A stretch of 64,000 nt of DNA from Clostridia bacterium (GTDB taxonomy: Bacteria > Bacillota > Clostridia > Oscillospirales > Acutalibacteraceae): the NCBI GenBank assembly GCA_017516745.1, contig JAFXBF010000015.1:1-64000 (forward strand), given 5' to 3'. The position numbers were made by a program, and so were the translations under genes. Of this stretch, positions 1 through 64,000 are shown one piece after another (position 1 is the stretch's first letter; each line of letters starts with the position of its first letter). The notes beneath the pieces were generated by a model, which was not told the origin of the DNA, did not search any database, and saw only the letters and a program-made list of their open reading frames with translations.

Positions 1-159
1 GAAAAGGAAAATAGTTCTATAAGAAAATCAGCCGTGGATATTCACAACGCCTTGCCAAAAAGTACACTACAAGTTTTGCCAAAATTGTATCACGGCGAAT
101 TTTCCATAAACCACGGCAACGATTATGCTCAAAAAATAAGAAAGATCATCAGTATTTGA
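1..159 (+). CDS. Alpha/beta hydrolase, C-terminal fragment (5' end outside window)
   Basis: An open frame enters from the left edge and ends at TGA 157-159, giving the last 52 residues of a protein. The tail resembles the end of small alpha/beta-hydrolase esterases: a strand ending in LPKLYHGEFSINH, where the His after LY is the likely catalytic His, followed by a final amphipathic helix (YAQKIRKIIS). The nucleophile elbow and acid would lie upstream of the window, so substrate and exact family cannot be given. It is followed 31 bp later by a Nim-like flavoprotein gene on the same strand and may share its transcript. Confidence 0.5.
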   Translation, partial: EKENSSIRKSAVDIHNALPKSTLQVLPKLYHGEFSINHGNDYAQKIRKIISI

Positions 160-190
160 CAAATTCCAATTTGCAGAGGTGAAATAAAGT

Positions 191-667
191 ATGTTCCGAG
201 AAGTTGCAAGAAAGAAACAAGCTCTTACATCAGAACAGATTATCGAAATATTGAAAGCAGAAAAAAGAGGAGTTTTGTCTGTTCAGGGTGATAACGGATA
301 TCCTTACGGTTTGCCGTTGAATTTCTGGTATAACAAAGAAAACGGATACATTTATTTTCACAGCGGTAAAAAGGGACATAAAACCGACGCCATATCATCC
401 GACAACAAAGTTTCGTTTTGTGTGTATGACGAAGGCTACAGAAAAGACGGAGAATGGTCGCTGAATATCAGCAGTGTAATTGTTTTCGGCAGGATGAACA
501 TTGTTGTTGATTCGGAAAAAGCCAACCAAATATACCGCAGTATGAGTCTTAAATACACTTCTGACATTGAATATATTGATTCTGAAATACAGAAGTTTGC
601 AAAAGATACAGTATGTTATGAATTACAGCCTGAACATATAACCGGAAAAATTGTTAATGAATCATAA
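191..667 (+). CDS. Pyridoxamine 5'-phosphate oxidase-family flavoprotein (NimA-like)
   Basis: This 158-residue protein has the split-barrel flavin-binding fold of the PNPOx/Nim group. Visible features are the N-terminal helix (TSEQIIEILKAEKRGVLSV), the strand with YPYGLPLNFWY, the HSGKKGHKTDAI segment that in this family contacts FMN phosphate or nitroimidazole, and the later SVIVFGRM strand. Length matches Nim-like proteins (about 150-160 residues). Such proteins reduce or bind flavin-type cofactors in the cytoplasm; actual nitroimidazole resistance cannot be claimed. The ATG is preceded by GAGGTGAAATAA, a usable Shine-Dalgarno site. The gene is monocistronic or co-transcribed with the upstream hydrolase. 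Confidence 0.8.
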   Translation: MFREVARKKQALTSEQIIEILKAEKRGVLSVQGDNGYPYGLPLNFWYNKENGYIYFHSGKKGHKTDAISSDNKVSFCVYDEGYRKDGEWSLNISSVIVFGRMNIVVDSEKANQIYRSMSLKYTSDIEYIDSEIQKFAKDTVCYELQPEHITGKIVNES

Positions 668-694
668 CAACAAATTCCTATATATCGAACTGTT

Positions 695-716
695 AGCAAC
701 AGCAAGTTGCTTGTTT
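695..716 (+). terminator. Weak hairpin after Nim-like gene
   Basis: AGCAAC at 695-700 pairs with GTTGCT at 706-711 around a five-base loop and is followed by TGTTT. The stem is short, so this is only a possible weak terminator between the Nim-like gene and the next regulator. Confidence 0.3.
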
Positions 717-759
717 ATAAAACCATTCGGCGTTAGAATAATACTGAGGTGATAAAATT

Positions 760-1524
760 ATGGAAACAAAAGATATTATTCTTGAACTCAGAACAAAAAA
801 CGGTATGTCACAGGATGAGCTGGCAGAGAAAGTGTTTGTTACCCGTCAGGCGGTCAGCCGTTGGGAGAACGGTGAAACAACCCCTAACACTGAAACTCTG
901 AAGCTTTTATCAAAGCTGTTTGATGTTTCAATCAATACTCTTTTAGGCTCTCCGCAAAAACTCGTTTGCCAATGCTGCGGTATGCCGCTTGAAGACTGTA
1001 ATATCAGCAAGGAAACAGACGGCTTTTTTAACGAAGAATACTGTAAATGGTGCTATGCTGACGGCGAATATATGTATCATAATATGGATGATTTAATTGA
1101 GGTCTGCGTGCAGAATATGGCAAACGAAGAGTTTTCTTCGGAACAGGCTCGTGCTTATATGAAAGATATGCTGCCGAAGCTGAATTACTGGAAGCAATAT
1201 AAAAATTTTGACGGTGCGGATAAGTTCAACGAGTTCAAAGAACAGCTTATCAAGGAATTCAATGATTTGCATATTGAGGGTATGCCGAAGGTTGAAAAGC
1301 TCAACGCACTTGTAGGCGGATATATCAATCTTGAATACCGTCTCCCCAACGGACAGACTGTTAAATTCCTTGATGATAACGCCACCTATCTCGGCAATCA
1401 GCTTGAATGTGAATTCGGCGGCGAGCGTTGTTTCGGTATTGCTGCAAATATGGATTTTTTGCTTGTTTGCACATACGAAGAAAACGGTGAAAATCCTGAA
1501 CTTGTTGTTTATAAGAAAAGATAG
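760..1524 (+). CDS. XRE-type regulator fused to a zinc-ribbon domain
   Basis: A 254-residue three-part protein. Residues 1-62 are a Cro/XRE helix-turn-helix (GMSQDELAEKVFVTRQAVSRWENG). Residues about 68-145 match the putative zinc-ribbon family often annotated PF12674: CQCCGMPL and EEYCKWCYADGEY supply two CxxC pairs, followed by MDDLIEVCVQNM. Residues about 165-254 form a small beta-rich domain I do not recognise. Known relatives usually carry the zinc ribbon alone or fused to an HTH, and are guessed to be metal- or redox-responsive regulators. The ATG lies after GAGGTGATAAAATT. It probably acts on a nearby or unlinked promoter; no operator was identified. Confidence 0.75.
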   Translation: METKDIILELRTKNGMSQDELAEKVFVTRQAVSRWENGETTPNTETLKLLSKLFDVSINTLLGSPQKLVCQCCGMPLEDCNISKETDGFFNEEYCKWCYADGEYMYHNMDDLIEVCVQNMANEEFSSEQARAYMKDMLPKLNYWKQYKNFDGADKFNEFKEQLIKEFNDLHIEGMPKVEKLNALVGGYINLEYRLPNGQTVKFLDDNATYLGNQLECEFGGERCFGIAANMDFLLVCTYEENGENPELVVYKKR

Positions 1525-1554
1525 AAAAATTAGAAATTGCAGAGGATTGACAAG

Positions 1555-1899
1555 ATGCAATATAATATTGAATTTTGGAACGCATTAGATGAATTGGTGA
1601 ATAATTCTGAAATAATAATTGATAGACCAAAAGGAACTGCACATCCCAAGTATCCTGATTTCATTTATCGAGTTGATTATGGATATTTAAAGGATACATC
1701 ATCTATGGATGGTGCAGGAATAGATGTGTGGGTAGGAAGCAGCGAAAAAAAGGTTGATGCAATAATGTGTATTGTTGATTTAATGAAGAAGGATTCAGAA
1801 ATTAAAATACTGATTGGATGCACAGAAGAAGAAAAGAAAATAGTATACGAAACACATAATGAAACACAGTTTATGAAAGGCGTTTTAATACATCGATAA
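1555..1899 (+). CDS. Inorganic pyrophosphatase-like small protein
   Basis: 114 residues beginning MQYNIEFWNALDEL. The chosen ATG at 1555 follows AGAGG with nine-base spacing; an in-frame TTG at 1537 lacks a ribosome site. The segment IDRPKGTAHPKYPDFIYRVDYGYL and the acidic GAGIDVWVGS resemble the YxxDYGYL and DGDxxDV core of family I pyrophosphatases, but the chain is shorter than the usual 165-180 residues and lacks the complete Asp cluster. Similar short proteins are common in Clostridia under the name inorganic pyrophosphatase. True PPi hydrolysis is therefore an inference; a related phosphohydrolase or nucleotide-binding role is equally possible. Confidence 0.65.
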   Translation: MQYNIEFWNALDELVNNSEIIIDRPKGTAHPKYPDFIYRVDYGYLKDTSSMDGAGIDVWVGSSEKKVDAIMCIVDLMKKDSEIKILIGCTEEEKKIVYETHNETQFMKGVLIHR

Positions 1900-1926
1900 A
1901 CTCCAATTTATCTAAATAAACACTCA

Positions 1927-1968
1927 AGGGAACAAACCGTATTTTTACAGTTTGTTCCCTCTTTTTTT
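1927..1968 (+). terminator. Rho-independent terminator
   Basis: AGGGAACAAAC (1927-1937) is perfectly repeated in inverse orientation at 1950-1960, and a run of seven T follows at 1962-1968. It ends the plus-strand unit 760-1899 and lies between two convergent genes. Confidence 0.85.
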
Positions 1969-2755
1969 ATGCCTCTATAAACTTTTTCTTCAGCTTTGCA
2001 AGTCTTTTGCCAACTGCACTATGAGTTTTAAATCCCATCTTCTCCGCTATTTCGGCTTGTGTCATATCGTTCATCGCATACATAAGAATGGTTTTGTCAT
2101 CCTCACTCAGACTTCCCCAGAAATTCGCAAATCTTTCATTAGCAAAAACTATCTCGCTCACATCTTCCGCATAGGAAGTCTGCTCGTCAATTTCATCTAC
2201 CGATTCAACCGTAACCTTTGCTCTGCTGTGATTCCATTTGCGGTCAAAATCTGCCGCAGGAAAGTTCTGTTGTTTATGGCTGAAATCCTCGTGCGCTGGC
2301 ACACTCTGAACAATGCCCGCAAGCTCACTGAACTGCATCGCATCCAAAGCGGTGTCTATGCTTTTTGTTAAAAGTTCATCAGCCTTTTCCGTGTTACCGA
2401 AAGCCGATGAAAACTGCTCAATGATTTGTGCTACACCGTCGGGATTTTCACAAATCAGCTTGTAAACCGCTTCACTGACAACCTGAGATGTGCCATTTCT
2501 CAGAAGCATAAGCGGATTTTCGTTTTTATCATAGCAGGATATGTGACCTCTCAGCCCCTTCTCCCTTGCAAGCTCATCCCATTTCTCATTAAAAACCGAA
2601 GCTACATATGCTATCTCGGCATTGTCCTCGTGGTCAAGCTCACCCTCACCGTAAACCTGCAAAGTCGTAAAATCGTGAGTTTTGAAAGACTCCCTCAGCT
2701 CTTCCATATTCGGAATTCTGTCCATATCAATCAATGTGTTATCGTCCTTATACAT
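1967..2755 (-). CDS. Unknown protein with C-terminal sigma-region-4-like HTH, behind a LexA-like box
   Basis: A 262-residue soluble protein. The N-terminal 200 residues are acidic and match no family I know. The last 55 residues (SLSEDDKTILMYAMNDMTQAEIAEKM and then SAVGKRLAKLKKKF) look like a sigma-70 region 4 or LuxR-type helix-turn-helix, as in sigma-like proteins of Clostridial mobile elements. No region 2 is visible, so it is unlikely to be a complete sigma factor. It is transcribed alone from a near-consensus promoter at 2790-2818 whose spacer contains AGAACATTTGTTCT, a LexA-type palindrome, suggesting induction by DNA damage. The gene is convergent with the pyrophosphatase-like gene. 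Confidence 0.6.
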   Translation of the reverse strand: MYKDDNTLIDMDRIPNMEELRESFKTHDFTTLQVYGEGELDHEDNAEIAYVASVFNEKWDELAREKGLRGHISCYDKNENPLMLLRNGTSQVVSEAVYKLICENPDGVAQIIEQFSSAFGNTEKADELLTKSIDTALDAMQFSELAGIVQSVPAHEDFSHKQQNFPAADFDRKWNHSRAKVTVESVDEIDEQTSYAEDVSEIVFANERFANFWGSLSEDDKTILMYAMNDMTQAEIAEKMGFKTHSAVGKRLAKLKKKFIEA

Positions 2756-2789
2756 TCAACATCCCGTCCTTTTCATAAATTACACAATC

Positions 2790-2818
2790 ATTATATAGAA
2801 CATTTGTTCTATTGTCAA
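2790..2818 (-). promoter_or_regulatory. Consensus promoter with LexA/DinR-like box in the spacer
   Basis: On the minus strand TTGACA (2818-2813) and TATAAT (2795-2790) are separated by exactly 17 bases. The spacer holds the perfect 14-base palindrome AGAACATTTGTTCT (2797-2810), which fits the Gram-positive SOS box pattern GAACNNNNGTTC. A repressor there would block RNA polymerase directly. Positions 2819-3010 between this promoter and the next one are AT-rich and show nothing else I can support. Confidence 0.75.
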
Positions 2819-3010
2819 GATAGATTTTGTTGGTGTTTATGCATAAGTAAAATGTCGTTTATTTGTGCAAAAGATATAAGTTTGTAAAATCTGAAAATTT
2901 TTGCGTAACATTTTGCAATTTTCGTCATATATATTTAGATACATTTTTAATGCAAAAAACTCATCGTTCAATAAAAATCATAATTTTTCCCTATAAATCG
3001 GCAAAAATCA

Positions 3011-3039
3011 TTGATAACTTCTCGCCTATATGTTATATT
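3011..3039 (+). promoter_or_regulatory. Promoter of the restriction operon
   Basis: TTGATA (3011-3016) and TATATT (3034-3039) are spaced by 17 bases, about 40 bases before the first gene of the restriction operon at 3081. This is the only good sigma-A-like promoter seen before the cluster. Confidence 0.6.
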
Positions 3040-3080
3040 TATCTTGTATTTTTATACCTTATGAAAGCGAGGACACAAAA

Positions 3081-3266
3081 ATGAATTCTAATGTTGAACG
3101 TTGGTATTCGATGAAAGAGATTTGTGAACATCTCGGTGTAAGCCGTGATACTGTTCTTATCTGGATTGAAAAGCGTAATATGCCCGCCGTCAAGATGGGC
3201 CGCCTTTGGAAATTCAAAGTCAGCGAAGTCGATGAATGGACAAGGTCAGGCAAAGCGGCGGAGTAA
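3081..3266 (+). CDS. Excisionase-family HTH DNA-binding protein
   Basis: 61 residues: WYSMKEICEHLGVSRDTVLIWIEKRNMP followed by the basic wing KMGRLWKFKVSEVDEWTRSG. This is the MerR-like winged helix of excisionase-family (HTH_17) proteins. It starts at the ATG after GCGAGGACACAAAA; an earlier in-frame start at 3030 would lie within the promoter region. Being the first gene of the cluster, 35 bp before hsdM, it is probably the operon regulator. HTH proteins of this kind precede type I restriction genes in many Clostridia. A leftover excisionase from an integrated element is the alternative. Confidence 0.75.
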   Translation: MNSNVERWYSMKEICEHLGVSRDTVLIWIEKRNMPAVKMGRLWKFKVSEVDEWTRSGKAAE

Positions 3267-3301
3267 AAGATTTTTATAAGTATTTAAACAAGGAGATAAA
3301 T

Positions 3302-4804
3302 ATGGATACAAATAATACAGCTGAAATTGGTTTTGAAAAACAAATATGGGATGCTGCTTGCGTATTGCGTGGTAATATGGATGCATCAGAATATAAATCT
3401 GTTGTCCTTGGACTGATTTTCCTTAAATATATTTCTGATAGATTTGACGAAAAATATCAGGCTCTTCTTGCTGAGGGCGATGGTTTCGAGGAAGATGTAG
3501 ATGAGTATACTTCTGAAGGTATTTTCTTTGTTCCTGAGAATGCACGTTGGAATGTTATTGCTTCAAATGCCCACATACCCGAAATCGGTACAATTATCGA
3601 TGAAGCTATGCGTGCAATTGAAAAGGAAAACAAACGTCTTAAAGATATTCTTCCGAAAAACTTTGCTCGTCCTGAATTAGACAAGCGCCGTCTTGGCGAT
3701 GTTGTTGACCTTTTCACAAACATAAAAATGGTTGATGCGGGTTCAAGCAAAGATATTCTTGGCAGAACTTATGAATACTGTCTTTCTAAATTTGCTGAGC
3801 AGGAAGGCAAACTTGCAGGTGAATTCTATACTCCGTCTTGTGTTGTTCGTACACTTGTTGAAGTTTTACAGCCGTACAATGGTCGTGTTTATGACCCTTG
3901 CTGTGGTTCAGGCGGTATGTTTGTACAGTCAGCAAAATTTGTTGAAAATCACCGTGGTAATATTAACGATATTTCCGTATACGGTCAGGACTCTAACCCT
4001 ACCACTTGGAAAATGGCACAGATGAACCTTGCAATTCGTGGCATTGATGCTGATCTTGGCAAATTCAATGCTGACACTTTCTTTAATGATTGTCATCCGA
4101 CACTTCGTGCAGATTACATTATGGCAAATCCGCCCTTTAATCTTTCTGATTGGGGCGCAGACAAGCTTACAGATGATGTGCGTTGGCAGTATGGTATGCC
4201 TCCTGCAGGTAATGCCAACTTTGCATGGCTTCAGCATATGATTCATCATCTTGCACCAAACGGTAAAATTGGTATGGTTCTTGCTAATGGTTCACTTTCT
4301 TCCCAGTCCGGCGGCGAAGGTGAAATACGTAAAAACATTATTAATGCAGATTTGGTAGAATGTATTATCGCAATGCCTACTCAGCTTTTCTACACAACAC
4401 AGATTCCAGTTTCTCTTTGGTTCCTTGCAAAGAATAAAAAACAGAAAGGCAAAACTCTTTTTATTGATGCTCGCAAAATGGGTACAATGGTTTCTCGTAA
4501 ACTACGTGAGCTGACAGATAGTGATATTGCTAAAATTGCAGAAACTTATAATACATACACAGAGGGTTCTCTTGAAAATGTAAAAGGTTTTTGTGCAGTT
4601 GTTAATGCCGAAGAAATTGCAAGGCAGGATTATATCCTTACTCCCGGTCGTTATGTAGGCATAGAAGAACAGGAAGATAACAGTGAACCTTTTGAAGATA
4701 AGATGAATCGTCTCACCTCTGAGTTATCACAACTCTTTGCAAAATCTCACGAGCTCGAAGCAGAAATCAAGGGAAAATTGGGGGCAATTGGTTATGAGCT
4801 CTAA
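3302..4804 (+). CDS. hsdM: Type I restriction-modification system, DNA methyltransferase subunit
   Basis: A 500-residue HsdM. The N-terminal helical domain (FEKQIWDAACVLRGNMDASEYK) precedes the adenine-methyltransferase fold, with the SAM-binding motif DPCCGSGGMF at about residues 198-207 and the catalytic NPPF at about 275-278. It would methylate N6 of adenine in the bipartite site selected by HsdS, protecting self DNA, and form the M2S core to which HsdR binds. The ATG at 3302 follows AAGGAGATAAAT. The stop overlaps the next gene by 11 bases, implying translational coupling to a membrane protein that is not part of standard type I systems. Confidence 0.95.
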   Translation: MDTNNTAEIGFEKQIWDAACVLRGNMDASEYKSVVLGLIFLKYISDRFDEKYQALLAEGDGFEEDVDEYTSEGIFFVPENARWNVIASNAHIPEIGTIIDEAMRAIEKENKRLKDILPKNFARPELDKRRLGDVVDLFTNIKMVDAGSSKDILGRTYEYCLSKFAEQEGKLAGEFYTPSCVVRTLVEVLQPYNGRVYDPCCGSGGMFVQSAKFVENHRGNINDISVYGQDSNPTTWKMAQMNLAIRGIDADLGKFNADTFFNDCHPTLRADYIMANPPFNLSDWGADKLTDDVRWQYGMPPAGNANFAWLQHMIHHLAPNGKIGMVLANGSLSSQSGGEGEIRKNIINADLVECIIAMPTQLFYTTQIPVSLWFLAKNKKQKGKTLFIDARKMGTMVSRKLRELTDSDIAKIAETYNTYTEGSLENVKGFCAVVNAEEIARQDYILTPGRYVGIEEQEDNSEPFEDKMNRLTSELSQLFAKSHELEAEIKGKLGAIGYEL

Positions 4805-5297
4805 GCAAAGTAAATCTGAGCGAAAAGACGATAAAATTCAAATGTTAGAGCGAGAACTGTCAGAAACAAAAAAGAAATTAAAAACACAGTCAAAGACTAT
4901 TATATTAGATCAAGAACAACTTGATGATTTCCTTGAACAATTAACAGAAAGAATAGTATGGTCAACTAATCGTATTGTTGACGAATCTACACCTTGTTCT
5001 ATGCCGGCAGAGACTAGCAAACAATCAGACGGAATCTCTTTGTTCTTTAAACTGGCAATTGGAATACCAATAATTTTTTTCGGTTTATTAGTATTCTATC
5101 TCATATTTAAGAATGGCAATTTATATTGGGTACAAGGGAATATACATAAGATTGCTATTGTAATTATGTGGATTTTGGGATTAGATTGTGTTGGGTTGGG
5201 TATAGAAGTTTTGCGTGAAAAAGATCGCAACTATATTGTAGCTCTTTTTTCTGCACTTGTTTCTCTTGTTGCTCTGATTGTAGCTTTTGTAAAATGA
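4794..5297 (+). CDS. Coiled-coil membrane protein inside the restriction operon
   Basis: 167 residues, start ATG 4794 inside the end of hsdM. Residues 1-50 are charged and strongly heptad-like (DKIQMLERELSETKKKLKTQSK). They precede hydrophobic helices at about 80-105 (LAIGIPIIFFGLLVFYLIF) and 115-135, a charged turn (LREKDRN), and a final helix (YIVALFSALVSLVALIVAF). So it has three likely membrane segments and a cytoplasmic coiled coil. I do not recognise a family. Its coupling to hsdM and position before hsdS suggest it is made together with the methylase. A membrane-linked effector or anchoring role is speculation. Confidence 0.6.
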   Translation: MSSKQSKSERKDDKIQMLERELSETKKKLKTQSKTIILDQEQLDDFLEQLTERIVWSTNRIVDESTPCSMPAETSKQSDGISLFFKLAIGIPIIFFGLLVFYLIFKNGNLYWVQGNIHKIAIVIMWILGLDCVGLGIEVLREKDRNYIVALFSALVSLVALIVAFVK

Positions 5298-5332
5298 CAG
5301 ATTATTGAAAAATCAGATAGGATGATAAAAAT

Positions 5333-6538
5333 ATGGAAACACGCGCTATAGAGTTAGGTTCCGTAATAAAAGATATTGCTGCCGGTCCTTTTGGCTCTAA
5401 TCTCAAAGTTTCTTGCTTTGTAGATGAAGGCTTTCCGATAATTGACGGTGCAAATTTAAAAGGATATAAGGTAACTGACAATCTAACTAAGTTTGTTACA
5501 GAAGAAAAAGCAAGATCGTTATCAAGATCAATAGCACACCGTGGAGATGTTGTTGTTACAATTAGTGGTACATTAGGACAAATTGCTTATATTCCTGACG
5601 ATTCGCAATATGAAGAATATCTTTGTTCCCAACGCCAATTTAGAGTTACATTTGATACAACCAAGGTATATGTACCTTTTTTGGTCTTTTACTTCCACAC
5701 ATACGAAGGGCAAAACAAAATACTATCTTTTGCTAACCAAACAGGGGTTCCTGCCCTTTCTCAACCTTTAAAAAACTTTAAAAAAATTACTGTATCTTTA
5801 CCAGAGTTAAAGGAACAAAAACGAGTTGCTGGTATTATTGAAAGTTTAAATGAGAAAATAGAAAACAATAAAAAGATAAACGATAATTTACTGCAGCAAG
5901 CTAAAACTATCTTCCGTGAATGGTTTATTGGAAATCCGGAAAAGGACATCTGGCCGTTAGTAACACTCGACAGCCTTACTTCGCTAATTTCCCGAGGCAT
6001 AACCCCCAAATATGCTGACGATTCTACACAAGTTGTGCTCAACCAGAAATGCATCCGAGATCATTACATTGACACAGCGCTTGCACGAAAGCATAATCCA
6101 AAGGTTATTAACGAAAAATGGTTGCAGTACGGAGATTTGCTGATCAATTCAACTGGCGAAGGTACTCTCGGACGTGCTGCGCAGGTATGGTTTGTTCCGG
6201 AAAATATGACCGTGGATTCCCATGTCACTGTTGTTCGCCCCCAAAATCAGCAGTTGATCTTCTATATTGGCCTTTGGGGATTGTCCCACGAGAGAGAATT
6301 TGAGGCACTTCATACTGGTAGCACCGGTCAGACTGAACTCCCGCGTGATCGCGTAAGGGATCTGGAATTACGGATGCCTGATAATGATATACTTACCCGA
6401 TTTAACTCTGTGATTGAGCCAATGGTTTCTGCGATTATCGTTAATCAGCAAGAAAACAGCCGTCTTGCGAACATCCGAGACACTCTTCTTCCAAGGCTCA
6501 CGTCCGGCGAGATTGATGTTTCTGACATTCAGCTCTAA
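5333..6538 (+). CDS. hsdS: Type I restriction-modification specificity subunit
   Basis: 401 residues arranged as TRD1 (about 1-150), central conserved helix (ELKEQKRVAGIIESLNEKIENNKKIN, about 160-190), TRD2 (about 205-355) and a second conserved helix at the C-terminus (VNQQENSRLANIRDTLLPRL). This is the classical two-half HsdS plan in which each TRD reads half of an asymmetric split target. The ATG follows GATAGGATGATAAAAAT. The DNA of the second half is visibly less AT-rich than the first, compatible with domain shuffling between alleles. No inverted repeats or recombinase for phase variation were seen nearby. Confidence 0.92.
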   Translation: METRAIELGSVIKDIAAGPFGSNLKVSCFVDEGFPIIDGANLKGYKVTDNLTKFVTEEKARSLSRSIAHRGDVVVTISGTLGQIAYIPDDSQYEEYLCSQRQFRVTFDTTKVYVPFLVFYFHTYEGQNKILSFANQTGVPALSQPLKNFKKITVSLPELKEQKRVAGIIESLNEKIENNKKINDNLLQQAKTIFREWFIGNPEKDIWPLVTLDSLTSLISRGITPKYADDSTQVVLNQKCIRDHYIDTALARKHNPKVINEKWLQYGDLLINSTGEGTLGRAAQVWFVPENMTVDSHVTVVRPQNQQLIFYIGLWGLSHEREFEALHTGSTGQTELPRDRVRDLELRMPDNDILTRFNSVIEPMVSAIIVNQQENSRLANIRDTLLPRLTSGEIDVSDIQL

Positions 6539-6585
6539 GCCGCTAAATTATCGTTTAGTTTATATTCTTTTAGGAGTCAAAAATC

Positions 6586-7803
6586 ATGTCGAAAATCAAT
6601 TCATTAAAAGCTTTTGTCGAGTACATAATGAAATTACGTGAAGAGTCTTTGTCTCAAGGATTGTCTTCACATCAATGGTTTTTTCGAGGACAAGAAAATT
6701 CAGAATGGTCTATATATCCTAATGTTTTCAGAAATGACGGTGTAGCAAAGGAGAATCATATAATCCAAGGTGCACTGCGACAAAACCCCTTTGAATTTCA
6801 GAATAAAAACGATTTCGAGATATTGACAAAATTACAACACTATGGGTTGGGAACTCGTCTGTTGGATGTAACACTGAATCCACTAGTTGCTCTATACTTT
6901 GCTACTGAACCCTCAGTAGAATATAAAGAAAATAAAAATGGACAGTTTTCACAAGAAGAAAAAGATGGTGTTGTGTTTTTTCAATTTTCGCCATGGCATA
7001 CAACCAATGAGCTTTGTATTCGCATAGCATCTACCATTCCATTTTTAGAAATCAACTCATCTTGGACAACCGATGTTTTACTAAATAAATTAAAAACAGA
7101 TCATGTCATCACTGATGACGAAGAATCATTACTTATCCAAGATAACTGTAAATTGCTCGTGGAATATTTACAAGATTCATTCTTCGTTATTTCATCACAC
7201 AGCAATGAGAGGCTGATTAGACAAAGCGGTGCGTTTATAATTCCTACATTTATCAATTTCGAAAATGGGCATAATGTTCGTCAAAGTCAAATTGCAAAAT
7301 CTCATAAATCGCTCAATGAAAAATTTTCAGCAGATACAATTATTATACCTGCCAAAAGCAAACAAGCCATTCGGGAAGAGTTGGATTTTTTTAATATCAA
7401 TGAGGCTACTCTATTTCCTGAACTAGAGCATCAAATGACATATATAAAGCAACGAAGTATTCCCATTTCCGGGATAGTCCCTTCTTTTATTCAATTCGAT
7501 AGCTCTGGAGACCTTGATACCCCTATGCTAGACTATAATGATAAACAGCCGAATGCAAGAGTAATCATAACGAAATTGGCAAACGAGACTTCTCTTGCTA
7601 CACAAGAATCACTTATTATAGCTATTGAAGAAATGATACAGCTTATTGACTGGAAACAAAAGCAAAGCATTAGAAGTAAAATCAAACGAATTTGTAAACG
7701 TATTTTACAAGAAGAAATGTCTGTGGTTGATAGTACTCAATTATCAGAATCAATATTAAATGCTTTGCTATCTCCGTCGGTGGAAATGGTTATTCATGAT
7801 TAA
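6586..7803 (+). CDS. FRG-domain protein
   Basis: 405 residues. The FRG domain is recognisable from WFFRGQENSEWSIYPNVFR at about 31-49 and from the later GLGTRLLDVTLNPLVALYFA near residue 90; the Phe-Arg-Gly triplet names the family. FRG proteins recur in phage-defence islands and next to type I restriction genes, but their biochemical activity was not settled in what I know. The C-terminal 150 residues are helical and charged. It lies 47 bp after hsdS and 116 bp before a small membrane protein on the same strand, so it is an integral part of this operon. An effector or accessory restriction role is inferred from position only. Confidence 0.8.
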   Translation: MSKINSLKAFVEYIMKLREESLSQGLSSHQWFFRGQENSEWSIYPNVFRNDGVAKENHIIQGALRQNPFEFQNKNDFEILTKLQHYGLGTRLLDVTLNPLVALYFATEPSVEYKENKNGQFSQEEKDGVVFFQFSPWHTTNELCIRIASTIPFLEINSSWTTDVLLNKLKTDHVITDDEESLLIQDNCKLLVEYLQDSFFVISSHSNERLIRQSGAFIIPTFINFENGHNVRQSQIAKSHKSLNEKFSADTIIIPAKSKQAIREELDFFNINEATLFPELEHQMTYIKQRSIPISGIVPSFIQFDSSGDLDTPMLDYNDKQPNARVIITKLANETSLATQESLIIAIEEMIQLIDWKQKQSIRSKIKRICKRILQEEMSVVDSTQLSESILNALLSPSVEMVIHD

Positions 7804-7919
7804 ATTGTTAAAATTAGCAACAAACATTGTTAATATGCAGTGCAGTGCCTAAACAGATGCGTAATAGATATTTTCGGTAACAATCTACTTGATTATTGTT
7901 AACGAAGGGAGTTCATACT

Positions 7920-8444
7920 ATGTCAATAATAGAATGGTGTAACATAAACAATGGATTTATCACAGGAATTCTATCATTACTAACATTAATTGTAAGTATA
8001 ATTGCAATTATCGTTTCAATTCGCACAGCAAAGCTTCCGTATAAGAAAAAGCTTAAATTATCATCGTCCCTTGATATTGCATTTTCAAAAAATCCTGCTA
8101 CAGGAGAGTCTCTTTCACAAATTATGGGTATCTCTGTAAATGTTTCAAATGTTGGGTCGCGGAATGTAAACATTTCATATTTAGGGATTTCAGTAAAAGA
8201 CAAATCTTTATATAACGGAAAAGAAAAGTTAACCAAAATAAAAGATGAGGTAACCGGTACTGGTATTATAGCACCTACGGAGGTAAAGACAGAGTTTTTC
8301 AAAAAGAATGATCTGATTTATGTATTATCTAAACTTGGGAAAAAGGCCAAAATATATTTATATGCACGTGACACCGAAGGAAAAGAATACTATCAAAAAG
8401 CAGGTTATGCCTATAAAATGGTGGATCAGCTTTCTCGCAACTAA
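7920..8444 (+). CDS. Small membrane-anchored protein in the restriction operon
   Basis: 174 residues with one strong N-terminal membrane segment at about 14-34 (ILSLLTLIVSIIAIIVSI), then a basic stretch (RTAKLPYKKKLK), then a beta-rich domain of about 120 residues. ATG 7920 is chosen because GGGAG lies seven bases before it; the upstream in-frame start at 7896 has no ribosome site. No family is recognised; the topology (single helix then beta-sandwich-like domain) occurs in small proteins linked to defence systems. It sits between the FRG gene and hsdR and ends 27 bp before hsdR. Confidence 0.6.
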   Translation: MSIIEWCNINNGFITGILSLLTLIVSIIAIIVSIRTAKLPYKKKLKLSSSLDIAFSKNPATGESLSQIMGISVNVSNVGSRNVNISYLGISVKDKSLYNGKEKLTKIKDEVTGTGIIAPTEVKTEFFKKNDLIYVLSKLGKKAKIYLYARDTEGKEYYQKAGYAYKMVDQLSRN

Positions 8445-8471
8445 AAGTATGTTTTAACAGGAGGCTGTACT

Positions 8472-11400
8472 ATGCACTTCACAGAAGAATTATTTGAACA
8501 AGCAGTCATAGAGTTGTTAGAAAAGATGGGTTACACACATATCTACGCACCAGATATGAACAGAGAAGATTTTTCAAGTCCTTTTCTGGAATCTACACTT
8601 CTTGATAGTCTTGTTCGCATCAATAAAAAACTTCCCATTGAAGCAATTAACGAGGCAATATATAAGCTCAAAAATTTCGAAAATGGAAGTCTTGTTCAGA
8701 AAAACAAGGCTTTTATGAACTATTTGCAAAATGGTGTTGAAGTAAAATATTTCTCCAAGGGTGAAGAATGTTCTTCTATAGTCTACCTAATTGATTATAC
8801 AAAAAGCGATAACAACACCTTCTATGCGGTTAATCAATATACATATATCGAAAATGGCAATAATCGCCGCCCTGACATCATCTTATTTATTAACGGTTTG
8901 CCTCTTGTTCTGATGGAATTAAAAAGCCCTTCAAAAGATGAAATTGGTGCAGAAAACGCATATAATCAAATTCGCAATTATATTCAAGATATACCTTCAA
9001 TATTTATCTACAACGCAATTTGTGTAATTAGCGATTTAACAACAAATAAAGCAGGTACAATCACTTCAGGTTTTGACCGTTTTATGGAATGGAAATCAAA
9101 AGACGGCCGAGAAACCTTGTCATTGGCTGATTTCGAAACGTTTTATGAGGGTATATTCCAAAGAGAACGACTTCTCGATATAATCAAAAACTTTATTCTT
9201 TTTTCAGGTGATGCTCAGAATCCTATCAAGATTCTTGCGGGGTATCATCAGTATTTCGCTGTCAAAAAAGCTGTTGAAAGAGCAAAAGTTGCTACTACCA
9301 CAGATGGTAAAGGCGGTGTTTTTTGGCATACTCAGGGAAGCGGTAAATCGCTCTCAATGGTATTTTATGCCCATCTTTTACAAGAAGCTCTGGACAGTCC
9401 GACTATTGTTGTTATGACCGATAGAATTGACCTTGATGACCAGTTATATTCTCAATTCTCAAAATGTGCAGAATTCCTTAGGCAGACTCCTGTTCAAGCT
9501 GAAAGCAAGGCTCATTTAAAAGAATTGCTTGAAGGAAGAAAAGCAAACGGTATTATATTCACAACAATGTTTAAATTTGAAGAGAGCGAAGAGCCTCTTT
9601 CTACCCGTCGAAACATTGTTGTTATGGCTGATGAAGCTCACCGTGGACAGTATGGCATGGACGAGCGTGTTGTAATGACTGAAAACGACCAAGGTGAAGC
9701 TGAGGCAAGAATTGTTATAGGTAACGCCCGTATTATCCGTGCTGCTCTTCCGAATGCAACCTTTATCGGATTTACTGGAACTCCGGTATCCTCAAAAGAT
9801 CGAAATACTCGTGAAGTTTTTGGCGATTACATTGATATTTACGATATGACACAGGCTGTAGAAGACGGCGCAACACGTCCTGTTTATTATGAAAGCCGTG
9901 TAATACATTTGAAACTCGACCAAAACACACTGGCTTTAATTGACTCTACATACGACATCCTTGAACAGCAAGCCGATGCCGTAACCATAGAAAAGAGTAA
10001 AAAAATGTTGGGTCAAATGGAAAGTGTGCTTGGTGCAGATTCTACCATTGACTCTCTTGTGAATGACATTGTTACACATTATGAAAAAGGTAGAGCCAAT
10101 CTTTTGACAGGTAAGGCGATGATTGTTGCATATTCAAGACCTATTGCAATGAAGATATATCGTCGTATTATGGAGATTAGACCTGATTGGAAAGAAAAAG
10201 TTGGAGTTGTTATGACAAGCGGTAACAACGACCCGGAAGATTGGAAAGAAATCATAGGAACAAAACATCACAAAGAAGAACTTGCACGAAAATTCAAGGA
10301 TAACAACGATCCTATGAAGATAGCAATTGTTGTCGATATGTGGCTTACAGGATTTGATGTTCCATCTATGGCAACAATGTATATCTATAAGCCAATGCAT
10401 GGTTACAATCTTATGCAGGCAATCGCACGAGTCAACCGAGTATTCAAAGATAAAGAAGGTGGCTTGGTAGTAGACTATGTAGGAATAGCTTCTGCTCTTA
10501 AAGCTGCAATGAACGAATACACGGCACGTGACCGTTCCAGATACGGTGATATGGATATTGCAAAAACAGCATATCCTAAATTTCAAGAAAAATTGCAAGT
10601 TTGCCGTGATTTGTTCCACGGCTTTGATTATAGCGGGTTCATCAATGGCTCGCCCCTTACTATGGCGAAACTGATTTCAGAAGGCGCAAACTTTGTACTT
10701 GATGTTAAATCTCCCGAAAGAAAAGACTTATACCTTAAAGAAGCTTTGCTACTGAAACAGTCGATGTCACTTTGTTCAAGTATGACAACAGACAAAGAAC
10801 GTCGTGAACAGGCATATTTTGAAGCTGTGCGTTCAACCGTTGTCAAGCTCACTTATGGTGGCACAAATGGTAGACCGCTATCACTTAAAGAAATCAATGC
10901 ACAAATCAACGAACTACTCAAAGCTAGTATTCAAAGTGAAGGTGTTATAAATCTTTTCGATAGTAAGACTGTAGGAGAGAATTTTTCACTGTTTGATCCT
11001 AATATTTTAGAAGAAATTTCTAAAATGAAAGAAAAAAATATAGTGGTTGAAATTTTGAGAAAGTTGATGGCTGAGCAAGTATCAATATACAAAAGAACCA
11101 ATGTTGTTAAGTCTGAAAAATTCTCCGAGAAAATCGCAAAACTGATGAACGCATACTATAATGGGCTCATTACCAATGAAGAAGTAATAAAAGAGCTTTT
11201 GGAAGCAGCTCAAGAAATCGCTAATCTTCACAAAGAAGGAGAGCAACTCGGATTAACAACTGAAGAATTAGCATTCTATGATGCACTCACCAAACCGCAA
11301 GCTATTAAAGACTTCTACGAAAACGATGTTCTTATTGAAATGACACGTGAATTGACCGAGTTGCTTCGTAAGAACCGTACAATCGACTGGCAAAAAAAAG

Positions 11401-11537
11401 AAACAGCACGTGCAGGAATGCGCAAGATGGTTAAGCGACTGCTTAAAAAATATAAATATCCGCCTGAAGGCGTAGAAGATGCTGTTCAGACCGTTATGTC
11501 TCAGTGTGAACTTTGGACAGATAATATGGAGGTATAA
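8472..11537 (+). CDS. hsdR: Type I restriction endonuclease subunit R
   Basis: 1021 residues, the size expected for HsdR. The N-terminal nuclease is of PD-(D/E)xK type (RRPDIILFINGLPLVLMELK, Asp about 135, ExK about 148-150). The motor has Walker A TQGSGKS at about 287-293, Walker B DEAH at about 387-390, and the TGTP motif of superfamily 2 at about 436. A C-terminal helical region (about 850-1020) binds the methylase. It cleaves unmodified DNA after translocation. RBS AGGAGG precedes the ATG at 8472. The reading frame and all motifs are intact, so the system should be active, provided the accessory genes do not change its mode. Confidence 0.95.
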   Translation: MHFTEELFEQAVIELLEKMGYTHIYAPDMNREDFSSPFLESTLLDSLVRINKKLPIEAINEAIYKLKNFENGSLVQKNKAFMNYLQNGVEVKYFSKGEECSSIVYLIDYTKSDNNTFYAVNQYTYIENGNNRRPDIILFINGLPLVLMELKSPSKDEIGAENAYNQIRNYIQDIPSIFIYNAICVISDLTTNKAGTITSGFDRFMEWKSKDGRETLSLADFETFYEGIFQRERLLDIIKNFILFSGDAQNPIKILAGYHQYFAVKKAVERAKVATTTDGKGGVFWHTQGSGKSLSMVFYAHLLQEALDSPTIVVMTDRIDLDDQLYSQFSKCAEFLRQTPVQAESKAHLKELLEGRKANGIIFTTMFKFEESEEPLSTRRNIVVMADEAHRGQYGMDERVVMTENDQGEAEARIVIGNARIIRAALPNATFIGFTGTPVSSKDRNTREVFGDYIDIYDMTQAVEDGATRPVYYESRVIHLKLDQNTLALIDSTYDILEQQADAVTIEKSKKMLGQMESVLGADSTIDSLVNDIVTHYEKGRANLLTGKAMIVAYSRPIAMKIYRRIMEIRPDWKEKVGVVMTSGNNDPEDWKEIIGTKHHKEELARKFKDNNDPMKIAIVVDMWLTGFDVPSMATMYIYKPMHGYNLMQAIARVNRVFKDKEGGLVVDYVGIASALKAAMNEYTARDRSRYGDMDIAKTAYPKFQEKLQVCRDLFHGFDYSGFINGSPLTMAKLISEGANFVLDVKSPERKDLYLKEALLLKQSMSLCSSMTTDKERREQAYFEAVRSTVVKLTYGGTNGRPLSLKEINAQINELLKASIQSEGVINLFDSKTVGENFSLFDPNILEEISKMKEKNIVVEILRKLMAEQVSIYKRTNVVKSEKFSEKIAKLMNAYYNGLITNEEVIKELLEAAQEIANLHKEGEQLGLTTEELAFYDALTKPQAIKDFYENDVLIEMTRELTELLRKNRTIDWQKKETARAGMRKMVKRLLKKYKYPPEGVEDAVQTVMSQCELWTDNMEV

Positions 11538-11540
11538 TTT

Positions 11541-12524
11541 ATGGACGACAGAATTATTTGGGGCATTCATACAATGGATGATCATATGTTCCTATCTAAA
11601 AATGTAATTGCTATTGGTTGGAAAGCGATGGGCGATTTATCCGAACTTTCCCCCAACAGAGACGCGTTTAAAAATAAATATCAATCAGTATATCCTGATT
11701 CAAAACTCCAAGCAGTAGCAAACAGTGCAGGTATGCTGTATAGGTTTGTTTATGAAATGAAAATTGGCGATTATGTTGTTTTCCCCTCAAAATTCAATCG
11801 TGAAATTAATATAGGTATTGTAGAAAGCGATTACATATATTCTCCTGCAGAAACAGAATATGTTCAAACTCGCAGAGTTAAATGGTTAAAGCATTTTCCA
11901 AGAACAGCCTTCTCTCAAGGTGCACTATATGAAGTAGGTTCTGCAATGTCATTCTTCTCGATCAAAAATTATGCAGAAGAATATCTTAATGCATTGGAGA
12001 ATCCTGCAAAAAAAGCACTAATAGCCTCTGATGATGAAGAAACTGTAGCAAAGACAGCAGAAGATATTATTGAAGCCACCAAAGATTTCATCTTAAAGGA
12101 ATTAAGTAAAAATCTTAAGGGATACGATTTAGAAGCTTTCATTTCAGATTTACTTCGTGCAATGGGATACCATACTACTTTATCACCTCATGGCGGAGAT
12201 AGAGGCATTGACATAACTGCATATAAAGATGAATTGCCCCCTCGTATTTTAGTTCAGGTTAAAAGCGGTGATAGCGACATTAAAGAATCAACTATACAGT
12301 CGCTCAAAGGTGCAATGAGAGAAGGCGACTATGGATTGTTTGTTACACTTGCTAACTACACCAAAAATGCACAGAAATATTTAAAAAACACACCTATCAT
12401 TCGTGGAATCAACGGCTCTGAACTTGTAGATTTAATATTAAAATATTACGATTTACTTAGCGAGGAATATAAAAGTATAATTTCATTACAGAAAGTATAT
12501 ATTCCGGTTGTTAAAGGTATGTGA
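11541..12524 (+). CDS. Mrr-like restriction endonuclease
   Basis: 327 residues, three bases after hsdR. The C-terminal half carries an Mrr_cat-type PD-(D/E)xK fold: GYHTTLSPHGGDRGIDI (Asp near 225) and PPRILVQVKSG (QxK near 237-239). The N-terminal 150 residues (IWGIHTMDDHMFLSKNVIAIGW, GDYVVFPSKFNREINIG) resemble the modified-base or small-ligand reading module that accompanies some Mrr nucleases, possibly EVE/PUA-like. Such type IV enzymes cut foreign modified DNA. In the same operon as a type I system it would extend the restriction range to methylated invaders. Assignment of the N-terminal domain is tentative. Confidence 0.82.
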   Translation: MDDRIIWGIHTMDDHMFLSKNVIAIGWKAMGDLSELSPNRDAFKNKYQSVYPDSKLQAVANSAGMLYRFVYEMKIGDYVVFPSKFNREINIGIVESDYIYSPAETEYVQTRRVKWLKHFPRTAFSQGALYEVGSAMSFFSIKNYAEEYLNALENPAKKALIASDDEETVAKTAEDIIEATKDFILKELSKNLKGYDLEAFISDLLRAMGYHTTLSPHGGDRGIDITAYKDELPPRILVQVKSGDSDIKESTIQSLKGAMREGDYGLFVTLANYTKNAQKYLKNTPIIRGINGSELVDLILKYYDLLSEEYKSIISLQKVYIPVVKGM

Positions 12525-12528
12525 TTAA

Positions 12529-12942
12529 ATGATAAAAGAGCTCATTCACGACCCGATTTTGCTTGCGATGAAATCGGAAGTAGCAACAAAAGAAGATTTG
12601 CAGGTAGCACAGGATTTGCTGGACACCCTCATCGCTCACAAAGACGGCTGTGTCGGTATGGCGGCGAATATGATTGGTGTGCAAAAACGCATAATCGCTT
12701 TTGATAACAACGGCACATATATGGTTATGTTTAACCCTGAAATCATAAAAAAATCGGGTCCCTACGATGCAGAAGAAGGCTGTCTTTCTCTGCTGGGCGG
12801 ACTCCGAAAGTGCAAACGTTATCAGACTATAAAAGTGCAATGGCAGACGGCTGAATTCCAGACTCGCATAAAGACATTTACAGGTTTTTCTGCACAGATT
12901 ATTCAGCACGAAGTTGACCATTGTGATGGAGTGTTGATATGA
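12529..12942 (+). CDS. Peptide deformylase-like protein with altered motif 1
   Basis: 137 residues. Motif 2 EEGCLSL (metal-binding Cys) and motif 3 IIQHEVDHCDGVL (the HExxH metal ligands and catalytic Glu) are intact. Motif 1, normally GxGxAAxQ, reads VGMAANMIG, so the conserved Gln is Met. The chain is also short at the C-terminus. Short proteins of this type are widespread in Clostridia and annotated as deformylase; with the oxyanion Gln missing, ordinary N-formyl-Met removal is uncertain. It begins 4 bp after the Mrr-like gene and overlaps the next gene by four bases (ATGA), so it is co-translated with the dehydrogenase rather than with fmt. Confidence 0.75.
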   Translation: MIKELIHDPILLAMKSEVATKEDLQVAQDLLDTLIAHKDGCVGMAANMIGVQKRIIAFDNNGTYMVMFNPEIIKKSGPYDAEEGCLSLLGGLRKCKRYQTIKVQWQTAEFQTRIKTFTGFSAQIIQHEVDHCDGVLI

Positions 12943-13976
12943 TAGCTTATACATACAAAGAACACGGAAAGTTTGAACTTACGGACAAGCCGAAGCCTGA
13001 GACAATTGACAGCCGTGATGCGGTTGTGAGGGTAACTCTTTCGAGTATTTGCTCAAGTGATTTGCACATCAAACACAGCTCTGTACCCCGTGCGGTGCCG
13101 GGTATTACAGTCGGTCACGAGATGGTCGGTATTGTTGAAAGTGTCGGCTCTGACGTTATGAATGTGAAGGTCGGCGACAGGGTTACGGTTAATGTTGAAA
13201 CTTTCTGCGGAGAGTGTTTTTTCTGCAAGAAGGGTTTTGTAAACAACTGTACCGACAAAAACGGCGGTTGGGCTCTCGGATGCCGAATTGACGGCGGACA
13301 GACCGAGTTTGTCCGTGTGCCTTATGCCGATATGGGACTCAACAAAATCCCCGATACCGTTACCGATGAGCAGGCTTTGTTTGTCGGCGACGTGCTTGCA
13401 ACGGGATTCTGGGCAACTCGCATTTCGGAGATTACTCCCGATGATACCGTGCTGATTATCGGCGCAGGCCCGACGGGCATCTGCACTCTGCTTTGTGTTA
13501 TGCTCAAAAATCCGAAGAGAATTATCGTCTGCGAAAAGGACAAAAACCGCATTGATTTTGTTAAGTCGCATTATCCCGATGTGCTTGTCTGCGAACCTGA
13601 AAACTGCAAGGGTTTTGTGCTTGATAATTCAGAGCACGGCGGTGCGGACGTTGTGCTTGAAGTTGCAAGTGCAGAAGACACCTTCCGCCTCGCTTGGGAA
13701 TGTGCAAGACCGAATGCTATTGTCACGGTTGTTGCGCTTTACGATAAACCGCAGAGCCTTCCTCTGCCCGATATGTACGGCAAGAATCTGATTTTCAAAA
13801 CGGGCGGTGTTGACGGCTGCGACTGTGACGAAATCCTCTCACTCATTGAGCAAGGCAAGATTGACACAACCCCGCTGATTACTCACCGCTTTGCCCTCAA
13901 AGACATCGAAAAAGCATACGAAATCTTTGAGAATAAACTCGATGGTGTTATTAAAATAGCGGTGACGACAGAATAA
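12939..13976 (+). CDS. Zinc-dependent alcohol dehydrogenase family protein
   Basis: 345 residues, medium-chain dehydrogenase. The catalytic domain has CSSDLHIKHS (first zinc ligand Cys), GHEMVGIVESVG (second ligand His-Glu), and a structural-zinc loop ETFCGECFFCKKGFVNNC with four Cys. The cofactor domain carries the Rossmann signature VLIIGAGPTGIC and an acidic residue after strand 2 (VCEKDK), favouring NAD. It oxidises or reduces a secondary alcohol or polyol; the substrate is not readable from sequence. Start ATG overlaps the deformylase stop by four bases. Base composition is richer in GC than the restriction genes just upstream. Confidence 0.85.
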   Translation: MIAYTYKEHGKFELTDKPKPETIDSRDAVVRVTLSSICSSDLHIKHSSVPRAVPGITVGHEMVGIVESVGSDVMNVKVGDRVTVNVETFCGECFFCKKGFVNNCTDKNGGWALGCRIDGGQTEFVRVPYADMGLNKIPDTVTDEQALFVGDVLATGFWATRISEITPDDTVLIIGAGPTGICTLLCVMLKNPKRIIVCEKDKNRIDFVKSHYPDVLVCEPENCKGFVLDNSEHGGADVVLEVASAEDTFRLAWECARPNAIVTVVALYDKPQSLPLPDMYGKNLIFKTGGVDGCDCDEILSLIEQGKIDTTPLITHRFALKDIEKAYEIFENKLDGVIKIAVTTE

Positions 13977-13984
13977 ACAATAAT

Positions 13985-14017
13985 CGCCTCAGTAGTTTTT
14001 ACTGGGGCGAATTTGTT
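13985..14017 (+). terminator. Terminator after alcohol dehydrogenase
   Basis: CGCCTCAGTA (13985-13994) pairs with TACTGGGGCG (14000-14009), followed by AATTTGTTT. The hairpin overlaps the end of the convergent SLOG gene. Confidence 0.7.
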
Positions 14018-14433
14018 TCTATAATTATTTTATTCATCTTCCCTGCCGTTTGTTTAAACTCCCATGCACCGCCGAACGGTCGAGTGACATAGGTTACGAC
14101 GATGTCAGATTTATTGAGCATCCATTTATTGCGGTAGTTGATAGCGAAGCGGCGTGGAACGTTTTCTATTCCTTCGGGGAGGATTGAGTGCTCGTCGTAT
14201 TCGGCATTCTTGCCCGGCATATAGGCAAGGACAACGTGATATTTTATCGGGTAAGTCTTTGACAAAACCTCAAGCTGACGGCGCACCATAGCATCGAAAT
14301 TGCCGTGGTTGCCGACGTGAAACACAGTTGCATTTTTATTTTCAATCAAGTCTATCAGAGTCAGTCGCAAGGCTGGCTCTGTTTCTTTTGGGGTATCTCT
14401 GTGACCGAAGAAGGTTACTGTTTGCTCTTTCAT
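13999..14433 (-). CDS. SLOG-domain (DUF1273/YpsA-like) protein
   Basis: 144 residues. The opening strand and loop TVTFFGHRDTP, the central FHVGNHGNFDAMVRRQLE and the C-terminal NKSDIVVTYVTRPFGGAWEFKQTA are typical of the SLOG/Rossmann-like superfamily (GHRD subgroup), which binds nucleotides or nucleotide-derived ligands. A precise function is not known to me. The ATG follows AGGGTGAGATT. Upstream lies a terminator hairpin (14455-14482), a 16-pair stem and a consensus promoter, so expression probably depends on read-through of a structured leader. This link between a nucleotide-binding SLOG protein and an RNA leader is the notable point. Confidence 0.75.
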   Translation of the reverse strand: MKEQTVTFFGHRDTPKETEPALRLTLIDLIENKNATVFHVGNHGNFDAMVRRQLEVLSKTYPIKYHVVLAYMPGKNAEYDEHSILPEGIENVPRRFAINYRNKWMLNKSDIVVTYVTRPFGGAWEFKQTAGKMNKIIIETNSPQ

Positions 14434-14446
14434 AATCTCACCCTAA

Positions 14447-14642
14447 TAAAAAATGCCCGACGGACTTTAATGTTCGTCGGGCTATCTTAATGACCTCGCT
14501 ATCTGCAGCATCTCCACTTAAGGAGCATCCGAGCGGGGCGTTAATTCAAACGCGCAGCCCATATAAACATATTGTATGTGTATAGCGGTCATCTAAGATT
14601 TATGTAATCTGTTTTTGCCAATACTAAACAAAGTAGAGGTTC
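14447..14642 (-). ncRNA. Structured leader RNA ending in an intrinsic terminator, before the SLOG gene
   Basis: Transcription from the promoter at 14649-14677 would give an RNA of about 195 bases. Arms 14583-14599 and 14484-14501 form a 16-pair stem (ATCTTA, ATGACC and GCTA with their complements) with one single-base and one two-base bulge. Enclosed are small hairpins at 14538-14553 (GCGTT/AACGC) and 14512-14525 (CTCC/GGAG). The RNA ends with GCCCGACG (14455-14462) paired to CGTCGGGC (14475-14482), then UUUUUU on the minus strand. The terminator lies only 14-22 bases before the SLOG start codon, as in transcriptional riboswitches. A free-standing small RNA with read-through is the alternative. 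I could not match it to a known family. Confidence 0.65.
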
Positions 14643-14648
14643 ATGTTA

Positions 14649-14677
14649 ATTATATCTAATTTAAATAGATATGTCAA
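14649..14677 (-). promoter_or_regulatory. Perfect consensus promoter of the SLOG leader RNA
   Basis: On the minus strand TTGACA (14677-14672) is followed after 17 bases by TATAAT (14654-14649), a full sigma-A consensus. It points into the structured leader. The region up to 14752 also serves the divergent XRE gene, which has TATAAT at 14723-14728 but no clear -35. Confidence 0.85.
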
Positions 14678-14752
14678 TGCACATTGATAAATAGATTAGA
14701 TATTTATGCGATGTGTGTTTAGTATAATTATATGCAAAGGTGGGTGAGTTCT

Positions 14753-15058
14753 ATGGAGAAAGAACAATTCAGCAAAAGATTGGTTGAATTAAGAATGAAT
14801 AAAGGCGTGTCCGCTCGTGATATGAGTTTATCAATCGGACAGAGTGCAGGCTACATCAACAACATTGAAAACGGTGTGAACTTTCCTTCAATGACCGTGT
14901 TCTTTTACATCTGTGAGTATCTCGGTGTAACTCCGATGGAATTCTTTGACACCGAAACAAACAACCCGACAAAAGCAAAAGAGTTGCTTGATGCAACCAA
15001 GAGCCTAAGCAACGAGCAGTTGGAACATCTGATTGCGATTGCAAAGGGATTGAAATAA
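14753..15058 (+). CDS. XRE-family transcriptional regulator
   Basis: 101 residues. The helix-turn-helix covers about 8-62 (FSKRLVELRMNKGVSARDMS, then SAGYINNIENGVNFPSM). The tail has a short helical extension (TKAKELLDATKSLSNEQLEHLIAIAKGLK) that resembles the dimerisation tail of small Clostridial Cro/CI-type regulators. ATG 14753 follows GGTGG at nine bases; an upstream ATG at 14732 lacks a site. It is divergent from the SLOG leader and could regulate that promoter, since both promoters lie within 75 bases. A terminator follows directly. Target and signal are unknown. Confidence 0.8.
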   Translation: MEKEQFSKRLVELRMNKGVSARDMSLSIGQSAGYINNIENGVNFPSMTVFFYICEYLGVTPMEFFDTETNNPTKAKELLDATKSLSNEQLEHLIAIAKGLK

Positions 15059-15071
15059 CAGACAAAGGTAA

Positions 15072-15106
15072 AGCCGTCCGAGAGTAAAACTCGGGCGGCT
15101 GTTTTC
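15072..15106 (+). terminator. Rho-independent terminator
   Basis: AGCCGTCCGAG (15072-15082) pairs with CTCGGGCGGCT (15090-15100) and is followed by GTTTTC. It ends the XRE gene. Confidence 0.85.
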
Positions 15107-15135
15107 ATGGTTTCGTCGATTGGCAATACGAATTG

Positions 15136-15169
15136 ATACAAACTGATACTAATTTGTATCAGTTTGTAT
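15136..15169. repeat. Perfect 14-bp inverted repeat built from GATAC units
   Basis: ATACAAACTGATAC (15136-15149) is inverted perfectly at 15156-15169 around six bases. The stretch 15107-15286 has no gene; besides this palindrome and a short AT-rich run I see nothing in it. No T-run follows, so an operator or replication/transfer palindrome is more likely than a terminator. Confidence 0.6.
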
Positions 15170-15286
15170 AAGTTACATATTAAGATAATTTTTAACACCT
15201 CGAAAAATGCATACTTGTTCTGTCGTACTTAAGTCGCAGAATAAAAAGTAGTAACCGCCCGAGCAATCAGGTGGCTACTATCTTAC

Positions 15287-16189
15287 TTAGAACAATTTAC
15301 TGTTTACAACATTCTGTAATGCTTTTACAGCGGTTGAATACTCTACTTTGTCAAGCAAGATTTTTTCGGTTATATCCTGATAATCCTTTTTGTAAACTTC
15401 CTTATCAGTTATCTCTTGAAGAAGAGCATTCATATCAATTTCATCTTTTGCTGAATGACAGTTTTGGTGACCTTTTCGTTCTTCAAAAACATCTTTTGCA
15501 AGCTTTCTTAATTCTTCGTTTATCTCGACAATCTCTAAAAGTTTGTAAATATCGTAAATGTGTCGGGAATGTTCTTGTACTGCATCAGAAAGATAATAAT
15601 CTCCTAAGGCATACAGCTTATCTATCAAGGTTCTCTCTGCAGATTGAACATTGATGCTGAAAGGCTCAAGACCGTATTCAGCAATGAGATCATCATAACC
15701 GTTTTCTTTCAAATAATCATAAATGATGCTTGTTGCTTGCATTTCTTCACACGGATAAGCCTTAATATAAACTGCTGTTTCAACTAAAAGATATTCTTTC
15801 AGGTAGTTGGCAATAAAAACAGAAGGGAAATCAATTACATATTTATTATAATCTCTTCGGCTTCGTACATTGTCAGGATTGGCTAGAGTAAATCCGAATT
15901 CATTAATAACAGAAACAATGTTTGCCTTCAGATTCTTTCTTTGTCCTTCTGTTGGTTTGCTTTCCGTTTCAATGTTTAAATCAATATCTTCTGAAAAACG
16001 GTTTATAATTTTATAGCATTTTGAAAGAGACGTACCGCCTTTAAAAATTATATTAGGCTGCAGATCCTTTATTCTTTTAAGAAACAGAGTAACATAGTAG
16101 TCTTTTTCTATAATTTCAGGCGCAATTCCCTTGTCGTTTGCTACCCTTAACACTACCTGTTCAAAAATTTCTTTGTTATGGTGTAACAC
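15287..16189 (-). CDS. AbiEii/AbiGii-type nucleotidyltransferase toxin
   Basis: 300 residues. The nucleotidyltransferase core shows FKGGTSLSKCY (GG at about 51-52) and SEDIDLN at about 66-72, the GS/x-D-x-D metal-binding pattern of AbiEii/MenT-type toxins. Members block growth by modifying tRNA or similar targets. Start chosen is GTG 16189, with GAGG nine bases upstream; the more upstream in-frame TTG at 16210 has no ribosome site. The GTG lies 14 bases inside the end of the antitoxin gene, giving translational coupling. Together the pair should provide abortive phage defence or element maintenance. Confidence 0.85.
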   Translation of the reverse strand: MLHHNKEIFEQVVLRVANDKGIAPEIIEKDYYVTLFLKRIKDLQPNIIFKGGTSLSKCYKIINRFSEDIDLNIETESKPTEGQRKNLKANIVSVINEFGFTLANPDNVRSRRDYNKYVIDFPSVFIANYLKEYLLVETAVYIKAYPCEEMQATSIIYDYLKENGYDDLIAEYGLEPFSINVQSAERTLIDKLYALGDYYLSDAVQEHSRHIYDIYKLLEIVEINEELRKLAKDVFEERKGHQNCHSAKDEIDMNALLQEITDKEVYKKDYQDITEKILLDKVEYSTAVKALQNVVNSKLF

Positions 16190-16796
16190 TGTAAATAACC
16201 TCGCTTTCAATAAGATTACGCATTACTTTATCAGGAAAAACAGGAGCATATTCTGTGATTTTCTTGCGAGTTATAGAGTTGTTTTTGATATAGTTTTTTA
16301 TAATCATTTTTCGTTCATCATCAAGAAAAGAAGGAGTGATGTCATTCATTAACTCAAGAAAAGTCAACACTGCAACATTTGAATCGGTAATTGTAGTTCT
16401 TGCTTTGCGAAGCAACACTTTTTGATTACCTACATACACATCACGAACATTTGACGGCTCATTATTTGTATAAATCTCAATTACATTTGACATCTGTGTA
16501 GTAAGTCTTAACTGATTCTGAAAAGTAACACCGGAATAATATCCGATTGTGTTATTACCATCAGAAATATATTTCTTTTCAATAACTTTGCGAGGATTTA
16601 GCAAACTTTTTCCAAAAACAGTATCTGTAGGAATGTAATAAACACCTTTTTCAAATCTAATTAGTTTACCTTCTGTAACTAAAGCATTTAACTGTTTATA
16701 TATCCAAGGTTTAGAATAATTTTCAAATGTAATTTCATTAGACATAATTGGTTCGTTCACTCCAAATTGTTCAAACAAATAATCAAAAAATATCAT
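16176..16796 (-). CDS. AbiEi-type antitoxin (type IV TA, winged-helix)
   Basis: 206 residues. N-terminal winged helix (FENYSKPWIYKQLNALVTEGKLIRFEKGVYYIP) followed by an AbiEi C-terminal-like region (NTIGYYSGVTFQNQLRLTTQMSNVIEIYTNNEPS) as in DUF6088/AbiEi antitoxins. ATG 16796 lies nine bases after AGGAG; the in-frame TTG at 16805 is too close to it. AbiEi proteins bind inverted repeats in their own promoter; such a repeat (ATTATAACA and its inverse) brackets the promoter here. The gene overlaps the toxin gene, and both form a bicistronic unit. Confidence 0.82.
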   Translation of the reverse strand: MIFFDYLFEQFGVNEPIMSNEITFENYSKPWIYKQLNALVTEGKLIRFEKGVYYIPTDTVFGKSLLNPRKVIEKKYISDGNNTIGYYSGVTFQNQLRLTTQMSNVIEIYTNNEPSNVRDVYVGNQKVLLRKARTTITDSNVAVLTFLELMNDITPSFLDDERKMIIKNYIKNNSITRKKITEYAPVFPDKVMRNLIESEVIYSVTP

Positions 16797-16841
16797 CAGA
16801 CACAACTCCTTTCTTCTATAGTATGTTCTATTTTCAATGTG

Positions 16842-16882
16842 ATTATAACATAATTGATATAGTAAGTCAATATTGTTATAAT
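16842..16882 (-). promoter_or_regulatory. Promoter and inverted-repeat operator of the AbiE pair
   Basis: Minus-strand TTGACT (16870-16865) and TATAAT (16847-16842) have a 17-base spacer. ATTATAACA (16842-16850) is perfectly inverted at 16874-16882, so the arms cover the -10 and the bases just upstream of the -35. This fits autorepression by the antitoxin. The rest of 16883-17002 is AT-rich without recognisable features. Confidence 0.7.
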
Positions 16883-17002
16883 ATGAAATATCAATGCAAA
16901 TTATGCATTATCCTTTGGAAAAGTGTATTTCGTTATTTCTCCAAATGGATGAAACTAATTATAGAATGTTTTTTAGTCGATATTAATCTAAAATAGAGTA
17001 TC

Positions 17003-17038
17003 CAAAAAGCAAGGCTCCCATAATTGGGAGTCCTTGCT
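17003..17038 (-). terminator. Terminator downstream of tnpV
   Basis: AGCAAGG and TCCCA (17008-17020) pair with TGGGA and CCTTGCT (17025-17038) around TAAT; on the minus strand a run of five U follows. Confidence 0.75.
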
Positions 17039-17045
17039 CTACTGA

Positions 17046-17396
17046 TTATACATATATTAATTCTGCGTTTGCGATTTCGGTGGCACGGTGGAGGATGTTA
17101 TTCATTCGCTGTAACCATTCGAGTTGGTTTTGTTCTTTGAGCTGTTCGGTGATGCCTTCGGCATTTGCCATTTGTTCAACCAGCCGGGAGAACATTTCCT
17201 CTGCCTGACTATCGATTTCGGCAAGGTGAGAAGTCAGAGTGCCGGTCATAAGCATTATATTGAACTGCACGCTTTTGTTATGCTGGAGATAATCACGGCG
17301 AACAAAACCCCATCTGCCGATGGGCTTGCTGTCCCCAGGTGAAAGTGTGATATTCGGGATTTTATAATCGCCGACGGTGCGGTAACTGATATTCAT
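17046..17396 (-). CDS. tnpV: TnpV-type transposon-encoded protein
   Basis: 116 residues beginning MNISYRTVGDYKIPNITL. The motif IGRWGFVRRDYLQHNKSVQFNIMLMTG and the helical tail with LEWLQRMN and NILHRATEIANAELIYV are typical of TnpV, a small protein encoded in Tn4451-like mobilizable transposons and many Clostridial elements; its role in transposition is not established. ATG 17396 has AAAGGA eight bases upstream; earlier in-frame starts overlap the ribosome site. No serine recombinase is present in the window, so this is probably a remnant or a passenger of a larger element. A decayed companion gene lies just upstream. Confidence 0.8.
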   Translation of the reverse strand: MNISYRTVGDYKIPNITLSPGDSKPIGRWGFVRRDYLQHNKSVQFNIMLMTGTLTSHLAEIDSQAEEMFSRLVEQMANAEGITEQLKEQNQLEWLQRMNNILHRATEIANAELIYV

Positions 17397-17401
17397 TTTG
17401 T

Positions 17402-17679
17402 TCATCCTTTCCTGTTGTTGATAAAAGTGTCGTATGTAAATCTTGCACCGAGTCTGAAGCCGACGGTAAAGCTGTCTGTGTTGCAAAGGCTCAAAAACTT
17501 AGTGTAGGAATTTGCATAGCTGATAAACAGCTCTTTCTCTTTGTCGGCGAGTATTGATGTCAACTGTTCTTCCTTGCCTGCAAGGTCACTAAGACTCTTT
17601 TTCACTTTTGCCGTCAGTTGGTGGTGCATTCCTGCGGCTCGATGTTTCCGTATTAGAAATCCTCAATAAAGTCTGACAC
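17402..17679 (-). pseudogene. Decayed DUF6809-like gene
   Basis: A GTG at 17679 with GAGG seven bases upstream opens a frame that reads MSDFIEDF, then TAA (17655-17653), then YGNIEPQE. The family usually has YYGNI-P-E here, so the stop looks like a TAT-to-TAA change. The rest of the family pattern (ADKEKELFISY, VGFRLGARFTYD) continues in a different frame from 17629 to 17402. So there is one nonsense and one frameshift difference. A 75-residue product from ATG 17629 is still possible. Intact relatives sit next to TnpV in Clostridial mobile elements, as here. Confidence 0.65.
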
Positions 17680-17690
17680 GGTATCACCTC

Positions 17691-17849
17691 TTATCGCGCG
17701 GAATTGCTGATGATTTTAATGAGCAGGTCGTCAACATCTTCTGTGGTTATACCCTCTGCGAGAAGCATATTGCGAAACTCGTTCATTCCGTTTATTAAAA
17801 GGTTACATTCAAAATCCGTGAGCTTCAGTTCGGTTTTCCGACTGTTCAT
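17691..17849 (-). CDS. Small accessory protein of the TnpV cluster (52 residues)
   Basis: ATG at 17849 preceded by AAGGAGGT, among the strongest ribosome sites in the window, and a stop at 17691. The peptide is charged and helical (KTELKLTDFECNLLINGMNEFRNMLL, then GITTEDVDDLLIKII). I do not recognise a family, but small acidic proteins of this size sit before DUF6809/TnpV genes in Clostridial elements. It lies 12 bases before the decayed gene and is probably the first gene of that short operon. Its ribosome site is inside a perfect inverted repeat that could mask it. Confidence 0.6.
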   Translation of the reverse strand: MNSRKTELKLTDFECNLLINGMNEFRNMLLAEGITTEDVDDLLIKIISNSAR

Positions 17850-17857
17850 AAAAATGA

Positions 17858-17893
17858 CCTCCTTGTATTTGGTAACACCATTTTACAAGGAGG
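17858..17893. promoter_or_regulatory. Palindrome that pairs the ribosome-binding site
   Basis: CCTCCTTGTA (17858-17867) is perfectly inverted at 17884-17893 (TACAAGGAGG) around 16 bases that contain a further GGT/ACC pairing. In the minus-strand transcript the AAGGAGG of the 52-residue gene is in the 3' arm, so the hairpin would hide the Shine-Dalgarno sequence. The plus strand shows the mirror image, with AAGGAGG before a 10-codon frame. Confidence 0.6.
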
Positions 17894-17957
17894 TTTATGT
17901 TTTGTCGAATGTGCGGATTCCTTTTCTAACAAAATACCATATGTTTATTGTTTTAAG

Positions 17958-18638
17958 TTAAAATAAATTACATATTATTTCAGCAAATTCATCCCAACCT
18001 ATGATAATTGTTGTTAATGAACTGATAAATCCTGTTAAAATCACAATAAAATTTAATATCTTAACCAATAAATTCCTTTTAATTTTTAATGTTGTAAAAT
18101 CACTAATTATTCCAAACCATTTCAACAAAAAAACAGGTAACAAGACAATGCTTTTAATGCCTTCTGCAAAACACGAAAAGGGATTTTTGACTTGTTTTTT
18201 CGTTGCTTTAATTTGTGTAGATAATGACCCCATATGTCTAACAAACATATCGTCACAATCTGATATAGATTGATTCAATCGCATAGCCATAATACTATTT
18301 TCTTTTTCTCTAATGGCAGTTCTAAGTTCTGGCAAAAAATTCACGAGCAATTGATAATCTTTCATTGCAACACCCTTTAGGTTGTCTTGGGCATAAGCAA
18401 ATATTCCATCATCACCCAGTTCTTCTTGCATGTTTATTACATCTTCGGTCAATTCATAATAAAGATTTGGATTGAAGTAATTATTTGTCATTATATCATT
18501 ACATAAATTAATAAACTTATTTCTATATTCTTTAGTGAAAGTAATTCTTTTATTAAGATTACCTATTTCAATAATCTTAACTATATATCCTAAAACAATT
18601 ACCCCAACAACAACTAAAAAGGGGATAATCCTATCCAT
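17958..18638 (-). CDS. Unrecognised membrane protein, second gene of a two-gene cassette
   Basis: 226 residues. An N-terminal membrane helix (IIPFLVVVGVIVLGYIVKI) is followed by a soluble helical region of about 120 residues (NKFINLCNDIMTNNYFN, then KDYQLLVNFLPELRTAIREKE). The C-terminus has hydrophobic segments at about 160-180 (SIVLLPVFLLKWFGII) and 195-215 (ILNFIVILTGFISSLTTIII). RBS AGGAG precedes ATG 18638. I know no family for it. The gene lies 25 bp after the larger gene of the pair on the same strand. Membrane location together with a coiled-coil partner is a layout seen in defence and toxin-immunity cassettes, but function is unknown. Confidence 0.6.
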   Translation of the reverse strand: MDRIIPFLVVVGVIVLGYIVKIIEIGNLNKRITFTKEYRNKFINLCNDIMTNNYFNPNLYYELTEDVINMQEELGDDGIFAYAQDNLKGVAMKDYQLLVNFLPELRTAIREKENSIMAMRLNQSISDCDDMFVRHMGSLSTQIKATKKQVKNPFSCFAEGIKSIVLLPVFLLKWFGIISDFTTLKIKRNLLVKILNFIVILTGFISSLTTIIIGWDEFAEIICNLF

Positions 18639-18663
18639 TTTCCATACTCCTAAAATATAATAT

Positions 18664-19890
18664 TTAGTTTGCTATAAGATAAATGTTATTACTATCAAAG
18701 CAAATATCTGTTGTTTGATTATATATCATAATCATATCATCCATTTTCTCTGTAAACAAACTTGTTCCGGGATTGCTCATTTCTGCAAATGCGGCAATGC
18801 TATCTGTTTCAATTGCTTTTGCCTTATCACTTACATGCTCTCCGGCTTCCTGTAAGCGTTCATCAATCTGACCATCTTTGATTTTTGGAATACTGCCGAT
18901 AAATTTACCGACAGCCTTACTTGTGGCACTTACACCTTTTAATAAATTAGATTCAACAGATGATTTTTCCATACCCTCTAAATATACAGAACATTCACCA
19001 TAAATATCTCTGTATGCGAATGAGAGCTTTTGGATTTCTTCTTTGATTGAAAGAATATTCTCTTCCTTGAAATTGCCGCTTAACATAATTTCAATCAATG
19101 ATGACATTGAGAATGTAAACAGAGATAATCTGTAATACTTGAAGTCTTTCATTAATTCATCAAGAGTGTTTTTGATTTTATTCTGTAAAACTATCAGCTT
19201 CTTTTCCTTGATTACATCTCTGACCTTCTTCTGATATGAGAGCATATTTTTTCTTGCAGTACGTTGGATGTCAATAACCATTTTGTGGTTGCTTGAAATA
19301 AATTGCTCATTGTCCCAATTATGCTTATATTTTTCAATGATATTTGAAAGTGTTTCAATATCTGCTTCAATCTCTGATTCTTTTTCAATTTCAAGAAATG
19401 AAAGAATTTTCTTTTGCATTTCTTCTATCTTACCGAGTTGTTGCTCAATAGAAAATAATGCAACTGCCATCATCATTGTTGCAGGGTCAATCGGCATTAC
19501 CATTGAATTAGTAGCTTGTAAAGGTCCTGCTGCTTGTAACTGAGCAAACTTTGATGCCCCGTCAGCTGTTTTGAAAGCTCCCCAAAAGTTGCCGTTCTTT
19601 GCAACTTTCAATGTGTCACCAACAGTGGCATTAGCTAATCTGAACAATCCTTCTCCTGCAACTGTAGATGTTTGTGTAACTGTTCTGAAAGCAGGCAATA
19701 ATGATGCAACACCTGCTCCAAGTGTGGAAAGCTGTGCTATGGGCAAGCTTAAGCTTTTGCTTTGGGATATATCTGTTCTTACATCTAAAAGTACATTGTC
19801 TGTTATGCTGATTAATTCATTTGCCTCCGCACAAGGCGTTAGGGATAATTCTTGTGAATCGTTACTTTTAAACTCAATTATATTATCCAT
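18664..19890 (-). CDS. Unrecognised coiled-coil protein, first gene of a two-gene cassette
   Basis: 408 residues. Start ATG 19890 follows AAGGAG; the longer frame to 19953 lacks a site. Residues about 50-90 are small and hydrophobic (LPIAQLSTLGAGVASLLPAF). A further hydrophobic stretch near 137-150 (ATMMMAVALFSIEQQ) leads into a long charged coiled coil (LGKIEEMQKKILSFLEIEKESEIEAD onward, about 150-270). The C-terminal third contains SKAVGKFIGSIPKIKDG and an acidic tail. The pattern of small hydrophobic helices plus coiled coil is reminiscent of membrane-active proteins such as pore formers, but there is no recognised domain. It is AT-rich like the rest of the accessory region. Confidence 0.6.
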   Translation of the reverse strand: MDNIIEFKSNDSQELSLTPCAEANELISITDNVLLDVRTDISQSKSLSLPIAQLSTLGAGVASLLPAFRTVTQTSTVAGEGLFRLANATVGDTLKVAKNGNFWGAFKTADGASKFAQLQAAGPLQATNSMVMPIDPATMMMAVALFSIEQQLGKIEEMQKKILSFLEIEKESEIEADIETLSNIIEKYKHNWDNEQFISSNHKMVIDIQRTARKNMLSYQKKVRDVIKEKKLIVLQNKIKNTLDELMKDFKYYRLSLFTFSMSSLIEIMLSGNFKEENILSIKEEIQKLSFAYRDIYGECSVYLEGMEKSSVESNLLKGVSATSKAVGKFIGSIPKIKDGQIDERLQEAGEHVSDKAKAIETDSIAAFAEMSNPGTSLFTEKMDDMIMIYNQTTDICFDSNNIYLIAN

Positions 19891-19994
19891 ATTGAATCTC
19901 CTTATTATTTTTTCATAACAGACTTTGTAATTTTCGCGAAGTCTTTTTATCATTATATCACAAACACAATAATTATCTCAATACCCCTACATGC

Positions 19995-20034
19995 AAAAAC
20001 TCCGCTTACCGATTGCTCGGTAAACGGAGTTTGT
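19995..20034 (-). terminator. Hairpin terminator, copy 1 of a repeated form
   Basis: AAACTCCG, C, TTACCGA (19997-20012) pairs with TCGGTAA, A, CGGAGTTT (20017-20032) around TTGC. On the minus strand five U follow. The flank CATGCAAAAA and the core CCGATTGCTCG recur at 20202-20228, so the two are related elements. Confidence 0.75.
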
Positions 20035-20035
20035 T

Positions 20036-20206
20036 TTAAATATAGAGTTTTACTTCAATATCGTGCCGGCCTCTTACACGCTTTGTCGGGGATATGGAAT
20101 AGACATATTCCTGTGCATCCTCAAGCGTGAGAGTGAACTGAGCAAACTTGAAGAAGTTCTCCCTTAGTCCTTGATAGCTGCCTGAGCTGCTGTTGCACAA
20201 GCATGC
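20036..20206 (-). pseudogene. Possible gene remnant between two related hairpins
   Basis: The minus strand first reads AQAAIKD followed by a stop, matching the usual C-terminal end of Clostridial pyruvate phosphate dikinases. In another frame it then reads a 40-residue tail (FTLTLEDAQEYVYSIS onward to KLYI). Neither has a proper start. It may be what remains of an earlier gene end next to ppdK. This is weak evidence and an ordinary non-coding spacer is possible. Confidence 0.3.
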
Positions 20207-20211
20207 AAAAA

Positions 20212-20245
20212 TCCCCACCGATTGCTCGATGGGGACATTTTGTTT
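20212..20245 (-). terminator. Terminator of ppdK, copy 2 of the repeated form
   Basis: TCCCCA, C, CGA (20212-20221) pairs with TCG, A, TGGGGA (20226-20235) around TTGC and yields AUUUUUGC on the minus strand. A further short hairpin GGGTCG/CGACCC lies at 20252-20273. Confidence 0.7.
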
Positions 20246-20311
20246 ATTTACGGGTCGTCGAGAACGCCGACCCCTACATTTTAATGCTTATTCCGTATGA
20301 ATAAATTTAAC

Positions 20312-22942
20312 TTACTTCATCTCAGCGATTGCTGCCTGAGCTGCTGCGAGGCGGGCAATCGGAACACGGAAGGGTGAGCAGGATACATAGTCGAGGCCGA
20401 TCTTGTGGCAGAACTCAACAGATGTCGGGTCGCCGCCGTGCTCGCCGCAGATACCGTAGTGGAGGTTCTTGCCGCTTGCCTTGCCCTTTGCAACTGCCAT
20501 TTCCATAAGAGCGCCAACGCCTGTCTGGTCAAGCTTTGCGAAGGGATCGAACTCGAAGATCTTTGTATCGTAGTAAGCGTTGAGGAACTTACCTGCGTCA
20601 TCACGGCTGAAGCCGAATGTCATCTGGGTAAGGTCGTTTGTACCGAAGCAGAAGAACTCAGCTTCCTTAGCGATTTCGTCTGCTGTGATGCAAGCTCTGG
20701 GAATTTCGATCATTGTACCGACTTCGTACTTGAGCTCTACGCCTGCTGCTGCAATTTCAGCGTCAGCTGTCTTGACAACAACATCCTTAACGAACTTAAG
20801 CTCCTTAACTTCGCCAACAAGGGGAATCATGATTTCGGGAACAAGGTTCCAGTCTGCATGAGCCTTCTTGACGTTGATAGCTGCACGGATAACAGCCTTT
20901 GTCTGCATTGCTGCGATTTCGGGGTAAGTTACTGCAAGACGGCAGCCACGGTGACCCATCATGGGGTTGAACTCGTGGAGAGAAGCGATGATAGCCTTGA
21001 TGTCTTCAACAGACTTGCCCTGGCTTGCTGCAAGAGCTGCGATGTCAGCCTCTTCTGTGGGAACGAACTCGTGGAGAGGCGGATCAAGGAAACGGATTGT
21101 TACGGGGTTACCCTCGAGTGCCTCGTAGAGAGCCTCGAAGTCACCCTGCTGGTAGGGAAGAATCTTGTCGAGAGCTGCTTCACGCTCTGCAACTGTATCT
21201 GCGCAGATCATTTCACGGAATGCTGCGATTCTGTCTGCCTCAAAGAACATGTGCTCTGTACGGCAGAGGCCGATGCCTTCTGCGCCAAGCTCACGAGCCT
21301 TCTTTGCATCTGCGGGTGTATCAGCGTTTGTACGAACCTTGAGAGTTCTGTACTTGTCAGCCCATGCCATGATGCGGCCGAACTCACCTGCGATTTCAGC
21401 ATCAACTGTGGGGATGATGCCGTCGTAAATGTTACCTGTTGAACCGTCGATGGAGATGAAGTCGCCCTCGTTGTAGGTCTTGCCTGCAAGTGTGAACTTC
21501 TTGTTCTCTTCATCCATATTGATGTCGCCGCAACCGGATACACAGCAAGTACCCATACCACGGGCAACAACAGCTGCGTGAGAAGTCATACCGCCACGGA
21601 CTGTGAGGATACCCTGTGCAGCCTTCATACCTGTGATGTCTTCGGGAGATGTTTCAAGACGGACAAGAACAACCTTCTCGCCTCTCTCGTTCCACTCAAC
21701 AGCATCTTCTGCTGTGAAGACAACCTTACCGCAAGCAGCACCGGGAGATGCACCGAGACCCTTACCTGCGGGTGTGGAAGCCTTGAGAACCTTTGCATCG
21801 AACTGGGGATGAAGAAGTGTGTCAAGGTTTCTGGGGTCGATCATTGCAACAGCCTTCTTCTCGTCGATCATGCCCTCGTCAACAAGGTCACAAGCGATCT
21901 TGAGAGCAGCCTTTGCAGTTCTCTTACCGTTTCTTGTCTGGAGCATATAGAGCTTACCGTCTTCAACTGTGAACTCCATATCCTGCATATCTCTGTAGTG
22001 GTCTTCAAGGATAGCGCAAACTTCGTTGAACTGCTTGAATGCCTCGGGGAACTTCTCAGCCATCTCTGCGATGGGCATGGGAGTACGGACACCGGCAACA
22101 ACGTCCTCACCCTGTGCGTTTGTGAGGAACTCGCCCATAAGACCCTTTTCGCCTGTAGCGGGGTCACGGGTGAAAGCAACACCTGTACCGCAGTTGTCGC
22201 CCATGTTACCGAAAGCCATCATCTGAACGTTAACTGCTGTACCCCATGAGTAGGGAATATCGTTGTCACGGCGGTAAACGTTTGCACGGGGGTTATCCCA
22301 TGAACGGAAAACAGCCTCAACAGCGCCCATAAGCTGCTCTTTGGGATCGGAGGGGAAGTCCTTACCGATCTTGTTCTTGTACTCAGCCTTGAACTGGCCA
22401 GCGAGTGTCTTGAGGTCGTCAGCTGTAAGGTCAACGTCCTGTGTAACACCCTTTGCTTCCTTCATCTCGTCGATGAGCTGCTCGAAGTACTTCTTACCGA
22501 CTTCCATAACAACGTCGGAGTACATCTGGATAAATCTTCTGTAGCAGTCCCAAGCCCAACGGGGATTGCCTGACTTTGCGGAGATTGCCTCAACAACCTC
22601 TTCGTTAAGACCGAGGTTGAGGATAGTGTCCATCATACCGGGCATGGATGCACGAGCACCGGAACGGACGGAAACGAGAAGGGGATTTTCCTTATCGCCG
22701 AACTTCTTGCCTGTTACGCCTTCCATCTTTACGATGTACTCCATGATCTGAGCCTGGATTTCATCGTTGATCTTCTTGCCATCTTCGTAGTACTTTGTGC
22801 AAGCCTCTGTAGAAATTGTGAAGCCCTGAGGAACAGGAAGACCGATCTTGGTCATTTCTGCAAGGTTTGCGCCCTTACCGCCGAGGGTATTACGCATAGA
22901 AGCGTCGCCTTCGGAGAACAGGTAAACATACTTGTAAGCCAT
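20312..22942 (-). CDS. ppdK: Pyruvate, phosphate dikinase
   Basis: 876 residues, the normal bacterial length. The ATP-grasp domain begins MAYKYVYLFSEGDASMRNTLGGKGANLAEM. The phosphohistidine domain has the swivelling-His motif GGMTSHAAVVARGMG at about residue 450. The TIM-barrel domain ends with CGEHGGDPTSVEFCHKIGLDYVSCSPFRVPIARLAAAQAA. It interconverts pyruvate, ATP and Pi with PEP, AMP and PPi, serving PPi-linked glycolysis or gluconeogenesis in anaerobes. ATG 22942 has GGAGG upstream; the open frame to 23128 is untranslated leader. Promoter at 23021-23050. Strong codon bias suggests high expression. Confidence 0.97.
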   Translation of the reverse strand: MAYKYVYLFSEGDASMRNTLGGKGANLAEMTKIGLPVPQGFTISTEACTKYYEDGKKINDEIQAQIMEYIVKMEGVTGKKFGDKENPLLVSVRSGARASMPGMMDTILNLGLNEEVVEAISAKSGNPRWAWDCYRRFIQMYSDVVMEVGKKYFEQLIDEMKEAKGVTQDVDLTADDLKTLAGQFKAEYKNKIGKDFPSDPKEQLMGAVEAVFRSWDNPRANVYRRDNDIPYSWGTAVNVQMMAFGNMGDNCGTGVAFTRDPATGEKGLMGEFLTNAQGEDVVAGVRTPMPIAEMAEKFPEAFKQFNEVCAILEDHYRDMQDMEFTVEDGKLYMLQTRNGKRTAKAALKIACDLVDEGMIDEKKAVAMIDPRNLDTLLHPQFDAKVLKASTPAGKGLGASPGAACGKVVFTAEDAVEWNERGEKVVLVRLETSPEDITGMKAAQGILTVRGGMTSHAAVVARGMGTCCVSGCGDINMDEENKKFTLAGKTYNEGDFISIDGSTGNIYDGIIPTVDAEIAGEFGRIMAWADKYRTLKVRTNADTPADAKKARELGAEGIGLCRTEHMFFEADRIAAFREMICADTVAEREAALDKILPYQQGDFEALYEALEGNPVTIRFLDPPLHEFVPTEEADIAALAASQGKSVEDIKAIIASLHEFNPMMGHRGCRLAVTYPEIAAMQTKAVIRAAINVKKAHADWNLVPEIMIPLVGEVKELKFVKDVVVKTADAEIAAAGVELKYEVGTMIEIPRACITADEIAKEAEFFCFGTNDLTQMTFGFSRDDAGKFLNAYYDTKIFEFDPFAKLDQTGVGALMEMAVAKGKASGKNLHYGICGEHGGDPTSVEFCHKIGLDYVSCSPFRVPIARLAAAQAAIAEMK

Positions 22943-22989
22943 TGGTTTATACCTCCATAAATAAATAATAAACAATCTTAAACAGCCAA

Positions 22990-23050
22990 AGCGCATAACG
23001 TGCGCTATGTACCATCGCATATTATAGCACACACCAAAATCAAAAGTCCA
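22990..23050 (-). promoter_or_regulatory. Promoter and leader palindrome of ppdK
   Basis: Minus strand: TGGACT (23050-23045), 18 bases, then TATAAT (23026-23021) with an extended TGC just before it. Downstream of the start, AGCGCA (22990-22995) and TGCGCT (23001-23006) form a palindrome that could be an operator or 5' hairpin. Confidence 0.55.
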
Positions 23051-23142
23051 TACATTTTTACCATAAATTCCAATCACACTGCAATTTATATTTTGGTGAT
23101 AATCATTAAATTCACGCAGTTCGTACAATTTTACAGACAGAT

Positions 23143-23329
23143 AAATTACAGTTTAGCAGTGAAACCGCTAAACTGTAATTTGAAATAAGAAATAATAAAG
23201 AATAAAGGTGGGTGGGCTACGCCCACACCCAATATATATTCGGGTGCGGGTGTCCCGCCATCAATTATTTCTTATTTATTATTTATTCTCTATTCTTTTA
23301 GCAACAATTTATTGTTGCGCTAAACTGTA
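23143..23329. repeat. Palindromic MITE-like element, copy A
   Basis: It consists of a perfect 15-bp hairpin (AAATTACAGTTTAGC 23143-23157 with its inverse 23167-23181), an AT-rich arm, two GC hairpins (around GGGTGGGCTACGCCCACACCC and GCGGGTGTCCCGC), a complementary AT-rich arm, and GCAACAAT/ATTGTTGC (23301-23318). The part 23169-23329 recurs nearly identically but inverted at 24341-24509 on the other side of the 23386-24234 gene. No coding capacity. It resembles a non-autonomous transposon or REP-type repeat. Confidence 0.7.
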
Positions 23330-23330
23330 A

Positions 23331-23364
23331 AACGGACAGCGGCCTTTCAGAGCTGCTGTCCGTT
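23331..23364 (-). terminator. Terminator of the DUF4474-type gene
   Basis: AACGGACAGC (23331-23340) pairs with GCTGTCCGTT (23355-23364), followed on the minus strand by UUUU. It adjoins repeat copy A. Confidence 0.7.
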
Positions 23365-23385
23365 TATTATTTTATTAAAATATTA

Positions 23386-24234
23386 TTACCATTTAACAAG
23401 CACTGTGGTTTCTGTTACCGTGCAGGTCACGCCGAGCTGTTTTTCGGCGGAAGCGACGAATGCGTCACGCATTTCGGTATCGGGGAACTCGATAGAGGTT
23501 TCCATTGTGAGCTTTCTTTCGTTAACGGGGTCAGAGAAAGCAAAGCCCGTTGCCCACCAGGTGAGGTAAGCCTCACGGTCAACAAAGGTTCGCTCGTCGT
23601 TGTAAACCTTTATTGATATAGGCATCATATCCTCGTCTTCTGCGCAGTTGTAGAAGAAGCCCAAACTGCCTTCGGGGCGGTTGTAGACACCGACCTCACC
23701 GCCGACAAGGAGATTAAAACCGTAGTTGCCCTTCCAGAGCTGGATACACCACTCTTCGCCGCCGTAATCGAAATAAACACGGCGTGTTACATAATCAAAG
23801 GCTGTTAAATTTGCGATAATGTCGTAAACGGGTGTAAAGCCGAGTGCCCTCTGCCAGCAGTCGTTCATTGCGTAAAAAATTTCGGTGTGAGCGTTGTAAT
23901 TGAAGCCCGACTCGAATATGCCCTGTGAATAATGTGCGCCAGAAACTTCACCAGTTGTTTCGTTGTAGTATGCGCCAAGGCCTTTATCCTTTTGAGTGCC
24001 GTCGCTCTCGACATAGCTCAGGTGAAATTCCTGCTTCTGTCCGTCCTCACACGGTGCGAGATAAACACGGGTGTCATTGATGCCGTACTTAAAAAAGCTG
24101 AGCGCCTTTACTATGTTGCCGACAAAACCGTTATTCGGCTTTTGCTCCTGCACGGGTTCATCAGCGTGTGCCGCAATGCCTGCGAACGAAAAAATCATAG
24201 TGAACGCAAGCAGTACAGATATGATTTTCTTCAT
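23386..24234 (-). CDS. Secreted DUF4474-like protein
   Basis: 282 residues with a clear signal peptide (MKKIISVLLAFTMIFSFAGIAAHA, cleavage after AHA). The mature part starts with a charged linker and contains VYFDYGGEEWCIQLWKGNYGFNLLVGGEVGVYNRP, the aromatic-rich core of DUF4474 proteins, followed by TWWATGFAFSDP. Function of the family is not known; it is extracellular or wall-associated. ATG 24234 follows GGGAGGAAAGAGT; the open frame upstream to 24279 is not needed. The gene stands alone and is bracketed by two inverted copies of a palindromic element, which suggests it was moved as a unit or inserted between repeats. Confidence 0.75.
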   Translation of the reverse strand: MKKIISVLLAFTMIFSFAGIAAHADEPVQEQKPNNGFVGNIVKALSFFKYGINDTRVYLAPCEDGQKQEFHLSYVESDGTQKDKGLGAYYNETTGEVSGAHYSQGIFESGFNYNAHTEIFYAMNDCWQRALGFTPVYDIIANLTAFDYVTRRVYFDYGGEEWCIQLWKGNYGFNLLVGGEVGVYNRPEGSLGFFYNCAEDEDMMPISIKVYNDERTFVDREAYLTWWATGFAFSDPVNERKLTMETSIEFPDTEMRDAFVASAEKQLGVTCTVTETTVLVKW

Positions 24235-24340
24235 ACTCTTTCCTCCCAGAATTTGTAAACAATATGTTAATAATATCACACTTTTTTAACAAAATAATTC
24301 TTTTAAAGAAATTAGAGGAAAATAATGTATATTGGGAAAA

Positions 24341-24538
24341 TACAGTTTAGCGCAACAATAAATTGTTGCTAAAAGAATAGAGAATAAAGAATAAATAAGA
24401 AATAATAATTGATGGCGGGACACCCGCACCCGAATATAATGGGTGTGGGCGTAGCCCACCCACCTTTATTCTTTATTATTTATTCTTTCTTATTTCAAAT
24501 TAGAGTTTATCTGTCAACAGACAGATAAACTCTAATTT
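24341..24538. repeat. Palindromic MITE-like element, copy B (inverted), with 20-bp hairpin
   Basis: Inverse of copy A: GCAACAAT/ATTGTTGC (24352-24369), AT-rich arm, GC hairpins, second arm, then the perfect hairpin CAAATTAGAGTTTATCTGTC (24495-24514) with its inverse 24519-24538 around AACA. The last hairpin lies one base beyond the hydF stop codon and may terminate the hydrogenase maturation operon. The hairpin stems of copies A and B differ in sequence while staying self-complementary. Confidence 0.7.
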
Positions 24539-24539
24539 G

Positions 24540-25724
24540 TTAAACGCCCAACATTGCTACGCTTCTTTCAAGTATGCCGTTCATTTTGGCTATTGCTATG
24601 CCGTAGTTTGTAATTGGTATATGGTGGTCGGAGGCGGAATTGATGCGGTATTTCATTTCACGCTCGTTGAGCATACAGCCGCCGCAATGCACGACGAGGG
24701 CGTACTTTGACAAATCCTCGGGGAATTCGCCGCCGCTTGTAAACTCGAAACGGATATCTTTTTTGGTATATTCCTTTATCCATTTCGGCATTTTGACCGT
24801 GCCTATATCCTCGCACTGACGGTGGTGTGTACAGCCCTCGCTGATGAGCACGGTATCGCCGTCGTTGAGGCTGTCGAGCTTTCTTGCGCCTTCAACAGCC
24901 GCTTGCAGACTGCCTTTGTAGCGCATAAACAGAATTGAAAAAGAAGTCAGCGGAATTGACTCGGGAACGATTTTTGAAACAACGCCGAAGGCTTGCGAAT
25001 CGGTTACAACCATTTTCGGCGGTGATTTGAGCATATCAAGCACGCCCGAAAGCTCGGTTTCCTTTGTAACAAAAGCTGTTGCGCCCGAATCGAGAATATC
25101 ACGGATAGTCTGCTGCTGCGGCAGAATCAACCTGCCCTTTGGTGCGGAAGCATCAATCGGTGTTACAAGCACAACCGTGTCGCCTTTTTCGATAAGGTCG
25201 CCTATTATTTTTCTGCCGCTGTCCTTGGTCTTTACAAGTGCGGCGATTTTTTCTTTCAGTTCGTTTGTGTTCAGTCCGCTTACGGCGCTGACATATATTG
25301 TGTTTTCGGTTTCGGCGGGTATGCGGTCAAGCAAATCCGCCTTATTGAAGGCTTTGATATACGGAATTTTCTTCTGCTCAAATAGGCTTACAAGCTCTTT
25401 GTCCGCCTGTGCTTCGCCTTTTGCTGCGTCAATTACGAGCACGGCGATATCGGCGTAGTTAAGCACCTGCTTTGTGCGCTTTACACGCAATTCGCCGAGC
25501 TCACCCTCATCGTCAATACCCGGTGTGTCGATAATTACAACGGGGCCGAGCGGCAGTAGTTCCATAGCCTTTTTTACGGGGTCTGTTGTAGTGCCCTTGA
25601 TATCGGAAACAAGGGACAGCTCCTGACCCGTAACAGCGTTTACTACGCTGGATTTACCTGCGTTTCTTAGGCCGAAAAAGCCGATGTGCACTCTTTCGGC
25701 GGAAGCGGTTGAATTAAGACTCAT
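24540..25724 (-). CDS. hydF: [FeFe] hydrogenase H-cluster maturation GTPase HydF
   Basis: 394 residues. GTPase domain with G1 GLRNAGKSS at about 18-26, G3 DTPGIDDEG and G4 NKAD. The C-terminal cluster-binding region shows GCTHHRQCEDIG and, about 50 residues later, VHCGGCML, the CxH...HCxxC ligand set for the [4Fe-4S] cluster. HydF is the scaffold that receives the 2Fe subcluster built by HydE and HydG and transfers it to apo-hydrogenase. It is the last gene of the operon, 10 bp after hydG. No hydrogenase structural gene is in the window. Confidence 0.97.
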   Translation of the reverse strand: MSLNSTASAERVHIGFFGLRNAGKSSVVNAVTGQELSLVSDIKGTTTDPVKKAMELLPLGPVVIIDTPGIDDEGELGELRVKRTKQVLNYADIAVLVIDAAKGEAQADKELVSLFEQKKIPYIKAFNKADLLDRIPAETENTIYVSAVSGLNTNELKEKIAALVKTKDSGRKIIGDLIEKGDTVVLVTPIDASAPKGRLILPQQQTIRDILDSGATAFVTKETELSGVLDMLKSPPKMVVTDSQAFGVVSKIVPESIPLTSFSILFMRYKGSLQAAVEGARKLDSLNDGDTVLISEGCTHHRQCEDIGTVKMPKWIKEYTKKDIRFEFTSGGEFPEDLSKYALVVHCGGCMLNEREMKYRINSASDHHIPITNYGIAIAKMNGILERSVAMLGV

Positions 25725-25733
25725 AAAATCACC

Positions 25734-27182
25734 TTAAAATCTGAAATCACGGCGGTTGGAAGCCTTGATATCGGCAACATTATCTCTTGCAATTGCCTCA
25801 ACCTTCGGGTTTGTGACCTTGCCGAGCTCTGTGTCGATAAGCTCAAAGCCCTTCATTTTCGTGGCATCGCTTGCGTAGTCAACAAGGTACTCGGTAAGCG
25901 TCATAAGTGCGTTGGGGTGGCAGCAGTTGATAATCTGACCGTTTTTGCAAAGGCTCATAAAGCGGTCGCCCGTTCTGCCCTCACGGTAGCAAGCTGTACA
26001 GAAGGACGGAATGTGGCCGTTGTCGATAAGCCAGCCGACAACCTCGTCGAGTGTGCGCTGGTCGGAAACGTCGAACTGCTCGGAATCGTGTGGTCTTTCC
26101 TCTTCCGTATATCCGCCGACAGAGGTACGGGAAGCACCGCTTATCTGCGAAATACCGAGGTTGAGCACACGCTCACGCACTGCCTGAGATTCACGGGTGG
26201 AAATAATCATACCCGTGTAAGGTACTGCCATACGGATGATGGCAATGATTTTTTCAAACATCTCATCGGGAATTGAATTATCGAAAACATCGGGGTCGAT
26301 ATCGTCTGCACGCTTGATTCTCGGCACGCTTATTGTGTGAGGGCCTACTCCGTGCACAGCTTCAAGGTGCTCTGCGTGCATAAGCAGACCTGCAAGCTCA
26401 TACTTATAAAGCTCAAGTCCGAAAAGCACGCCGAGGCCGACATCGTCAATACCACCTTGCATAGCTCTGTCCATAGCTTCGGTGTGGTAATCGTAATCGT
26501 GCTTCGGGCCTGTGGGATGAAGCTTGAGGTAGCTTTCCTTGTGGTAGGTCTCCTGAAAGAGGATATATGTGCCTATGCCTGCATCCTTGAGCTTTCTGTA
26601 ATTCTCAACCGTTGTTGCGGCGATGTTGACATTGACTCTGCGGATTGCACCGTTTTTGTGGTTAATAGAATAAATCGTCTTGATTGATTCGAGGATATAC
26701 TCAATGGGGTTATGCACGGGGTCCTCGCCTGCTTCAATTGCAAGGCGCTTGTGACCCATATCCTGCAAGGCGATTACCTCTGCCTTGATTTCCTCCTGCG
26801 TGAGCTTTTTACGTGCAATGTGCTTATTTTTGAGGTGGTACGGGCAGTAAACACAGCCGTTTACGCAGTAATTGGAAAGGTAGAGAGGTGCAAACATAAC
26901 AATACGGTTACCGTAGAAGGCGAGCTTGATTTCCTTTGCAATCTCGTACATTTTTTCAATCTTTTCGGGGATTTCGCAGGCAAGAAGCACGCTTGCCTCA
27001 CGGTGGGTAAGACCCTTGCAGGTTGTGCCGTTGCCGCTTTTAACGGGACGTGCCTTTTCAAGAATTTCGTCTATAAGCTCAACATTATTCTTGTTGACTT
27101 CAGCATATTCCAGAGTAGCAAGAATTTCCTCGTGGTTTATAAATTCTTCTGCTTTGAGTGATTTGGGATTGAAAACTGCCAT
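25734..27182 (-). CDS. hydG: [FeFe] hydrogenase maturation radical SAM tyrosine lyase HydG
   Basis: 482 residues from ATG 27182 (RBS GAAAGGAAGAAATAAA region); the frame extends upstream to 27230 without a site. The radical-SAM cluster motif CVNGCVYC lies at about 106-113 (CX3CX2C). The C-terminal second-cluster motif is CTACYREGRTG with a distal Cys in NGQIINCC, as needed for the auxiliary cluster that holds the dangler iron. HydG cleaves tyrosine to supply CO and CN ligands as an Fe(CO)2(CN)-cysteine synthon. It sits between hydE and hydF in one operon, with 57 bp to hydE. Confidence 0.97.
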   Translation of the reverse strand: MAVFNPKSLKAEEFINHEEILATLEYAEVNKNNVELIDEILEKARPVKSGNGTTCKGLTHREASVLLACEIPEKIEKMYEIAKEIKLAFYGNRIVMFAPLYLSNYCVNGCVYCPYHLKNKHIARKKLTQEEIKAEVIALQDMGHKRLAIEAGEDPVHNPIEYILESIKTIYSINHKNGAIRRVNVNIAATTVENYRKLKDAGIGTYILFQETYHKESYLKLHPTGPKHDYDYHTEAMDRAMQGGIDDVGLGVLFGLELYKYELAGLLMHAEHLEAVHGVGPHTISVPRIKRADDIDPDVFDNSIPDEMFEKIIAIIRMAVPYTGMIISTRESQAVRERVLNLGISQISGASRTSVGGYTEEERPHDSEQFDVSDQRTLDEVVGWLIDNGHIPSFCTACYREGRTGDRFMSLCKNGQIINCCHPNALMTLTEYLVDYASDATKMKGFELIDTELGKVTNPKVEAIARDNVADIKASNRRDFRF

Positions 27183-27239
27183 TTTATTTCTTCCTTTCAA
27201 TGCGGCAGGAGCCGAGCCCCTGCCCTGCAATTAACAGAT

Positions 27240-28289
27240 TTATTTTTTTACATCGCCTTTGGCGGTGACAATTTTATAGCCGATTTTTTCCATTTTTCCT
27301 GCAAGGCCGTTTTTCTGCTGTGCAGATTCGGCACCCGTGGAAATTTTATTGTTGTAAAGTGTGTATTTGTTTCTGACCGCCTCGGGCGAGAGGTTGGGCA
27401 TTACTACGTTTGCCCCCGAGAGTATGCCTTTTTCTCTGCCGTCGGGGAGTATTGTGCCCAGTGCGGTTGTGGAGGGCAGGAGTATATTCGGGCGGATAAG
27501 CCTGACTATACTCAGAAGGTAGCAGGTAAGCTCTGCCGAGCCCTGTGGGAAAGCGGCAAAGGGAGTTGCGCTGTGCGGCACAAACGGGCCTATTCCGCAC
27601 ATATCGGGCTGAAATTCCTCAACGAATTTCAAGTCCTTTGCAAGGCAGGCGTTGGTCTGGTAGGGTGAGCCGACCATAAAGCCGCAGCCGACCTGAAAGC
27701 CGATTTCCTTCAAATCCTTAAGACATCTCATACGGTTTTCAAAGGACAGCTCCTTCGGGTGGAGCTTTTCGTAGTGTGCTTTATCTGCCGTTTCGTGGCG
27801 GAGAAGATATCTGTCCGCACCCGCATCAAATAACTTCCGGTAGCTCTCCCTGCTTTTTTCGCCGAGGGAAAGCGTAACCGCACAATCGGGATAGCGGCGC
27901 TTGATTTCACTTATTATACGGCACATTCGCTCATCGTTGAAATAAGCGTCCTCACCGCCCTGCATAACAAAGGTGCGAAAGCCCAGCTCATACCCCTGCT
28001 CACAGCAGGAGAGAATTTCCTCTTCTGTCAGCCTGTACCGCTCACAGGTTTTATTGCCCTTGCGTATACCGCAGTAAAGGCAGTCGTTTTTGCAGAAGTT
28101 GCTTATTTCAATAAGCCCTCTGATATAGACATCCGTGCCGTAAATCTCACGGCGCACTCTGTCTGCCTTTTCACGCAGCAAGGCGGCTGATTCTTCGCTC
28201 CTGTTTTCAATAATAAACTCATATTCCTCAACAGAAAGCGAATGTTCTTTTTCTAATTTTTCTATTAAATATATAATCTTTTCATTCAT
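27240..28289 (-). CDS. hydE: [FeFe] hydrogenase maturation radical SAM protein HydE
   Basis: 349 residues. Radical-SAM motif CKNDCLYC with Cys at 66, 70 and 73, then GIRKGN. The barrel continues with VMQGGEDAYF and GFMVGSPYQTNACLAKDL. It matches HydE rather than BioB by the operon and by segments such as HSATPFAAFPQGS. HydE acts on the HydG-derived organometallic synthon to help assemble the dithiomethylamine-bridged subcluster. The start codon overlaps the end of the regulator gene by eight bases, so both are translated together. Confidence 0.95.
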   Translation of the reverse strand: MNEKIIYLIEKLEKEHSLSVEEYEFIIENRSEESAALLREKADRVRREIYGTDVYIRGLIEISNFCKNDCLYCGIRKGNKTCERYRLTEEEILSCCEQGYELGFRTFVMQGGEDAYFNDERMCRIISEIKRRYPDCAVTLSLGEKSRESYRKLFDAGADRYLLRHETADKAHYEKLHPKELSFENRMRCLKDLKEIGFQVGCGFMVGSPYQTNACLAKDLKFVEEFQPDMCGIGPFVPHSATPFAAFPQGSAELTCYLLSIVRLIRPNILLPSTTALGTILPDGREKGILSGANVVMPNLSPEAVRNKYTLYNNKISTGAESAQQKNGLAGKMEKIGYKIVTAKGDVKK

Positions 28290-28539
28290 GACTTATCACG
28301 TTTGAATAAGCGGTTTTCACGCTTATTCCGGCGAGCTTGCCTATTCTGCCCGAAAGAGCCGAAATAGTGTCCTGCGGTGCATCCACGGCAATGCTCACAA
28401 CGCTTATCCCCCTTTCCTTATACGGGATACCCATACGGCCTATGATTATATCGCCGTATTCGTGAAGCAGCTCGTTGAGCTGTGAAACGCTTTCCTTGTT
28501 TTCAACTATAATGCCCATAACAGCAACTCTTGTATCCAT
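28282..28539 (-). CDS. TM1266-family iron-only hydrogenase system regulator
   Basis: 85 residues: MDTRVAVMGIIVENKESVSQ, then LLHEYGDIIIGRMGIPYKERGISV and SALSGRIGKLAGISVKTAYS. This is the ACT-like (NikR C-terminal-like) family named iron-only hydrogenase system regulator, nearly always found with hydE/F/G. ATG 28539 follows GAGG at eight bases; the longer frame to 28653 runs through the leader terminator and is not real. As the first gene of the maturation operon it probably senses a small ligand. It has no DNA-binding domain of its own. Confidence 0.9.
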   Translation of the reverse strand: MDTRVAVMGIIVENKESVSQLNELLHEYGDIIIGRMGIPYKERGISVVSIAVDAPQDTISALSGRIGKLAGISVKTAYSNVISHE

Positions 28540-28569
28540 TTCATTTACCTCTGTACTTTTTGTGAAAAT

Positions 28570-28685
28570 AAAAAAATCCGTACCCTGACAAGGCACGGAT
28601 AAATACGCAGAATTTCTGTTTAATTCAAGATTATTACAGTATTTTTCTCGCACCTTTCACTCAGTAATACTTTGTGTCAGGAAAC
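28570..28685 (-). promoter_or_regulatory. Attenuator-like 5' leader of the hydrogenase maturation operon
   Basis: The leader contains an intrinsic terminator: ATCCGT, A, CC (28576-28584) pairs with GG, C, ACGGAT (28592-28600), followed by seven U on the minus strand, before the first gene. Near the 5' end, CCTGACA (28681-28675 on the minus strand) is complementary to TGTCAGG (28590-28584) in the terminator loop and 3' arm, so a competing antiterminator or pseudoknot is possible. AGTATT/AATACT and CAGAA/TTCTG can also pair. No known riboswitch or T-box consensus was recognised. Confidence 0.6.
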
Positions 28686-28691
28686 AACTAT

Positions 28692-28720
28692 ATTATATAT
28701 GGATTTTATACATAAGTCAA
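28692..28720 (-). promoter_or_regulatory. Promoter of the hydrogenase maturation operon
   Basis: Minus-strand TTGACT (28720-28715), a 17-base spacer and TATAAT (28697-28692). Transcription would start near 28685, leaving a leader of about 146 bases. The antiporter gene is divergent from 28835. Confidence 0.8.
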
Positions 28721-28834
28721 CTCAAGAAGAACATAATTTTTTGGGAAATTAATGCTTGAAAAAACGCATATAAAGGAATATAATACAAAACCGTGCGATA
28801 AAAACTAAAACTAAAGAAAAGAAGCGAAATTAAA

Positions 28835-30124
28835 ATGAACACTCTTTTATCCGTATCCGTAGCCCTGCTTGCAGGACTAATGATGACAAGGCTTTTCAAG
28901 CCTCTCAAGCTGCCGAGCGTTACAGCCTACCTTATAGCAGGCGTGCTTATCGGCCCGTACTGCCTGGGTGCACTCGGTCTTAACGGTCTGGGCTTTGCAT
29001 CCCACGAAAATGTTGAATCACTCGGCGTTATTTCGGACGTTGCGCTGGGCTTCATCGCCTTCTCAATCGGCAACGAATTCAGGCTTGAAGACCTCAAAAA
29101 GACAGGTAAGCAGGCCTTTGTAATCGGTATTCTTCAAGCGCTTGCCGCAGCGGCACTTGTTGACGTTGCACTTATTGCAATACACCTCATAATGCCAGAT
29201 AAGCTTTCCGTTTCGCAGGCAATCACACTCGGCGCAATCGCAACGGCAACGGCACCTGCCGCAACGCTTATGGTTGTACGCCAGTACAAGGCACACGGCC
29301 CTCTTACAAAGCTGCTGCTTCCCATTGTTGCGCTTGACGACGCCGTAGGTCTTATCGTTTTCGCCGTTTCCTTCGGCGTGGCAAAGGCACTTATCAGCGG
29401 CTCGGCAGATATGGTTTCAATCATAGTAAATCCGCTTATCGAAATTGTCGGCTCGCTTATACTCGGTGCGATTATGGGCTGCCTGCTTACATACCTTGAA
29501 AAGCTGTTCAATTCCAACACAAACCGTCTTAACCTAACAATCGCCTTTGTCTTCCTCACGGCGGCTCTTTCCAACCTCAAGTTTGAAATCGGCCACGTAC
29601 ATATCAGCTTTTCCTCACTCCTCGTTTGTATGATGCTCGGCACGGTGTTCTGCAACATCTGTCCGCTTTCACACGACCTTATGGAGAGCTCGGATAAATG
29701 GACTTCGCCGCTGTTCGCACTTTTCTTTGTCATAAGCGGCTCGGAGCTTGAGCTCAACGTATTCACGGACGGTGCAATCGTGCTCATCGGCGCAATTTAC
29801 ATCATCACACGTTCACTCGGCAAATACTTCGGCACACTGGGCAGCTCAAAGCTCGTTAAGTGCGAGCCGCAGATTTGCAAGTACCTCGGCATAACACTTC
29901 TGCCGCAGGCAGGTGTTGCCCTGGGTATGTGCACAACTGCTATGCAATTAGGCGAGGAAGGCAACCTCATCCGCAATATCGTGCTTTTTGCAGTTCTTAT
30001 TTATGAGCTCGTCGGTCCGCTTCTCACACGCTGGGCACTCCAGCAGGCAGGCGAAATCAAGCCCATGCCCGACCACGTCAAAAACCGCAGACAGCAAAAG
30101 CTCGAAGAAGCAAAGAACAGATAA
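28835..30124 (+). CDS. Cation:proton antiporter (CPA2 family)
   Basis: 429 residues with about 12 hydrophobic segments. The first helices read LLSVSVALLAGLMMTRLF and VTAYLIAGVLIGPYCLG. The transport core includes ATATAPAATLMVVRQY and LPIVALDDAVGLIVFAVSFG; the paired acidic residues in ALDDAVG are typical of CPA/KefB-type exchangers. There is no C-terminal TrkA nucleotide-binding domain. It exchanges Na+ or K+ for H+ across the cell membrane. It is transcribed divergently from the hydrogenase maturation operon and ends at a strong bidirectional terminator. Confidence 0.88.
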   Translation: MNTLLSVSVALLAGLMMTRLFKPLKLPSVTAYLIAGVLIGPYCLGALGLNGLGFASHENVESLGVISDVALGFIAFSIGNEFRLEDLKKTGKQAFVIGILQALAAAALVDVALIAIHLIMPDKLSVSQAITLGAIATATAPAATLMVVRQYKAHGPLTKLLLPIVALDDAVGLIVFAVSFGVAKALISGSADMVSIIVNPLIEIVGSLILGAIMGCLLTYLEKLFNSNTNRLNLTIAFVFLTAALSNLKFEIGHVHISFSSLLVCMMLGTVFCNICPLSHDLMESSDKWTSPLFALFFVISGSELELNVFTDGAIVLIGAIYIITRSLGKYFGTLGSSKLVKCEPQICKYLGITLLPQAGVALGMCTTAMQLGEEGNLIRNIVLFAVLIYELVGPLLTRWALQQAGEIKPMPDHVKNRRQQKLEEAKNR

Positions 30125-30170
30125 CAAAAAACGGAGCAGCAGATTGGTTTCTGCTGCTCCTTGATTTTTT
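30125..30170. terminator. Bidirectional terminator
   Basis: GGAGCAGCAGA (30133-30143) pairs with TCTGCTGCTCC (30150-30160); T-rich runs follow on both strands. It separates the antiporter gene from the convergent GH3-family gene. Confidence 0.9.
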
Positions 30171-31911
30171 ATTTATCCTGATTTTCCTGGATATAATCAA
30201 GTGTTTCCGATTTTTCGGTAAGGACGTGTGAGAAGAAGAATTCCTCTCTCGGCTTTGAGTTAATAACCGTAACGGGCTTAATCTGGTTAAGGACTACGCC
30301 CTTGCTGCGAAGGTGCTCATTGTAATCCGAATAGGTGTTCGGCTTAAGAATGAGGATTTCGGGACGGTTGAGCATACCCCAGCGTCTGTACTTGTAGTAC
30401 TTTTCGTTAACGCCCTTGAGCTCTTCGTCAAGAATGTCAATCATTTCCTGACGCTTCTCTTCGGTAATCTCTCCCCTTGCCTCCGTAAGCATACAGTAAC
30501 GGGGCGGATTGGTTGAGAAATCAGCATAGAAGCTGTGGCCGACGTGCTCAAGACCTGTCTTTTCAAACATAGTCTTTGCGCTGTAGTCAACCATTTCTGT
30601 GGTTGTCTTTTCGTTGGCAACGTTCATGCTCAGGTTTCTTCTGTACAGGAACTCAATCATGGGAGTATTGTTGTGCATTCTTGTAACCTGAACAATATCC
30701 TCCATACGGTAGCGGTAAAGACCCGAGGAGTTGGTAACAACCATTTCGTACTTCTTGCCGACCTCAAGCTCGTTGATAAGAAGGGTCTTGGAGCCGTCGG
30801 GCTCTTCATCGCCCAAATCATCGTCAACGGGAATGAACTCAAAGAAAATACCGTAGGGAATGAGCACGCCGTCGTGACAGTTGAGCTCTGTAGGCATTGC
30901 AAAGAAGCCTTCTGCTGCTGCGTAGCCCATATTGTGAATCGGAATATCGTTACCGATATAATGGCGAAGCTGCTCAAGATAAATCTTAAGAGTTGAGCCG
31001 ACCATACCGTAAGCCCATGTGAGCTTCGGCCAGATACGGGGTGCAATGGGAGTATCAAAGCCCTTTTCAAATTCCTTGCGGAGTGCTGCAGCACGCTTGG
31101 GGTTGGGCTTAAACTTCTTCTGATACTCTGCACGCAGCTCGGGTGTAATTCTTACATTCTCGCCTATTGTACCCTTTTCAATATCGTCACAAAGCTGCTG
31201 CCAGTTTTTCTCAAGGTAGTCAAACATTGTGGTAACAAGGGTGATGATAAGGGAGCCTATGTAGGACACCTTTTCATTTTCGAGAGCAAAGCGAAGCTGG
31301 AGATATGGCATATCAAGCAGCTCTTCGTGCTCGGGGTAAAGCAGAGATGTGGGAGATGTGCAGAAGAAGCGCATAATGGGGTTAAGGTAGGTAAGCGGTA
31401 CCTGACCTGCACCGTTGCACTGCTTGTTATCCTCAAGCCTGTGGCCTGTGAGAACAAGCACAAGCGGACCCATCTGCGGAGGCATTTTCTTACCCATTAC
31501 GTTTTTGAGGTAGTGTGCGGAGGTGGAAACAGTACATGAAAAACCGATGCACTGCATATTCCACAGGTCAAACGCACATCTGGGAAGGGTCTTGGGCTTG
31601 CCGACACTGCCCGAGGATGAGCAGTAACGGACATTGTAGCCCGTGTACATAAGATTATTTTCCTTATTGTGAATCATACGGTCAACAAGCGGATCGTAAT
31701 CCGCATAGGTTGAAAGCGGTACCTTTTTGCGAAATTCCTCAACGCTGTGAATATCGGCAAAGTTGTACTTTCTGCCGAGCTCACAGTTCTTGCTCTTGCT
31801 GAGTATTCTCTTAAGGAGCTTTTCCTGCGCCTTCATGGGGTCTTTTGTGGTACGCTCAATCTTGGCGAGCGTAACGTCGCCGATAAGAATACCTAAATCC
31901 GAAAAAGCCAT
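30169..31911 (-). CDS. GH3 family protein (acyl-acid amido synthetase-like)
   Basis: 580 residues, in the GH3 branch of ANL adenylating enzymes. The phosphate-binding loop is CSSSGSVGKPKTLP near residue 95, and later motifs are TWAYGMVGS and YRYRMEDIVQVT. Plant GH3 enzymes conjugate auxin or jasmonate to amino acids; bacterial relatives are common in Clostridia but without a settled substrate. It is the last gene of the greA-lysS-GH3 operon, 26 bp after lysS. The association with an aminoacyl-tRNA synthetase could hint at amino-acid conjugation, but this is inference. RBS AAGGAAACAAAACT precedes the ATG. Confidence 0.85.
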   Translation of the reverse strand: MAFSDLGILIGDVTLAKIERTTKDPMKAQEKLLKRILSKSKNCELGRKYNFADIHSVEEFRKKVPLSTYADYDPLVDRMIHNKENNLMYTGYNVRYCSSSGSVGKPKTLPRCAFDLWNMQCIGFSCTVSTSAHYLKNVMGKKMPPQMGPLVLVLTGHRLEDNKQCNGAGQVPLTYLNPIMRFFCTSPTSLLYPEHEELLDMPYLQLRFALENEKVSYIGSLIITLVTTMFDYLEKNWQQLCDDIEKGTIGENVRITPELRAEYQKKFKPNPKRAAALRKEFEKGFDTPIAPRIWPKLTWAYGMVGSTLKIYLEQLRHYIGNDIPIHNMGYAAAEGFFAMPTELNCHDGVLIPYGIFFEFIPVDDDLGDEEPDGSKTLLINELEVGKKYEMVVTNSSGLYRYRMEDIVQVTRMHNNTPMIEFLYRRNLSMNVANEKTTTEMVDYSAKTMFEKTGLEHVGHSFYADFSTNPPRYCMLTEARGEITEEKRQEMIDILDEELKGVNEKYYKYRRWGMLNRPEILILKPNTYSDYNEHLRSKGVVLNQIKPVTVINSKPREEFFFSHVLTEKSETLDYIQENQDK

Positions 31912-31937
31912 AGTTTTGTTTCCTTTTCAATTATTTA

Positions 31938-33449
31938 TTACTTGTCCAGGCTCTTCATTGTGGGGAAGAGGAGGACGTCACGGATTGCGGCGGAATCGGT
32001 AAGAAGCATACACATTCTGTCTATACCGAAGCCGATACCGCCCGTGGGAGGCATACCGTACTCAAGGGCTGTGAGGAAGTCCTCATCGGTTGTGTTTGCC
32101 TCTTCGTCACCCTGGGAAAGAAGCTCTTCCTGAGCCTTGAAACGCTCTCTCTGGTCGATGGGGTCGTTGAGCTCGGAGTAGGCGTTTGCCATTTCCCAGC
32201 CGTTCATAAAGAACTCGAAACGCTCAACATAGTCCGGATTGCCGGGCTTTTTCTTTGTGAGCGGAGAAATTTCAATCGGGTGGTCGATAACGAAGGTGGG
32301 CTGAATGAGGTGGTCTTCTGCAAACTCTTCAAAGAAGAGGGCAAGGATATCACCCTTCTTGTGGTGCTTTTCGTACTCAACATGATGCTTGTCGGCAAGG
32401 GCACGGGCTTCCTCAAGAGTGTTGACCTCGTTCCAATCAACGCCCGAATACTTCTTGACAGCATCAATCATTGTGATGCGCTCAAAGGGCTTGCCCAAAT
32501 CCATTTCAACACCGTTGTAGGTGATTTTTGTTGTGCCGAGAACCTCCTGTGCAACGAAGCGATAGAGGTTTTCTGTCAGATCCATCATACCGTTGTAGTC
32601 GGTGTATGCCTGATAGAGCTCCATAAGAGTGAATTCAGGGTTGTGACGTGTGTCACAACCTTCGTTACGGAAAACTCTGCCGATTTCGTAAACTCTTTCC
32701 ATACCGCCGACAATAAGGCGCTTGAGGTAAAGCTCAAGGGAAATACGGAGCTTAAAGTCCTCATCAAGGGCGTTATGGTGAGTCATGAACGGTCTTGCTG
32801 CTGCACCGCCTGCATTGCTGACGAGAATTGGTGTTTCAACCTCAATGAAGTTCTCGCCGTCAAGATACTTGCGGATTGCACGAAGGATAGCCGAACGCTT
32901 AAAGAAGGTGTCCTTAACCTCGGGATTCATAATAAGGTCAAGGTAACGCTGACGGTAGCGTGTGTCGGTATCGGTAAGGCCGTGGTACTTTTCTGCAAGG
33001 GGAAGAAGGGATTTGGAGATGAGTCTGATTTCCTTTGCGTGGACGGAGATTTCACCTCTGCGTGTGCGGAAAACAAAGCCCTTGACCTCGACGATGTCGC
33101 CGATATCCCACTTCTTGAACTCGGCAAAGCTGTCTTCGCCGATGTCGTTTATTCTGACATAGACCTGCATTCTGCCCGAGCGGTCACGGATATCGATAAA
33201 GTTTGCCTTACCCATATCACGCCAGGTCATAATACGGCCGCAGATTGAAACATCGCTGTTTTCAAGCTCTTCAAAGCGGTCGTTGATTTCGGCTGCCGTT
33301 ATTGTCTGCTCAGCAAGTGTGATTTCAAACGGATCCTTGCCTGCAGCCTGAAGTGCCTCTAACTTTTCAAGGCGGATTGCACGCTGTTCGTTGGTGCTTA
33401 TTTCTTCAACTTCCTCAACAGGAGTTACGTTTACGTTTTCTTCTGACAT
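31938..33449 (-). CDS. lysS: Lysyl-tRNA synthetase, class II
   Basis: 503 residues. N-terminal OB-fold anticodon-binding domain (SICGRIMTWRDMGKANFIDI, QVYVRINDIG) at about 65-140, then the class II core with motif 2 FRNEGCDTRHNPEFTLMELYQAY at about 262-284 and motif 3 near GGIGFGIDRMCML at about 474-486. It charges tRNA-Lys in the cytoplasm. Gene order greA-lysS with a 24 bp gap is common in Firmicutes. ATG 33449 follows GGGAGGACTAATAAA. No anomalies in motifs or length. Confidence 0.97.
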   Translation of the reverse strand: MSEENVNVTPVEEVEEISTNEQRAIRLEKLEALQAAGKDPFEITLAEQTITAAEINDRFEELENSDVSICGRIMTWRDMGKANFIDIRDRSGRMQVYVRINDIGEDSFAEFKKWDIGDIVEVKGFVFRTRRGEISVHAKEIRLISKSLLPLAEKYHGLTDTDTRYRQRYLDLIMNPEVKDTFFKRSAILRAIRKYLDGENFIEVETPILVSNAGGAAARPFMTHHNALDEDFKLRISLELYLKRLIVGGMERVYEIGRVFRNEGCDTRHNPEFTLMELYQAYTDYNGMMDLTENLYRFVAQEVLGTTKITYNGVEMDLGKPFERITMIDAVKKYSGVDWNEVNTLEEARALADKHHVEYEKHHKKGDILALFFEEFAEDHLIQPTFVIDHPIEISPLTKKKPGNPDYVERFEFFMNGWEMANAYSELNDPIDQRERFKAQEELLSQGDEEANTTDEDFLTALEYGMPPTGGIGFGIDRMCMLLTDSAAIRDVLLFPTMKSLDK

Positions 33450-33473
33450 TTTATTAGTCCTCCCTGTGGGAAA

Positions 33474-33935
33474 TTACTTGATAATCTTTGCAATCTGGTA
33501 GCTGATCTGACCGCCGGGTGCATCGACAACAACCGTGTCGCCTGCCTGCTTGCCCATAATAGCCTTGCCTGCGGGAGATTCTGCGGAGATATAGTTTTCG
33601 TCGCCGCCGGACTCGTTTTCGCCAAGGATAACATAATCGTCCTCCTCATCGTCATCAAGGTCCTTGAGAGTGATAACAGAGCCGACGTGAACAAGGCCTG
33701 CAGCAGCATCGCTGATGATGATAGCATCCTTAAGGATACCCTCAAGCTCGGTGATTCTTGCTTCAAGACGACCCTGGTCGTTCATAGCCTCGTCGTATTC
33801 TGCGTTTTCGGAAAGGTCGCCGTGTGAACGGGCTTCCTTGATGTTTTCGGCAGCTTCCTTTCTGCCGACGGTTTTAAGGTGCTCAAGCTCCTGGGCAAGC
33901 TTGTCATAACCTTCTCTGGTAAGTTCCTGTGCCAT
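33474..33935 (-). CDS. greA: Transcription elongation factor GreA
   Basis: 153 residues. The N-terminal coiled coil (LTREGYDKLAQELEHLKTVGRKEAAENI) ends in the tip DLSENAEYDEAMNDQGRLEARI, where the acidic DxxE residues enter the polymerase channel. The C-terminal FKBP-like domain runs to about 150 (GSVITLKDLDDDEEDDYVIL, SPAGKAIMGKQAGDTV). GreA stimulates cleavage of backtracked RNA. It leads the greA-lysS-GH3 operon, directly behind a full consensus promoter, consistent with high constitutive expression. Confidence 0.97.
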   Translation of the reverse strand: MAQELTREGYDKLAQELEHLKTVGRKEAAENIKEARSHGDLSENAEYDEAMNDQGRLEARITELEGILKDAIIISDAAAGLVHVGSVITLKDLDDDEEDDYVILGENESGGDENYISAESPAGKAIMGKQAGDTVVVDAPGGQISYQIAKIIK

Positions 33936-33987
33936 TTACAAGTCATCCTTTCGATATATTTATTAATTTAGTACACAATTAAAATAT

Positions 33988-34016
33988 ATTATATGCTAAA
34001 TGTCAGCTAATGTCAA
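33988..34016 (-). promoter_or_regulatory. Consensus promoter of the greA-lysS-GH3 operon
   Basis: Minus strand: TTGACA (34016-34011), 17 bases, TATAAT (33993-33988). No operator-like repeat overlaps it. Confidence 0.85.
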
Positions 34017-34052
34017 GCACAACAAAAGCAAAATACATATAATAAACAATCA

Positions 34053-34085
34053 CGGAGCTGCCTGATTACTAAGGCAGCTCCATGA
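34053..34085. terminator. Terminator of the GPH-type transporter gene
   Basis: GGAGCTGCCT (34053-34062) pairs with AGGCAGCTCC (34071-34080). It lies just downstream of the minus-strand transporter gene; T-richness is modest on both sides. Confidence 0.6.
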
Positions 34086-34098
34086 TTTATGATTGCAC

Positions 34099-35694
34099 TT
34101 AATCTGTTTTCTTTTCCTGTATATATTCGGCGTTAATCTGTGCACGGGCTATATTCTTGACCTCTTCGCTTGTTTTTGCGTTAGCGACAGCGTTCTGCGT
34201 AGCCTCACGCCTTGCAAACAGCTCACGGTACATACGGTCACGCTTTTCACCGTTGAGGTCGTGGAAGAATTTGGGAATAACGCCCAGAGCACCCGTAATA
34301 ACCGGTATGCCCGTACCCATAGCGAAAATCCACCACTTTGTGGAATCCGCCTGGGTGCCTATCGTAAGACCCTGGACATAGCCGATACGCTTCATAATAA
34401 AGTTCTGGATTGAGCCCATAACTATGCCCTGAAGCTTTGTGACAAGGCCTCTTGCAACGCCCGTCATAGCCTCGGCACGGTAGCCGTTTTTCCATTCGCA
34501 GTAATCCATCGCCTCGTTGAGAATTTCCTGCGGAATAACGTGTCTGAGGCCGTAAACGCACATTTCGAAAACTTCTTCTATAGCCATAACGGGAAGCATA
34601 ACCCACTTGTTTTTGTACAAGCCGTTCTTCATGCCGCCGATTGAGCCGATTGCAAAAACGGCAAGCCAGCAGGTATCCGTCCAGATATCCTCAAGGATCC
34701 AGATAGTCTTTGTGGCAAACCTTTGGCGAAGCGGCGCAATAAAGGCGTAACTGAGTGTGGAAACGGGCGAAGCGGGAATACCGACGATGGTCTGATACGT
34801 TGCAGAGCCGAGAACGTCGATATAGTAGTTTGTTCTGCTCTTGCTTACTGCAAAGCCTGCAAGGAACTCGGAGAGAGTATAAAGCAGAATCGGGCGGTTA
34901 TTGATAATCGCCTTAAGGCCTTGAATAATGCTCGGCTTTTCTATACTCTGAAGCACACGCTCCTTGGTAACGCAGATAAAGTAGAAGGACATAATACAGC
35001 TTACAACCGCCGTGCCTATGCCGAAGGTCATAAAGAGCTTTGTTCTGTCCCACGAAACAATGTTGTTGTTTACAAGGTCGAGCAGAACGCCGAAGGTAAG
35101 CTCCGGCAGCTTTTCGCCGACAAAGCCCGAAAGAACGTTTGCCATTGTTATAAGCCCCGTTCTTTCAAGCGGGTTGGGCGTTATGGTTGCCATAAAGCCG
35201 GTGTTCGCAACGGCTGTAAAGGTGCCTGCCGTTTCACAGATAACGCTGAAAACGGCGTAAAAAACGAGTTTTGGCAGATATGTTCCCGCAGTTCCGGCAA
35301 AGAGCATCGGCATAAACCAATACCAAAGGCCGAGAATTGCAAGCGGAATTTTACCCAGAAGAATGTAGGGCTTGAACTTACCCCAACGGGTACGGGTACG
35401 GTCAACAATAACGCCGATAAAGGTATCGTTAATTGTATCCCACAAGCCGGAAAACAAGCCGAAAACCGCAAGGAAATCGAAATCAAGATTGACTATATCG
35501 TAAATAAATCTGTCGTTGTATTTGCTGATGTTGAAGCTGGCTGCAGCATCGTTGAGCAGGTAACCTACCTTTTCACGGGTGCCGACAAACCTGCGGTTAA
35601 TCAGTTTAGGATTTTTTACACCCTGCTCATAGTCCAGGTATATACCCGTCTGCTCTTGCTCGGCTGCCGTACTTGTTTTGTTGCTTTCGGACAT
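34099..35694 (-). CDS. MFS transporter, glycoside-pentoside-hexuronide (GPH) type
   Basis: 531 residues with about 12 membrane segments. The N-terminal signature GLWDTINDTFIGVIVDRTRTRWGKFKPYILLG is the D-R-T-x-x-R-W-G-K-x-R/K motif of GPH cation:sugar symporters. The C-terminal 40 residues are charged and cytoplasmic (DLNGEKRDRMYRELFARR). It would import an oligosaccharide or glycoside with Na+ or H+; the substrate is not known. It is transcribed alone from upstream of ATG 35694 (RBS GGAGG). Mannosidases 6 kb away may process its substrate, which is a guess. Confidence 0.85.
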   Translation of the reverse strand: MSESNKTSTAAEQEQTGIYLDYEQGVKNPKLINRRFVGTREKVGYLLNDAAASFNISKYNDRFIYDIVNLDFDFLAVFGLFSGLWDTINDTFIGVIVDRTRTRWGKFKPYILLGKIPLAILGLWYWFMPMLFAGTAGTYLPKLVFYAVFSVICETAGTFTAVANTGFMATITPNPLERTGLITMANVLSGFVGEKLPELTFGVLLDLVNNNIVSWDRTKLFMTFGIGTAVVSCIMSFYFICVTKERVLQSIEKPSIIQGLKAIINNRPILLYTLSEFLAGFAVSKSRTNYYIDVLGSATYQTIVGIPASPVSTLSYAFIAPLRQRFATKTIWILEDIWTDTCWLAVFAIGSIGGMKNGLYKNKWVMLPVMAIEEVFEMCVYGLRHVIPQEILNEAMDYCEWKNGYRAEAMTGVARGLVTKLQGIVMGSIQNFIMKRIGYVQGLTIGTQADSTKWWIFAMGTGIPVITGALGVIPKFFHDLNGEKRDRMYRELFARREATQNAVANAKTSEEVKNIARAQINAEYIQEKKTD

Positions 35695-35855
35695 CGTTCC
35701 GCCTCCGTTTCGGTAAATATGGCTGCTGTAAATGCGGCTGTAAAAAGCCTACAGCAACAGTCTTTTCTCAATATTATCATATTCTCTTCCACATTTCAAC
35801 GCTGTTTTTATAAAATTTACACAACACCAAAGACAAATAAACTGTAATTCCCCTC

Positions 35856-35884
35856 TTTACTTTTGGAATTTAATGTGCTAAAAT
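35856..35884 (+). promoter_or_regulatory. Promoter of the YerC-methyltransferase-hslO operon
   Basis: TTTACT (35856-35861), 17 bases, TAAAAT (35879-35884) with an extended TGC immediately upstream. It lies 30 bases before the YerC-like start codon. Confidence 0.65.
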
Positions 35885-35913
35885 GTTCACAATAACAATC
35901 GGGAGGTATTGTA

Positions 35914-36219
35914 ATGCCCCATAACATCAGAGAAGATGAAAACATAAAGTTTATGCTTTCCGCAGTGCTTGAGCTCAAAAGTCTTGACGAGTGCTACGAT
36001 TTTTTTGAGGATTTGTGCACGATGACCGAGCTCAAATCAATGTCACAGCGCATTGTTGTTGCAAAAATGCTGCGTGAAAAGCAGGTTTACAGCGAAATCG
36101 TTAAGCAGACGGGTGCAAGCACCGCTACAATAAGCCGTGTAAACCGTTCACTTGTTTACGGCAGAAACGGTTACGACGAAATCTTCAACCGCCTTGCAGA
36201 AAAGGAAGCCAAAGAATGA
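35914..36219 (+). CDS. YerC/YecD family TrpR-related protein
   Basis: 101 residues, beginning MPHNIREDENIKFMLSAVLELK. The helix-turn-helix region is SMSQRIVVAKMLREKQVYSEIVKQTGASTATISRVNRSL, the TrpR-like fold of the YerC/YecD family. These proteins lack the tryptophan-binding residues of TrpR and have no settled regulon. The ATG follows GGGAGGTATTGTA. The stop overlaps the methyltransferase start by four bases (ATGA), so the two are coupled. Confidence 0.9.
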   Translation: MPHNIREDENIKFMLSAVLELKSLDECYDFFEDLCTMTELKSMSQRIVVAKMLREKQVYSEIVKQTGASTATISRVNRSLVYGRNGYDEIFNRLAEKEAKE

Positions 36220-36962
36220 GCGGCTACGCAGAGTTTTCAGGTGTTTACGACGTACTTACACAAAACGTTGATTATCCGCAGAGAGCCGATTATATTGCCG
36301 ACCTGTTGAGCCGAAACGGCGTGACGGGCGGCATTTTGCTTGACCTTGCCTGCGGCACGGGCAGCTTAAGCGTTGAAATGGCTAAAAAGGGCTTTGAGGT
36401 TATAGGCGTTGACGCAAGCGGAGAAATGCTCAGCATTGCAATGAACAACGCTTATGAAGCAGAGCAGAATATTCTGTTTTTGTGCCAGCAGATGCAGAAT
36501 CTTGACCTTTACGGCACAATCAACTCAGCCATTTGCACGCTCGACAGCATTAACCACCTGACCGAAAAGGCGGACGTACAGGCGGCGTTTGACAAGGTTT
36601 CGCTTTTTATGGAAAAGGACGGAATTTTTGTTTTCGACGTGAACACACCGTACAAGCACCGTGAGATTTTAGCGGACAACAGCTTCGTTTACGAGGCAGA
36701 CGGCGTTTACTGCGTATGGCAGAACACTCTTGAGCGTGAAACCGACACGGTACGAATTGACCTTGATATATTCACCGAAATTGAGCCCGATATATATGAA
36801 CGCACGCAGGAAAGCTTCTGCGAGAGGGCTTATGAAATAAACGAGCTTGAAGCAATGCTCACCACAGCAGGCTTTGAGACGGTTGCGGTTTATGACGAGC
36901 TGACATACACAGCGCCGCAGGAAAATTCACAAAGGGTATTTATCACAGCGAGGAAAAAATAA
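36216..36962 (+). CDS. Class I SAM-dependent methyltransferase
   Basis: 248 residues. SAM-binding motif I GILLDLACGTGSLSVEMAKKG is at about 45-65, followed by the acidic GVDASGEML. The segment INSAICTLDSINHL is motif IV-like and EKDGIFVFDVNTPYKHREIL motif VI-like. This matches small uncharacterised methyltransferases of Firmicutes that act on small molecules or tRNA; no substrate can be given. It sits between a TrpR-like regulator gene and hslO with no gaps, an arrangement that recurs in Clostridia. Confidence 0.85.
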   Translation: MSGYAEFSGVYDVLTQNVDYPQRADYIADLLSRNGVTGGILLDLACGTGSLSVEMAKKGFEVIGVDASGEMLSIAMNNAYEAEQNILFLCQQMQNLDLYGTINSAICTLDSINHLTEKADVQAAFDKVSLFMEKDGIFVFDVNTPYKHREILADNSFVYEADGVYCVWQNTLERETDTVRIDLDIFTEIEPDIYERTQESFCERAYEINELEAMLTTAGFETVAVYDELTYTAPQENSQRVFITARKK

Positions 36963-36964
36963 AA

Positions 36965-37834
36965 ATGGGAAAAATTATCAGAACAATTACAAACAACGGC
37001 GAGGCTATGTGCATAGCCGTTGACGCAACGGATATAGTTGAGCGTGCACAGCAGATTCACAAAACCTCTGCCGTCACTTCTGCCGCACTGGGCAGACTTC
37101 TTGCCGCCGCTTCAATGATGGGCGATATGCTCAAGGGCAAGGACGACAGCGTGACACTTCGTATCAGCGGTGACGGCCCTGCAGGCTCGGTTATCGCCGT
37201 AGCAGACAGTCAGGGCAACTGCCGTGGCTATGTTGCAAACCCCGTTGTTGAAATCGACCTGAACAGCAAGGGCAAGCTCGACGTTTCGGGCGCAATCGGA
37301 AACGGTACGCTTACGGTTATGAAAGACCTCAACCTGAAAGAGCCCTACGTTGCACAGATTCCGCTGGTTTCCGGCGAAATTGCCGAGGATATCACGGGCT
37401 ACTACGCAACAAGTGAGCAGACGCCTACGGTTTGCGCACTCGGCGTACTTGTAAACCCCGACCTTTCAATCAGAGCGGCAGGCGGCTTTATGATTCAGCT
37501 TCTGCCCTTTGCAAGCGAAGAAACAATATCGGGCATTGAAAAAAGCCTTGAGGGTCTCCCCTCTTTCACACAGATGCTCTCTTCCGGTATGACGCTTGAG
37601 GCAATATGCCAAAGAGCTTTGCAGGAATTTGAAATTGAAATTCTTGACGAAAGCGAGCCTACCTACAAGTGCTACTGCTCGAGAAAAAGAGTTGAAGCCG
37701 CACTTATCAGCACGGGGAAACCTGAGCTTGAGGATATGGCAAAGGAAGAAAAAACCGAAGTCAGCTGCCACTTCTGCGATGCGGTTTATACCTTTACGAG
37801 TAAGGAAATTATTGATTTAAGTAAAAGATGCTGA
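36965..37834 (+). CDS. hslO: Redox-regulated chaperone Hsp33
   Basis: 289 residues. The N-terminal domain (KIIRTITNNGEAMCIAVDAT, RLLAAASMMGDMLKG, VTLRISGDGPAGSVIAVAD) is typical. The redox switch has CYCSRKR at about 236-242 (CxC) and CHFC at about 268-271 (CxxC), all four zinc-binding Cys being present. Hsp33 is activated by oxidation and unfolding and holds client proteins during oxidative stress. The ATG is two bases after the methyltransferase stop. A strong bidirectional terminator follows. Confidence 0.96.
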   Translation: MGKIIRTITNNGEAMCIAVDATDIVERAQQIHKTSAVTSAALGRLLAAASMMGDMLKGKDDSVTLRISGDGPAGSVIAVADSQGNCRGYVANPVVEIDLNSKGKLDVSGAIGNGTLTVMKDLNLKEPYVAQIPLVSGEIAEDITGYYATSEQTPTVCALGVLVNPDLSIRAAGGFMIQLLPFASEETISGIEKSLEGLPSFTQMLSSGMTLEAICQRALQEFEIEILDESEPTYKCYCSRKRVEAALISTGKPELEDMAKEEKTEVSCHFCDAVYTFTSKEIIDLSKRC

Positions 37835-37835
37835 T

Positions 37836-37876
37836 AAAAAAACCTCTTGGGTCTGTGTGACTCAAGAGGCTTTTTT
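37836..37876. terminator. Bidirectional terminator
   Basis: CCTCTTG, G, GTC (37843-37853) pairs with GAC, T, CAAGAGG (37859-37869), flanked by seven A on the left and six T on the right. It separates hslO from the convergent flavodiiron gene. Confidence 0.9.
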
Positions 37877-37885
37877 AGTGCAAAA

Positions 37886-39037
37886 TCAGCACATCTCCTT
37901 TGCAAGTGCCTTTATGCTTTCAACTGTGCTGTCGTTTACTGCGGAGTGGATTGTTACGGTTGTGTCGGTGAATTCGATATTCTTACTGCCTTCGAGCATT
38001 TTCTTCATAACCTTTGCGGCTGTGGGTGACCACGTACCGTTTTCAATTATGCCGATTTTGCGGTTTTTGTAGCCACGCTCTGTAAGCTCGTGGATGAAGT
38101 TGCGCATAAAGGGAAATACATCGCTGTTGTAGGTTGTTGTAGCAAGGACGAGCTTGCCATAGCGGAAGGCATCCTCAACAGCCTCTGCCATATCGCAGCG
38201 TGCAAGGTCGTTGACGGCAACCTTCGGGCAGCCGTTTGCCTTGAGTTCCGCTTCAAGCAGCTCAACAGCCTTTTTCGTATTGCCGTAAACGGAGGTGTAG
38301 GCAATAACAACGCCTTCACTTTCAACGCCGTAGCTTGACCAGGTGTTATACAAATCAAGATAGTAGCCGAGGTTTTCACTGAGCACGGGGCCGTGAAGAG
38401 GACAGATTGTGTTGATTTCGAGTGCTGATGCTTTTTTCAAAACAGCTTGAGTCTGCACGCCGTATTTGCCGACGATGCCGAAATAATATCTTCTTGCTTC
38501 GCAGGCCCAGTCTTCATCCGCATCGGTTGCACCGAATTTGCCAAAGCCGTCTGCCGAGAAAAGCACCTTATCCTTTGAATCGTAGGTCATAATAACCTCT
38601 GGCCAGTGCACCATGGGGGCGGTGACGAAATGCAGGGTACGCTCACCGAGAGAGAGGGAATCACCGTCCTTAACAGAAATTCTGCGTTCGGCATAGTCCG
38701 TGCCGAAAAACTTTTTCATCATACCGAAGGCAAGGTCGCTCGAAACGATAACCGCCTCGGGGTAACGCTTTGCAAAAACATCAATATTTGCCGAATGGTC
38801 AGGCTCCATGTGCTGGACAACAAGGTAGTCGGGCTTTCTGCCGTCAAGCACAGCCTCCAGATTATTAAGCCATTCTTCGCCGAAAGCGGCATCAACGGTA
38901 TCCATAACGGCAATTTTTTCGTCAAAAACAACATAAGAATTATAAGCCATACCGTTGGGGACAATGTACTGACCCTCAAACAAATCTATATCACGGTCGT
39001 TTACGCCAATATATTTAATAGTATCCGAAACTTTCAT
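37886..39037 (-). CDS. FprA-type flavodiiron protein
   Basis: 383 residues from ATG 39037, which has GAGG eight bases upstream; the GTG at 39046 lies too close to the site. The beta-lactamase-like diiron domain shows HMEPDHSANI (ligands His76, Glu78, Asp80, His81), a later VHWPEV His and CPLHGPV. A flavodoxin domain follows from about 250 (VVIAYTSVYGNTKKAVELLE). These proteins reduce O2 to water or NO to N2O with electrons from rubredoxin or F420-like donors, protecting oxygen-sensitive enzymes such as the hydrogenase. The gene is monocistronic. Confidence 0.95.
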   Translation of the reverse strand: MKVSDTIKYIGVNDRDIDLFEGQYIVPNGMAYNSYVVFDEKIAVMDTVDAAFGEEWLNNLEAVLDGRKPDYLVVQHMEPDHSANIDVFAKRYPEAVIVSSDLAFGMMKKFFGTDYAERRISVKDGDSLSLGERTLHFVTAPMVHWPEVIMTYDSKDKVLFSADGFGKFGATDADEDWACEARRYYFGIVGKYGVQTQAVLKKASALEINTICPLHGPVLSENLGYYLDLYNTWSSYGVESEGVVIAYTSVYGNTKKAVELLEAELKANGCPKVAVNDLARCDMAEAVEDAFRYGKLVLATTTYNSDVFPFMRNFIHELTERGYKNRKIGIIENGTWSPTAAKVMKKMLEGSKNIEFTDTTVTIHSAVNDSTVESIKALAKEMC

Positions 39038-39116
39038 TATTTTCACCTCTTGTATTATTGCCGAAACATTATAGCATAAATTTCAGAGTATTGCTATACC
39101 AAAATATGCATAAATT

Positions 39117-39346
39117 ACAGTTTGTCGGGGACAAACAATGCAAAATGCAAAGTTCAAAATGCAAAATTGTGGGAGGGCTATGCCCTCACCCAAATTATAA
39201 AAAACTATTATCTCATATTTATTATCTTTTATCTCTTATCTCACGTTGATTTTAAATGTCGTTTAGATAATAGATAAGAGATAATATTGAATAAATCGGA
39301 GCGAAGCGACCCTTAACTTTGCACTTTGCGTTTTGCACTTTGCATT
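39117..39346. repeat. Imperfect palindromic intergenic element
   Basis: A perfect small hairpin TTTGTC/GACAAA (39121-39135) is followed by reiterated AATGCAAA units (39138-39167), a GC hairpin GGGAGGGCTATGCCCTCACCC, a TATTATCTC-rich arm, its partial complement (GATAATAGATAAGAGATAATA), and the inverse of the AATGCAAA units (39316-39346). The whole is a long imperfect inverted repeat. Its GC hairpin resembles that of the elements at 23143-23329 and 24341-24538. No coding capacity. Confidence 0.55.
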
Positions 39347-39353
39347 AAAAACA

Positions 39354-39379
39354 GCCCTGTGCTTTTGTGAGCACAGGGC
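39354..39379 (-). terminator. Terminator of the secreted hydrolase gene
   Basis: GCCCTGTGCT (39354-39363) pairs with AGCACAGGGC (39370-39379), then GUUUUUAA on the minus strand. Confidence 0.85.
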
Positions 39380-39386
39380 CGTTTTA

Positions 39387-41144
39387 TCAGAGTATTTCGT
39401 AAATTTTGTTAACGCCTCGGTTGAGTGTGCGGAGAATTGCGGTGAGTGCGTTACCGATGAAGCCCTGGGCTTCATTCTCGATAACCTTTGCGTCAACAAG
39501 TGCCTTTTCAAGCTCGGCATCCGCCTCATTCCAAGCCTTCTGGTCAACGATTGTTTCGCCGAGAAGTGCGTTGATTTTTGCAATTGCTGCTTCAACAGCG
39601 GCTGTCTTTTCTGCGCTGATACCGCTCTTGTCTGCTGCCTCCCAGGCTTCAATATTGCCTATGGCGTTGTGGGTAAGTCTGCCTTCATTGAACTGGGGAT
39701 AAGCAGGGTTGGAATAAACATCCTTCATATTGTCGTCGGTCATAACTCTGATAGCAAGCTTGAGCGCAACGTCATTCTGCGGAAGCTGCTCGTGAGCCTG
39801 AGCCTTGAAATACCAGGTTGTGCAAGGCAACAGACCAGTTGTTGCATCAACTACGCCGTCGGGTGAAAGGTGGTTGTGGTCGGGATTGCTGCAGTATGTA
39901 CCCTTGGCGACATAGCCGTCGCCGAGAGTTTTACCCAGATCAGCAAAGGTTGCGCCCATTGCAGGAGATGCGGCGTGGATAACACGGTCTGCATTGGTAG
40001 TCTTGTAATCCTTGCAAAGCGGGAAAAGGTTGACATCGTAGCAGGCAAGGTTGAAAATCTCACAGCCCGTATCACGCAGGGCAAAGAGGTTTTCTTCAAA
40101 GTTAGCTCTTGCATTCATAAAGTATTCGACATCCTCAAGAATGCCTGCAAGCTCCGGCTTACCCTCAAGCCACATTTTCTTTGCTTCGGCATAATATGCA
40201 TCGGGGCAGAGAGCCCAAATCATTGTTGTGCGCAGTGCCGCAACATCGACAAGGCCGTTTGCAAGACCCGAAAGGGCGGATTTGAGCACATCCGTCGGAA
40301 GAATACGGAGCACCATATTCAGCAGATATGCGAGCGGTGTTTCGCCCATAAGCGTGACTAAAAGCTCCTCGTAGAGAGTGTTGTCGTCGTAGAAAACACT
40401 CAGGTTACCTGTGAGCAGGTCGCCGATGATATTCGAGCCGTCAATGGCAGGAATTACAAAAACCATCTTGCGGATAAGCTCGTAATCCTCTGGGTACATT
40501 TCAAGATAGTTTACTGCAATTGTACCGCCGAGGCTGATGTGGCAGAGCTTAACCTGACCGTTGGGTGACTTGGGCAGCACCACATCGTGGATATAGTGGT
40601 GAAGCTTTTCGGTTTCGTACATAACGTCGCCGAGTGAGTCGTAGCCGAAGTAGTAAACATCGTCCTCACCTACGATTTCGCTGAGCTCCTGAATGGGAAG
40701 GAAGGTGTAGTATTCCTCTCTTACAGCCTCGGGAAGCTCACTCATAGGCATCTCGTAGCAGGGTACGACGATATCCTGAATATACTTGCCTTCGTTATCC
40801 TTTTCAACAAGGCTGAGTGCGTTGTATGTGCCCTCGTACATAGCCTTGGTAAGACCGACATTCTGCCTTGTTACAATAGAAGCGAGCATATTCGGCAGCG
40901 CTCTTTTGACAAGCGGCATAACGTCGATTTCAAGCGGCCAGCCTGTAACATAGCCTGTTTCGTCGGGCACCCAGTTGCCGTTTTCGTCAACAAGGTAGGT
41001 GTTGTTCTGGCTCATACCGTGCACAATGATAACGGGAGTTTCGGCATCATAATCGGGTGTATAACCCGTGCCGCTTGCAGAGGCGCAAACAGTAAGCGCC
41101 ATTGCAAGAGCAAGAACAATACTGATTACTCTTTTGAATTTCAT
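39387..41144 (-). CDS. Secreted alpha/beta-hydrolase-like protein
   Basis: 585 residues with signal peptide (MKFKRVISIVLALAMALTVCASA). The hydrolase domain starts at TPVIIVHGMSQN (oxyanion loop HG) and has the elbow LCHISLGGTIAVNYL at about 195-209. The Ser sits in H-x-S-x-G, not the usual G-x-S-x-G. A His is available near PDHNHLSPDG. The C-terminal part (about 500-585) is a helical region (KTAAVEAAIAKINALLGE). Lipase/esterase or PGAP1-like acyl hydrolase activity is plausible but substrate unknown. Located outside the cell or at the envelope. It lies 24 bp upstream-side of the GH38 gene end, so both may be in one transcript. Confidence 0.7.
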   Translation of the reverse strand: MKFKRVISIVLALAMALTVCASASGTGYTPDYDAETPVIIVHGMSQNNTYLVDENGNWVPDETGYVTGWPLEIDVMPLVKRALPNMLASIVTRQNVGLTKAMYEGTYNALSLVEKDNEGKYIQDIVVPCYEMPMSELPEAVREEYYTFLPIQELSEIVGEDDVYYFGYDSLGDVMYETEKLHHYIHDVVLPKSPNGQVKLCHISLGGTIAVNYLEMYPEDYELIRKMVFVIPAIDGSNIIGDLLTGNLSVFYDDNTLYEELLVTLMGETPLAYLLNMVLRILPTDVLKSALSGLANGLVDVAALRTTMIWALCPDAYYAEAKKMWLEGKPELAGILEDVEYFMNARANFEENLFALRDTGCEIFNLACYDVNLFPLCKDYKTTNADRVIHAASPAMGATFADLGKTLGDGYVAKGTYCSNPDHNHLSPDGVVDATTGLLPCTTWYFKAQAHEQLPQNDVALKLAIRVMTDDNMKDVYSNPAYPQFNEGRLTHNAIGNIEAWEAADKSGISAEKTAAVEAAIAKINALLGETIVDQKAWNEADAELEKALVDAKVIENEAQGFIGNALTAILRTLNRGVNKIYEIL

Positions 41145-41168
41145 CTTAAAATTCCCCTTTTTCGCTCT

Positions 41169-44100
41169 TTACTTTACAAAAACCTTGTAGCACTTGATTT
41201 CAAAGGGCTTGATTTCAAAGCTCATGGTCTTGCCTGTTGCGATATCGGCTGCCTCGTCCTCACGCTCGAGAAGGTTACACTCGTTAACCTTTGCGATTTC
41301 GGCAAAGAACTCGACATTGACCTTTGTCCTTCTGCCGCTCTTTTCTACAAAGCGGACAATGTAAGCGTCCTCATCCTCGCACTTTTTGACGGCTTCAAGA
41401 GTGACGTTCTTACCGTCAACCTTGATGAAGGAAGCGGCTGTTTCGCCCTTTGCATCTGCTGCGATTTCAACGGGAAGCATCGGGTTATTGAATTCAAGTC
41501 CACGTACAAGTGTTTCGGCATCCTTCCAGCTGCCTGCGTGCGGATAGAGTGAGTATGTAAAGTAGTGCTCGCCTCTGTCTGATGCAGGGTCGGGATTCAT
41601 CGGAGCCTTGAGGAGAGTGATAATCATTCTCTGCTCGTTGACCTCGTAGCCGTACTTACAGTCGTTGAGGATTGAAAGGCCGTAACCGTCCTCGGACATA
41701 TCGATAAAGTTGTGTGCGGAAACCTCAAACTTTGCCTTATCGTAGGGGTTGTGGCGGTAGTTGGAGGATTCGATTGTTGCGTATGCGATATCTCTTGTGA
41801 ACTTCTGTGCCTTGATATCAACATCGAAGCCGACCTTGAGGAGCTTCTCCTGCTCGTGCCAGCTGATGTAGGTATCGAAATCAATTCTGTCAAGCTCATT
41901 ATAAATCATAATGTTCTGCTTGAGAGTTGATTTGAGAATGTTCTTTGTGATTGTAACGCAGGTGAATACATCGCCGCTGACAACGCTTTCAACCTTGCCG
42001 GGTTCGGTATCAAACTGGCGGTCTGTATAGGTTGCAACGATATCCCATGCGTCGTACTTACCGGGAAGGTCTTCATAAATGCGGAAAACATTACCCTTGC
42101 CTTCAAGAACTTCTCTGTTATTCTTCTTGTCGAAGATAGAAACAAGCTCTGCGGAAGCATCGAACTTAAGGCTGAAGGAAGCGTTTTCAACGTCTGCACT
42201 TTCAACCGGCTTGGCTTGAGCCACTGCGGCATCCTTTGTATAATATACTTTATAACCTACTGCAGGAACATCCTTTGCGACGAATACGAGCACCTTTGTG
42301 CCGTCAAGCTTTGTATAGCCTTGTACGGGAACCTTGTTGCCTTCTGCGTCATAAATTTCAACATCCTTGTAGGGAAGCTCAACCTTGGAGGTTGCGGCTG
42401 TGCCGAGGGAGTTGAACAGAGCAAAGGGCTTGCCGTACTTGGCTTCACCGCTGATATTGCCTGCAATAATGTTGAGGGCTTCGTCACGAACGCTTTCGCC
42501 GATTGCAATAATATCCTTATAGATGTTGCAAAGGTCGCCGAAAACCTCTGTAATGTGTGAGCCGGGAAGAGAATCGTGGAACTGGTTTGTAAGTATCATC
42601 TGCCAGCCCTCGTTGAGCTTTTCAAGCGGATACTTATAGCCCTTGTTCATTGCGATAGAAGCAAAAATTTCTGCCTGACGGTAGAGGTTTTCGCTGTATC
42701 TGTTGAGCTTCTTGAGCAGAGCCTTTGTGGTGTGAACACCTCTGTGCTCTTCGAGGTAAAGCTCGTCTTTCCAGGTGGGGATGTTTGTATCTGTAGCGTT
42801 TGCCTTCATACGGGCAAGGGAATCCTCAATCTTGCTGACCTTTGTTTCGGGCAGACCGGGGAAATTCTTGTAACGCTTGACGTATTCGAGCATTTCGGTG
42901 TCAACACCGCCGCCGCCGTCACCCCAGCCGTAGCAGTACATAGATTCGCCGATGGTTGCCTTGTCTGTGTACTTCTTCCAGTTCATCTTGAGTGAGTCAG
43001 CCTCAACAGTACCGATGAAGTGGGTCGGGGGAACAATTGAGAATACCTTTGAGCCGTCGGGGCCTTCCCACCAGAAGGTGTTGTACTGCCAGGGGTTGGT
43101 ATCGTTCCAGATGCCCATTTTATGTGTTACGAAATACTCAACGCCTGCCTTCTTGAGAATCTGGGGCATTGCGTAGCCGTTGCCGAATACGTCGGGTACC
43201 CAGCAGGTCTTGGGGGTGATGCCGAACTTCTTTTCCGCAAAGCGGACACCGTGGAGAAGCTGACGGGTGAAGGATTCACCGGAAACAAGGTTACAGTCGG
43301 GCTCAACCCACATTGCGCCGATGTATTCCCAGCGGCCTTCCTTGATTCTGTCGAGCACCTGTCTGTAAAGCTCGGGGTAGCGCTGCTCCATTTCGATATA
43401 TGTGGGAGCTGTGCTCTGTGAGAAAATAAAGTCGGGGTACTGCTCCATAAGGCGGAGCATTGTTGCGTGTGTTCTGCCGAGCTTACGGACATACTCCTTG
43501 TAAGCCCACATAAACACGATATCAAGGTGGGAGTTACCGACGAGAGCGAGTGTGCCCTCTGTCTTGTAGTTGGGGTTATTGTAAACTCTGTCCTTGAGTA
43601 CCTTCTGTGCGGCAAGAAGACCTGCCTTGAATTCGTCGCCTTCCTTGTCGAAGTCAACGTGTGTGAAGGCTTCCTTGAGGGCTGAACGGATAAGCTCTGC
43701 AAGGCCTGTATCGAGCACGGGCATAAACAATGCATTGAAAACAGCCTTGAAGTCCCAGTAAACCTCTTCAACTATCGGGTCAACAACACCGATGAAGGAG
43801 CAGGAAAGAGTCTTTACGGTAGACTCGTTTGAGTGCCATACATAGTAGGACTCGATGTCAACATCGTAGTGCTTGCCTGCTTCTGCGCTGTCGGAAAGAA
43901 GCACGCTGTTACGGAAGGGGTCAAGACCCTGATAGGGCTCGCCGTTAAGGGAAAGAAGGGAGTCGCCGCCGAAATATACGTTGAGTGTAACCTTCTTGCC
44001 TGCAAAGCGCTCGGGGATATCGAAGGAGTTTTTGAAGAAGGCACTCCAGCCGTTGTTACCCCAGCGGTCGCCTACGTTGAGCTCCTTCCACTCGTCGTAA

Positions 44101-44333
44101 AGATATTCGTAATCGCCTACACCCTTGTAGATGCATTCCTTCATCTTCCATGCGGGGAGGGATTCGATATCGGTGTAAATTCTCTTTTTGAGGGTCTTGA
44201 GCTTGACGTTTACAACGTCGTCAAACGAGAAGATACCTCTCTGCTTGCCTTTTGTGGCGTCACGCCAGTCGTCAACATGGGCATCCATTGCGTCAAGAGC
44301 AGCAACAGCGTCCATATTCTTGATTTCTGCCAA
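41169..44333 (-). CDS. Alpha-mannosidase, glycoside hydrolase family 38
   Basis: About 1054 residues if started at TTG 44333, which has AGGA eight bases upstream; ATG 44315 is an alternative and the ATG at 44384 lacks a site. An N-terminal beta domain (GDRWGNNGWSAFFKNSFDIP) precedes the GH38 core. Zinc ligands are in GNSHLDIVFMW (His and Asp, about 269 and 271), the nucleophile Asp in EPDCNLVSGESF (about 346), followed by CWVPDVFGNGYAMPQIL. C-terminal beta-sandwich domains complete it. No signal peptide, so it works in the cytoplasm on imported manno-oligosaccharides. Divergent from a second GH38 with a HAD gene between. Confidence 0.9.
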   Translation of the reverse strand: MAEIKNMDAVAALDAMDAHVDDWRDATKGKQRGIFSFDDVVNVKLKTLKKRIYTDIESLPAWKMKECIYKGVGDYEYLYDEWKELNVGDRWGNNGWSAFFKNSFDIPERFAGKKVTLNVYFGGDSLLSLNGEPYQGLDPFRNSVLLSDSAEAGKHYDVDIESYYVWHSNESTVKTLSCSFIGVVDPIVEEVYWDFKAVFNALFMPVLDTGLAELIRSALKEAFTHVDFDKEGDEFKAGLLAAQKVLKDRVYNNPNYKTEGTLALVGNSHLDIVFMWAYKEYVRKLGRTHATMLRLMEQYPDFIFSQSTAPTYIEMEQRYPELYRQVLDRIKEGRWEYIGAMWVEPDCNLVSGESFTRQLLHGVRFAEKKFGITPKTCWVPDVFGNGYAMPQILKKAGVEYFVTHKMGIWNDTNPWQYNTFWWEGPDGSKVFSIVPPTHFIGTVEADSLKMNWKKYTDKATIGESMYCYGWGDGGGGVDTEMLEYVKRYKNFPGLPETKVSKIEDSLARMKANATDTNIPTWKDELYLEEHRGVHTTKALLKKLNRYSENLYRQAEIFASIAMNKGYKYPLEKLNEGWQMILTNQFHDSLPGSHITEVFGDLCNIYKDIIAIGESVRDEALNIIAGNISGEAKYGKPFALFNSLGTAATSKVELPYKDVEIYDAEGNKVPVQGYTKLDGTKVLVFVAKDVPAVGYKVYYTKDAAVAQAKPVESADVENASFSLKFDASAELVSIFDKKNNREVLEGKGNVFRIYEDLPGKYDAWDIVATYTDRQFDTEPGKVESVVSGDVFTCVTITKNILKSTLKQNIMIYNELDRIDFDTYISWHEQEKLLKVGFDVDIKAQKFTRDIAYATIESSNYRHNPYDKAKFEVSAHNFIDMSEDGYGLSILNDCKYGYEVNEQRMIITLLKAPMNPDPASDRGEHYFTYSLYPHAGSWKDAETLVRGLEFNNPMLPVEIAADAKGETAASFIKVDGKNVTLEAVKKCEDEDAYIVRFVEKSGRRTKVNVEFFAEIAKVNECNLLEREDEAADIATGKTMSFEIKPFEIKCYKVFVK

Positions 44334-44399
44334 ACCAAATCGTCCTTTCTTTATGTAAAATGTGATAACCGTTGTTTTTGACAAAACTTTATCTTTTAC

Positions 44400-44428
44400 A
44401 GTATATCACCAACATTTGGATATTTCAA
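44400..44428 (-). promoter_or_regulatory. Promoter of the GH38 gene
   Basis: Minus strand: TTGAAA (44428-44423), 17 bases, TATACT (44405-44400). Confidence 0.6.
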
Positions 44429-44437
44429 TACAAAACA

Positions 44438-44494
44438 TTATTTATTCTTTCTTATTTATTATTTCTTCTTTATTCTTTAAAATTGCAGTTTACA
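44438..44494. repeat. Remnant of the AT-rich arm of the palindromic element
   Basis: The run of TTATTTATTCTTTC-like units ending in GCAGTTTA matches one arm of the elements at 23143 and 24341 but lacks the GC hairpins. It lies between the divergent promoters at 44400-44428 and 44489-44517. Confidence 0.4.
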
Positions 44495-44517
44495 TCTTTA
44501 ACCAAATATGCTAAAAT
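44489..44517 (+). promoter_or_regulatory. Promoter of the HAD-GH38 operon
   Basis: TTTACA (44489-44494), 17 bases, TAAAAT (44512-44517) preceded by TGC. It lies 34 bases before the HAD gene start. Confidence 0.65.
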
Positions 44518-44551
44518 AATATGAATTTTATTTTGCGAAAGGAAAACACCT

Positions 44552-45547
44552 ATGCTTCTTGACAAAAATGTTCTTATTCCCGATCTCGGTGTTGTCGGCC
44601 CCGAGAGCGGTTTTCATCTTCTGGAAACAACGGAAGACGGCAAGTTTATCTCCGGCAAAAACGGCGTAGAAAGCATTGTTGCAACAGGCGACAAGAAGGT
44701 TGAGTTTGTGTCCTTCGGCTCACACTCCCTTGCTTGCGTAAAGTCCGCAATCGCCTACCCTGTTTACTACCCCGTATATCCCGTAAAGACGGAATATCCG
44801 CTCAACGCAGTGCTTATGGATTTGGACGGCACAACGGTACGCAGCGAGGATTTTTGGGTATGGATTATTCAGATGAGCACCGCAAGCATGCTCGGCAACC
44901 CGAAGTTTGAGCTTGAGGAGGCCGACCTTCCCTTCGTTTCCGGTCACAGCGTTTCCGAGCACCTTCAGTACTGTATTGACAAGTACTGCCCCGGCGAGTC
45001 GCTTGAAAAGGCACGCAATTTCTACTTCGAGCACACGCACCGTGAGATGGAAGAAATTATGGCAGGCAGAGGCAAGGACGGCGCTTTCACACCAACAGAA
45101 GGTGTCAAGGATTTCCTGCTTGAGCTCAAGAGTATGGGCATCAAAATCGGCCTTGTCACATCCGGCCTTTACGAAAAGGCATGGCCCGAAATTCTTTCCG
45201 CATTCAAGACCCTCGGTATGGGCGACCCCAAGGATTTCTACGATGCAATTATTTCCGCAGGCTTTCCGCTTCGCAAGGGCAGCGTAGGCACACTCGGCGA
45301 GCTTTCGCCCAAGCCCCATCCGTGGCTGTACTCCGAAACCTCAATTGTCGGTCTCGGCGAAGCCTTTGCTGACAGAAATAAGGTTATCGGCATTGAGGAC
45401 AGCGGCGCAGGCGCATGCTCGGTACGTCTTGCAGGCTACACCACAATCGGTATTGCAGGCGGCAACATTGAGTCCAGCGGCACAAAGGCTGTCTGCTCAC
45501 ACTTCTGCAACAATTTTGAAGAAATAATGAAAATTATCAAAGGCTAA
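44552..45547 (+). CDS. HAD-superfamily hydrolase with N-terminal extension
   Basis: 331 residues. The HAD core starts at about 89: motif I AVLMDLDGTTVRSED (nucleophile Asp and the +2 Asp), motif II LVTSGLY near 209, motif III Lys in SPKPHPW, motif IV GIEDSGAGACS. The cap is the helical C1 type, as in beta-phosphoglucomutase or phosphoglycolate phosphatase. The 85-residue N-terminal extension (VLIPDLGVVGPESGFHLLETTEDGKF) has no family I know. The enzyme should dephosphorylate or isomerise a sugar phosphate. It is the first gene of an operon with the second mannosidase, 12 bp apart. Confidence 0.82.
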   Translation: MLLDKNVLIPDLGVVGPESGFHLLETTEDGKFISGKNGVESIVATGDKKVEFVSFGSHSLACVKSAIAYPVYYPVYPVKTEYPLNAVLMDLDGTTVRSEDFWVWIIQMSTASMLGNPKFELEEADLPFVSGHSVSEHLQYCIDKYCPGESLEKARNFYFEHTHREMEEIMAGRGKDGAFTPTEGVKDFLLELKSMGIKIGLVTSGLYEKAWPEILSAFKTLGMGDPKDFYDAIISAGFPLRKGSVGTLGELSPKPHPWLYSETSIVGLGEAFADRNKVIGIEDSGAGACSVRLAGYTTIGIAGGNIESSGTKAVCSHFCNNFEEIMKIIKG

Positions 45548-45559
45548 GGAGGCTGAATT

Positions 45560-48415
45560 ATGGATAAGAAAGATAAGCTCCAATGTCACTTTATATCCAA
45601 CACACACTGGGACAGAGAATGGCGTTTTTCCGCTCGCCGTACTCAGCACATGCTCGGTTATATGCTGGATATGCTGCTTGACATTCTTGACAAGTACCCC
45701 GATTACAAGCACTTCCACCTCGACTCACAGACCATGCCCGTGCAGGACTATCTTGAGGTTTACCCCGAAAAGAAGGAAAAGCTTCAGAAGTACATCAAAG
45801 AGGGCAGAATTGCCGTCGGCCCCTGGTTCTGCCTTCCCGATGAATTCACGGTAGGCAGCGAGGCACTTGTCCGCAACCTTCTCCTCGGCCACAAAATCGG
45901 TAAGGAGATGGGCGGCATCAGCAAGACGGGCTACTCCCCCTTCGGCTGGGGTCAGATTTCACAGCTTCCCCAGATTTATTCCGGCTTCGGCATCAACTTT
46001 GCCTCCTTCTACAGAGGTATCAACACATATAAGGCACCCAAATCCGAATTTTACTGGGAAAGCCCCGACGGCACAAGAATTTACGCTTCCCGTCTTGGCA
46101 AGAGACCCCGTTACAACATCTGGTACGTTGTTCAGCGCCCCGTTTACTTCAACCAGGAAAACGAAAACAACCGTGACATGGTATGGAACCAGAACAACGG
46201 CGTTTTCAAGCTCATTGACCGTGACTGGAAGCTCGACTACCAGTACACACACCCCTTCTATGAGTACCACAAGGAAAACATTCAGGCAAGAGCCGAGCAG
46301 GCTGTAAAGGAGCAGGACAACGACTGGACAACACAGCACCGCTTCTGGTCGGCAGGTCACGACTCCTCCTGCCCCGACGCACGTGAGGTTGAGCTTATTA
46401 AAGACCTTGATGCAGCACTTGACAACGCAGACGTTTTCCACAGCACGCTTCGTGATATGGAGCAGAGCATTATCGACAATTTTGACCCCAATTCGCCCAT
46501 ACTCAAGGGCGAAATGCGTGACCCCTACACCAAGGGCAGCGTAAGCATTCTCTGCGGCTGGATTCTTTCCGCCCGTACATATATCAAGCAGGAGAACTTT
46601 GACACAGAAAGAAGACTCATCAACTACGCCGAGCCCTTTGCTGTTTTCGCTTCTCTTTCGGGCGCACCCTATCCGCAGAACTTCATTGACCTTTCCTACA
46701 ACTACCTTCTGCAGAACCACGGCCACGACAGCATCGGCTCCTGCGGACGTGACGTTGTTTACGAGGACGTTATGTCCCGTTACAGACAGTCCCGTGAGCT
46801 TTCAAGCTGTGTATTTGAGCGTGCATTTATGGACATTGCAGGCGATATTGACCTGAAATCCTTCAGCCGTGACGATGCCGCTATTGTAGTATTCAACCCT
46901 GCACCGTTCAAGAGAACGGAAACAGTCAACATCCGTGTTGAAGTTCCTGCCGAGTGGAAGGCAGACAGCTTTGAAATCCTTGACGAGGAGGGCAAGGCAC
47001 TCAAGTACCAGATTATCTCCTCCAACAAGGCTAACGCACAGATTATTCAGAACCCCAACGACACGGCAAACGTTCTGCACACAGAGCAGTACTATATCGC
47101 ACTTGAGGTTTCCGATATTCCCGGCATGGGCTACAAGACCTACAAGATGCGTCCGCTTTATAATGTCCGAGCAACAACACCCGTTACCATGATGAAGGCA
47201 AACCAGGTTATGGAAAACGAGTTCCTTCGTGTAACCTTCAACATGAACGGTACGTATAACGTTGTTGACAAGGAAACAGGCAAGGTTTACGAAAACCTCG
47301 GCTATTTCAAGGACGGCGGCGAAATCGGCAACCCGTGGGAGCACTTTGTGCCCGAGTTTAACGAGATTTTCACCACACTCGGCGAAAAGGCAACAATCAC
47401 ACTCCTTCGTGAGGGCGAATTTGAAACAGCATACAAGATTTCAATGCGCTGGATGCTGCCCGAAAAGCGCTCCGCAGACGAGAAGTCCAGAAGCGAGCAC
47501 AAGCTTCCTGTTGATATTGACACGGTTGTTACACTCCGCAAGGGTGCAAGGTACGTTGAGATTGAATCGACAATCAACAACCGCTGTGAGGACCACTACC
47601 TGCAGGTTGCTTTCCCGACAAACATCAAGTCAGAATTCTCATACGCACAGGGTCAGTTCGACGTTGTCAAGCGCCCCGTTGCTCTGCCCGACTACTCACT
47701 TTACGATGAAATCCCGATGACAGAGCACCCGATGAACTCCTTCGTTGACCTCACAGACGGCACAAACGGCGTTGCCCTTCTCAACACGGGTCTTAAGGCA
47801 TACGAGGCTGCAGACGATGAGTGCAACACACTCTATCTCTCACTCATCCGTGCTTATCCGCTTCGCATCTGTGTTACTGCCGATATGCAGAACTACAGCG
47901 ATTGGGACAAGGGCTCACAGTGCATAGGCGTTAACACCTTCCGCTATGCATTTATGCCCCATAAGGGCGACTGGGAAGAGGGCAAGGTATGGCAGGAAAG
48001 CGAGCGCTTCAACCTCTACTGCACAGCTGCCCAGCTTGCTCCCACAGCACACGGCAAGAATCCGCTTACACACTCCTTCCTTGAAATCAAGGACGAAACA
48101 CTCAACGTCAGCGCTATCAAGAGAAGCGAGGACGGCGAAGGCTACGTTGTCAGACTGTTCAACCCGTCCGACAAGGCTGTCAAGTCCTCCATCCGTCTTA
48201 ACGGCGGCATAGCTCCGATTGAAAAGGTACAGTCTCCTGTTGAAAGACAGATTGCAGAATTCGAGCTTCCCGCATACTCCGGCAAGAAGTGGAAGGAAAT
48301 CAAGCTTGTCACTCTCGAAGAGCTTGACGAAGCACCGCTCACCGTTGATGCAGACGGCTTTGCAGAGTTTGAAATTACAGGCAAGAAGATTCTTACAATC
48401 AAGTTTGTTGGCTGA
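45560..48415 (+). CDS. Glycoside hydrolase family 38 protein (alpha-mannosidase type)
   Basis: 951 residues. The catalytic domain begins almost at the N-terminus: HFISNTHWDREWRFS with zinc ligands His16 and Asp18, and the nucleophile Asp near 94 in WFCLPDEFTVGSEALVRN, followed by GYSPFGWGQISQLPQIY. A mid-domain helical bundle and large C-terminal beta-sandwiches complete the GH38 plan. No signal peptide, so intracellular. It differs from the 41169-44333 paralogue in lacking the N-terminal beta domain, suggesting another linkage preference. AAGGAGG precedes ATG 45560, and strong codon bias suggests high expression. Confidence 0.92.
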   Translation: MDKKDKLQCHFISNTHWDREWRFSARRTQHMLGYMLDMLLDILDKYPDYKHFHLDSQTMPVQDYLEVYPEKKEKLQKYIKEGRIAVGPWFCLPDEFTVGSEALVRNLLLGHKIGKEMGGISKTGYSPFGWGQISQLPQIYSGFGINFASFYRGINTYKAPKSEFYWESPDGTRIYASRLGKRPRYNIWYVVQRPVYFNQENENNRDMVWNQNNGVFKLIDRDWKLDYQYTHPFYEYHKENIQARAEQAVKEQDNDWTTQHRFWSAGHDSSCPDAREVELIKDLDAALDNADVFHSTLRDMEQSIIDNFDPNSPILKGEMRDPYTKGSVSILCGWILSARTYIKQENFDTERRLINYAEPFAVFASLSGAPYPQNFIDLSYNYLLQNHGHDSIGSCGRDVVYEDVMSRYRQSRELSSCVFERAFMDIAGDIDLKSFSRDDAAIVVFNPAPFKRTETVNIRVEVPAEWKADSFEILDEEGKALKYQIISSNKANAQIIQNPNDTANVLHTEQYYIALEVSDIPGMGYKTYKMRPLYNVRATTPVTMMKANQVMENEFLRVTFNMNGTYNVVDKETGKVYENLGYFKDGGEIGNPWEHFVPEFNEIFTTLGEKATITLLREGEFETAYKISMRWMLPEKRSADEKSRSEHKLPVDIDTVVTLRKGARYVEIESTINNRCEDHYLQVAFPTNIKSEFSYAQGQFDVVKRPVALPDYSLYDEIPMTEHPMNSFVDLTDGTNGVALLNTGLKAYEAADDECNTLYLSLIRAYPLRICVTADMQNYSDWDKGSQCIGVNTFRYAFMPHKGDWEEGKVWQESERFNLYCTAAQLAPTAHGKNPLTHSFLEIKDETLNVSAIKRSEDGEGYVVRLFNPSDKAVKSSIRLNGGIAPIEKVQSPVERQIAEFELPAYSGKKWKEIKLVTLEELDEAPLTVDADGFAEFEITGKKILTIKFVG

Positions 48416-48431
48416 TTGCACAACTAAAAAA

Positions 48432-48470
48432 GCACCGCTCAGGTTTATTTACCCGAGCGGTGCTGATTTT
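48432..48470. terminator. Bidirectional terminator
   Basis: GCACCGCTC (48432-48440) pairs with GAGCGGTGC (48455-48463), with a six-A run before it and a T-run after it. It separates the GH38 gene from the convergent pectate-lyase-like gene. Confidence 0.85.
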
Positions 48471-48479
48471 TTATTCAGA

Positions 48480-50741
48480 TTATCCCTGCTCCACATTCAT
48501 ATGAAGATTTCCGAAGAAGGAAATGAATTTATAAAGCGGCTGAAGAAGCCAATATTTTATTTCGCTTTTTTCAAGCTCGTCAAAGCTGATATTTGCAAGC
48601 ACGGGCTGTTCACGGTAGAGCATATCGACAGCCTGGCTGTTGTAGGAGCGGAATTTACAGCCGTTATCCGCCGTATAGAAGCGGTAGCCGAGCTTTCCGT
48701 CCTCGGTTGAGCGCATTGAATTGATAAGATTCACCTCACCGCCCGACATAATAAAAGCGTGTTCAGTTTTCGACGAGCCGTCGTGACCGACGTTGATTAA
48801 ATTAACCGTGCTGTCGGTTGAATTGAGGAAGGTTTTGCCGCCATAGATAAAGGTGTTAAATATTGTGACATCCGTGCAGGAATTGAGCTTGATATAATCT
48901 GTTCTTATTCTCGTAATCGGGATAAAAACAAATTTAAAAAGATTTGCTTCCTCAATTCTGTTCTGCATTTCGGGTATGTCGTAATTTGCATAGCCGTTTC
49001 TCGGCAGGGTGTTGGCGTTCTGCAGACAGCCTTCGATGAATGTATTTGTACAGCCAACAAAATCAAACATTGAGTCGTAACAGCAGCCGACAACCTTCTT
49101 AACAAACGCATTGTCTGCGTTTTCAAGTTTCACACCGCAGGAGGCAAGCGTGAAATAGCAGTTTGTGATATAGATATTATCGGCTTTGCTGTAAACCGCA
49201 GGTGAGGTTTCACGGTAATTGCCGCTTTCGTCAACGGGGTTGTTGAGAAGATAGTCCACCCTTATTCCGTTGAGACCCGAGCCCTCATTCAGCGTGATAA
49301 GCGGTGAAGCAGACTTATCGTAGCCGTAGTAGGAAATAATCAGCGTACCGCTGCTGTTACCGCCGATACAACGTGTGGGAACGCTTGACGAGCCCCTGAA
49401 TTCAACGCCTGCGGGCACTGTTACGGGGTTGTCAAAGCGGTAAAGACCGCCGGGAAGATAGACCACGCCGCCCGTAGCTGATGCTTCGTTGAGCTTTGCC
49501 TGTACGGCGGCGGAAGCATCGGTTTTGCCCGTTTTATCAGCCGAAACGACATATAAATTCGCTTCGGGCTTGGTGTAGCTCATTTTGTAATCGGGTGAAT
49601 AAGCGCTTGTATCTGCGGTATAGCTGCGCAGATTTCTGTCCTTGATTTTTCCGTCAACCTCAACGTTGGTGAGAATAATCACATCGTTGCTTTCGGTGTA
49701 TACGGCATACTCGCTGCCCTGAATAACACCGTTTGTAATACCTATACCCCACGATTCACCTCTGCGTTGAATGACGTCCTCGAGAATGTACATTCCGTAG
49801 TCGGCATCGGTTATGTAAAGGTCGTTGAAAGCACCGCTGAAGCAGTAGCGTATACCCTTTTTGAAAAGCATTCCGCCTCTGACCTGCGAAATCTTAACGT
49901 CCGCAAACTGCGGCCATTCAAGGTCGCCGAAAACAAGGGCGATTGTGTTTGCACGGGTGTATGCATTAAGTTCAGCCTCATCGGGTGCGTTGTACTCCTC
50001 GCCTGCCTCAACCCAGTATTTATTGAGAAAATAAAGGGTTTTCACGGTATCGACATCGGCGGAGTTATGGGAATTGAGTCCCTCGTAAAGGCAGGTGCCC
50101 TTTACGTTTTCAATCGTAAACATCTCGTGGCACTGATAAATATTGTTTTCACATTCCGAGCTTGCACCTATACCTCTGTAGGAATTTATCAAAGTACAGT
50201 TCTTGAGAGTATGGAGCATATAGTCGCCGTTACCCTCGACAAAAAATGTATAAGGATAGGGTTTTACGTTTTCTATTGTCTGGTCGGGATACCATACGGT
50301 AAGGCCAACCGCACCTGCACTCGCACCTATTCTTATAAGACCGGGTGTCATCGTGTCGCGGCTTTCAACATCGGCTATAATAACCGTGCCGTAGCCCGTG
50401 CCCTCATCGGGGTCTTTGTATTCACCTCGGAGAGTAACAAACTGGCGGATATAAAGGCTGTTTGTAAGCCTGTACTTACCTTCGGGCAGCCACACCGTAC
50501 CGCCGCCGTTATTTGCGCAATCGTCAATAGCCTTCTGAATTGCGGCGGTAGAATCGCTTTCACCGCTCGGGTCAGCGTTGTAAGGTGCTTTAGTTGCGAT
50601 AATATCGGCAATAACAATATCATCCGTCGGGTAGACAGTATCAATAATTACGGGCTGCTGTGTTTCCTCAAGAGCAAAGCACGGCAAAGCCGTACAGGAT
50701 AATATAACTATACAAAGTAAAAGAGAAAATATTTTTTTCAA
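48480..50741 (-). CDS. Secreted right-handed beta-helix protein (pectate lyase-3 / GH55-like)
   Basis: 753 residues starting from TTG 50741, ten bases after AGGAG; no suitable ATG exists before the signal peptide (IFSLLLCIVILSCTALPCFA). Two beta-helix halves each open with the same module: TAAIQKAIDDCANNGGGTVWLPEGKYRL near 65 and ASAAVQAKLNEASATGGVVYLPGGLYRF near 410, the pectate lyase superfamily (PF12708) signature found twice in GH55-type proteins. This indicates an extracellular polysaccharide-active enzyme; no catalytic residues can be assigned. A terminator follows. Substrate may be beta-glucan, pectin or host glycan. Confidence 0.8.
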   Translation of the reverse strand: MKKIFSLLLCIVILSCTALPCFALEETQQPVIIDTVYPTDDIVIADIIATKAPYNADPSGESDSTAAIQKAIDDCANNGGGTVWLPEGKYRLTNSLYIRQFVTLRGEYKDPDEGTGYGTVIIADVESRDTMTPGLIRIGASAGAVGLTVWYPDQTIENVKPYPYTFFVEGNGDYMLHTLKNCTLINSYRGIGASSECENNIYQCHEMFTIENVKGTCLYEGLNSHNSADVDTVKTLYFLNKYWVEAGEEYNAPDEAELNAYTRANTIALVFGDLEWPQFADVKISQVRGGMLFKKGIRYCFSGAFNDLYITDADYGMYILEDVIQRRGESWGIGITNGVIQGSEYAVYTESNDVIILTNVEVDGKIKDRNLRSYTADTSAYSPDYKMSYTKPEANLYVVSADKTGKTDASAAVQAKLNEASATGGVVYLPGGLYRFDNPVTVPAGVEFRGSSSVPTRCIGGNSSGTLIISYYGYDKSASPLITLNEGSGLNGIRVDYLLNNPVDESGNYRETSPAVYSKADNIYITNCYFTLASCGVKLENADNAFVKKVVGCCYDSMFDFVGCTNTFIEGCLQNANTLPRNGYANYDIPEMQNRIEEANLFKFVFIPITRIRTDYIKLNSCTDVTIFNTFIYGGKTFLNSTDSTVNLINVGHDGSSKTEHAFIMSGGEVNLINSMRSTEDGKLGYRFYTADNGCKFRSYNSQAVDMLYREQPVLANISFDELEKSEIKYWLLQPLYKFISFFGNLHMNVEQG

Positions 50742-50766
50742 CTGAAAACATCTCCTTTAAAATAAT

Positions 50767-50796
50767 GGGCATCTCTGAAAATATCCGAGATACCCT
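50767..50796 (-). terminator. Probable terminator of the oxidoreductase gene
   Basis: GGG, C, ATCTC (50767-50775) faces GAGAT, A, CCC (50788-50796) with one mismatch; the minus strand continues with AUUAUUUUAAA. Confidence 0.5.
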
Positions 50797-50803
50797 GCTT
50801 AGA

Positions 50804-51745
50804 TTATAAATTATTGAGAATGTTCATTACGCAGCGAAGCTCCTCGGGCTGTACCTTTTCAACGGGAGTATCGTTGATAACACAGTCCGCAAAGTATCTG
50901 ATTTCGTTTGCGTAAGCATCGCTCTTGGGCAGGTTGATTGAGCCTGTGTCGCCCTTGGTTTCTTTTGTGAGGTCGATTTCCTCTTCCCTTTCGTAGATAA
51001 CCATTCTGCCCTTTTCGTTTACAACAAGTGCACCTTCAAACTGGAAACGGAACTGTGCCGTAAACGGATAGCAGTTGTCGTACCACGAAGCCTCGCTGTT
51101 AATTGTAAAATCGCCGAAATCGTAGGTTACGCTGATATAGTCCTGCTCAGGGCGCTTTGAGCGGTACTGATGTGCAACCCTTGGCATACCGAAGGCGTAT
51201 ACCATAAAGTCGAGGTCGTGGATGTGCAGGTCAAACGGCACAAGACCGCTGCGCTGCTCATCCATCATCCAGTTGTCCCAGCTCCAACGGGGCTTGTGGC
51301 CAAGGCGTGTCATTGTGCCCGAAAGGAGCTTGCCGTACTTCTTTGTGTCATAGATACCTTTAAGCACCTCGTACTCGGGCCAGAAGCGGAGCACCTGGGC
51401 AACCATAAACTTGACATTGTTTTTCTTTGCGGTGGAATAAACCCTGTCGATATCCTCTTCCTTGAGGGAAATCGGCTTTTCGGTGAGGACGTTGATGCCC
51501 TTTTCCATAGCCTTTACCGCAAAATCGGCGTGAAGATATGTAGGCAGGCAGATATCTAAAATATCAAGTGTTTCATTGGCAAGCATTTCGTCAAAATCCG
51601 TGTAGCAGCGCTTGCCCTCGTATTTTTCCATTCTTTCGGGGCGGATATCGCAAAGCGCAACAAGCTCGACATCCTCCATTTTATCCCACGCAGGGATGTG
51701 TGCGCCGCTTATACCACCGACGCCGACAAGACCAACCTTAAGCAT
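50804..51745 (-). CDS. Gfo/Idh/MocA-family oxidoreductase
   Basis: 313 residues. Rossmann start KVGLVGVGGISGAHIPAWDKM, then LCDIRPERM, the EKPIS motif near 91-95 (Lys catalytic in the family) and the YDTKKYGKLLSG region. The C-terminal domain has WSWDNWMMDEQRSGLVPFDLHIHDLDFMVYAFG. It catalyses NAD(P)-dependent oxidation or epimerisation of a sugar or inositol derivative. The chain ends early (CVMNILNNL), slightly shorter than many members at 330-380. AAGGAG precedes the ATG. It follows the metallophosphoesterase gene by 14 bp on the same strand, forming a two-gene unit. Confidence 0.88.
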   Translation of the reverse strand: MLKVGLVGVGGISGAHIPAWDKMEDVELVALCDIRPERMEKYEGKRCYTDFDEMLANETLDILDICLPTYLHADFAVKAMEKGINVLTEKPISLKEEDIDRVYSTAKKNNVKFMVAQVLRFWPEYEVLKGIYDTKKYGKLLSGTMTRLGHKPRWSWDNWMMDEQRSGLVPFDLHIHDLDFMVYAFGMPRVAHQYRSKRPEQDYISVTYDFGDFTINSEASWYDNCYPFTAQFRFQFEGALVVNEKGRMVIYEREEEIDLTKETKGDTGSINLPKSDAYANEIRYFADCVINDTPVEKVQPEELRCVMNILNNL

Positions 51746-51759
51746 TTTAATTTCTCCTT

Positions 51760-52725
51760 TTATATAAGTTTGTATTCAAGCCTGGTGTATTCGCCGTGCA
51801 TATTCTTGCCCGTAAGGAAACGGCGTGCACGGAAAACGACTCTGTCGTCGTAAACCTCCATAAGGTAGCCCACACCGCAGTCCGTAATGCCGAAATTGTT
51901 GGGCTTTCTGTAGCCGGGTATGCTGATTGAATGAACGCCGTTAGCCTCATTTACCGTATCGACAACGTTTTTATAAATACCGCCGTGAAGGTGACCGTTG
52001 ATAAAGAAAACGTTTCTGTATTTTTCCATAACGGCACGTACTTCGTCGTTCTGCTCGCCCATATCGCCTGTTTCCCACACCTCGGGAAGACCGTGCATAT
52101 TTGCAAAGGGCTGGTGACACATTACGAAAACGGGCTTGCCGTCCTTTGTGCCTCTTGCCAGCTCTCTGTCGAGGAAAGCCTGCTGCTCCTTTGATATGTA
52201 TGCCTTTTCGAGCACCCTCTGCTCGGTACAGATAATTATGAAGGTATAGCCGTTTATGTCGTAGGAATAGTAGGTTCTGCCGTTTGTTTTTATGTTGAGG
52301 TACTGCTCAACCTTTTTCATAACAATGGCGGAATTCTTCTTAAAGAAAAATCTTGCATCGTGGTTACCCATTGTGACGAGAAGGTTTTTTATAACTTTCT
52401 GTTCATCAAGAGGTCTGAAAAACCTCTCGTACTCGCTTTTAAGGCCGTAATCGGCAATATCGCCCGCAAGCATAAAGGCGTCAACCGTTTCCGTTGAATT
52501 TGCAATATCCTCAAAAGTGTTGGCAAGGTTTTTTTCTGCCGCCTCACGGTTGGGCAGATGGGTGTCCGCAATAATTGCGGCTGACAGTCTTACATTGGCA
52601 CTGTCCTCAAAAACAATGGGCTCGTCCTTTGAAACCTCAAACACAACGTCGTATTTCGGTGAAATTGCCTGAAGCTGTGCACCGTGCTTTGAGTACCAAT
52701 CCTGATATTTTTCCTTAAGTGTCAT
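51760..52725 (-). CDS. Calcineurin-like metallophosphoesterase
   Basis: 321 residues from ATG 52725 (GGAG eight bases upstream); the GTG at 52743 is too early. All phosphoesterase motifs are visible: ADTHLPN (Asp54, His56), AGDIADYG, MGNHDARFF, MCHQPF and NGHLHGG. This binuclear-metal fold acts on phosphodiesters or phosphomonoesters such as cyclic nucleotides, phospholipid head groups or UDP-linked lipids. No signal peptide. First gene of the pair with the Gfo/Idh/MocA enzyme; divergent from the aryl-acid operon. Confidence 0.88.
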   Translation of the reverse strand: MTLKEKYQDWYSKHGAQLQAISPKYDVVFEVSKDEPIVFEDSANVRLSAAIIADTHLPNREAAEKNLANTFEDIANSTETVDAFMLAGDIADYGLKSEYERFFRPLDEQKVIKNLLVTMGNHDARFFFKKNSAIVMKKVEQYLNIKTNGRTYYSYDINGYTFIIICTEQRVLEKAYISKEQQAFLDRELARGTKDGKPVFVMCHQPFANMHGLPEVWETGDMGEQNDEVRAVMEKYRNVFFINGHLHGGIYKNVVDTVNEANGVHSISIPGYRKPNNFGITDCGVGYLMEVYDDRVVFRARRFLTGKNMHGEYTRLEYKLI

Positions 52726-52852
52726 TTGTTTTTCTCCGTTCACAGGCAGGACACCCGCAAAAAACGGTATGTCCCACGATTATAATGATATAATGTTAGC
52801 ATAATAACTAAATTTTTTCAATATTATATTTCTTAATAATATATTTTGCGGT

Positions 52853-53026
52853 TTGACTTATTTTCGCAAATAATATAAAATAAATGTAACTTTATGCATT
52901 TTAACTATTGACTAAAGCGAAATTATGTCGTAAAATGATACCATAGTTGCGCTGACGCTTTAAAGCATTGAAGTGCAAGCTTAATTTTTTGACCCATTGT
53001 TTTAGCGCTTGAAAGCGTTAAAACAA
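52853..53026 (+). promoter_or_regulatory. Tandem promoters and palindromic operator of the aryl-acid operon
   Basis: Promoter 1 is TTGACT (52853-52858), 17 bases, TAAAAT (52876-52881). Promoter 2 is TTGACT (52908-52913), 17 bases, TAAAAT (52931-52936). Both hexamer pairs are identical. Downstream, TTGTTTTA, G, CGCTT (52997-53010) is inverted at 53013-53026 around GA, forming a 28-base near-perfect palindrome in the untranslated leader. A smaller GCTTTAAAGC palindrome lies just before it. The region 52726-52852 is AT-rich and shows nothing more. Confidence 0.65.
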
Positions 53027-53051
53027 GAGCCTTACGACAGGAGATTTCGCA

Positions 53052-54557
53052 ATGGAAAAAACAACACTCTGGTTAACACTCGGTATTTACCTTGCCGCAA
53101 TGTTCGGCATAGGCCTTGTTGAGGGCAGAAAGTCCAAAAGCGTTGCCGACTTCACGGTAGGCGGCAGAAACGCAGGTGCATGGCTTTCCGCTTTGTCCTA
53201 CGGCACGGCTTATTTCAGCGCAGTTATGTTTGTCGGCTACGCAGGCGGCACGGGTCTCAAATACGGTCTGTGGGGTATTCTTGCCGGTATAGGCAACTGC
53301 GTTTTCGGCTCGTGGCTTGCGTGGAAGGTGCTTGCACGCCGCACGAGGGATACGGCTTCCCGTCTTAAGCTCAAGACTATGCCCGACTTTCTTGAAAAGC
53401 GTTACGGCTCAAAGGCAATGAAAACCTTTGCTTCCGTTGTAATTTTCGTTTTCCTTGTCCCCTATTCAGCCTCCGTTTACAAGGGCCTTGCAAGTGTTGC
53501 AGAGGTGCTGCTGGATGTTGACGTAAATATATGTATGATAGTTATTGCCGTTGTTGCCTTGCTTCTGCTTATTCTCGGCGGCTACCTTGTTCAGGCAAGA
53601 GCAGACTTTGTTCAGGGCATTGTTATGATGGTCGGCGTTACCCTGCTTATCGTATTTGTTATCCGCTGCGACAAGGTAGGCGGCTTTGCAGGTATTGCGG
53701 AATATGCAAAGAGCGATTTCGGCTTTGCACCCATGAAAGCGGACGACTGGGTTTCACTCTGGGCAACGGTGCTTATGACGAGCTTCGGCACCTGGGGTCT
53801 GCCGCAGATGGTACAGAAATATTTTGGCATCAAGGACGATGCACAGGCAAAAAGAGGTATTACCATTTCCACCTTCTTTGCCCTGCTTGTTGCAGGCGGC
53901 GGCTACTTCATCGGCTCACTGTGCCACCGCTTCTTTACAGTCGGTGCCGATATGCCTGCACAGGACTACATAGTTCCCGAAATGCTCAAGGCGGCAAACC
54001 TGCCCGTAATCCTGCTGGGCGTAGTTATGGTGCTTCTCATTTCCGCTTCCGTTTCAACGCTCTGCTCGGTCACACTTACGGCCTGCTCAACGGTTTCAAT
54101 CGACCTTATCAAGGCACACGTTTCCTCAATGACAGATAAAAAAACAGCAAAGCTGACAAAGATTTTCTGTGCCGTTTTCATTGTTCTTTCTTACATAGTC
54201 GCAAACACGGACACACCCATTCTCGATATGATGAGCTACTCGTGGGGCATTATTTCAGGCTCCTTCCTCGCACCCTACGTGCTTGCTCTCTATTATAAAA
54301 AGCTCAACCGTATGGGCGCATGGTACGGCATTCTTACCGGTTTCTTTATTGCGCTTATTCCTGCGGTTTCCAAGGTTATCACCATGTTCGGCGTTACAAA
54401 TGAAACAGTTGTTTCTCTGGCGGCAAAGGGTCCGACCTATGCCTGCGCCGCAATGATAGCATCCCTTATCGTCTGCGTGGTAATTTCAAACACCACACAG
54501 AAGGTATGCCCTGCAAACAGCGAATTTTTCTACACAGGCACAATTGAAAAGGAGTAA
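53052..54557 (+). CDS. Sodium:solute symporter family protein
   Basis: 501 residues, about 13 membrane segments. The first helices read LWLTLGIYLAAMFGIGLVEG, then the SSS signature VADFTVGGRNAGAWLSALSYGTAYFSAVMFVGYAG. The core continues LPQMVQKYFGIKDDAQAKRG and SVSTLCSVTLTACSTVSIDL. Members import amino acids, carboxylates, sugars or vitamins with Na+. As first gene of the operon with paaK and iorAB (5 bp before paaK), an aromatic acid or aromatic amino acid is a reasonable substrate guess. RBS ACAGGAGATTTCGCA precedes the ATG. Confidence 0.9.
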   Translation: MEKTTLWLTLGIYLAAMFGIGLVEGRKSKSVADFTVGGRNAGAWLSALSYGTAYFSAVMFVGYAGGTGLKYGLWGILAGIGNCVFGSWLAWKVLARRTRDTASRLKLKTMPDFLEKRYGSKAMKTFASVVIFVFLVPYSASVYKGLASVAEVLLDVDVNICMIVIAVVALLLLILGGYLVQARADFVQGIVMMVGVTLLIVFVIRCDKVGGFAGIAEYAKSDFGFAPMKADDWVSLWATVLMTSFGTWGLPQMVQKYFGIKDDAQAKRGITISTFFALLVAGGGYFIGSLCHRFFTVGADMPAQDYIVPEMLKAANLPVILLGVVMVLLISASVSTLCSVTLTACSTVSIDLIKAHVSSMTDKKTAKLTKIFCAVFIVLSYIVANTDTPILDMMSYSWGIISGSFLAPYVLALYYKKLNRMGAWYGILTGFFIALIPAVSKVITMFGVTNETVVSLAAKGPTYACAAMIASLIVCVVISNTTQKVCPANSEFFYTGTIEKE

Positions 54558-54562
54558 TATAA

Positions 54563-55867
54563 ATGTTTTTCCAAAAAGACATCGAAACAATGCCCCGAAA
54601 GCAGCTTGAAGAGTTGCAGCTTGAAAGGCTGAAATGGACGGTTGACTACTGCTACAAAAACGTACCGTTCTACACAAAGAAGCTTGACGAGGCAGGCGTT
54701 ACACCCGACAGCATAAAATCGCTTGAAGATATCAAGCGCATACCGCCCACAACGAAGGCTGACCTTCGTGACAACTATCCCTTCGGTCTTTTCGCAAAGC
54801 CGATGAAGGAAATCGTGCGTATTCACGCTTCCTCGGGTACAACGGGCAAGCCCACCGTTGTAGGCTACACCAAGCACGACCTTGATATATGGTCGGACTG
54901 TATGGCAAGAATCTGCATGGCCGCCGGTGCAACGAGCGAGGACATTGTTCAGATTTCTTTCGGCTACGGTATGTTCACGGGCGCACTTGGCCTGCACTAC
55001 GGCCTTGAAAAAATCGGCGCAACGGTTATCCCCAACTCCAGCGGCAACACCGAAAAGGCACTTATGTATATGCGTGACTTCGGCACAACCGCCCTTGTTG
55101 CAACACCGTCCTACGCTCTTTATATGTGCGAAACCGCAAAAAGCCTTGAATACCCGATGAGCGACTACAGCAGGCTCAGGCTCGGTCTGTTCGGCTCCGA
55201 GGGCTGCACCCCCGAAATGAGAACACAGATTGAAAGCGGCTGGGGTCTTTTCGCAACCGACAACTACGGTATGAGCGAGCTTATGGGTCCCGGTGTATCG
55301 GGCGAATGCCGCGAAAGAAACGGACTTCACTTCAACGAGGACTTCTTCCTGCCCGAGATTGTTGACCCCGACACCCTTGAAGCAAGGGACGAGGGCGAAT
55401 ACGGCGAGCTGCTTGTTACAACGCTCACAAAAGAGGGCATTCCCCTGCTGCGTTACAGAACGCGTGACATCACCAAGATTACATACGAGCCCTGCAAATG
55501 CGGCAGAACGCACGCAAGAATGGAAAAGGTTCAGGGCAGAAGCGACGATATGCTCAAAATCCGCGGCGTAAACATCTTCCCGTCACAGATTGAAAGCGTG
55601 CTCATCGCAATTGACCAGGTAAGCCCCCACTACCAGCTTGTTGTTCGCAGAGAGGGCTTTGCGGACACACTTGAGGTTCAGGTTGAGCTTGTTGACAGCA
55701 GCCTGCTTGACAGCTACGGCAAGATTCAGCAGCTTCAGAAGGATATAGCAAAGAAAATCCAGACCGTTCTCGGTATTCAGTGCAAAATCAGCATTGTTGA
55801 GCACGGCACGATAGAGCGTTTCGTCGGCAAGGCAAAGAGAGTTATAGACCTGAGAAACGTAAAGTAA
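54563..55867 (+). CDS. paaK: Phenylacetate-CoA ligase (AMP-forming)
   Basis: 434 residues, ANL adenylating enzyme of PaaK type: phosphate-binding loop HASSGTTGKPTVVGYT at about 91-106, GSEGCTPEMR, DNYGMSELMGPGV, and the C-terminal LLRYRTRDITKI and GRSDDMLKIRGVNIFPSQIE. It joins phenylacetate or related aryl acids to CoA with ATP hydrolysis. Next to iorAB it probably works in reverse or in salvage to interconvert aryl-acyl-CoA and aryl acid with ATP yield. AAGGAG precedes ATG 54563. Confidence 0.93.
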   Translation: MFFQKDIETMPRKQLEELQLERLKWTVDYCYKNVPFYTKKLDEAGVTPDSIKSLEDIKRIPPTTKADLRDNYPFGLFAKPMKEIVRIHASSGTTGKPTVVGYTKHDLDIWSDCMARICMAAGATSEDIVQISFGYGMFTGALGLHYGLEKIGATVIPNSSGNTEKALMYMRDFGTTALVATPSYALYMCETAKSLEYPMSDYSRLRLGLFGSEGCTPEMRTQIESGWGLFATDNYGMSELMGPGVSGECRERNGLHFNEDFFLPEIVDPDTLEARDEGEYGELLVTTLTKEGIPLLRYRTRDITKITYEPCKCGRTHARMEKVQGRSDDMLKIRGVNIFPSQIESVLIAIDQVSPHYQLVVRREGFADTLEVQVELVDSSLLDSYGKIQQLQKDIAKKIQTVLGIQCKISIVEHGTIERFVGKAKRVIDLRNVK

Positions 55868-55890
55868 AACACATAGAAAGAGGAAAGATA

Positions 55891-57624
55891 ATGGCTAAAG
55901 AACTTATGATAGGCAACGAGGCCGTTGCCAGAGGTCTTTACGAAGGCGGCCTGCGTGTGGCCTCCAGCTACCCCGGTACACCCAGCACGGAAATCACCGA
56001 ATGTATTTCCACATATGACGATATCTACTCCGAGTGGGCACCTAACGAGAAGGTTGCCGCCGAGGTTGCACTCGGTGCCGCAATTGCAGGCGCTCGTTCC
56101 TTCTGCGGTATGAAGCACGTTGGTTTGAATGTTGCTTCCGAGGCAATTTTCACAGGCTCCTATACAGGTGTTAACGCAGGCTGGGTTCTCGCAGTTGCAG
56201 ACGACCCCGGCATGCACTCCTCACAGAATGAGCAGGATTCACGCCACTACGCAAAGGCAAGCAAGGTTATGATGCTTGAGCCCTCCGACTCCGCAGAGTG
56301 CCTTGAATTTGCAAAGAAGGCTTTTGAGCTTTCCGAAAAGTTCGACTGCCCCGTTATTCTCCGCCTTACAACGAGAGTTGCCCACTCACGCAGCCTTGTT
56401 GAAAAGGGTGAGAGAAACGACATCGGCGTTAAGGAATACATAAAGAATCCGCAGAAGTACGTTATGATGCCAGCTATGGCAAAGGGCAGACACGTTGCCG
56501 TTGAGCAGCGCATTATCGACCAGACAAACTGGGCAGAAAACTGCGAATTCAACAGAGTCGAAATGAACGACACAAAAATCGGTGTCATCACCTCGGGTGT
56601 CTGCTACCAGTACGCAAAGGAAGCACTCGGCAAGAACGCCTCCTACCTCAAGCTCGGCTGTGTTTACCCGATGCCCGTTGAGCTGATTAAGGATTTCGCT
56701 TCCAAGTGCGACAAGGTTTATGTTCTTGAAGAGCTTGACCCGTTCATTGAAGAGCACTGCAAGACTAACGGCATTGAAGTAATCGGCAAGGAGGCATTCT
56801 CGCTTCTCGGCGAATATTCACAGAGCCTTATTGCAAAGACTATACTCGGTATCGAAACCGAAAGCGTTTCCACAGACCTTGATATTCCCGGCAGACCTCC
56901 CGTGCTTTGCGCAGGCTGTCCGCACAGAGGTCTTTTCTACGCACTCAAGAAGCAGAAGGTAGCCGTCAGCGGTGATATCGGCTGTTACACACTCGGCGCA
57001 CTCGCACCGCTCGGTATGATTGACACCTGCATTTGTATGGGTGCTTCCGTTTCCGCACTTCACGGCAGAAACAAGGCAGATGCCGCAAACGAAAAGAAGA
57101 GTGTTGCCGTTATCGGTGATTCAACATTCATTCACTCAGGCGTAACAGGTCTTATTGATATTGCATACAACGCAAGCAACTCAACCGTAATTATCCTTGA
57201 CAACTCAATCACGGGTATGACAGGCCACCAGCAGAACCCCACAACGGGTAAGACAATCAAGGGTGACCCTGCAACAGCGGTTAACCTTGAAGCACTTGCA
57301 AAGGCAGTAGGCATTAACAGAGTAAGAGTTGTTGATCCCTACAACCTCAAGGAAACAGAAACAGCAGTCAAGGAAGAGCTTGCGGCTGACGAGCCCTCCG
57401 TTATCATTTCACGCAGACCCTGTGCTCTGCTCAAGTATGTCAAGCACGAGCCTTCACTCAAGGTCAATGCCGACAAGTGCAGAGGCTGTACCGCTTGTAT
57501 GAAGATAGGCTGTCCTGCAATCAGCTTCCGTGACAAGAAGGCAGTTATCGACTTTACACAGTGCATCGGCTGCGGAGTATGCCAGCAGCTCTGCGCATTT
57601 GATGCCATTGAGAAGGGAGAATAA
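55891..57624 (+). CDS. iorA: Indolepyruvate ferredoxin oxidoreductase, alpha subunit
   Basis: 577 residues. The N-terminal pyruvate:ferredoxin-like domain carries SSYPGTPSTEITECI, the middle contains VLCAGCPHRGLFYALKK (CxGCPH) and the TPP domain GDSTFIHSGVTGLIDIAYN. Two [4Fe-4S] ferredoxin motifs close the protein: CRGCTACMKIGCPAI and CIGCGVCQQLCAFDAI (about 529-573). With IorB it oxidatively decarboxylates indolepyruvate, phenylpyruvate and hydroxyphenylpyruvate to aryl-acetyl-CoA, reducing ferredoxin. The reduced ferredoxin could feed the hydrogenase whose maturation genes are in this window. Confidence 0.96.
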   Translation: MAKELMIGNEAVARGLYEGGLRVASSYPGTPSTEITECISTYDDIYSEWAPNEKVAAEVALGAAIAGARSFCGMKHVGLNVASEAIFTGSYTGVNAGWVLAVADDPGMHSSQNEQDSRHYAKASKVMMLEPSDSAECLEFAKKAFELSEKFDCPVILRLTTRVAHSRSLVEKGERNDIGVKEYIKNPQKYVMMPAMAKGRHVAVEQRIIDQTNWAENCEFNRVEMNDTKIGVITSGVCYQYAKEALGKNASYLKLGCVYPMPVELIKDFASKCDKVYVLEELDPFIEEHCKTNGIEVIGKEAFSLLGEYSQSLIAKTILGIETESVSTDLDIPGRPPVLCAGCPHRGLFYALKKQKVAVSGDIGCYTLGALAPLGMIDTCICMGASVSALHGRNKADAANEKKSVAVIGDSTFIHSGVTGLIDIAYNASNSTVIILDNSITGMTGHQQNPTTGKTIKGDPATAVNLEALAKAVGINRVRVVDPYNLKETETAVKEELAADEPSVIISRRPCALLKYVKHEPSLKVNADKCRGCTACMKIGCPAISFRDKKAVIDFTQCIGCGVCQQLCAFDAIEKGE

Positions 57625-57627
57625 AAG

Positions 57628-58203
57628 ATGAACACAAAAAGCATTATGATCGTCGGTGTCGGCGGTCAGGGTACACTCCTTTCAAGCCGTCTTCTCGGCT
57701 CGGTTCTCACCGCAGAGGGTCACGACGTTAAGGTAAGCGAGGTTCACGGTATGAGCCAGCGTGGCGGCAGCGTTGTAACCTATGTCAAGTACGGTGAGGA
57801 GGTCTGCTCCCCCATTATCGAAAAGGGTGAGGCAGATTACATTCTCTCCTTTGAACAGCTTGAAGCTGCAAGATGGCTCCCCTTCCTTAAAAAGGGCGGC
57901 AAGCTTATTGTAAACACACAGAAAATTGACCCGATGCCCGTTGTTATCGGTACGGCTGAATATCCGCAGGGCGTAATTGAAGCAATTGCCGCAACAGGCA
58001 CGGACGTAACAAGCATTGATGCACTTCCCCTTGCTGTTGAGGCAGGCTCCTCAAAGGCAGTAAACGTTGTACTTATGGGCGTTCTTGCCGCAAAGACAGA
58101 CATTGCCTATGACGTATGGGTAGAGGCTGTTAAAGCAACCGTACCGCCCAAATTCCTCGAGCTCAACCTCAAGGCCTTCGAGCTCGGCTACAATTTTAAA
58201 TAA
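57628..58203 (+). CDS. iorB: Indolepyruvate ferredoxin oxidoreductase, beta subunit
   Basis: 191 residues. The gamma-type oxidoreductase domain starts KSIMIVGVGGQGTLLSSRLLG and continues EVHGMSQRGGSVVTYVKYG and ADYILSFEQLEAARWLPFL, the normal IorB signature. It forms the heterodimer with IorA. It starts three bases after the iorA stop with AGGGAGAATAAAAG as ribosome site. Length and motifs are complete. Confidence 0.95.
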   Translation: MNTKSIMIVGVGGQGTLLSSRLLGSVLTAEGHDVKVSEVHGMSQRGGSVVTYVKYGEEVCSPIIEKGEADYILSFEQLEAARWLPFLKKGGKLIVNTQKIDPMPVVIGTAEYPQGVIEAIAATGTDVTSIDALPLAVEAGSSKAVNVVLMGVLAAKTDIAYDVWVEAVKATVPPKFLELNLKAFELGYNFK

Positions 58204-58219
58204 GAAAGCAGGGAAGAAT

Positions 58220-58648
58220 ATGACACCCGTAAAGCAGATTTCGGTTTTTGTTCAGAACAAGCACGGTAAGCTTTCGTCAATTGCACGCTGCCTTGCTGAC
58301 GGCGGCGTAAGCATAAGAGCAATGTGTATGGCAGACACCACGGATTTCGGTATTTTCAGGCTCCTTGTTTCCGACTACGAGAAGGCAGAAAAACTGCTTA
58401 AAGCAGCAGGTATCACCTGCTCGGTTACGGAAGTACTCGTTGTTGAAATTGAGGACACACCCGGCGCATTTGCAGATGCTATGGCTGTGCTGGCAGATAA
58501 CCACATCAGCCTTGAATATGCCTACGCCTTCCTCACCCCCACAATCGGCAAGGCATATATCATAATCCGTGTTGAAGACAATATCGGCGCAGCAAAGATT
58601 CTTACCGATAACGGAATTAAGATAGTTTCGCAGGAAGAAATAGTATAA
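58220..58648 (+). CDS. Tandem ACT-domain protein
   Basis: 142 residues made of two ACT domains: about 5-66 (KQISVFVQNKHGKLSSIARCLADGGVSIRAM) and about 72-140 (VEIEDTPGAFADAMAVLADNHISLEYAYAF). Such stand-alone ACT proteins bind amino acids and often accompany paaK and iorAB in Clostridia and archaea, so an aromatic amino acid ligand is likely. It might adjust enzyme activity or expression; there is no DNA-binding domain. It is the last gene of the operon, 16 bp after iorB, and a strong terminator follows. Confidence 0.92.
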   Translation: MTPVKQISVFVQNKHGKLSSIARCLADGGVSIRAMCMADTTDFGIFRLLVSDYEKAEKLLKAAGITCSVTEVLVVEIEDTPGAFADAMAVLADNHISLEYAYAFLTPTIGKAYIIIRVEDNIGAAKILTDNGIKIVSQEEIV

Positions 58649-58662
58649 ACACACAAAAACTT

Positions 58663-58694
58663 AACGGCTTGTGAGCGAAAACTCACAAGCCGTT
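58663..58694. terminator. Terminator of the aryl-acid operon
   Basis: AACGGCTTGTGAG (58663-58675) is perfectly inverted at 58682-58694, followed by GTTTATTG. It separates the operon from the convergent secreted-protein gene. Confidence 0.85.
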
Positions 58695-58710
58695 GTTTAT
58701 TGCTTATATT

Positions 58711-61266
58711 TTACTGTTCAACACAAATTCTGATACTGTCGTCGGGACTGCCGGGGCCATAGAGGTAGGTGAAGGTATATGTGCCGTCCTCCTCATACTG
58801 TACATAATAGCCGTCATAGCCGAGTTGAGTGGCAGGATTTACAAGCTCTTTGCTCTCGCCGTTGACGACATAGACCTTCGGGCTCTGTAAGCTTGTAAAG
58901 CCCATAATCTTTACAGCAATATTGTTTCTGCCGCCCGAGAGCACAAAATCGGCTTTGCCCGATTCTGCACGGATTGTGGGGATAAATGTATCCTCAACGA
59001 CCTCACCTGTAAAGGCTTCTACCTTTATAGGCTTGAGAGCAGAATCCTCACGGACATAGCGTACGTTGTTGTCGTGCTCCTCATTGCCGACACCCCAGGG
59101 AAGTAGTATCATATCGATTTTAATGCTGTCACCGGGCATAAAGGTGATTTCCTTTGTATCAAGAGTCAAGCTGCCGCTTGTCATATCGTCGTGTGCATTG
59201 AGTCTGACTGCAAAGGGGATATCCTGCTTTTCGCCGCCCATAACAATTTCGCTGTCCTTGATAATCATTGCAAAATTGCAGGTGAAGCGGTTATCAATCT
59301 GGTATGCGGTATCATCCGTAACGTCGTAGAAGCCCCAGTACGGGCAGTTGTCGCCGAGGATGTAATACTTATCCGCTATAACGTTTGCATCGGCAGCTGC
59401 TTCATTGTTTTGGGCATCAAGATAACCGAGCGTATTGAAGTTTGAGAAGCGGCCGTTAAAATAGAACAAATTGAAATCTCGCTTGAAATTGTCAAAGGTG
59501 ATTTCACGGTTGAACTGAACGTCGAGTGTATAATAGGTTCTGTTTTCGTCAACCTGCGGGAATTCTACGTGACGGAGCGAATATGTGTAAGAGCCGCAAT
59601 CGGACTCAAAGTCGTTTGTTATATCGCTGTAGAGCAGACCCGTGCTGTCAATTGTGCCGCCCGTGTACTCGCTGAGCATTTCTTTGGATTTAATGCCGAG
59701 AACTCTCTTTTGATAGGTCATGAACTTGAGTATGCCTACGGAGTTGAACTGCGGCTGCTCGGGCCACATATTACCGCTTCTTGTGCGGAAATCGGGCAGG
59801 AAAAAGCCGTCCTTATTGCCTACAAAATAGGGTGCTATACAGTTGGATTCTGTTGTGCCCGTTGAAAGGTGATAGTAGGAAACATGGAATTCGATTGAAG
59901 ACAGCTGCTTGAGCGGATTGTGACCCCAGTTCTGGTAGAGGTTGAGGAGTGTGAAGCTGATTTCCTCGTTTGCCTTTACGCTGACGGGGAAGAAGCTGTC
60001 GCCGTACTGGTAGTCCTTTACGCTGTAGAAGGGCTCGCCGCCGTCACCCTGGAAGTTCTTACAAACCTGAACGTTAAGCGGAACAAGCGTGTTCGTATCG
60101 TCAAGGATTGCACCTGCTTCAAGGCAGCCGTTGTTACCCTTTGAACGAATATAAATCTCTCTGTCGTTTGAGTCACCCGTTACGGTAATGGGCGCACGGT
60201 ACTGAAGCTGGGGATTGGCATAAGCCGTGTTGAAATCCGTACCGTCCATACGAAGTGTATAAGCGCCCGTAAGTGCATCGTAGCCAAGGAACTGAGCGTT
60301 TGAATTGGCTGCATCAACGGTTACGGTAAGCGGATTTTTTTCTTCATAGTTTTTCTTTGCCACGCCTTCAAAGCTGTGGGTATCATCGGTATAAATTCTG
60401 AAGCCGAAGGTGACATTGTTGAGGCTGTAGCCGCCTGTTTCGTCAAACTTATTGATACCCGTACCTGCGGTATAGTTTGCATACTGTCTGACATAGTATG
60501 TATCGCCAAACTGCTCAACCACGGTTTCCTTTGTTGAGCCGTCATTCGGTACGATAAAGCCGACAACGCCTACACCGTCGATATCAAACGCAGCATATTC
60601 AACGCTTGCGTAATCTATATTGATTAAGTCAGTGTGCACACCGTTTTTATCCTTAACCTCAACAGCCTTTACAGTGTTTGCGTCAAGCCTGATTTCGCTG
60701 CCGAAGGCTTCAAGGTCGGTTGTGGCTTCACTTGCCAGAAGAGAATACTGCGCATAAAGTCTGTCGCCGTAAACGTGGTAGGTTTTGTCAACTTTGAAGA
60801 AGTTTTCAGCCGCACCGTAATCACGCACATGACACTCAAAATAGTATTCGCCCAGGCGAATTGTGTTTACTCTGCCCTCGTCCTTTGAGGTCGAAAAATA
60901 ACTTCTCAGACCGTCCTGCTCATAGAAGCTGTCAAAGCTGTCTGCAATATAAACCTTGCCGTCGGTATCGGCAAGTGTTGCGCTGTTGACCTTGCCGAGG
61001 GTATGTGTAAGCAACGCATTTGCGTTTTCCATTGCGTAGGCTGAACGCTCGGCATCGGTGTAATAGCCGTCCGCCTTGCTTGCTATAGCGGAAGCAAACT
61101 TGATTGACTCGGCAAGTGAAGTATCACCGCTGATATCGTTTACAAGCTGTGTTTCCTCTTTTTCGGGTTTTTCGGGCTCAACATAGTCGCCGTAGCTGAC
61201 ATTCATAACCAGCATCTGCAGAAAAGAAAGAATAACAGCAAAGATTCTTTTGATAAATTCTACCAT
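58711..61266 (-). CDS. Large secreted protein of unknown function
   Basis: 851 residues. The N-terminus has a hydrophobic export segment (FIKRIFAVILSFLQMLVM) followed by an acidic linker (EPEKPEKEE). The remainder is rich in beta-strand and aromatic residues, with FDSFYEQDGLRSYFSTSK, PITVTGDSNDREIYIRSKGN and a final Ig-like or carbohydrate-binding-like stretch (FTSLQSPKVYVVNGESKEL). No catalytic motif is recognised. It resembles large surface proteins of gut Firmicutes found near glycan-degradation genes, so polysaccharide binding or breakdown is a guess. ATG 61266 follows GGGAG. Single-gene unit. Confidence 0.65.
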   Translation of the reverse strand: MVEFIKRIFAVILSFLQMLVMNVSYGDYVEPEKPEKEETQLVNDISGDTSLAESIKFASAIASKADGYYTDAERSAYAMENANALLTHTLGKVNSATLADTDGKVYIADSFDSFYEQDGLRSYFSTSKDEGRVNTIRLGEYYFECHVRDYGAAENFFKVDKTYHVYGDRLYAQYSLLASEATTDLEAFGSEIRLDANTVKAVEVKDKNGVHTDLINIDYASVEYAAFDIDGVGVVGFIVPNDGSTKETVVEQFGDTYYVRQYANYTAGTGINKFDETGGYSLNNVTFGFRIYTDDTHSFEGVAKKNYEEKNPLTVTVDAANSNAQFLGYDALTGAYTLRMDGTDFNTAYANPQLQYRAPITVTGDSNDREIYIRSKGNNGCLEAGAILDDTNTLVPLNVQVCKNFQGDGGEPFYSVKDYQYGDSFFPVSVKANEEISFTLLNLYQNWGHNPLKQLSSIEFHVSYYHLSTGTTESNCIAPYFVGNKDGFFLPDFRTRSGNMWPEQPQFNSVGILKFMTYQKRVLGIKSKEMLSEYTGGTIDSTGLLYSDITNDFESDCGSYTYSLRHVEFPQVDENRTYYTLDVQFNREITFDNFKRDFNLFYFNGRFSNFNTLGYLDAQNNEAAADANVIADKYYILGDNCPYWGFYDVTDDTAYQIDNRFTCNFAMIIKDSEIVMGGEKQDIPFAVRLNAHDDMTSGSLTLDTKEITFMPGDSIKIDMILLPWGVGNEEHDNNVRYVREDSALKPIKVEAFTGEVVEDTFIPTIRAESGKADFVLSGGRNNIAVKIMGFTSLQSPKVYVVNGESKELVNPATQLGYDGYYVQYEEDGTYTFTYLYGPGSPDDSIRICVEQ

Positions 61267-61345
61267 AATTTTTCTCCCTTTAGTTTAAATTTTATTTATA
61301 TCTGCTAACAAAGCACCATAATTATATCACTTCAAGCTGTGAAAA

Positions 61346-61380
61346 TAAAGGACACTTTTTGTTTGAAAAAATGTCCTTAT
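61346..61380 (-). terminator. Terminator of smc
   Basis: AAGGACA (61348-61354) pairs with TGTCCTT (61372-61378), extended by AT pairs on both sides; the minus strand continues UUUAUUUUC. It lies between smc and the 58711-61266 gene on the same strand. Confidence 0.7.
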
Positions 61381-61392
61381 TTGCTCCGGTTA

Positions 61393-64000
61393 TCAGGCAA
61401 TACCGAGCTTGCGTGCCATTTCTGCCGTTTTGAGTTCAAGGAGCTTTGACACACCCTTTTCCTGCATTGTTACGCCGTAGAGAACGTCTGCCTCCTCCAT
61501 TGTACCTCTGCGGTGGGTGATGAGGATAAACTGTGTGTTGCCCGTCATACGGCGTGCATACTGTGCGTAGCGTGCAACGTTAACCTCGTCAAGTGCAGCC
61601 TCAACCTCGTCAAAGAAGCAGAAGGGTGCAGGCGAAACCTTGAGAATTGCGAAGAGAAGCGCAATTGCGGAAAGACCCTTTTCACCGCCCGAAAGAAGGT
61701 CAATGTTCTGAACGTTCTTTCCGGGGGGCTGTACCTTGATTTCAATGGGACACTCGAGTACATTGTGTTCATCCTCAAGAATAAGCTCTGCCTTGCCGCC
61801 GTCAAACAGCTCGGAGAAGGTTTCGCCGAAGTAGCGGTTGATTTTTGCAAACTGCTCACGGAACTGAACAGCCATTTTTGAGGTGAGCTCTGCAATGAGC
61901 TTTTCGAGCTCTGTTTTGGATTTTTCTATATCGGCTATCTGTGTGCTCATAAATTCGTATCTTTCCGATACTTCCTTATATTCGTCAATAGCCGCAACAT
62001 TTACGTTGCCGAGTGCACGGATTTTGTTTTTAAGCTCCTGCAAATGTCGCTTTGCCTCGGCAGGGTCGCCAAGGTCAATTTCAAGTGCAAGCGCCTCGCT
62101 CTGCGTGAGCTGATATTCATCATAGAGCTTGGAAACGGTGTCATCATGCTCCTTTTCCATAACGCCCTTGCGTTCTTCAAGCCTTGCAACCTCGCCGCCG
62201 AGCTTTTCACGGTCAGCCGATTTTGCACGCTCCTCAACACGAAGCTGTGCAGCCCTTGCATCAAGCTCGTTTTTCTTTTCAATCAGCTTGGCAACGTCCT
62301 CCTTGGACTCCTTGCCCTTACTGCGGAGAGCCTGTGCCTGCTGCTCAAGAACTGTGATATTATCCTTTATATCGCAGTTTTTCTGCGCAATTTCGCCGAT
62401 TTCACGGTTGAGGTCCTCCATACGGATGCCCTGATTCACCATACGGTGGCGAAGGAGAGCCACAGCCTCCATCTTCGCCTGGACATCCTTCTGTGCGGCA
62501 AGAATGTCGAGCTTCGCTTTGTTCTCCGCCTTCTGAAGTTCTGTTTCATCCTCGCCGAGCTTTGCACGGGAGGAATTGCTCTTTTCAATTTCAAGGCGGA
62601 GAGCCTCGTTATGCTCTTCAAGTTCTTTTGCCCTTGCTCTTGCGTCCTCAACAGTTTTTGCAAGAACGCTCAGTCTTTCGTCTGCCGTTACCTTTTCTTC
62701 GGCAAGCTCATCAATTGAGCGCTGTGTATCCTCAAGCTTTTCAACAACGAGTGTCAATTCACTTTCACAACGGATAACATCCTCCTGCGCACGGGTGAAA
62801 TCTGCCTGTGTGCCTGCAAGGTCTGCCCTGCAAGCGGAAAGGTCAGCAAGAAGCTCTTTATTGGAAAGCTGTTTTTGTTCAAGCTCGCCGTTCAGCTTAA
62901 CACACTCTGCGTTGAGGCGTTCAATTTCGTTTGCACGGCTTAAGATACCCGAATTCTGCGTTCTTGAGCCACCAGTCATTGAGCCGCCCGGATTGACAAC
63001 CTGACCGTCGAGAGTGACGATTTTAAGACGGTGTGAATACTTCTTGGCTATCATAATGGCACAGTCCATATCCTCAACAACAACCGTTCTGCCAAGAAGC
63101 GAGCTGATAATTTCGTTATACTTTCTGTCACAGCCGACAAGCTCACTTGCAACCGCAACATAGCCGTAGCAATCGTCAAGACCCTTTTCTTCAAGTGCCC
63201 TGCCCTTTACTGCGGTAAGCGGAAGGAAGGTTGCACGGCCTGATTTGTTATCTTTAAGGAAGTTGATTGCCTTTTTCGCATCGGTTTCGGTCTGTGTGAC
63301 TATGTTCTGGAGTGCCGCACCAAGAGCGGTTTCAATTGCAACGGAATACTCCTCGTCAACGCTGATAAGCTGTGAAAGAACACCGTCAATGCCACGCAGT
63401 GTGCCACGCTTGACCTCACGCATAACAGCCTTAACGGAGCCCGAGTAACCCTCCATATTCTTTTCGAGGTCGTCGAGCATTCTTGCCCTTGAACGTCTGC
63501 GGTCGATTTCAAGGCCGAGTGCATCGATCTCCTTTTTCATATCCTCTGCCTTTTGTGTACGGGACTCGACTTTAAGCTCATAGCCCCTTACGGCGTTGCC
63601 CGTTGAAACAACAAGAGCCTTTGCTTCGGTGAGTTTTTCCTCACAGAGCTTTTTCTTTTCGTCGAGCTGTTTTTTCGCATCGTTACGGGAGGCAACTATA
63701 TCGTCAATTGTTTCAAGGCGAGAGGTAATTTCCTCAATTGAAGAATTTGCCGTTGAAATTTCAACACGGCAGTCGCCGATTTTAACGGCGTACCGGGAAA
63801 TTTCTTCGGAAAGAGCGGCAATTTTTTCAACAAATACTCTGCTCTGCTCACGCAGACCCTCAATTTTCTCTGCCGCCTCGGCAAGCTGAGCCCTCTTCTG
63901 CTTTTCGGCATTTTTAAGAAGCTCAACGGTTTTCATTGTTTCGGTAATTTCGTCGTCAAGATTTTGTTTGGATTCGACGGCGATTTCCATATCACGGGTG
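61393..64000 (-). CDS. smc: Chromosome segregation protein SMC, C-terminal part (N-terminus outside window)
   Basis: About 868 residues are visible, continuing past the right edge as an open frame (TRD before the internal Met at 63990). The first part is coiled coil. The hinge lies roughly at residues 180-370 (GYSGSVKAVMREVKRGTLRG, ALGAALQNIVTQTETDAKKA, and the glycine-rich VNPGGSMTGGS). The second coiled coil follows. The ATPase C-lobe has signature LLSGGEKGLSAIALLFAIL and Walker B PFCFFDEVEAALDE, with the usual D-loop. SMC with ScpA/ScpB organises and segregates chromosomes. It is intact over the visible part. Confidence 0.97.
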   Translation of the reverse strand, partial: TRDMEIAVESKQNLDDEITETMKTVELLKNAEKQKRAQLAEAAEKIEGLREQSRVFVEKIAALSEEISRYAVKIGDCRVEISTANSSIEEITSRLETIDDIVASRNDAKKQLDEKKKLCEEKLTEAKALVVSTGNAVRGYELKVESRTQKAEDMKKEIDALGLEIDRRRSRARMLDDLEKNMEGYSGSVKAVMREVKRGTLRGIDGVLSQLISVDEEYSVAIETALGAALQNIVTQTETDAKKAINFLKDNKSGRATFLPLTAVKGRALEEKGLDDCYGYVAVASELVGCDRKYNEIISSLLGRTVVVEDMDCAIMIAKKYSHRLKIVTLDGQVVNPGGSMTGGSRTQNSGILSRANEIERLNAECVKLNGELEQKQLSNKELLADLSACRADLAGTQADFTRAQEDVIRCESELTLVVEKLEDTQRSIDELAEEKVTADERLSVLAKTVEDARARAKELEEHNEALRLEIEKSNSSRAKLGEDETELQKAENKAKLDILAAQKDVQAKMEAVALLRHRMVNQGIRMEDLNREIGEIAQKNCDIKDNITVLEQQAQALRSKGKESKEDVAKLIEKKNELDARAAQLRVEERAKSADREKLGGEVARLEERKGVMEKEHDDTVSKLYDEYQLTQSEALALEIDLGDPAEAKRHLQELKNKIRALGNVNVAAIDEYKEVSERYEFMSTQIADIEKSKTELEKLIAELTSKMAVQFREQFAKINRYFGETFSELFDGGKAELILEDEHNVLECPIEIKVQPPGKNVQNIDLLSGGEKGLSAIALLFAILKVSPAPFCFFDEVEAALDEVNVARYAQYARRMTGNTQFILITHRRGTMEEADVLYGVTMQEKGVSKLLELKTAEMARKLGIA

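Follow-up and report, generated by a model that had tools for sequence, protein, structure and literature searches.

A structured RNA with an adjacent terminator ahead of a SLOG-like gene in Clostridia

What RNA lies between the promoter and the SLOG-like gene at this locus, and how is it related to the gene that follows? The first-pass annotation of the window, i.e., the whole stretch of 64,000 nucleotides from a Clostridia bacterium that was analysed here, had proposed an undescribed riboswitch or attenuator. Taking all parts together, the best reading, at a probability of roughly 0.55, is that an HTH-controlled promoter gives a small RNA ending at a terminator, and that the SLOG-like protein is produced when transcription reads through it. 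Copies of the RNA and related loci elsewhere are referred to by L numbers.

Anatomy of the locus

Promoter, closing stem, terminator and SLOG-like ORF are all present on the minus strand between 14677 and 13999, see Table 1. This part of the first-pass annotation is borne out: the promoter lies where it was placed, the closing stem, described as 16 pairs, has 17 P1 pairs when folded, the inner hairpins are P2 and P3, and the terminator with its U run is listed by our own scan. Between 14400 and 14800 there are 2 promoter-like sites, compared with a mean of 1.9 in shuffles; the one detailed here is the full consensus match. The folded 206-nt stretch has an energy of -59.9 kcal/mol, and 0 of 200 dinucleotide shuffles fold equally stably (z -3.6). 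The terminator hairpin itself has -16.5 kcal/mol. It is absent from the standard terminator scan because its loop of 12 nt exceeds the 8 nt permitted there, while our scan allows a loop of 3-18 nt on a stem of 7-12 with no fewer than 4 G-C pairs, and asks for 5 or more T among the 9 bases that follow.

Table 1. Features of the locus, in coordinates of the window
Feature	Position	Strand	Basis
sigma-70/SigA-type promoter TTGACA-17-TATAAT	14649..14677	-	12/12 consensus bases
palindrome ATATCTATTTAAATTAGATAT across spacer and -10	14652..14672		sequence inspection
P1 5' arm (AUCUUAGAUGACCGCUAU)	14582..14599	-	folding and covariation
invariant ACACA, 3' of P1 5' arm	14577..14581	-	invariant in 10/10 aligned rows
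P2 hairpin, within variable interior	14531..14560	-	folding
P3 hairpin (CUCC...GGAG), within variable interior	14512..14525	-	folding
P1 3' arm (AUAGCGAGGUCAUUAAGAU), 2-3 nt bulge 3' of AUAGC	14484..14502	-	folding and covariation
intrinsic terminator: stem 14482-14475 / 14462-14455, T run 14454-14448	14448..14482	-	own scan
AGGGTGA, possible ribosome-binding site of SLOG-like ORF	14444-14438	-	position just upstream
SLOG-like ORF, 144 aa	13999..14433	-	ORF call and protein profiles
divergent XRE-type HTH regulator	14732..15058	+	HTH_19, E 3e-9

The protein had been called a SLOG protein, which stands in part. It has a weak similarity to Pfam YpsA (E 0.024, 15 bits, under the cut-off of 27.7) and to phrog_289 (E 5e-6), and a homologue of the related L053 protein, at 36% identity, carries the annotation "SLOG family protein". 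As the profile match is below the curated cut-off, with the weaker support from phrog_289, we call it SLOG-like. No SLOG relative was found among solved structures. There are two groups of SLOG-like proteins, 26-29% identical to each other; compared with the window protein, identity is 29% for that of L053 and 26% for that of L054.

The surroundings differ between loci. In the window, an AbiEii-type nucleotidyltransferase toxin gene and an adjoining, weakly DUF6088-like partner (15287-16805) are possibly an AbiE-like type IV toxin-antitoxin pair, and at 8472-12524 a gene for a type I restriction R subunit, with HSDR_N and other matches, precedes one for an Mrr-type endonuclease, a possible defence neighbourhood. 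A SpoU-type rRNA methylase gene lies beside the HTH-RNA cassette in L004 (1719-2534, Pfam E 1e-35) and L023 (1429-2247, E 2e-35), on different sides, and this neighbourhood is a possible insertion hotspot. In L014, a serine recombinase gene with Resolvase and Recombinase domains (284-2143) is directly upstream of the cassette.

Copies of the RNA and their conserved core

After merging duplicates (L002=L020, L003=L007, L004=L055, L005=L049, L024=L052, L045=L048) there are at least 20 distinct copies of the RNA, a lower bound since some searches were insensitive. A SLOG-like ORF is directly 3' of the RNA in 18 of the 20; the two copies without it are L004 and L050, the latter with one P1 change. 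Eleven copies surfaced via protein search; RNA or DNA searches gave 3 of these too, as well as a fourth that is partial. Together with the later core-based searches this biases the set towards SLOG linkage and an invariant core. Thirteen copies, the window included, were found by DNA, pattern or RNA-model searches in which SLOG was not required, and 11 of these 13 are SLOG-linked. L002-L005 were found through DNA similarity. Scanning genome contigs with the window protein gave 40 loci, of which covariance model R1 finds the RNA in 11 and not in 25; left out of these 36 assessable homologues are L009 and L010, with just 10 nt of contig upstream of the ORF, and the partial matches L029 and L040. 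In L013, R1 has a weak match on the other strand (13.9 bits, E 3.2), which we disregard.

Among 300 family genomes, 8 have R1 matches, at 9 places in all. The exact core pattern gave 13 places in 11 genomes, and when three with long reading frames and no second arm were dropped, 10 places in 9 of 398 family genomes remained; the reversed pattern had 0 matches. Model R2 and a second pattern added L129 and L138, which belong to two other families in the order. Over 295 order genomes R2 had 7 matches, one of them real (L129) and six with E 0.04-0.84, two of which look like chance when read; as R2 missed the window itself, this low count is not evidence of absence. A pattern for short interiors only is present in 2 of 375 genomes, and one of the two matches in another pattern run (L137) has no second arm. 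The window genome has one copy. Among 391 class genomes the exact 16-base core occurs in the window only. Among the 30 loci listed for L053-protein relatives in 148 class genomes, a script finds the core only at the window, and R2 finds none at the other 29 (best match L088, E 2.7). The window RNA has no match in the phage and plasmid collections. Pattern searches of viral contigs gave 0, 22, 0, 0 and 0 stretches, the 22 being without second arm, and viral contigs with SLOG-like proteins gave 1 and 3 relatives, all of them lacking the core.

The first-pass annotation recognised no Rfam class, and we agree: 0 of 4227 models match anywhere in the window at gathering score, the best scores for the RNA are far under the cut-offs, and 8 other loci give only a tRNA elsewhere and two low matches. 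Its proposal of an undescribed structured RNA before a SLOG-like gene is thus supported by the 20 copies, the compensatory changes below and the lack of an Rfam match; no earlier description of a SLOG-linked RNA was found in the open-access literature searched. 6S RNA, which was named as an alternative, is also a structured RNA with a long closing stem. It has no support, as there is no Rfam covariance model match, and the RNA described here also differs in having a core of down to 56 nt and a linked SLOG-like gene.

The core, UGA-Y-C-GCUAU-ACACA ... GAUAGC ... UCA, is invariant in 10 representative aligned rows, the base between UGA and C being C, or T in L024. Compensatory changes in homologues, a check proposed in the first-pass annotation, were found in outer P1, where 7 of 11 pairs are changed on both sides, e.g., AUCUU/AAGAU, UUCC/GGAA and AUCC/GGAU. 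The P1 covariation score is 0.264 compared with 0.125 when shuffled, with 0 of 500 shuffles as high, and with the partner shifted by 1-3 columns the score does not exceed 0.106. These scores come from rows with a shortened interior, with the structure derived from the same rows and several copies found with core models, all of which favours the result, and kinship alone can push covariation above shuffles; the P1 covariation is support for the structure and not proof of it. In P2, 4 of 10 pairs change on both sides (7 aligned copies, L024 being gapped there), and a hairpin at the position of P3 also folds in L004, L005 and L023.

The interior is highly variable, giving a core length of 56 to about 135 nt. 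It has 15 nt in L053 and L129 (and by eye in L138), 41-43 nt in L051 and L024, 73-80 nt in the window group, L004, L005, L050 and L023, and 92 nt in L054; for the window the value is 78 nt from identical copies, and 82 nt when read in the gapped alignment row. Among 18 cores, 17 fold with z between -5.2 and -2.1, and L054 folds no better than its own shuffles (z -0.3). Interiors, terminator sequences, HTH types and protein groups differ between copies, yet the core stays the same; since it is kept despite changing promoter, interior and protein group, a constant partner acting in trans is likely. From this it can be speculated that the RNA forms a new family in which a single unchanging partner, be it RNA polymerase, some other host factor or the SLOG-like protein itself, recognises the core, making HTH-RNA-SLOG an RNA-governed effector system; we hold this tentatively, as a possibility with less than even odds.

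Two other explanations of the conserved arms have very little probability. The conserved ATG in the P1 5' arm could open a short ORF (MTAIH...) of a leader peptide attenuator, and copies with the ATG do encode MTAIH, most of them reaching a stop within about 6-24 codons by eye. However, by eye there is no ribosome-binding sequence, no residues are shared past about codon 6, L024 has TTG, and pairing explains the ATG bases, so that such a peptide is scarcely credible. In L129 the same frame passes through the terminator into the SLOG-like ORF, which we judge to be chance. Harder still to credit is a miniature inverted-repeat transposon with repeats resembling the RNA stem: it would account for inverted arms, variable filling and many loci, but not for the single copy in the window genome or for a terminator, with compensating arms, in every copy.

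Promoter, terminator and exchange of the RNA

Our scan finds a terminator 3' of the RNA in each of the 20 copies, whether SLOG-linked or orphan, and its arms show compensating changes among copies. Scanning the 130 nt before the ORF in RNA-free SLOG-like loci gave a match in 2 of 25, both of them by eye the ACCCGATTACGGGT operator palindrome. From GATAGC to the terminator arm there are 20-24 nt in 12 copies, i.e., P1 abuts the terminator, and from the start of GATAGC to the ATG of the SLOG-like gene 65-71 nt in the 18 SLOG-linked copies (partly counted by eye: L012, L045, L051, L054 and L138). Three of these 18 ORFs have defects: L005 is truncated, L138 has an in-frame stop, and in L045 the contig ends inside the ORF. 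With an intrinsic terminator so close, the majority of polymerases should halt at this point, giving a small RNA.

The first-pass annotation suggested a switch in which AGCCC and GGGCU pair and disturb the terminator. In the window both GGGCT (14560-14556) and AGCCC (14483-14479) exist, but the pairing is not conserved, as GGGCU is present in 3 of the 12 copies tested, all of them window-type. When the terminator 3' arm is not yet made, P1 is still formed in 12 of 12 predicted folds, and the 5' arm has differing partners among these copies, at an unpairing cost of 0.9-7.6 kcal/mol. No shared, mutually exclusive antiterminator was predicted among the 12. With P1 stable, the partners differing and GGGCU in so few copies, a shared antiterminator switch is unsupported; a copy-specific one is conceivable. 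A metabolite riboswitch, which the leader position, the structure and the invariant unpaired bases would fit, lacks support for the same two reasons (GGGCU in few copies, no shared alternative pairing), and an interior varying between 15 and 92 nt and the lack of an Rfam class give no indication of an aptamer. We consider it very unlikely.

The term attenuator fares better only in that a terminator lies between promoter and gene in every copy found; a shared antiterminator is not predicted. In a regulated form, a protein or RNA polymerase would bind the P1 core and permit read-through. Phage put RNAs act through RNA polymerase itself to allow terminator read-through. The abutting P1 and the same core across HTH, protein and interior types, suggestive of a constant partner, argue for such regulation; the antiterminator result, the two copies without a gene and the fact that no site of a known antitermination factor was identified argue against it, and on balance it is unlikely.

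The best upstream promoter has a 17-nt spacer in all 17 copies tested and scores 9.5-12.5, compared with 7.5-9 for the best site inside the RNA; the closest case is L051, with 9 inside and 9.5 upstream. By this scoring, no internal promoter better than the upstream one was found within the RNA of the tested copies. Against 60 shuffles, 7 of the 17 upstream promoters beat all, and the other 10 were equalled by 3-50 shuffles (L051 by 50), so that they do not stand out clearly. The palindrome ATATCTATTTAAATTAGATAT is the probable operator of the divergent HTH protein, whose true start, from comparison with relatives, is likely the second ATG at 14753. By eye there are at least 4 types of HTH protein across the copies, and Pfam confirms HTH domains in the four tested. 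Divergent regulator-SLOG pairs also recur by eye among L006-L045 with several unrelated regulator types and operator palindromes, which suggests regulator swapping at the start of the gene.

Comparison of nine copies with the window in 50-nt steps points to exchange of the RNA. L014, L020 and L045, which have other HTH types, share 38-52% identity with the window in the upstream 200 nt and 88-100% across RNA and terminator; the jump is by eye at the P1 5' edge, and over the latter half of the gene L020 is back to 54-64%. L005 rises from 38-46% to 62-86%. L011, L012, L021 and L022, with the window HTH type, are similar throughout the upstream part, and L023 is reversed, with 58-80% upstream and 52-60% over the RNA. 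Identity jumps in both directions show that RNA and promoter have separate histories, and judging from these alignments the RNA is swapped between HTH/promoter types. Further, the minimal RNA with an L053-type protein is found behind two HTH types (L129 and L138), and among loci with the L024-type operator L024 has the RNA and L006 and L015 lack it. The L006 protein is 90% identical to that of the window, yet has no RNA. On a protein tree whose 37 rows include 14 with the RNA, parsimony gives 8 changes, at least 4 of them forced by well-supported branches, and 7 of 500 shuffles of the RNA label are as low. The presence of the RNA is thus clustered but mobile, and the RNA is not needed for the function of the protein.

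The two copies without a SLOG-like gene fit a trans-acting RNA better than a pure leader. It could then be a free regulatory RNA acting by base pairing, with SLOG-like gene expression a by-product. Termination at orphan loci too is in line with this, as is L004, where a promoter-like sequence (by eye) and the SpoU-type rRNA methylase gene follow the RNA. Against it, 18 of 20 copies precede a SLOG-like ORF at nearly constant distance and the window genome has a single copy, and we regard this explanation as quite unlikely.

We suggest for the favoured reading, an HTH-controlled and terminated RNA followed by read-through, that the HTH protein controls the divergent promoter, presumably by repression. 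Transcripts would first yield the structured RNA, with a core of the lengths given above, ending at the adjacent terminator, and the SLOG-like gene, served by the same promoter, would be expressed through read-through alone. The RNA could then be an exchangeable module that reduces expression of the gene in cis and perhaps has effects in trans too. In the simplest view, the invariant core (P1 inner stem, asymmetric bulge and ACACA) would be the binding site of one partner, a host factor or the SLOG-like protein. Shared and exchanged between species of gut bacteria, the RNA probably limits how often the SLOG-like gene is made.

Comparison with known systems

SLOG proteins have been proposed as nucleotide sensors or enzymes in conflict systems, and the same source reports that overproduction of YpsA, a SLOG protein, impairs cell division in B. 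subtilis and S. aureus (PMC6459960). If the SLOG-like protein behaves alike, tight limits on it could matter. The window protein shares with the YpsA/SLOG superfamily a weak profile similarity, below the Pfam cut-off, and differs in being part of a cassette that also has an HTH gene and sometimes this RNA.

Type III toxin-antitoxin systems (ToxIN, CptIN and TenpIN) have RNA, terminator and effector gene in one transcription unit, as outlined in PMC5086642, and the same order of RNA, Rho-independent terminator and protein gene is predicted here. The RNA might accordingly neutralise a harmful SLOG-like protein, with the terminator keeping the RNA in excess. Besides the layout, the effect of excess YpsA, the HTH-RNA-SLOG unit standing among unrelated genes in the loci read and an RNA kept without protein gene in L004 are consistent with this. 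However, the protein is by sequence only distantly YpsA-like, the RNA is absent from 25 of 36 assessable homologues, including that of L006, and the core stays constant with proteins as distant as those of L053 and L054. In type III systems the RNA has tandem repeats, and none were found in the four leaders tested: direct repeats of at least 12 nt are lacking in L053, L051 and L024, and in the window are limited to the two arms of the terminator. The effector is not recognised as an endoribonuclease either, as the window protein has no match of ToxN/CptN/TenpN type in Pfam, NCBIfam or PADLOC. Without repeats or a known toxin-type endoribonuclease, and with RNA-free close relatives, the module is not filed as type III, and neutralisation of this kind is an unlikely explanation, although by analogy the module may partly work in that way.

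A similar layout is that of RCd22-AbiF in Clostridioides difficile, described in PMC12373285 as a SigA promoter, an ncRNA of ~100-130 nt, a Rho-independent terminator and read-through to the protein gene, with no second promoter predicted at that locus. There the effector is an Abi_2 protein and the RNA has two abiF motifs; here the effector is SLOG-like, the core is single and not repeated, an HTH regulator gene lies divergently, and many relatives are RNA-free. If the favoured reading is true, it gives a defined and testable handle on the control of SLOG proteins, which is poorly known so far, and the "RNA, terminator, effector" layout extends past endoribonucleases and Abi proteins.
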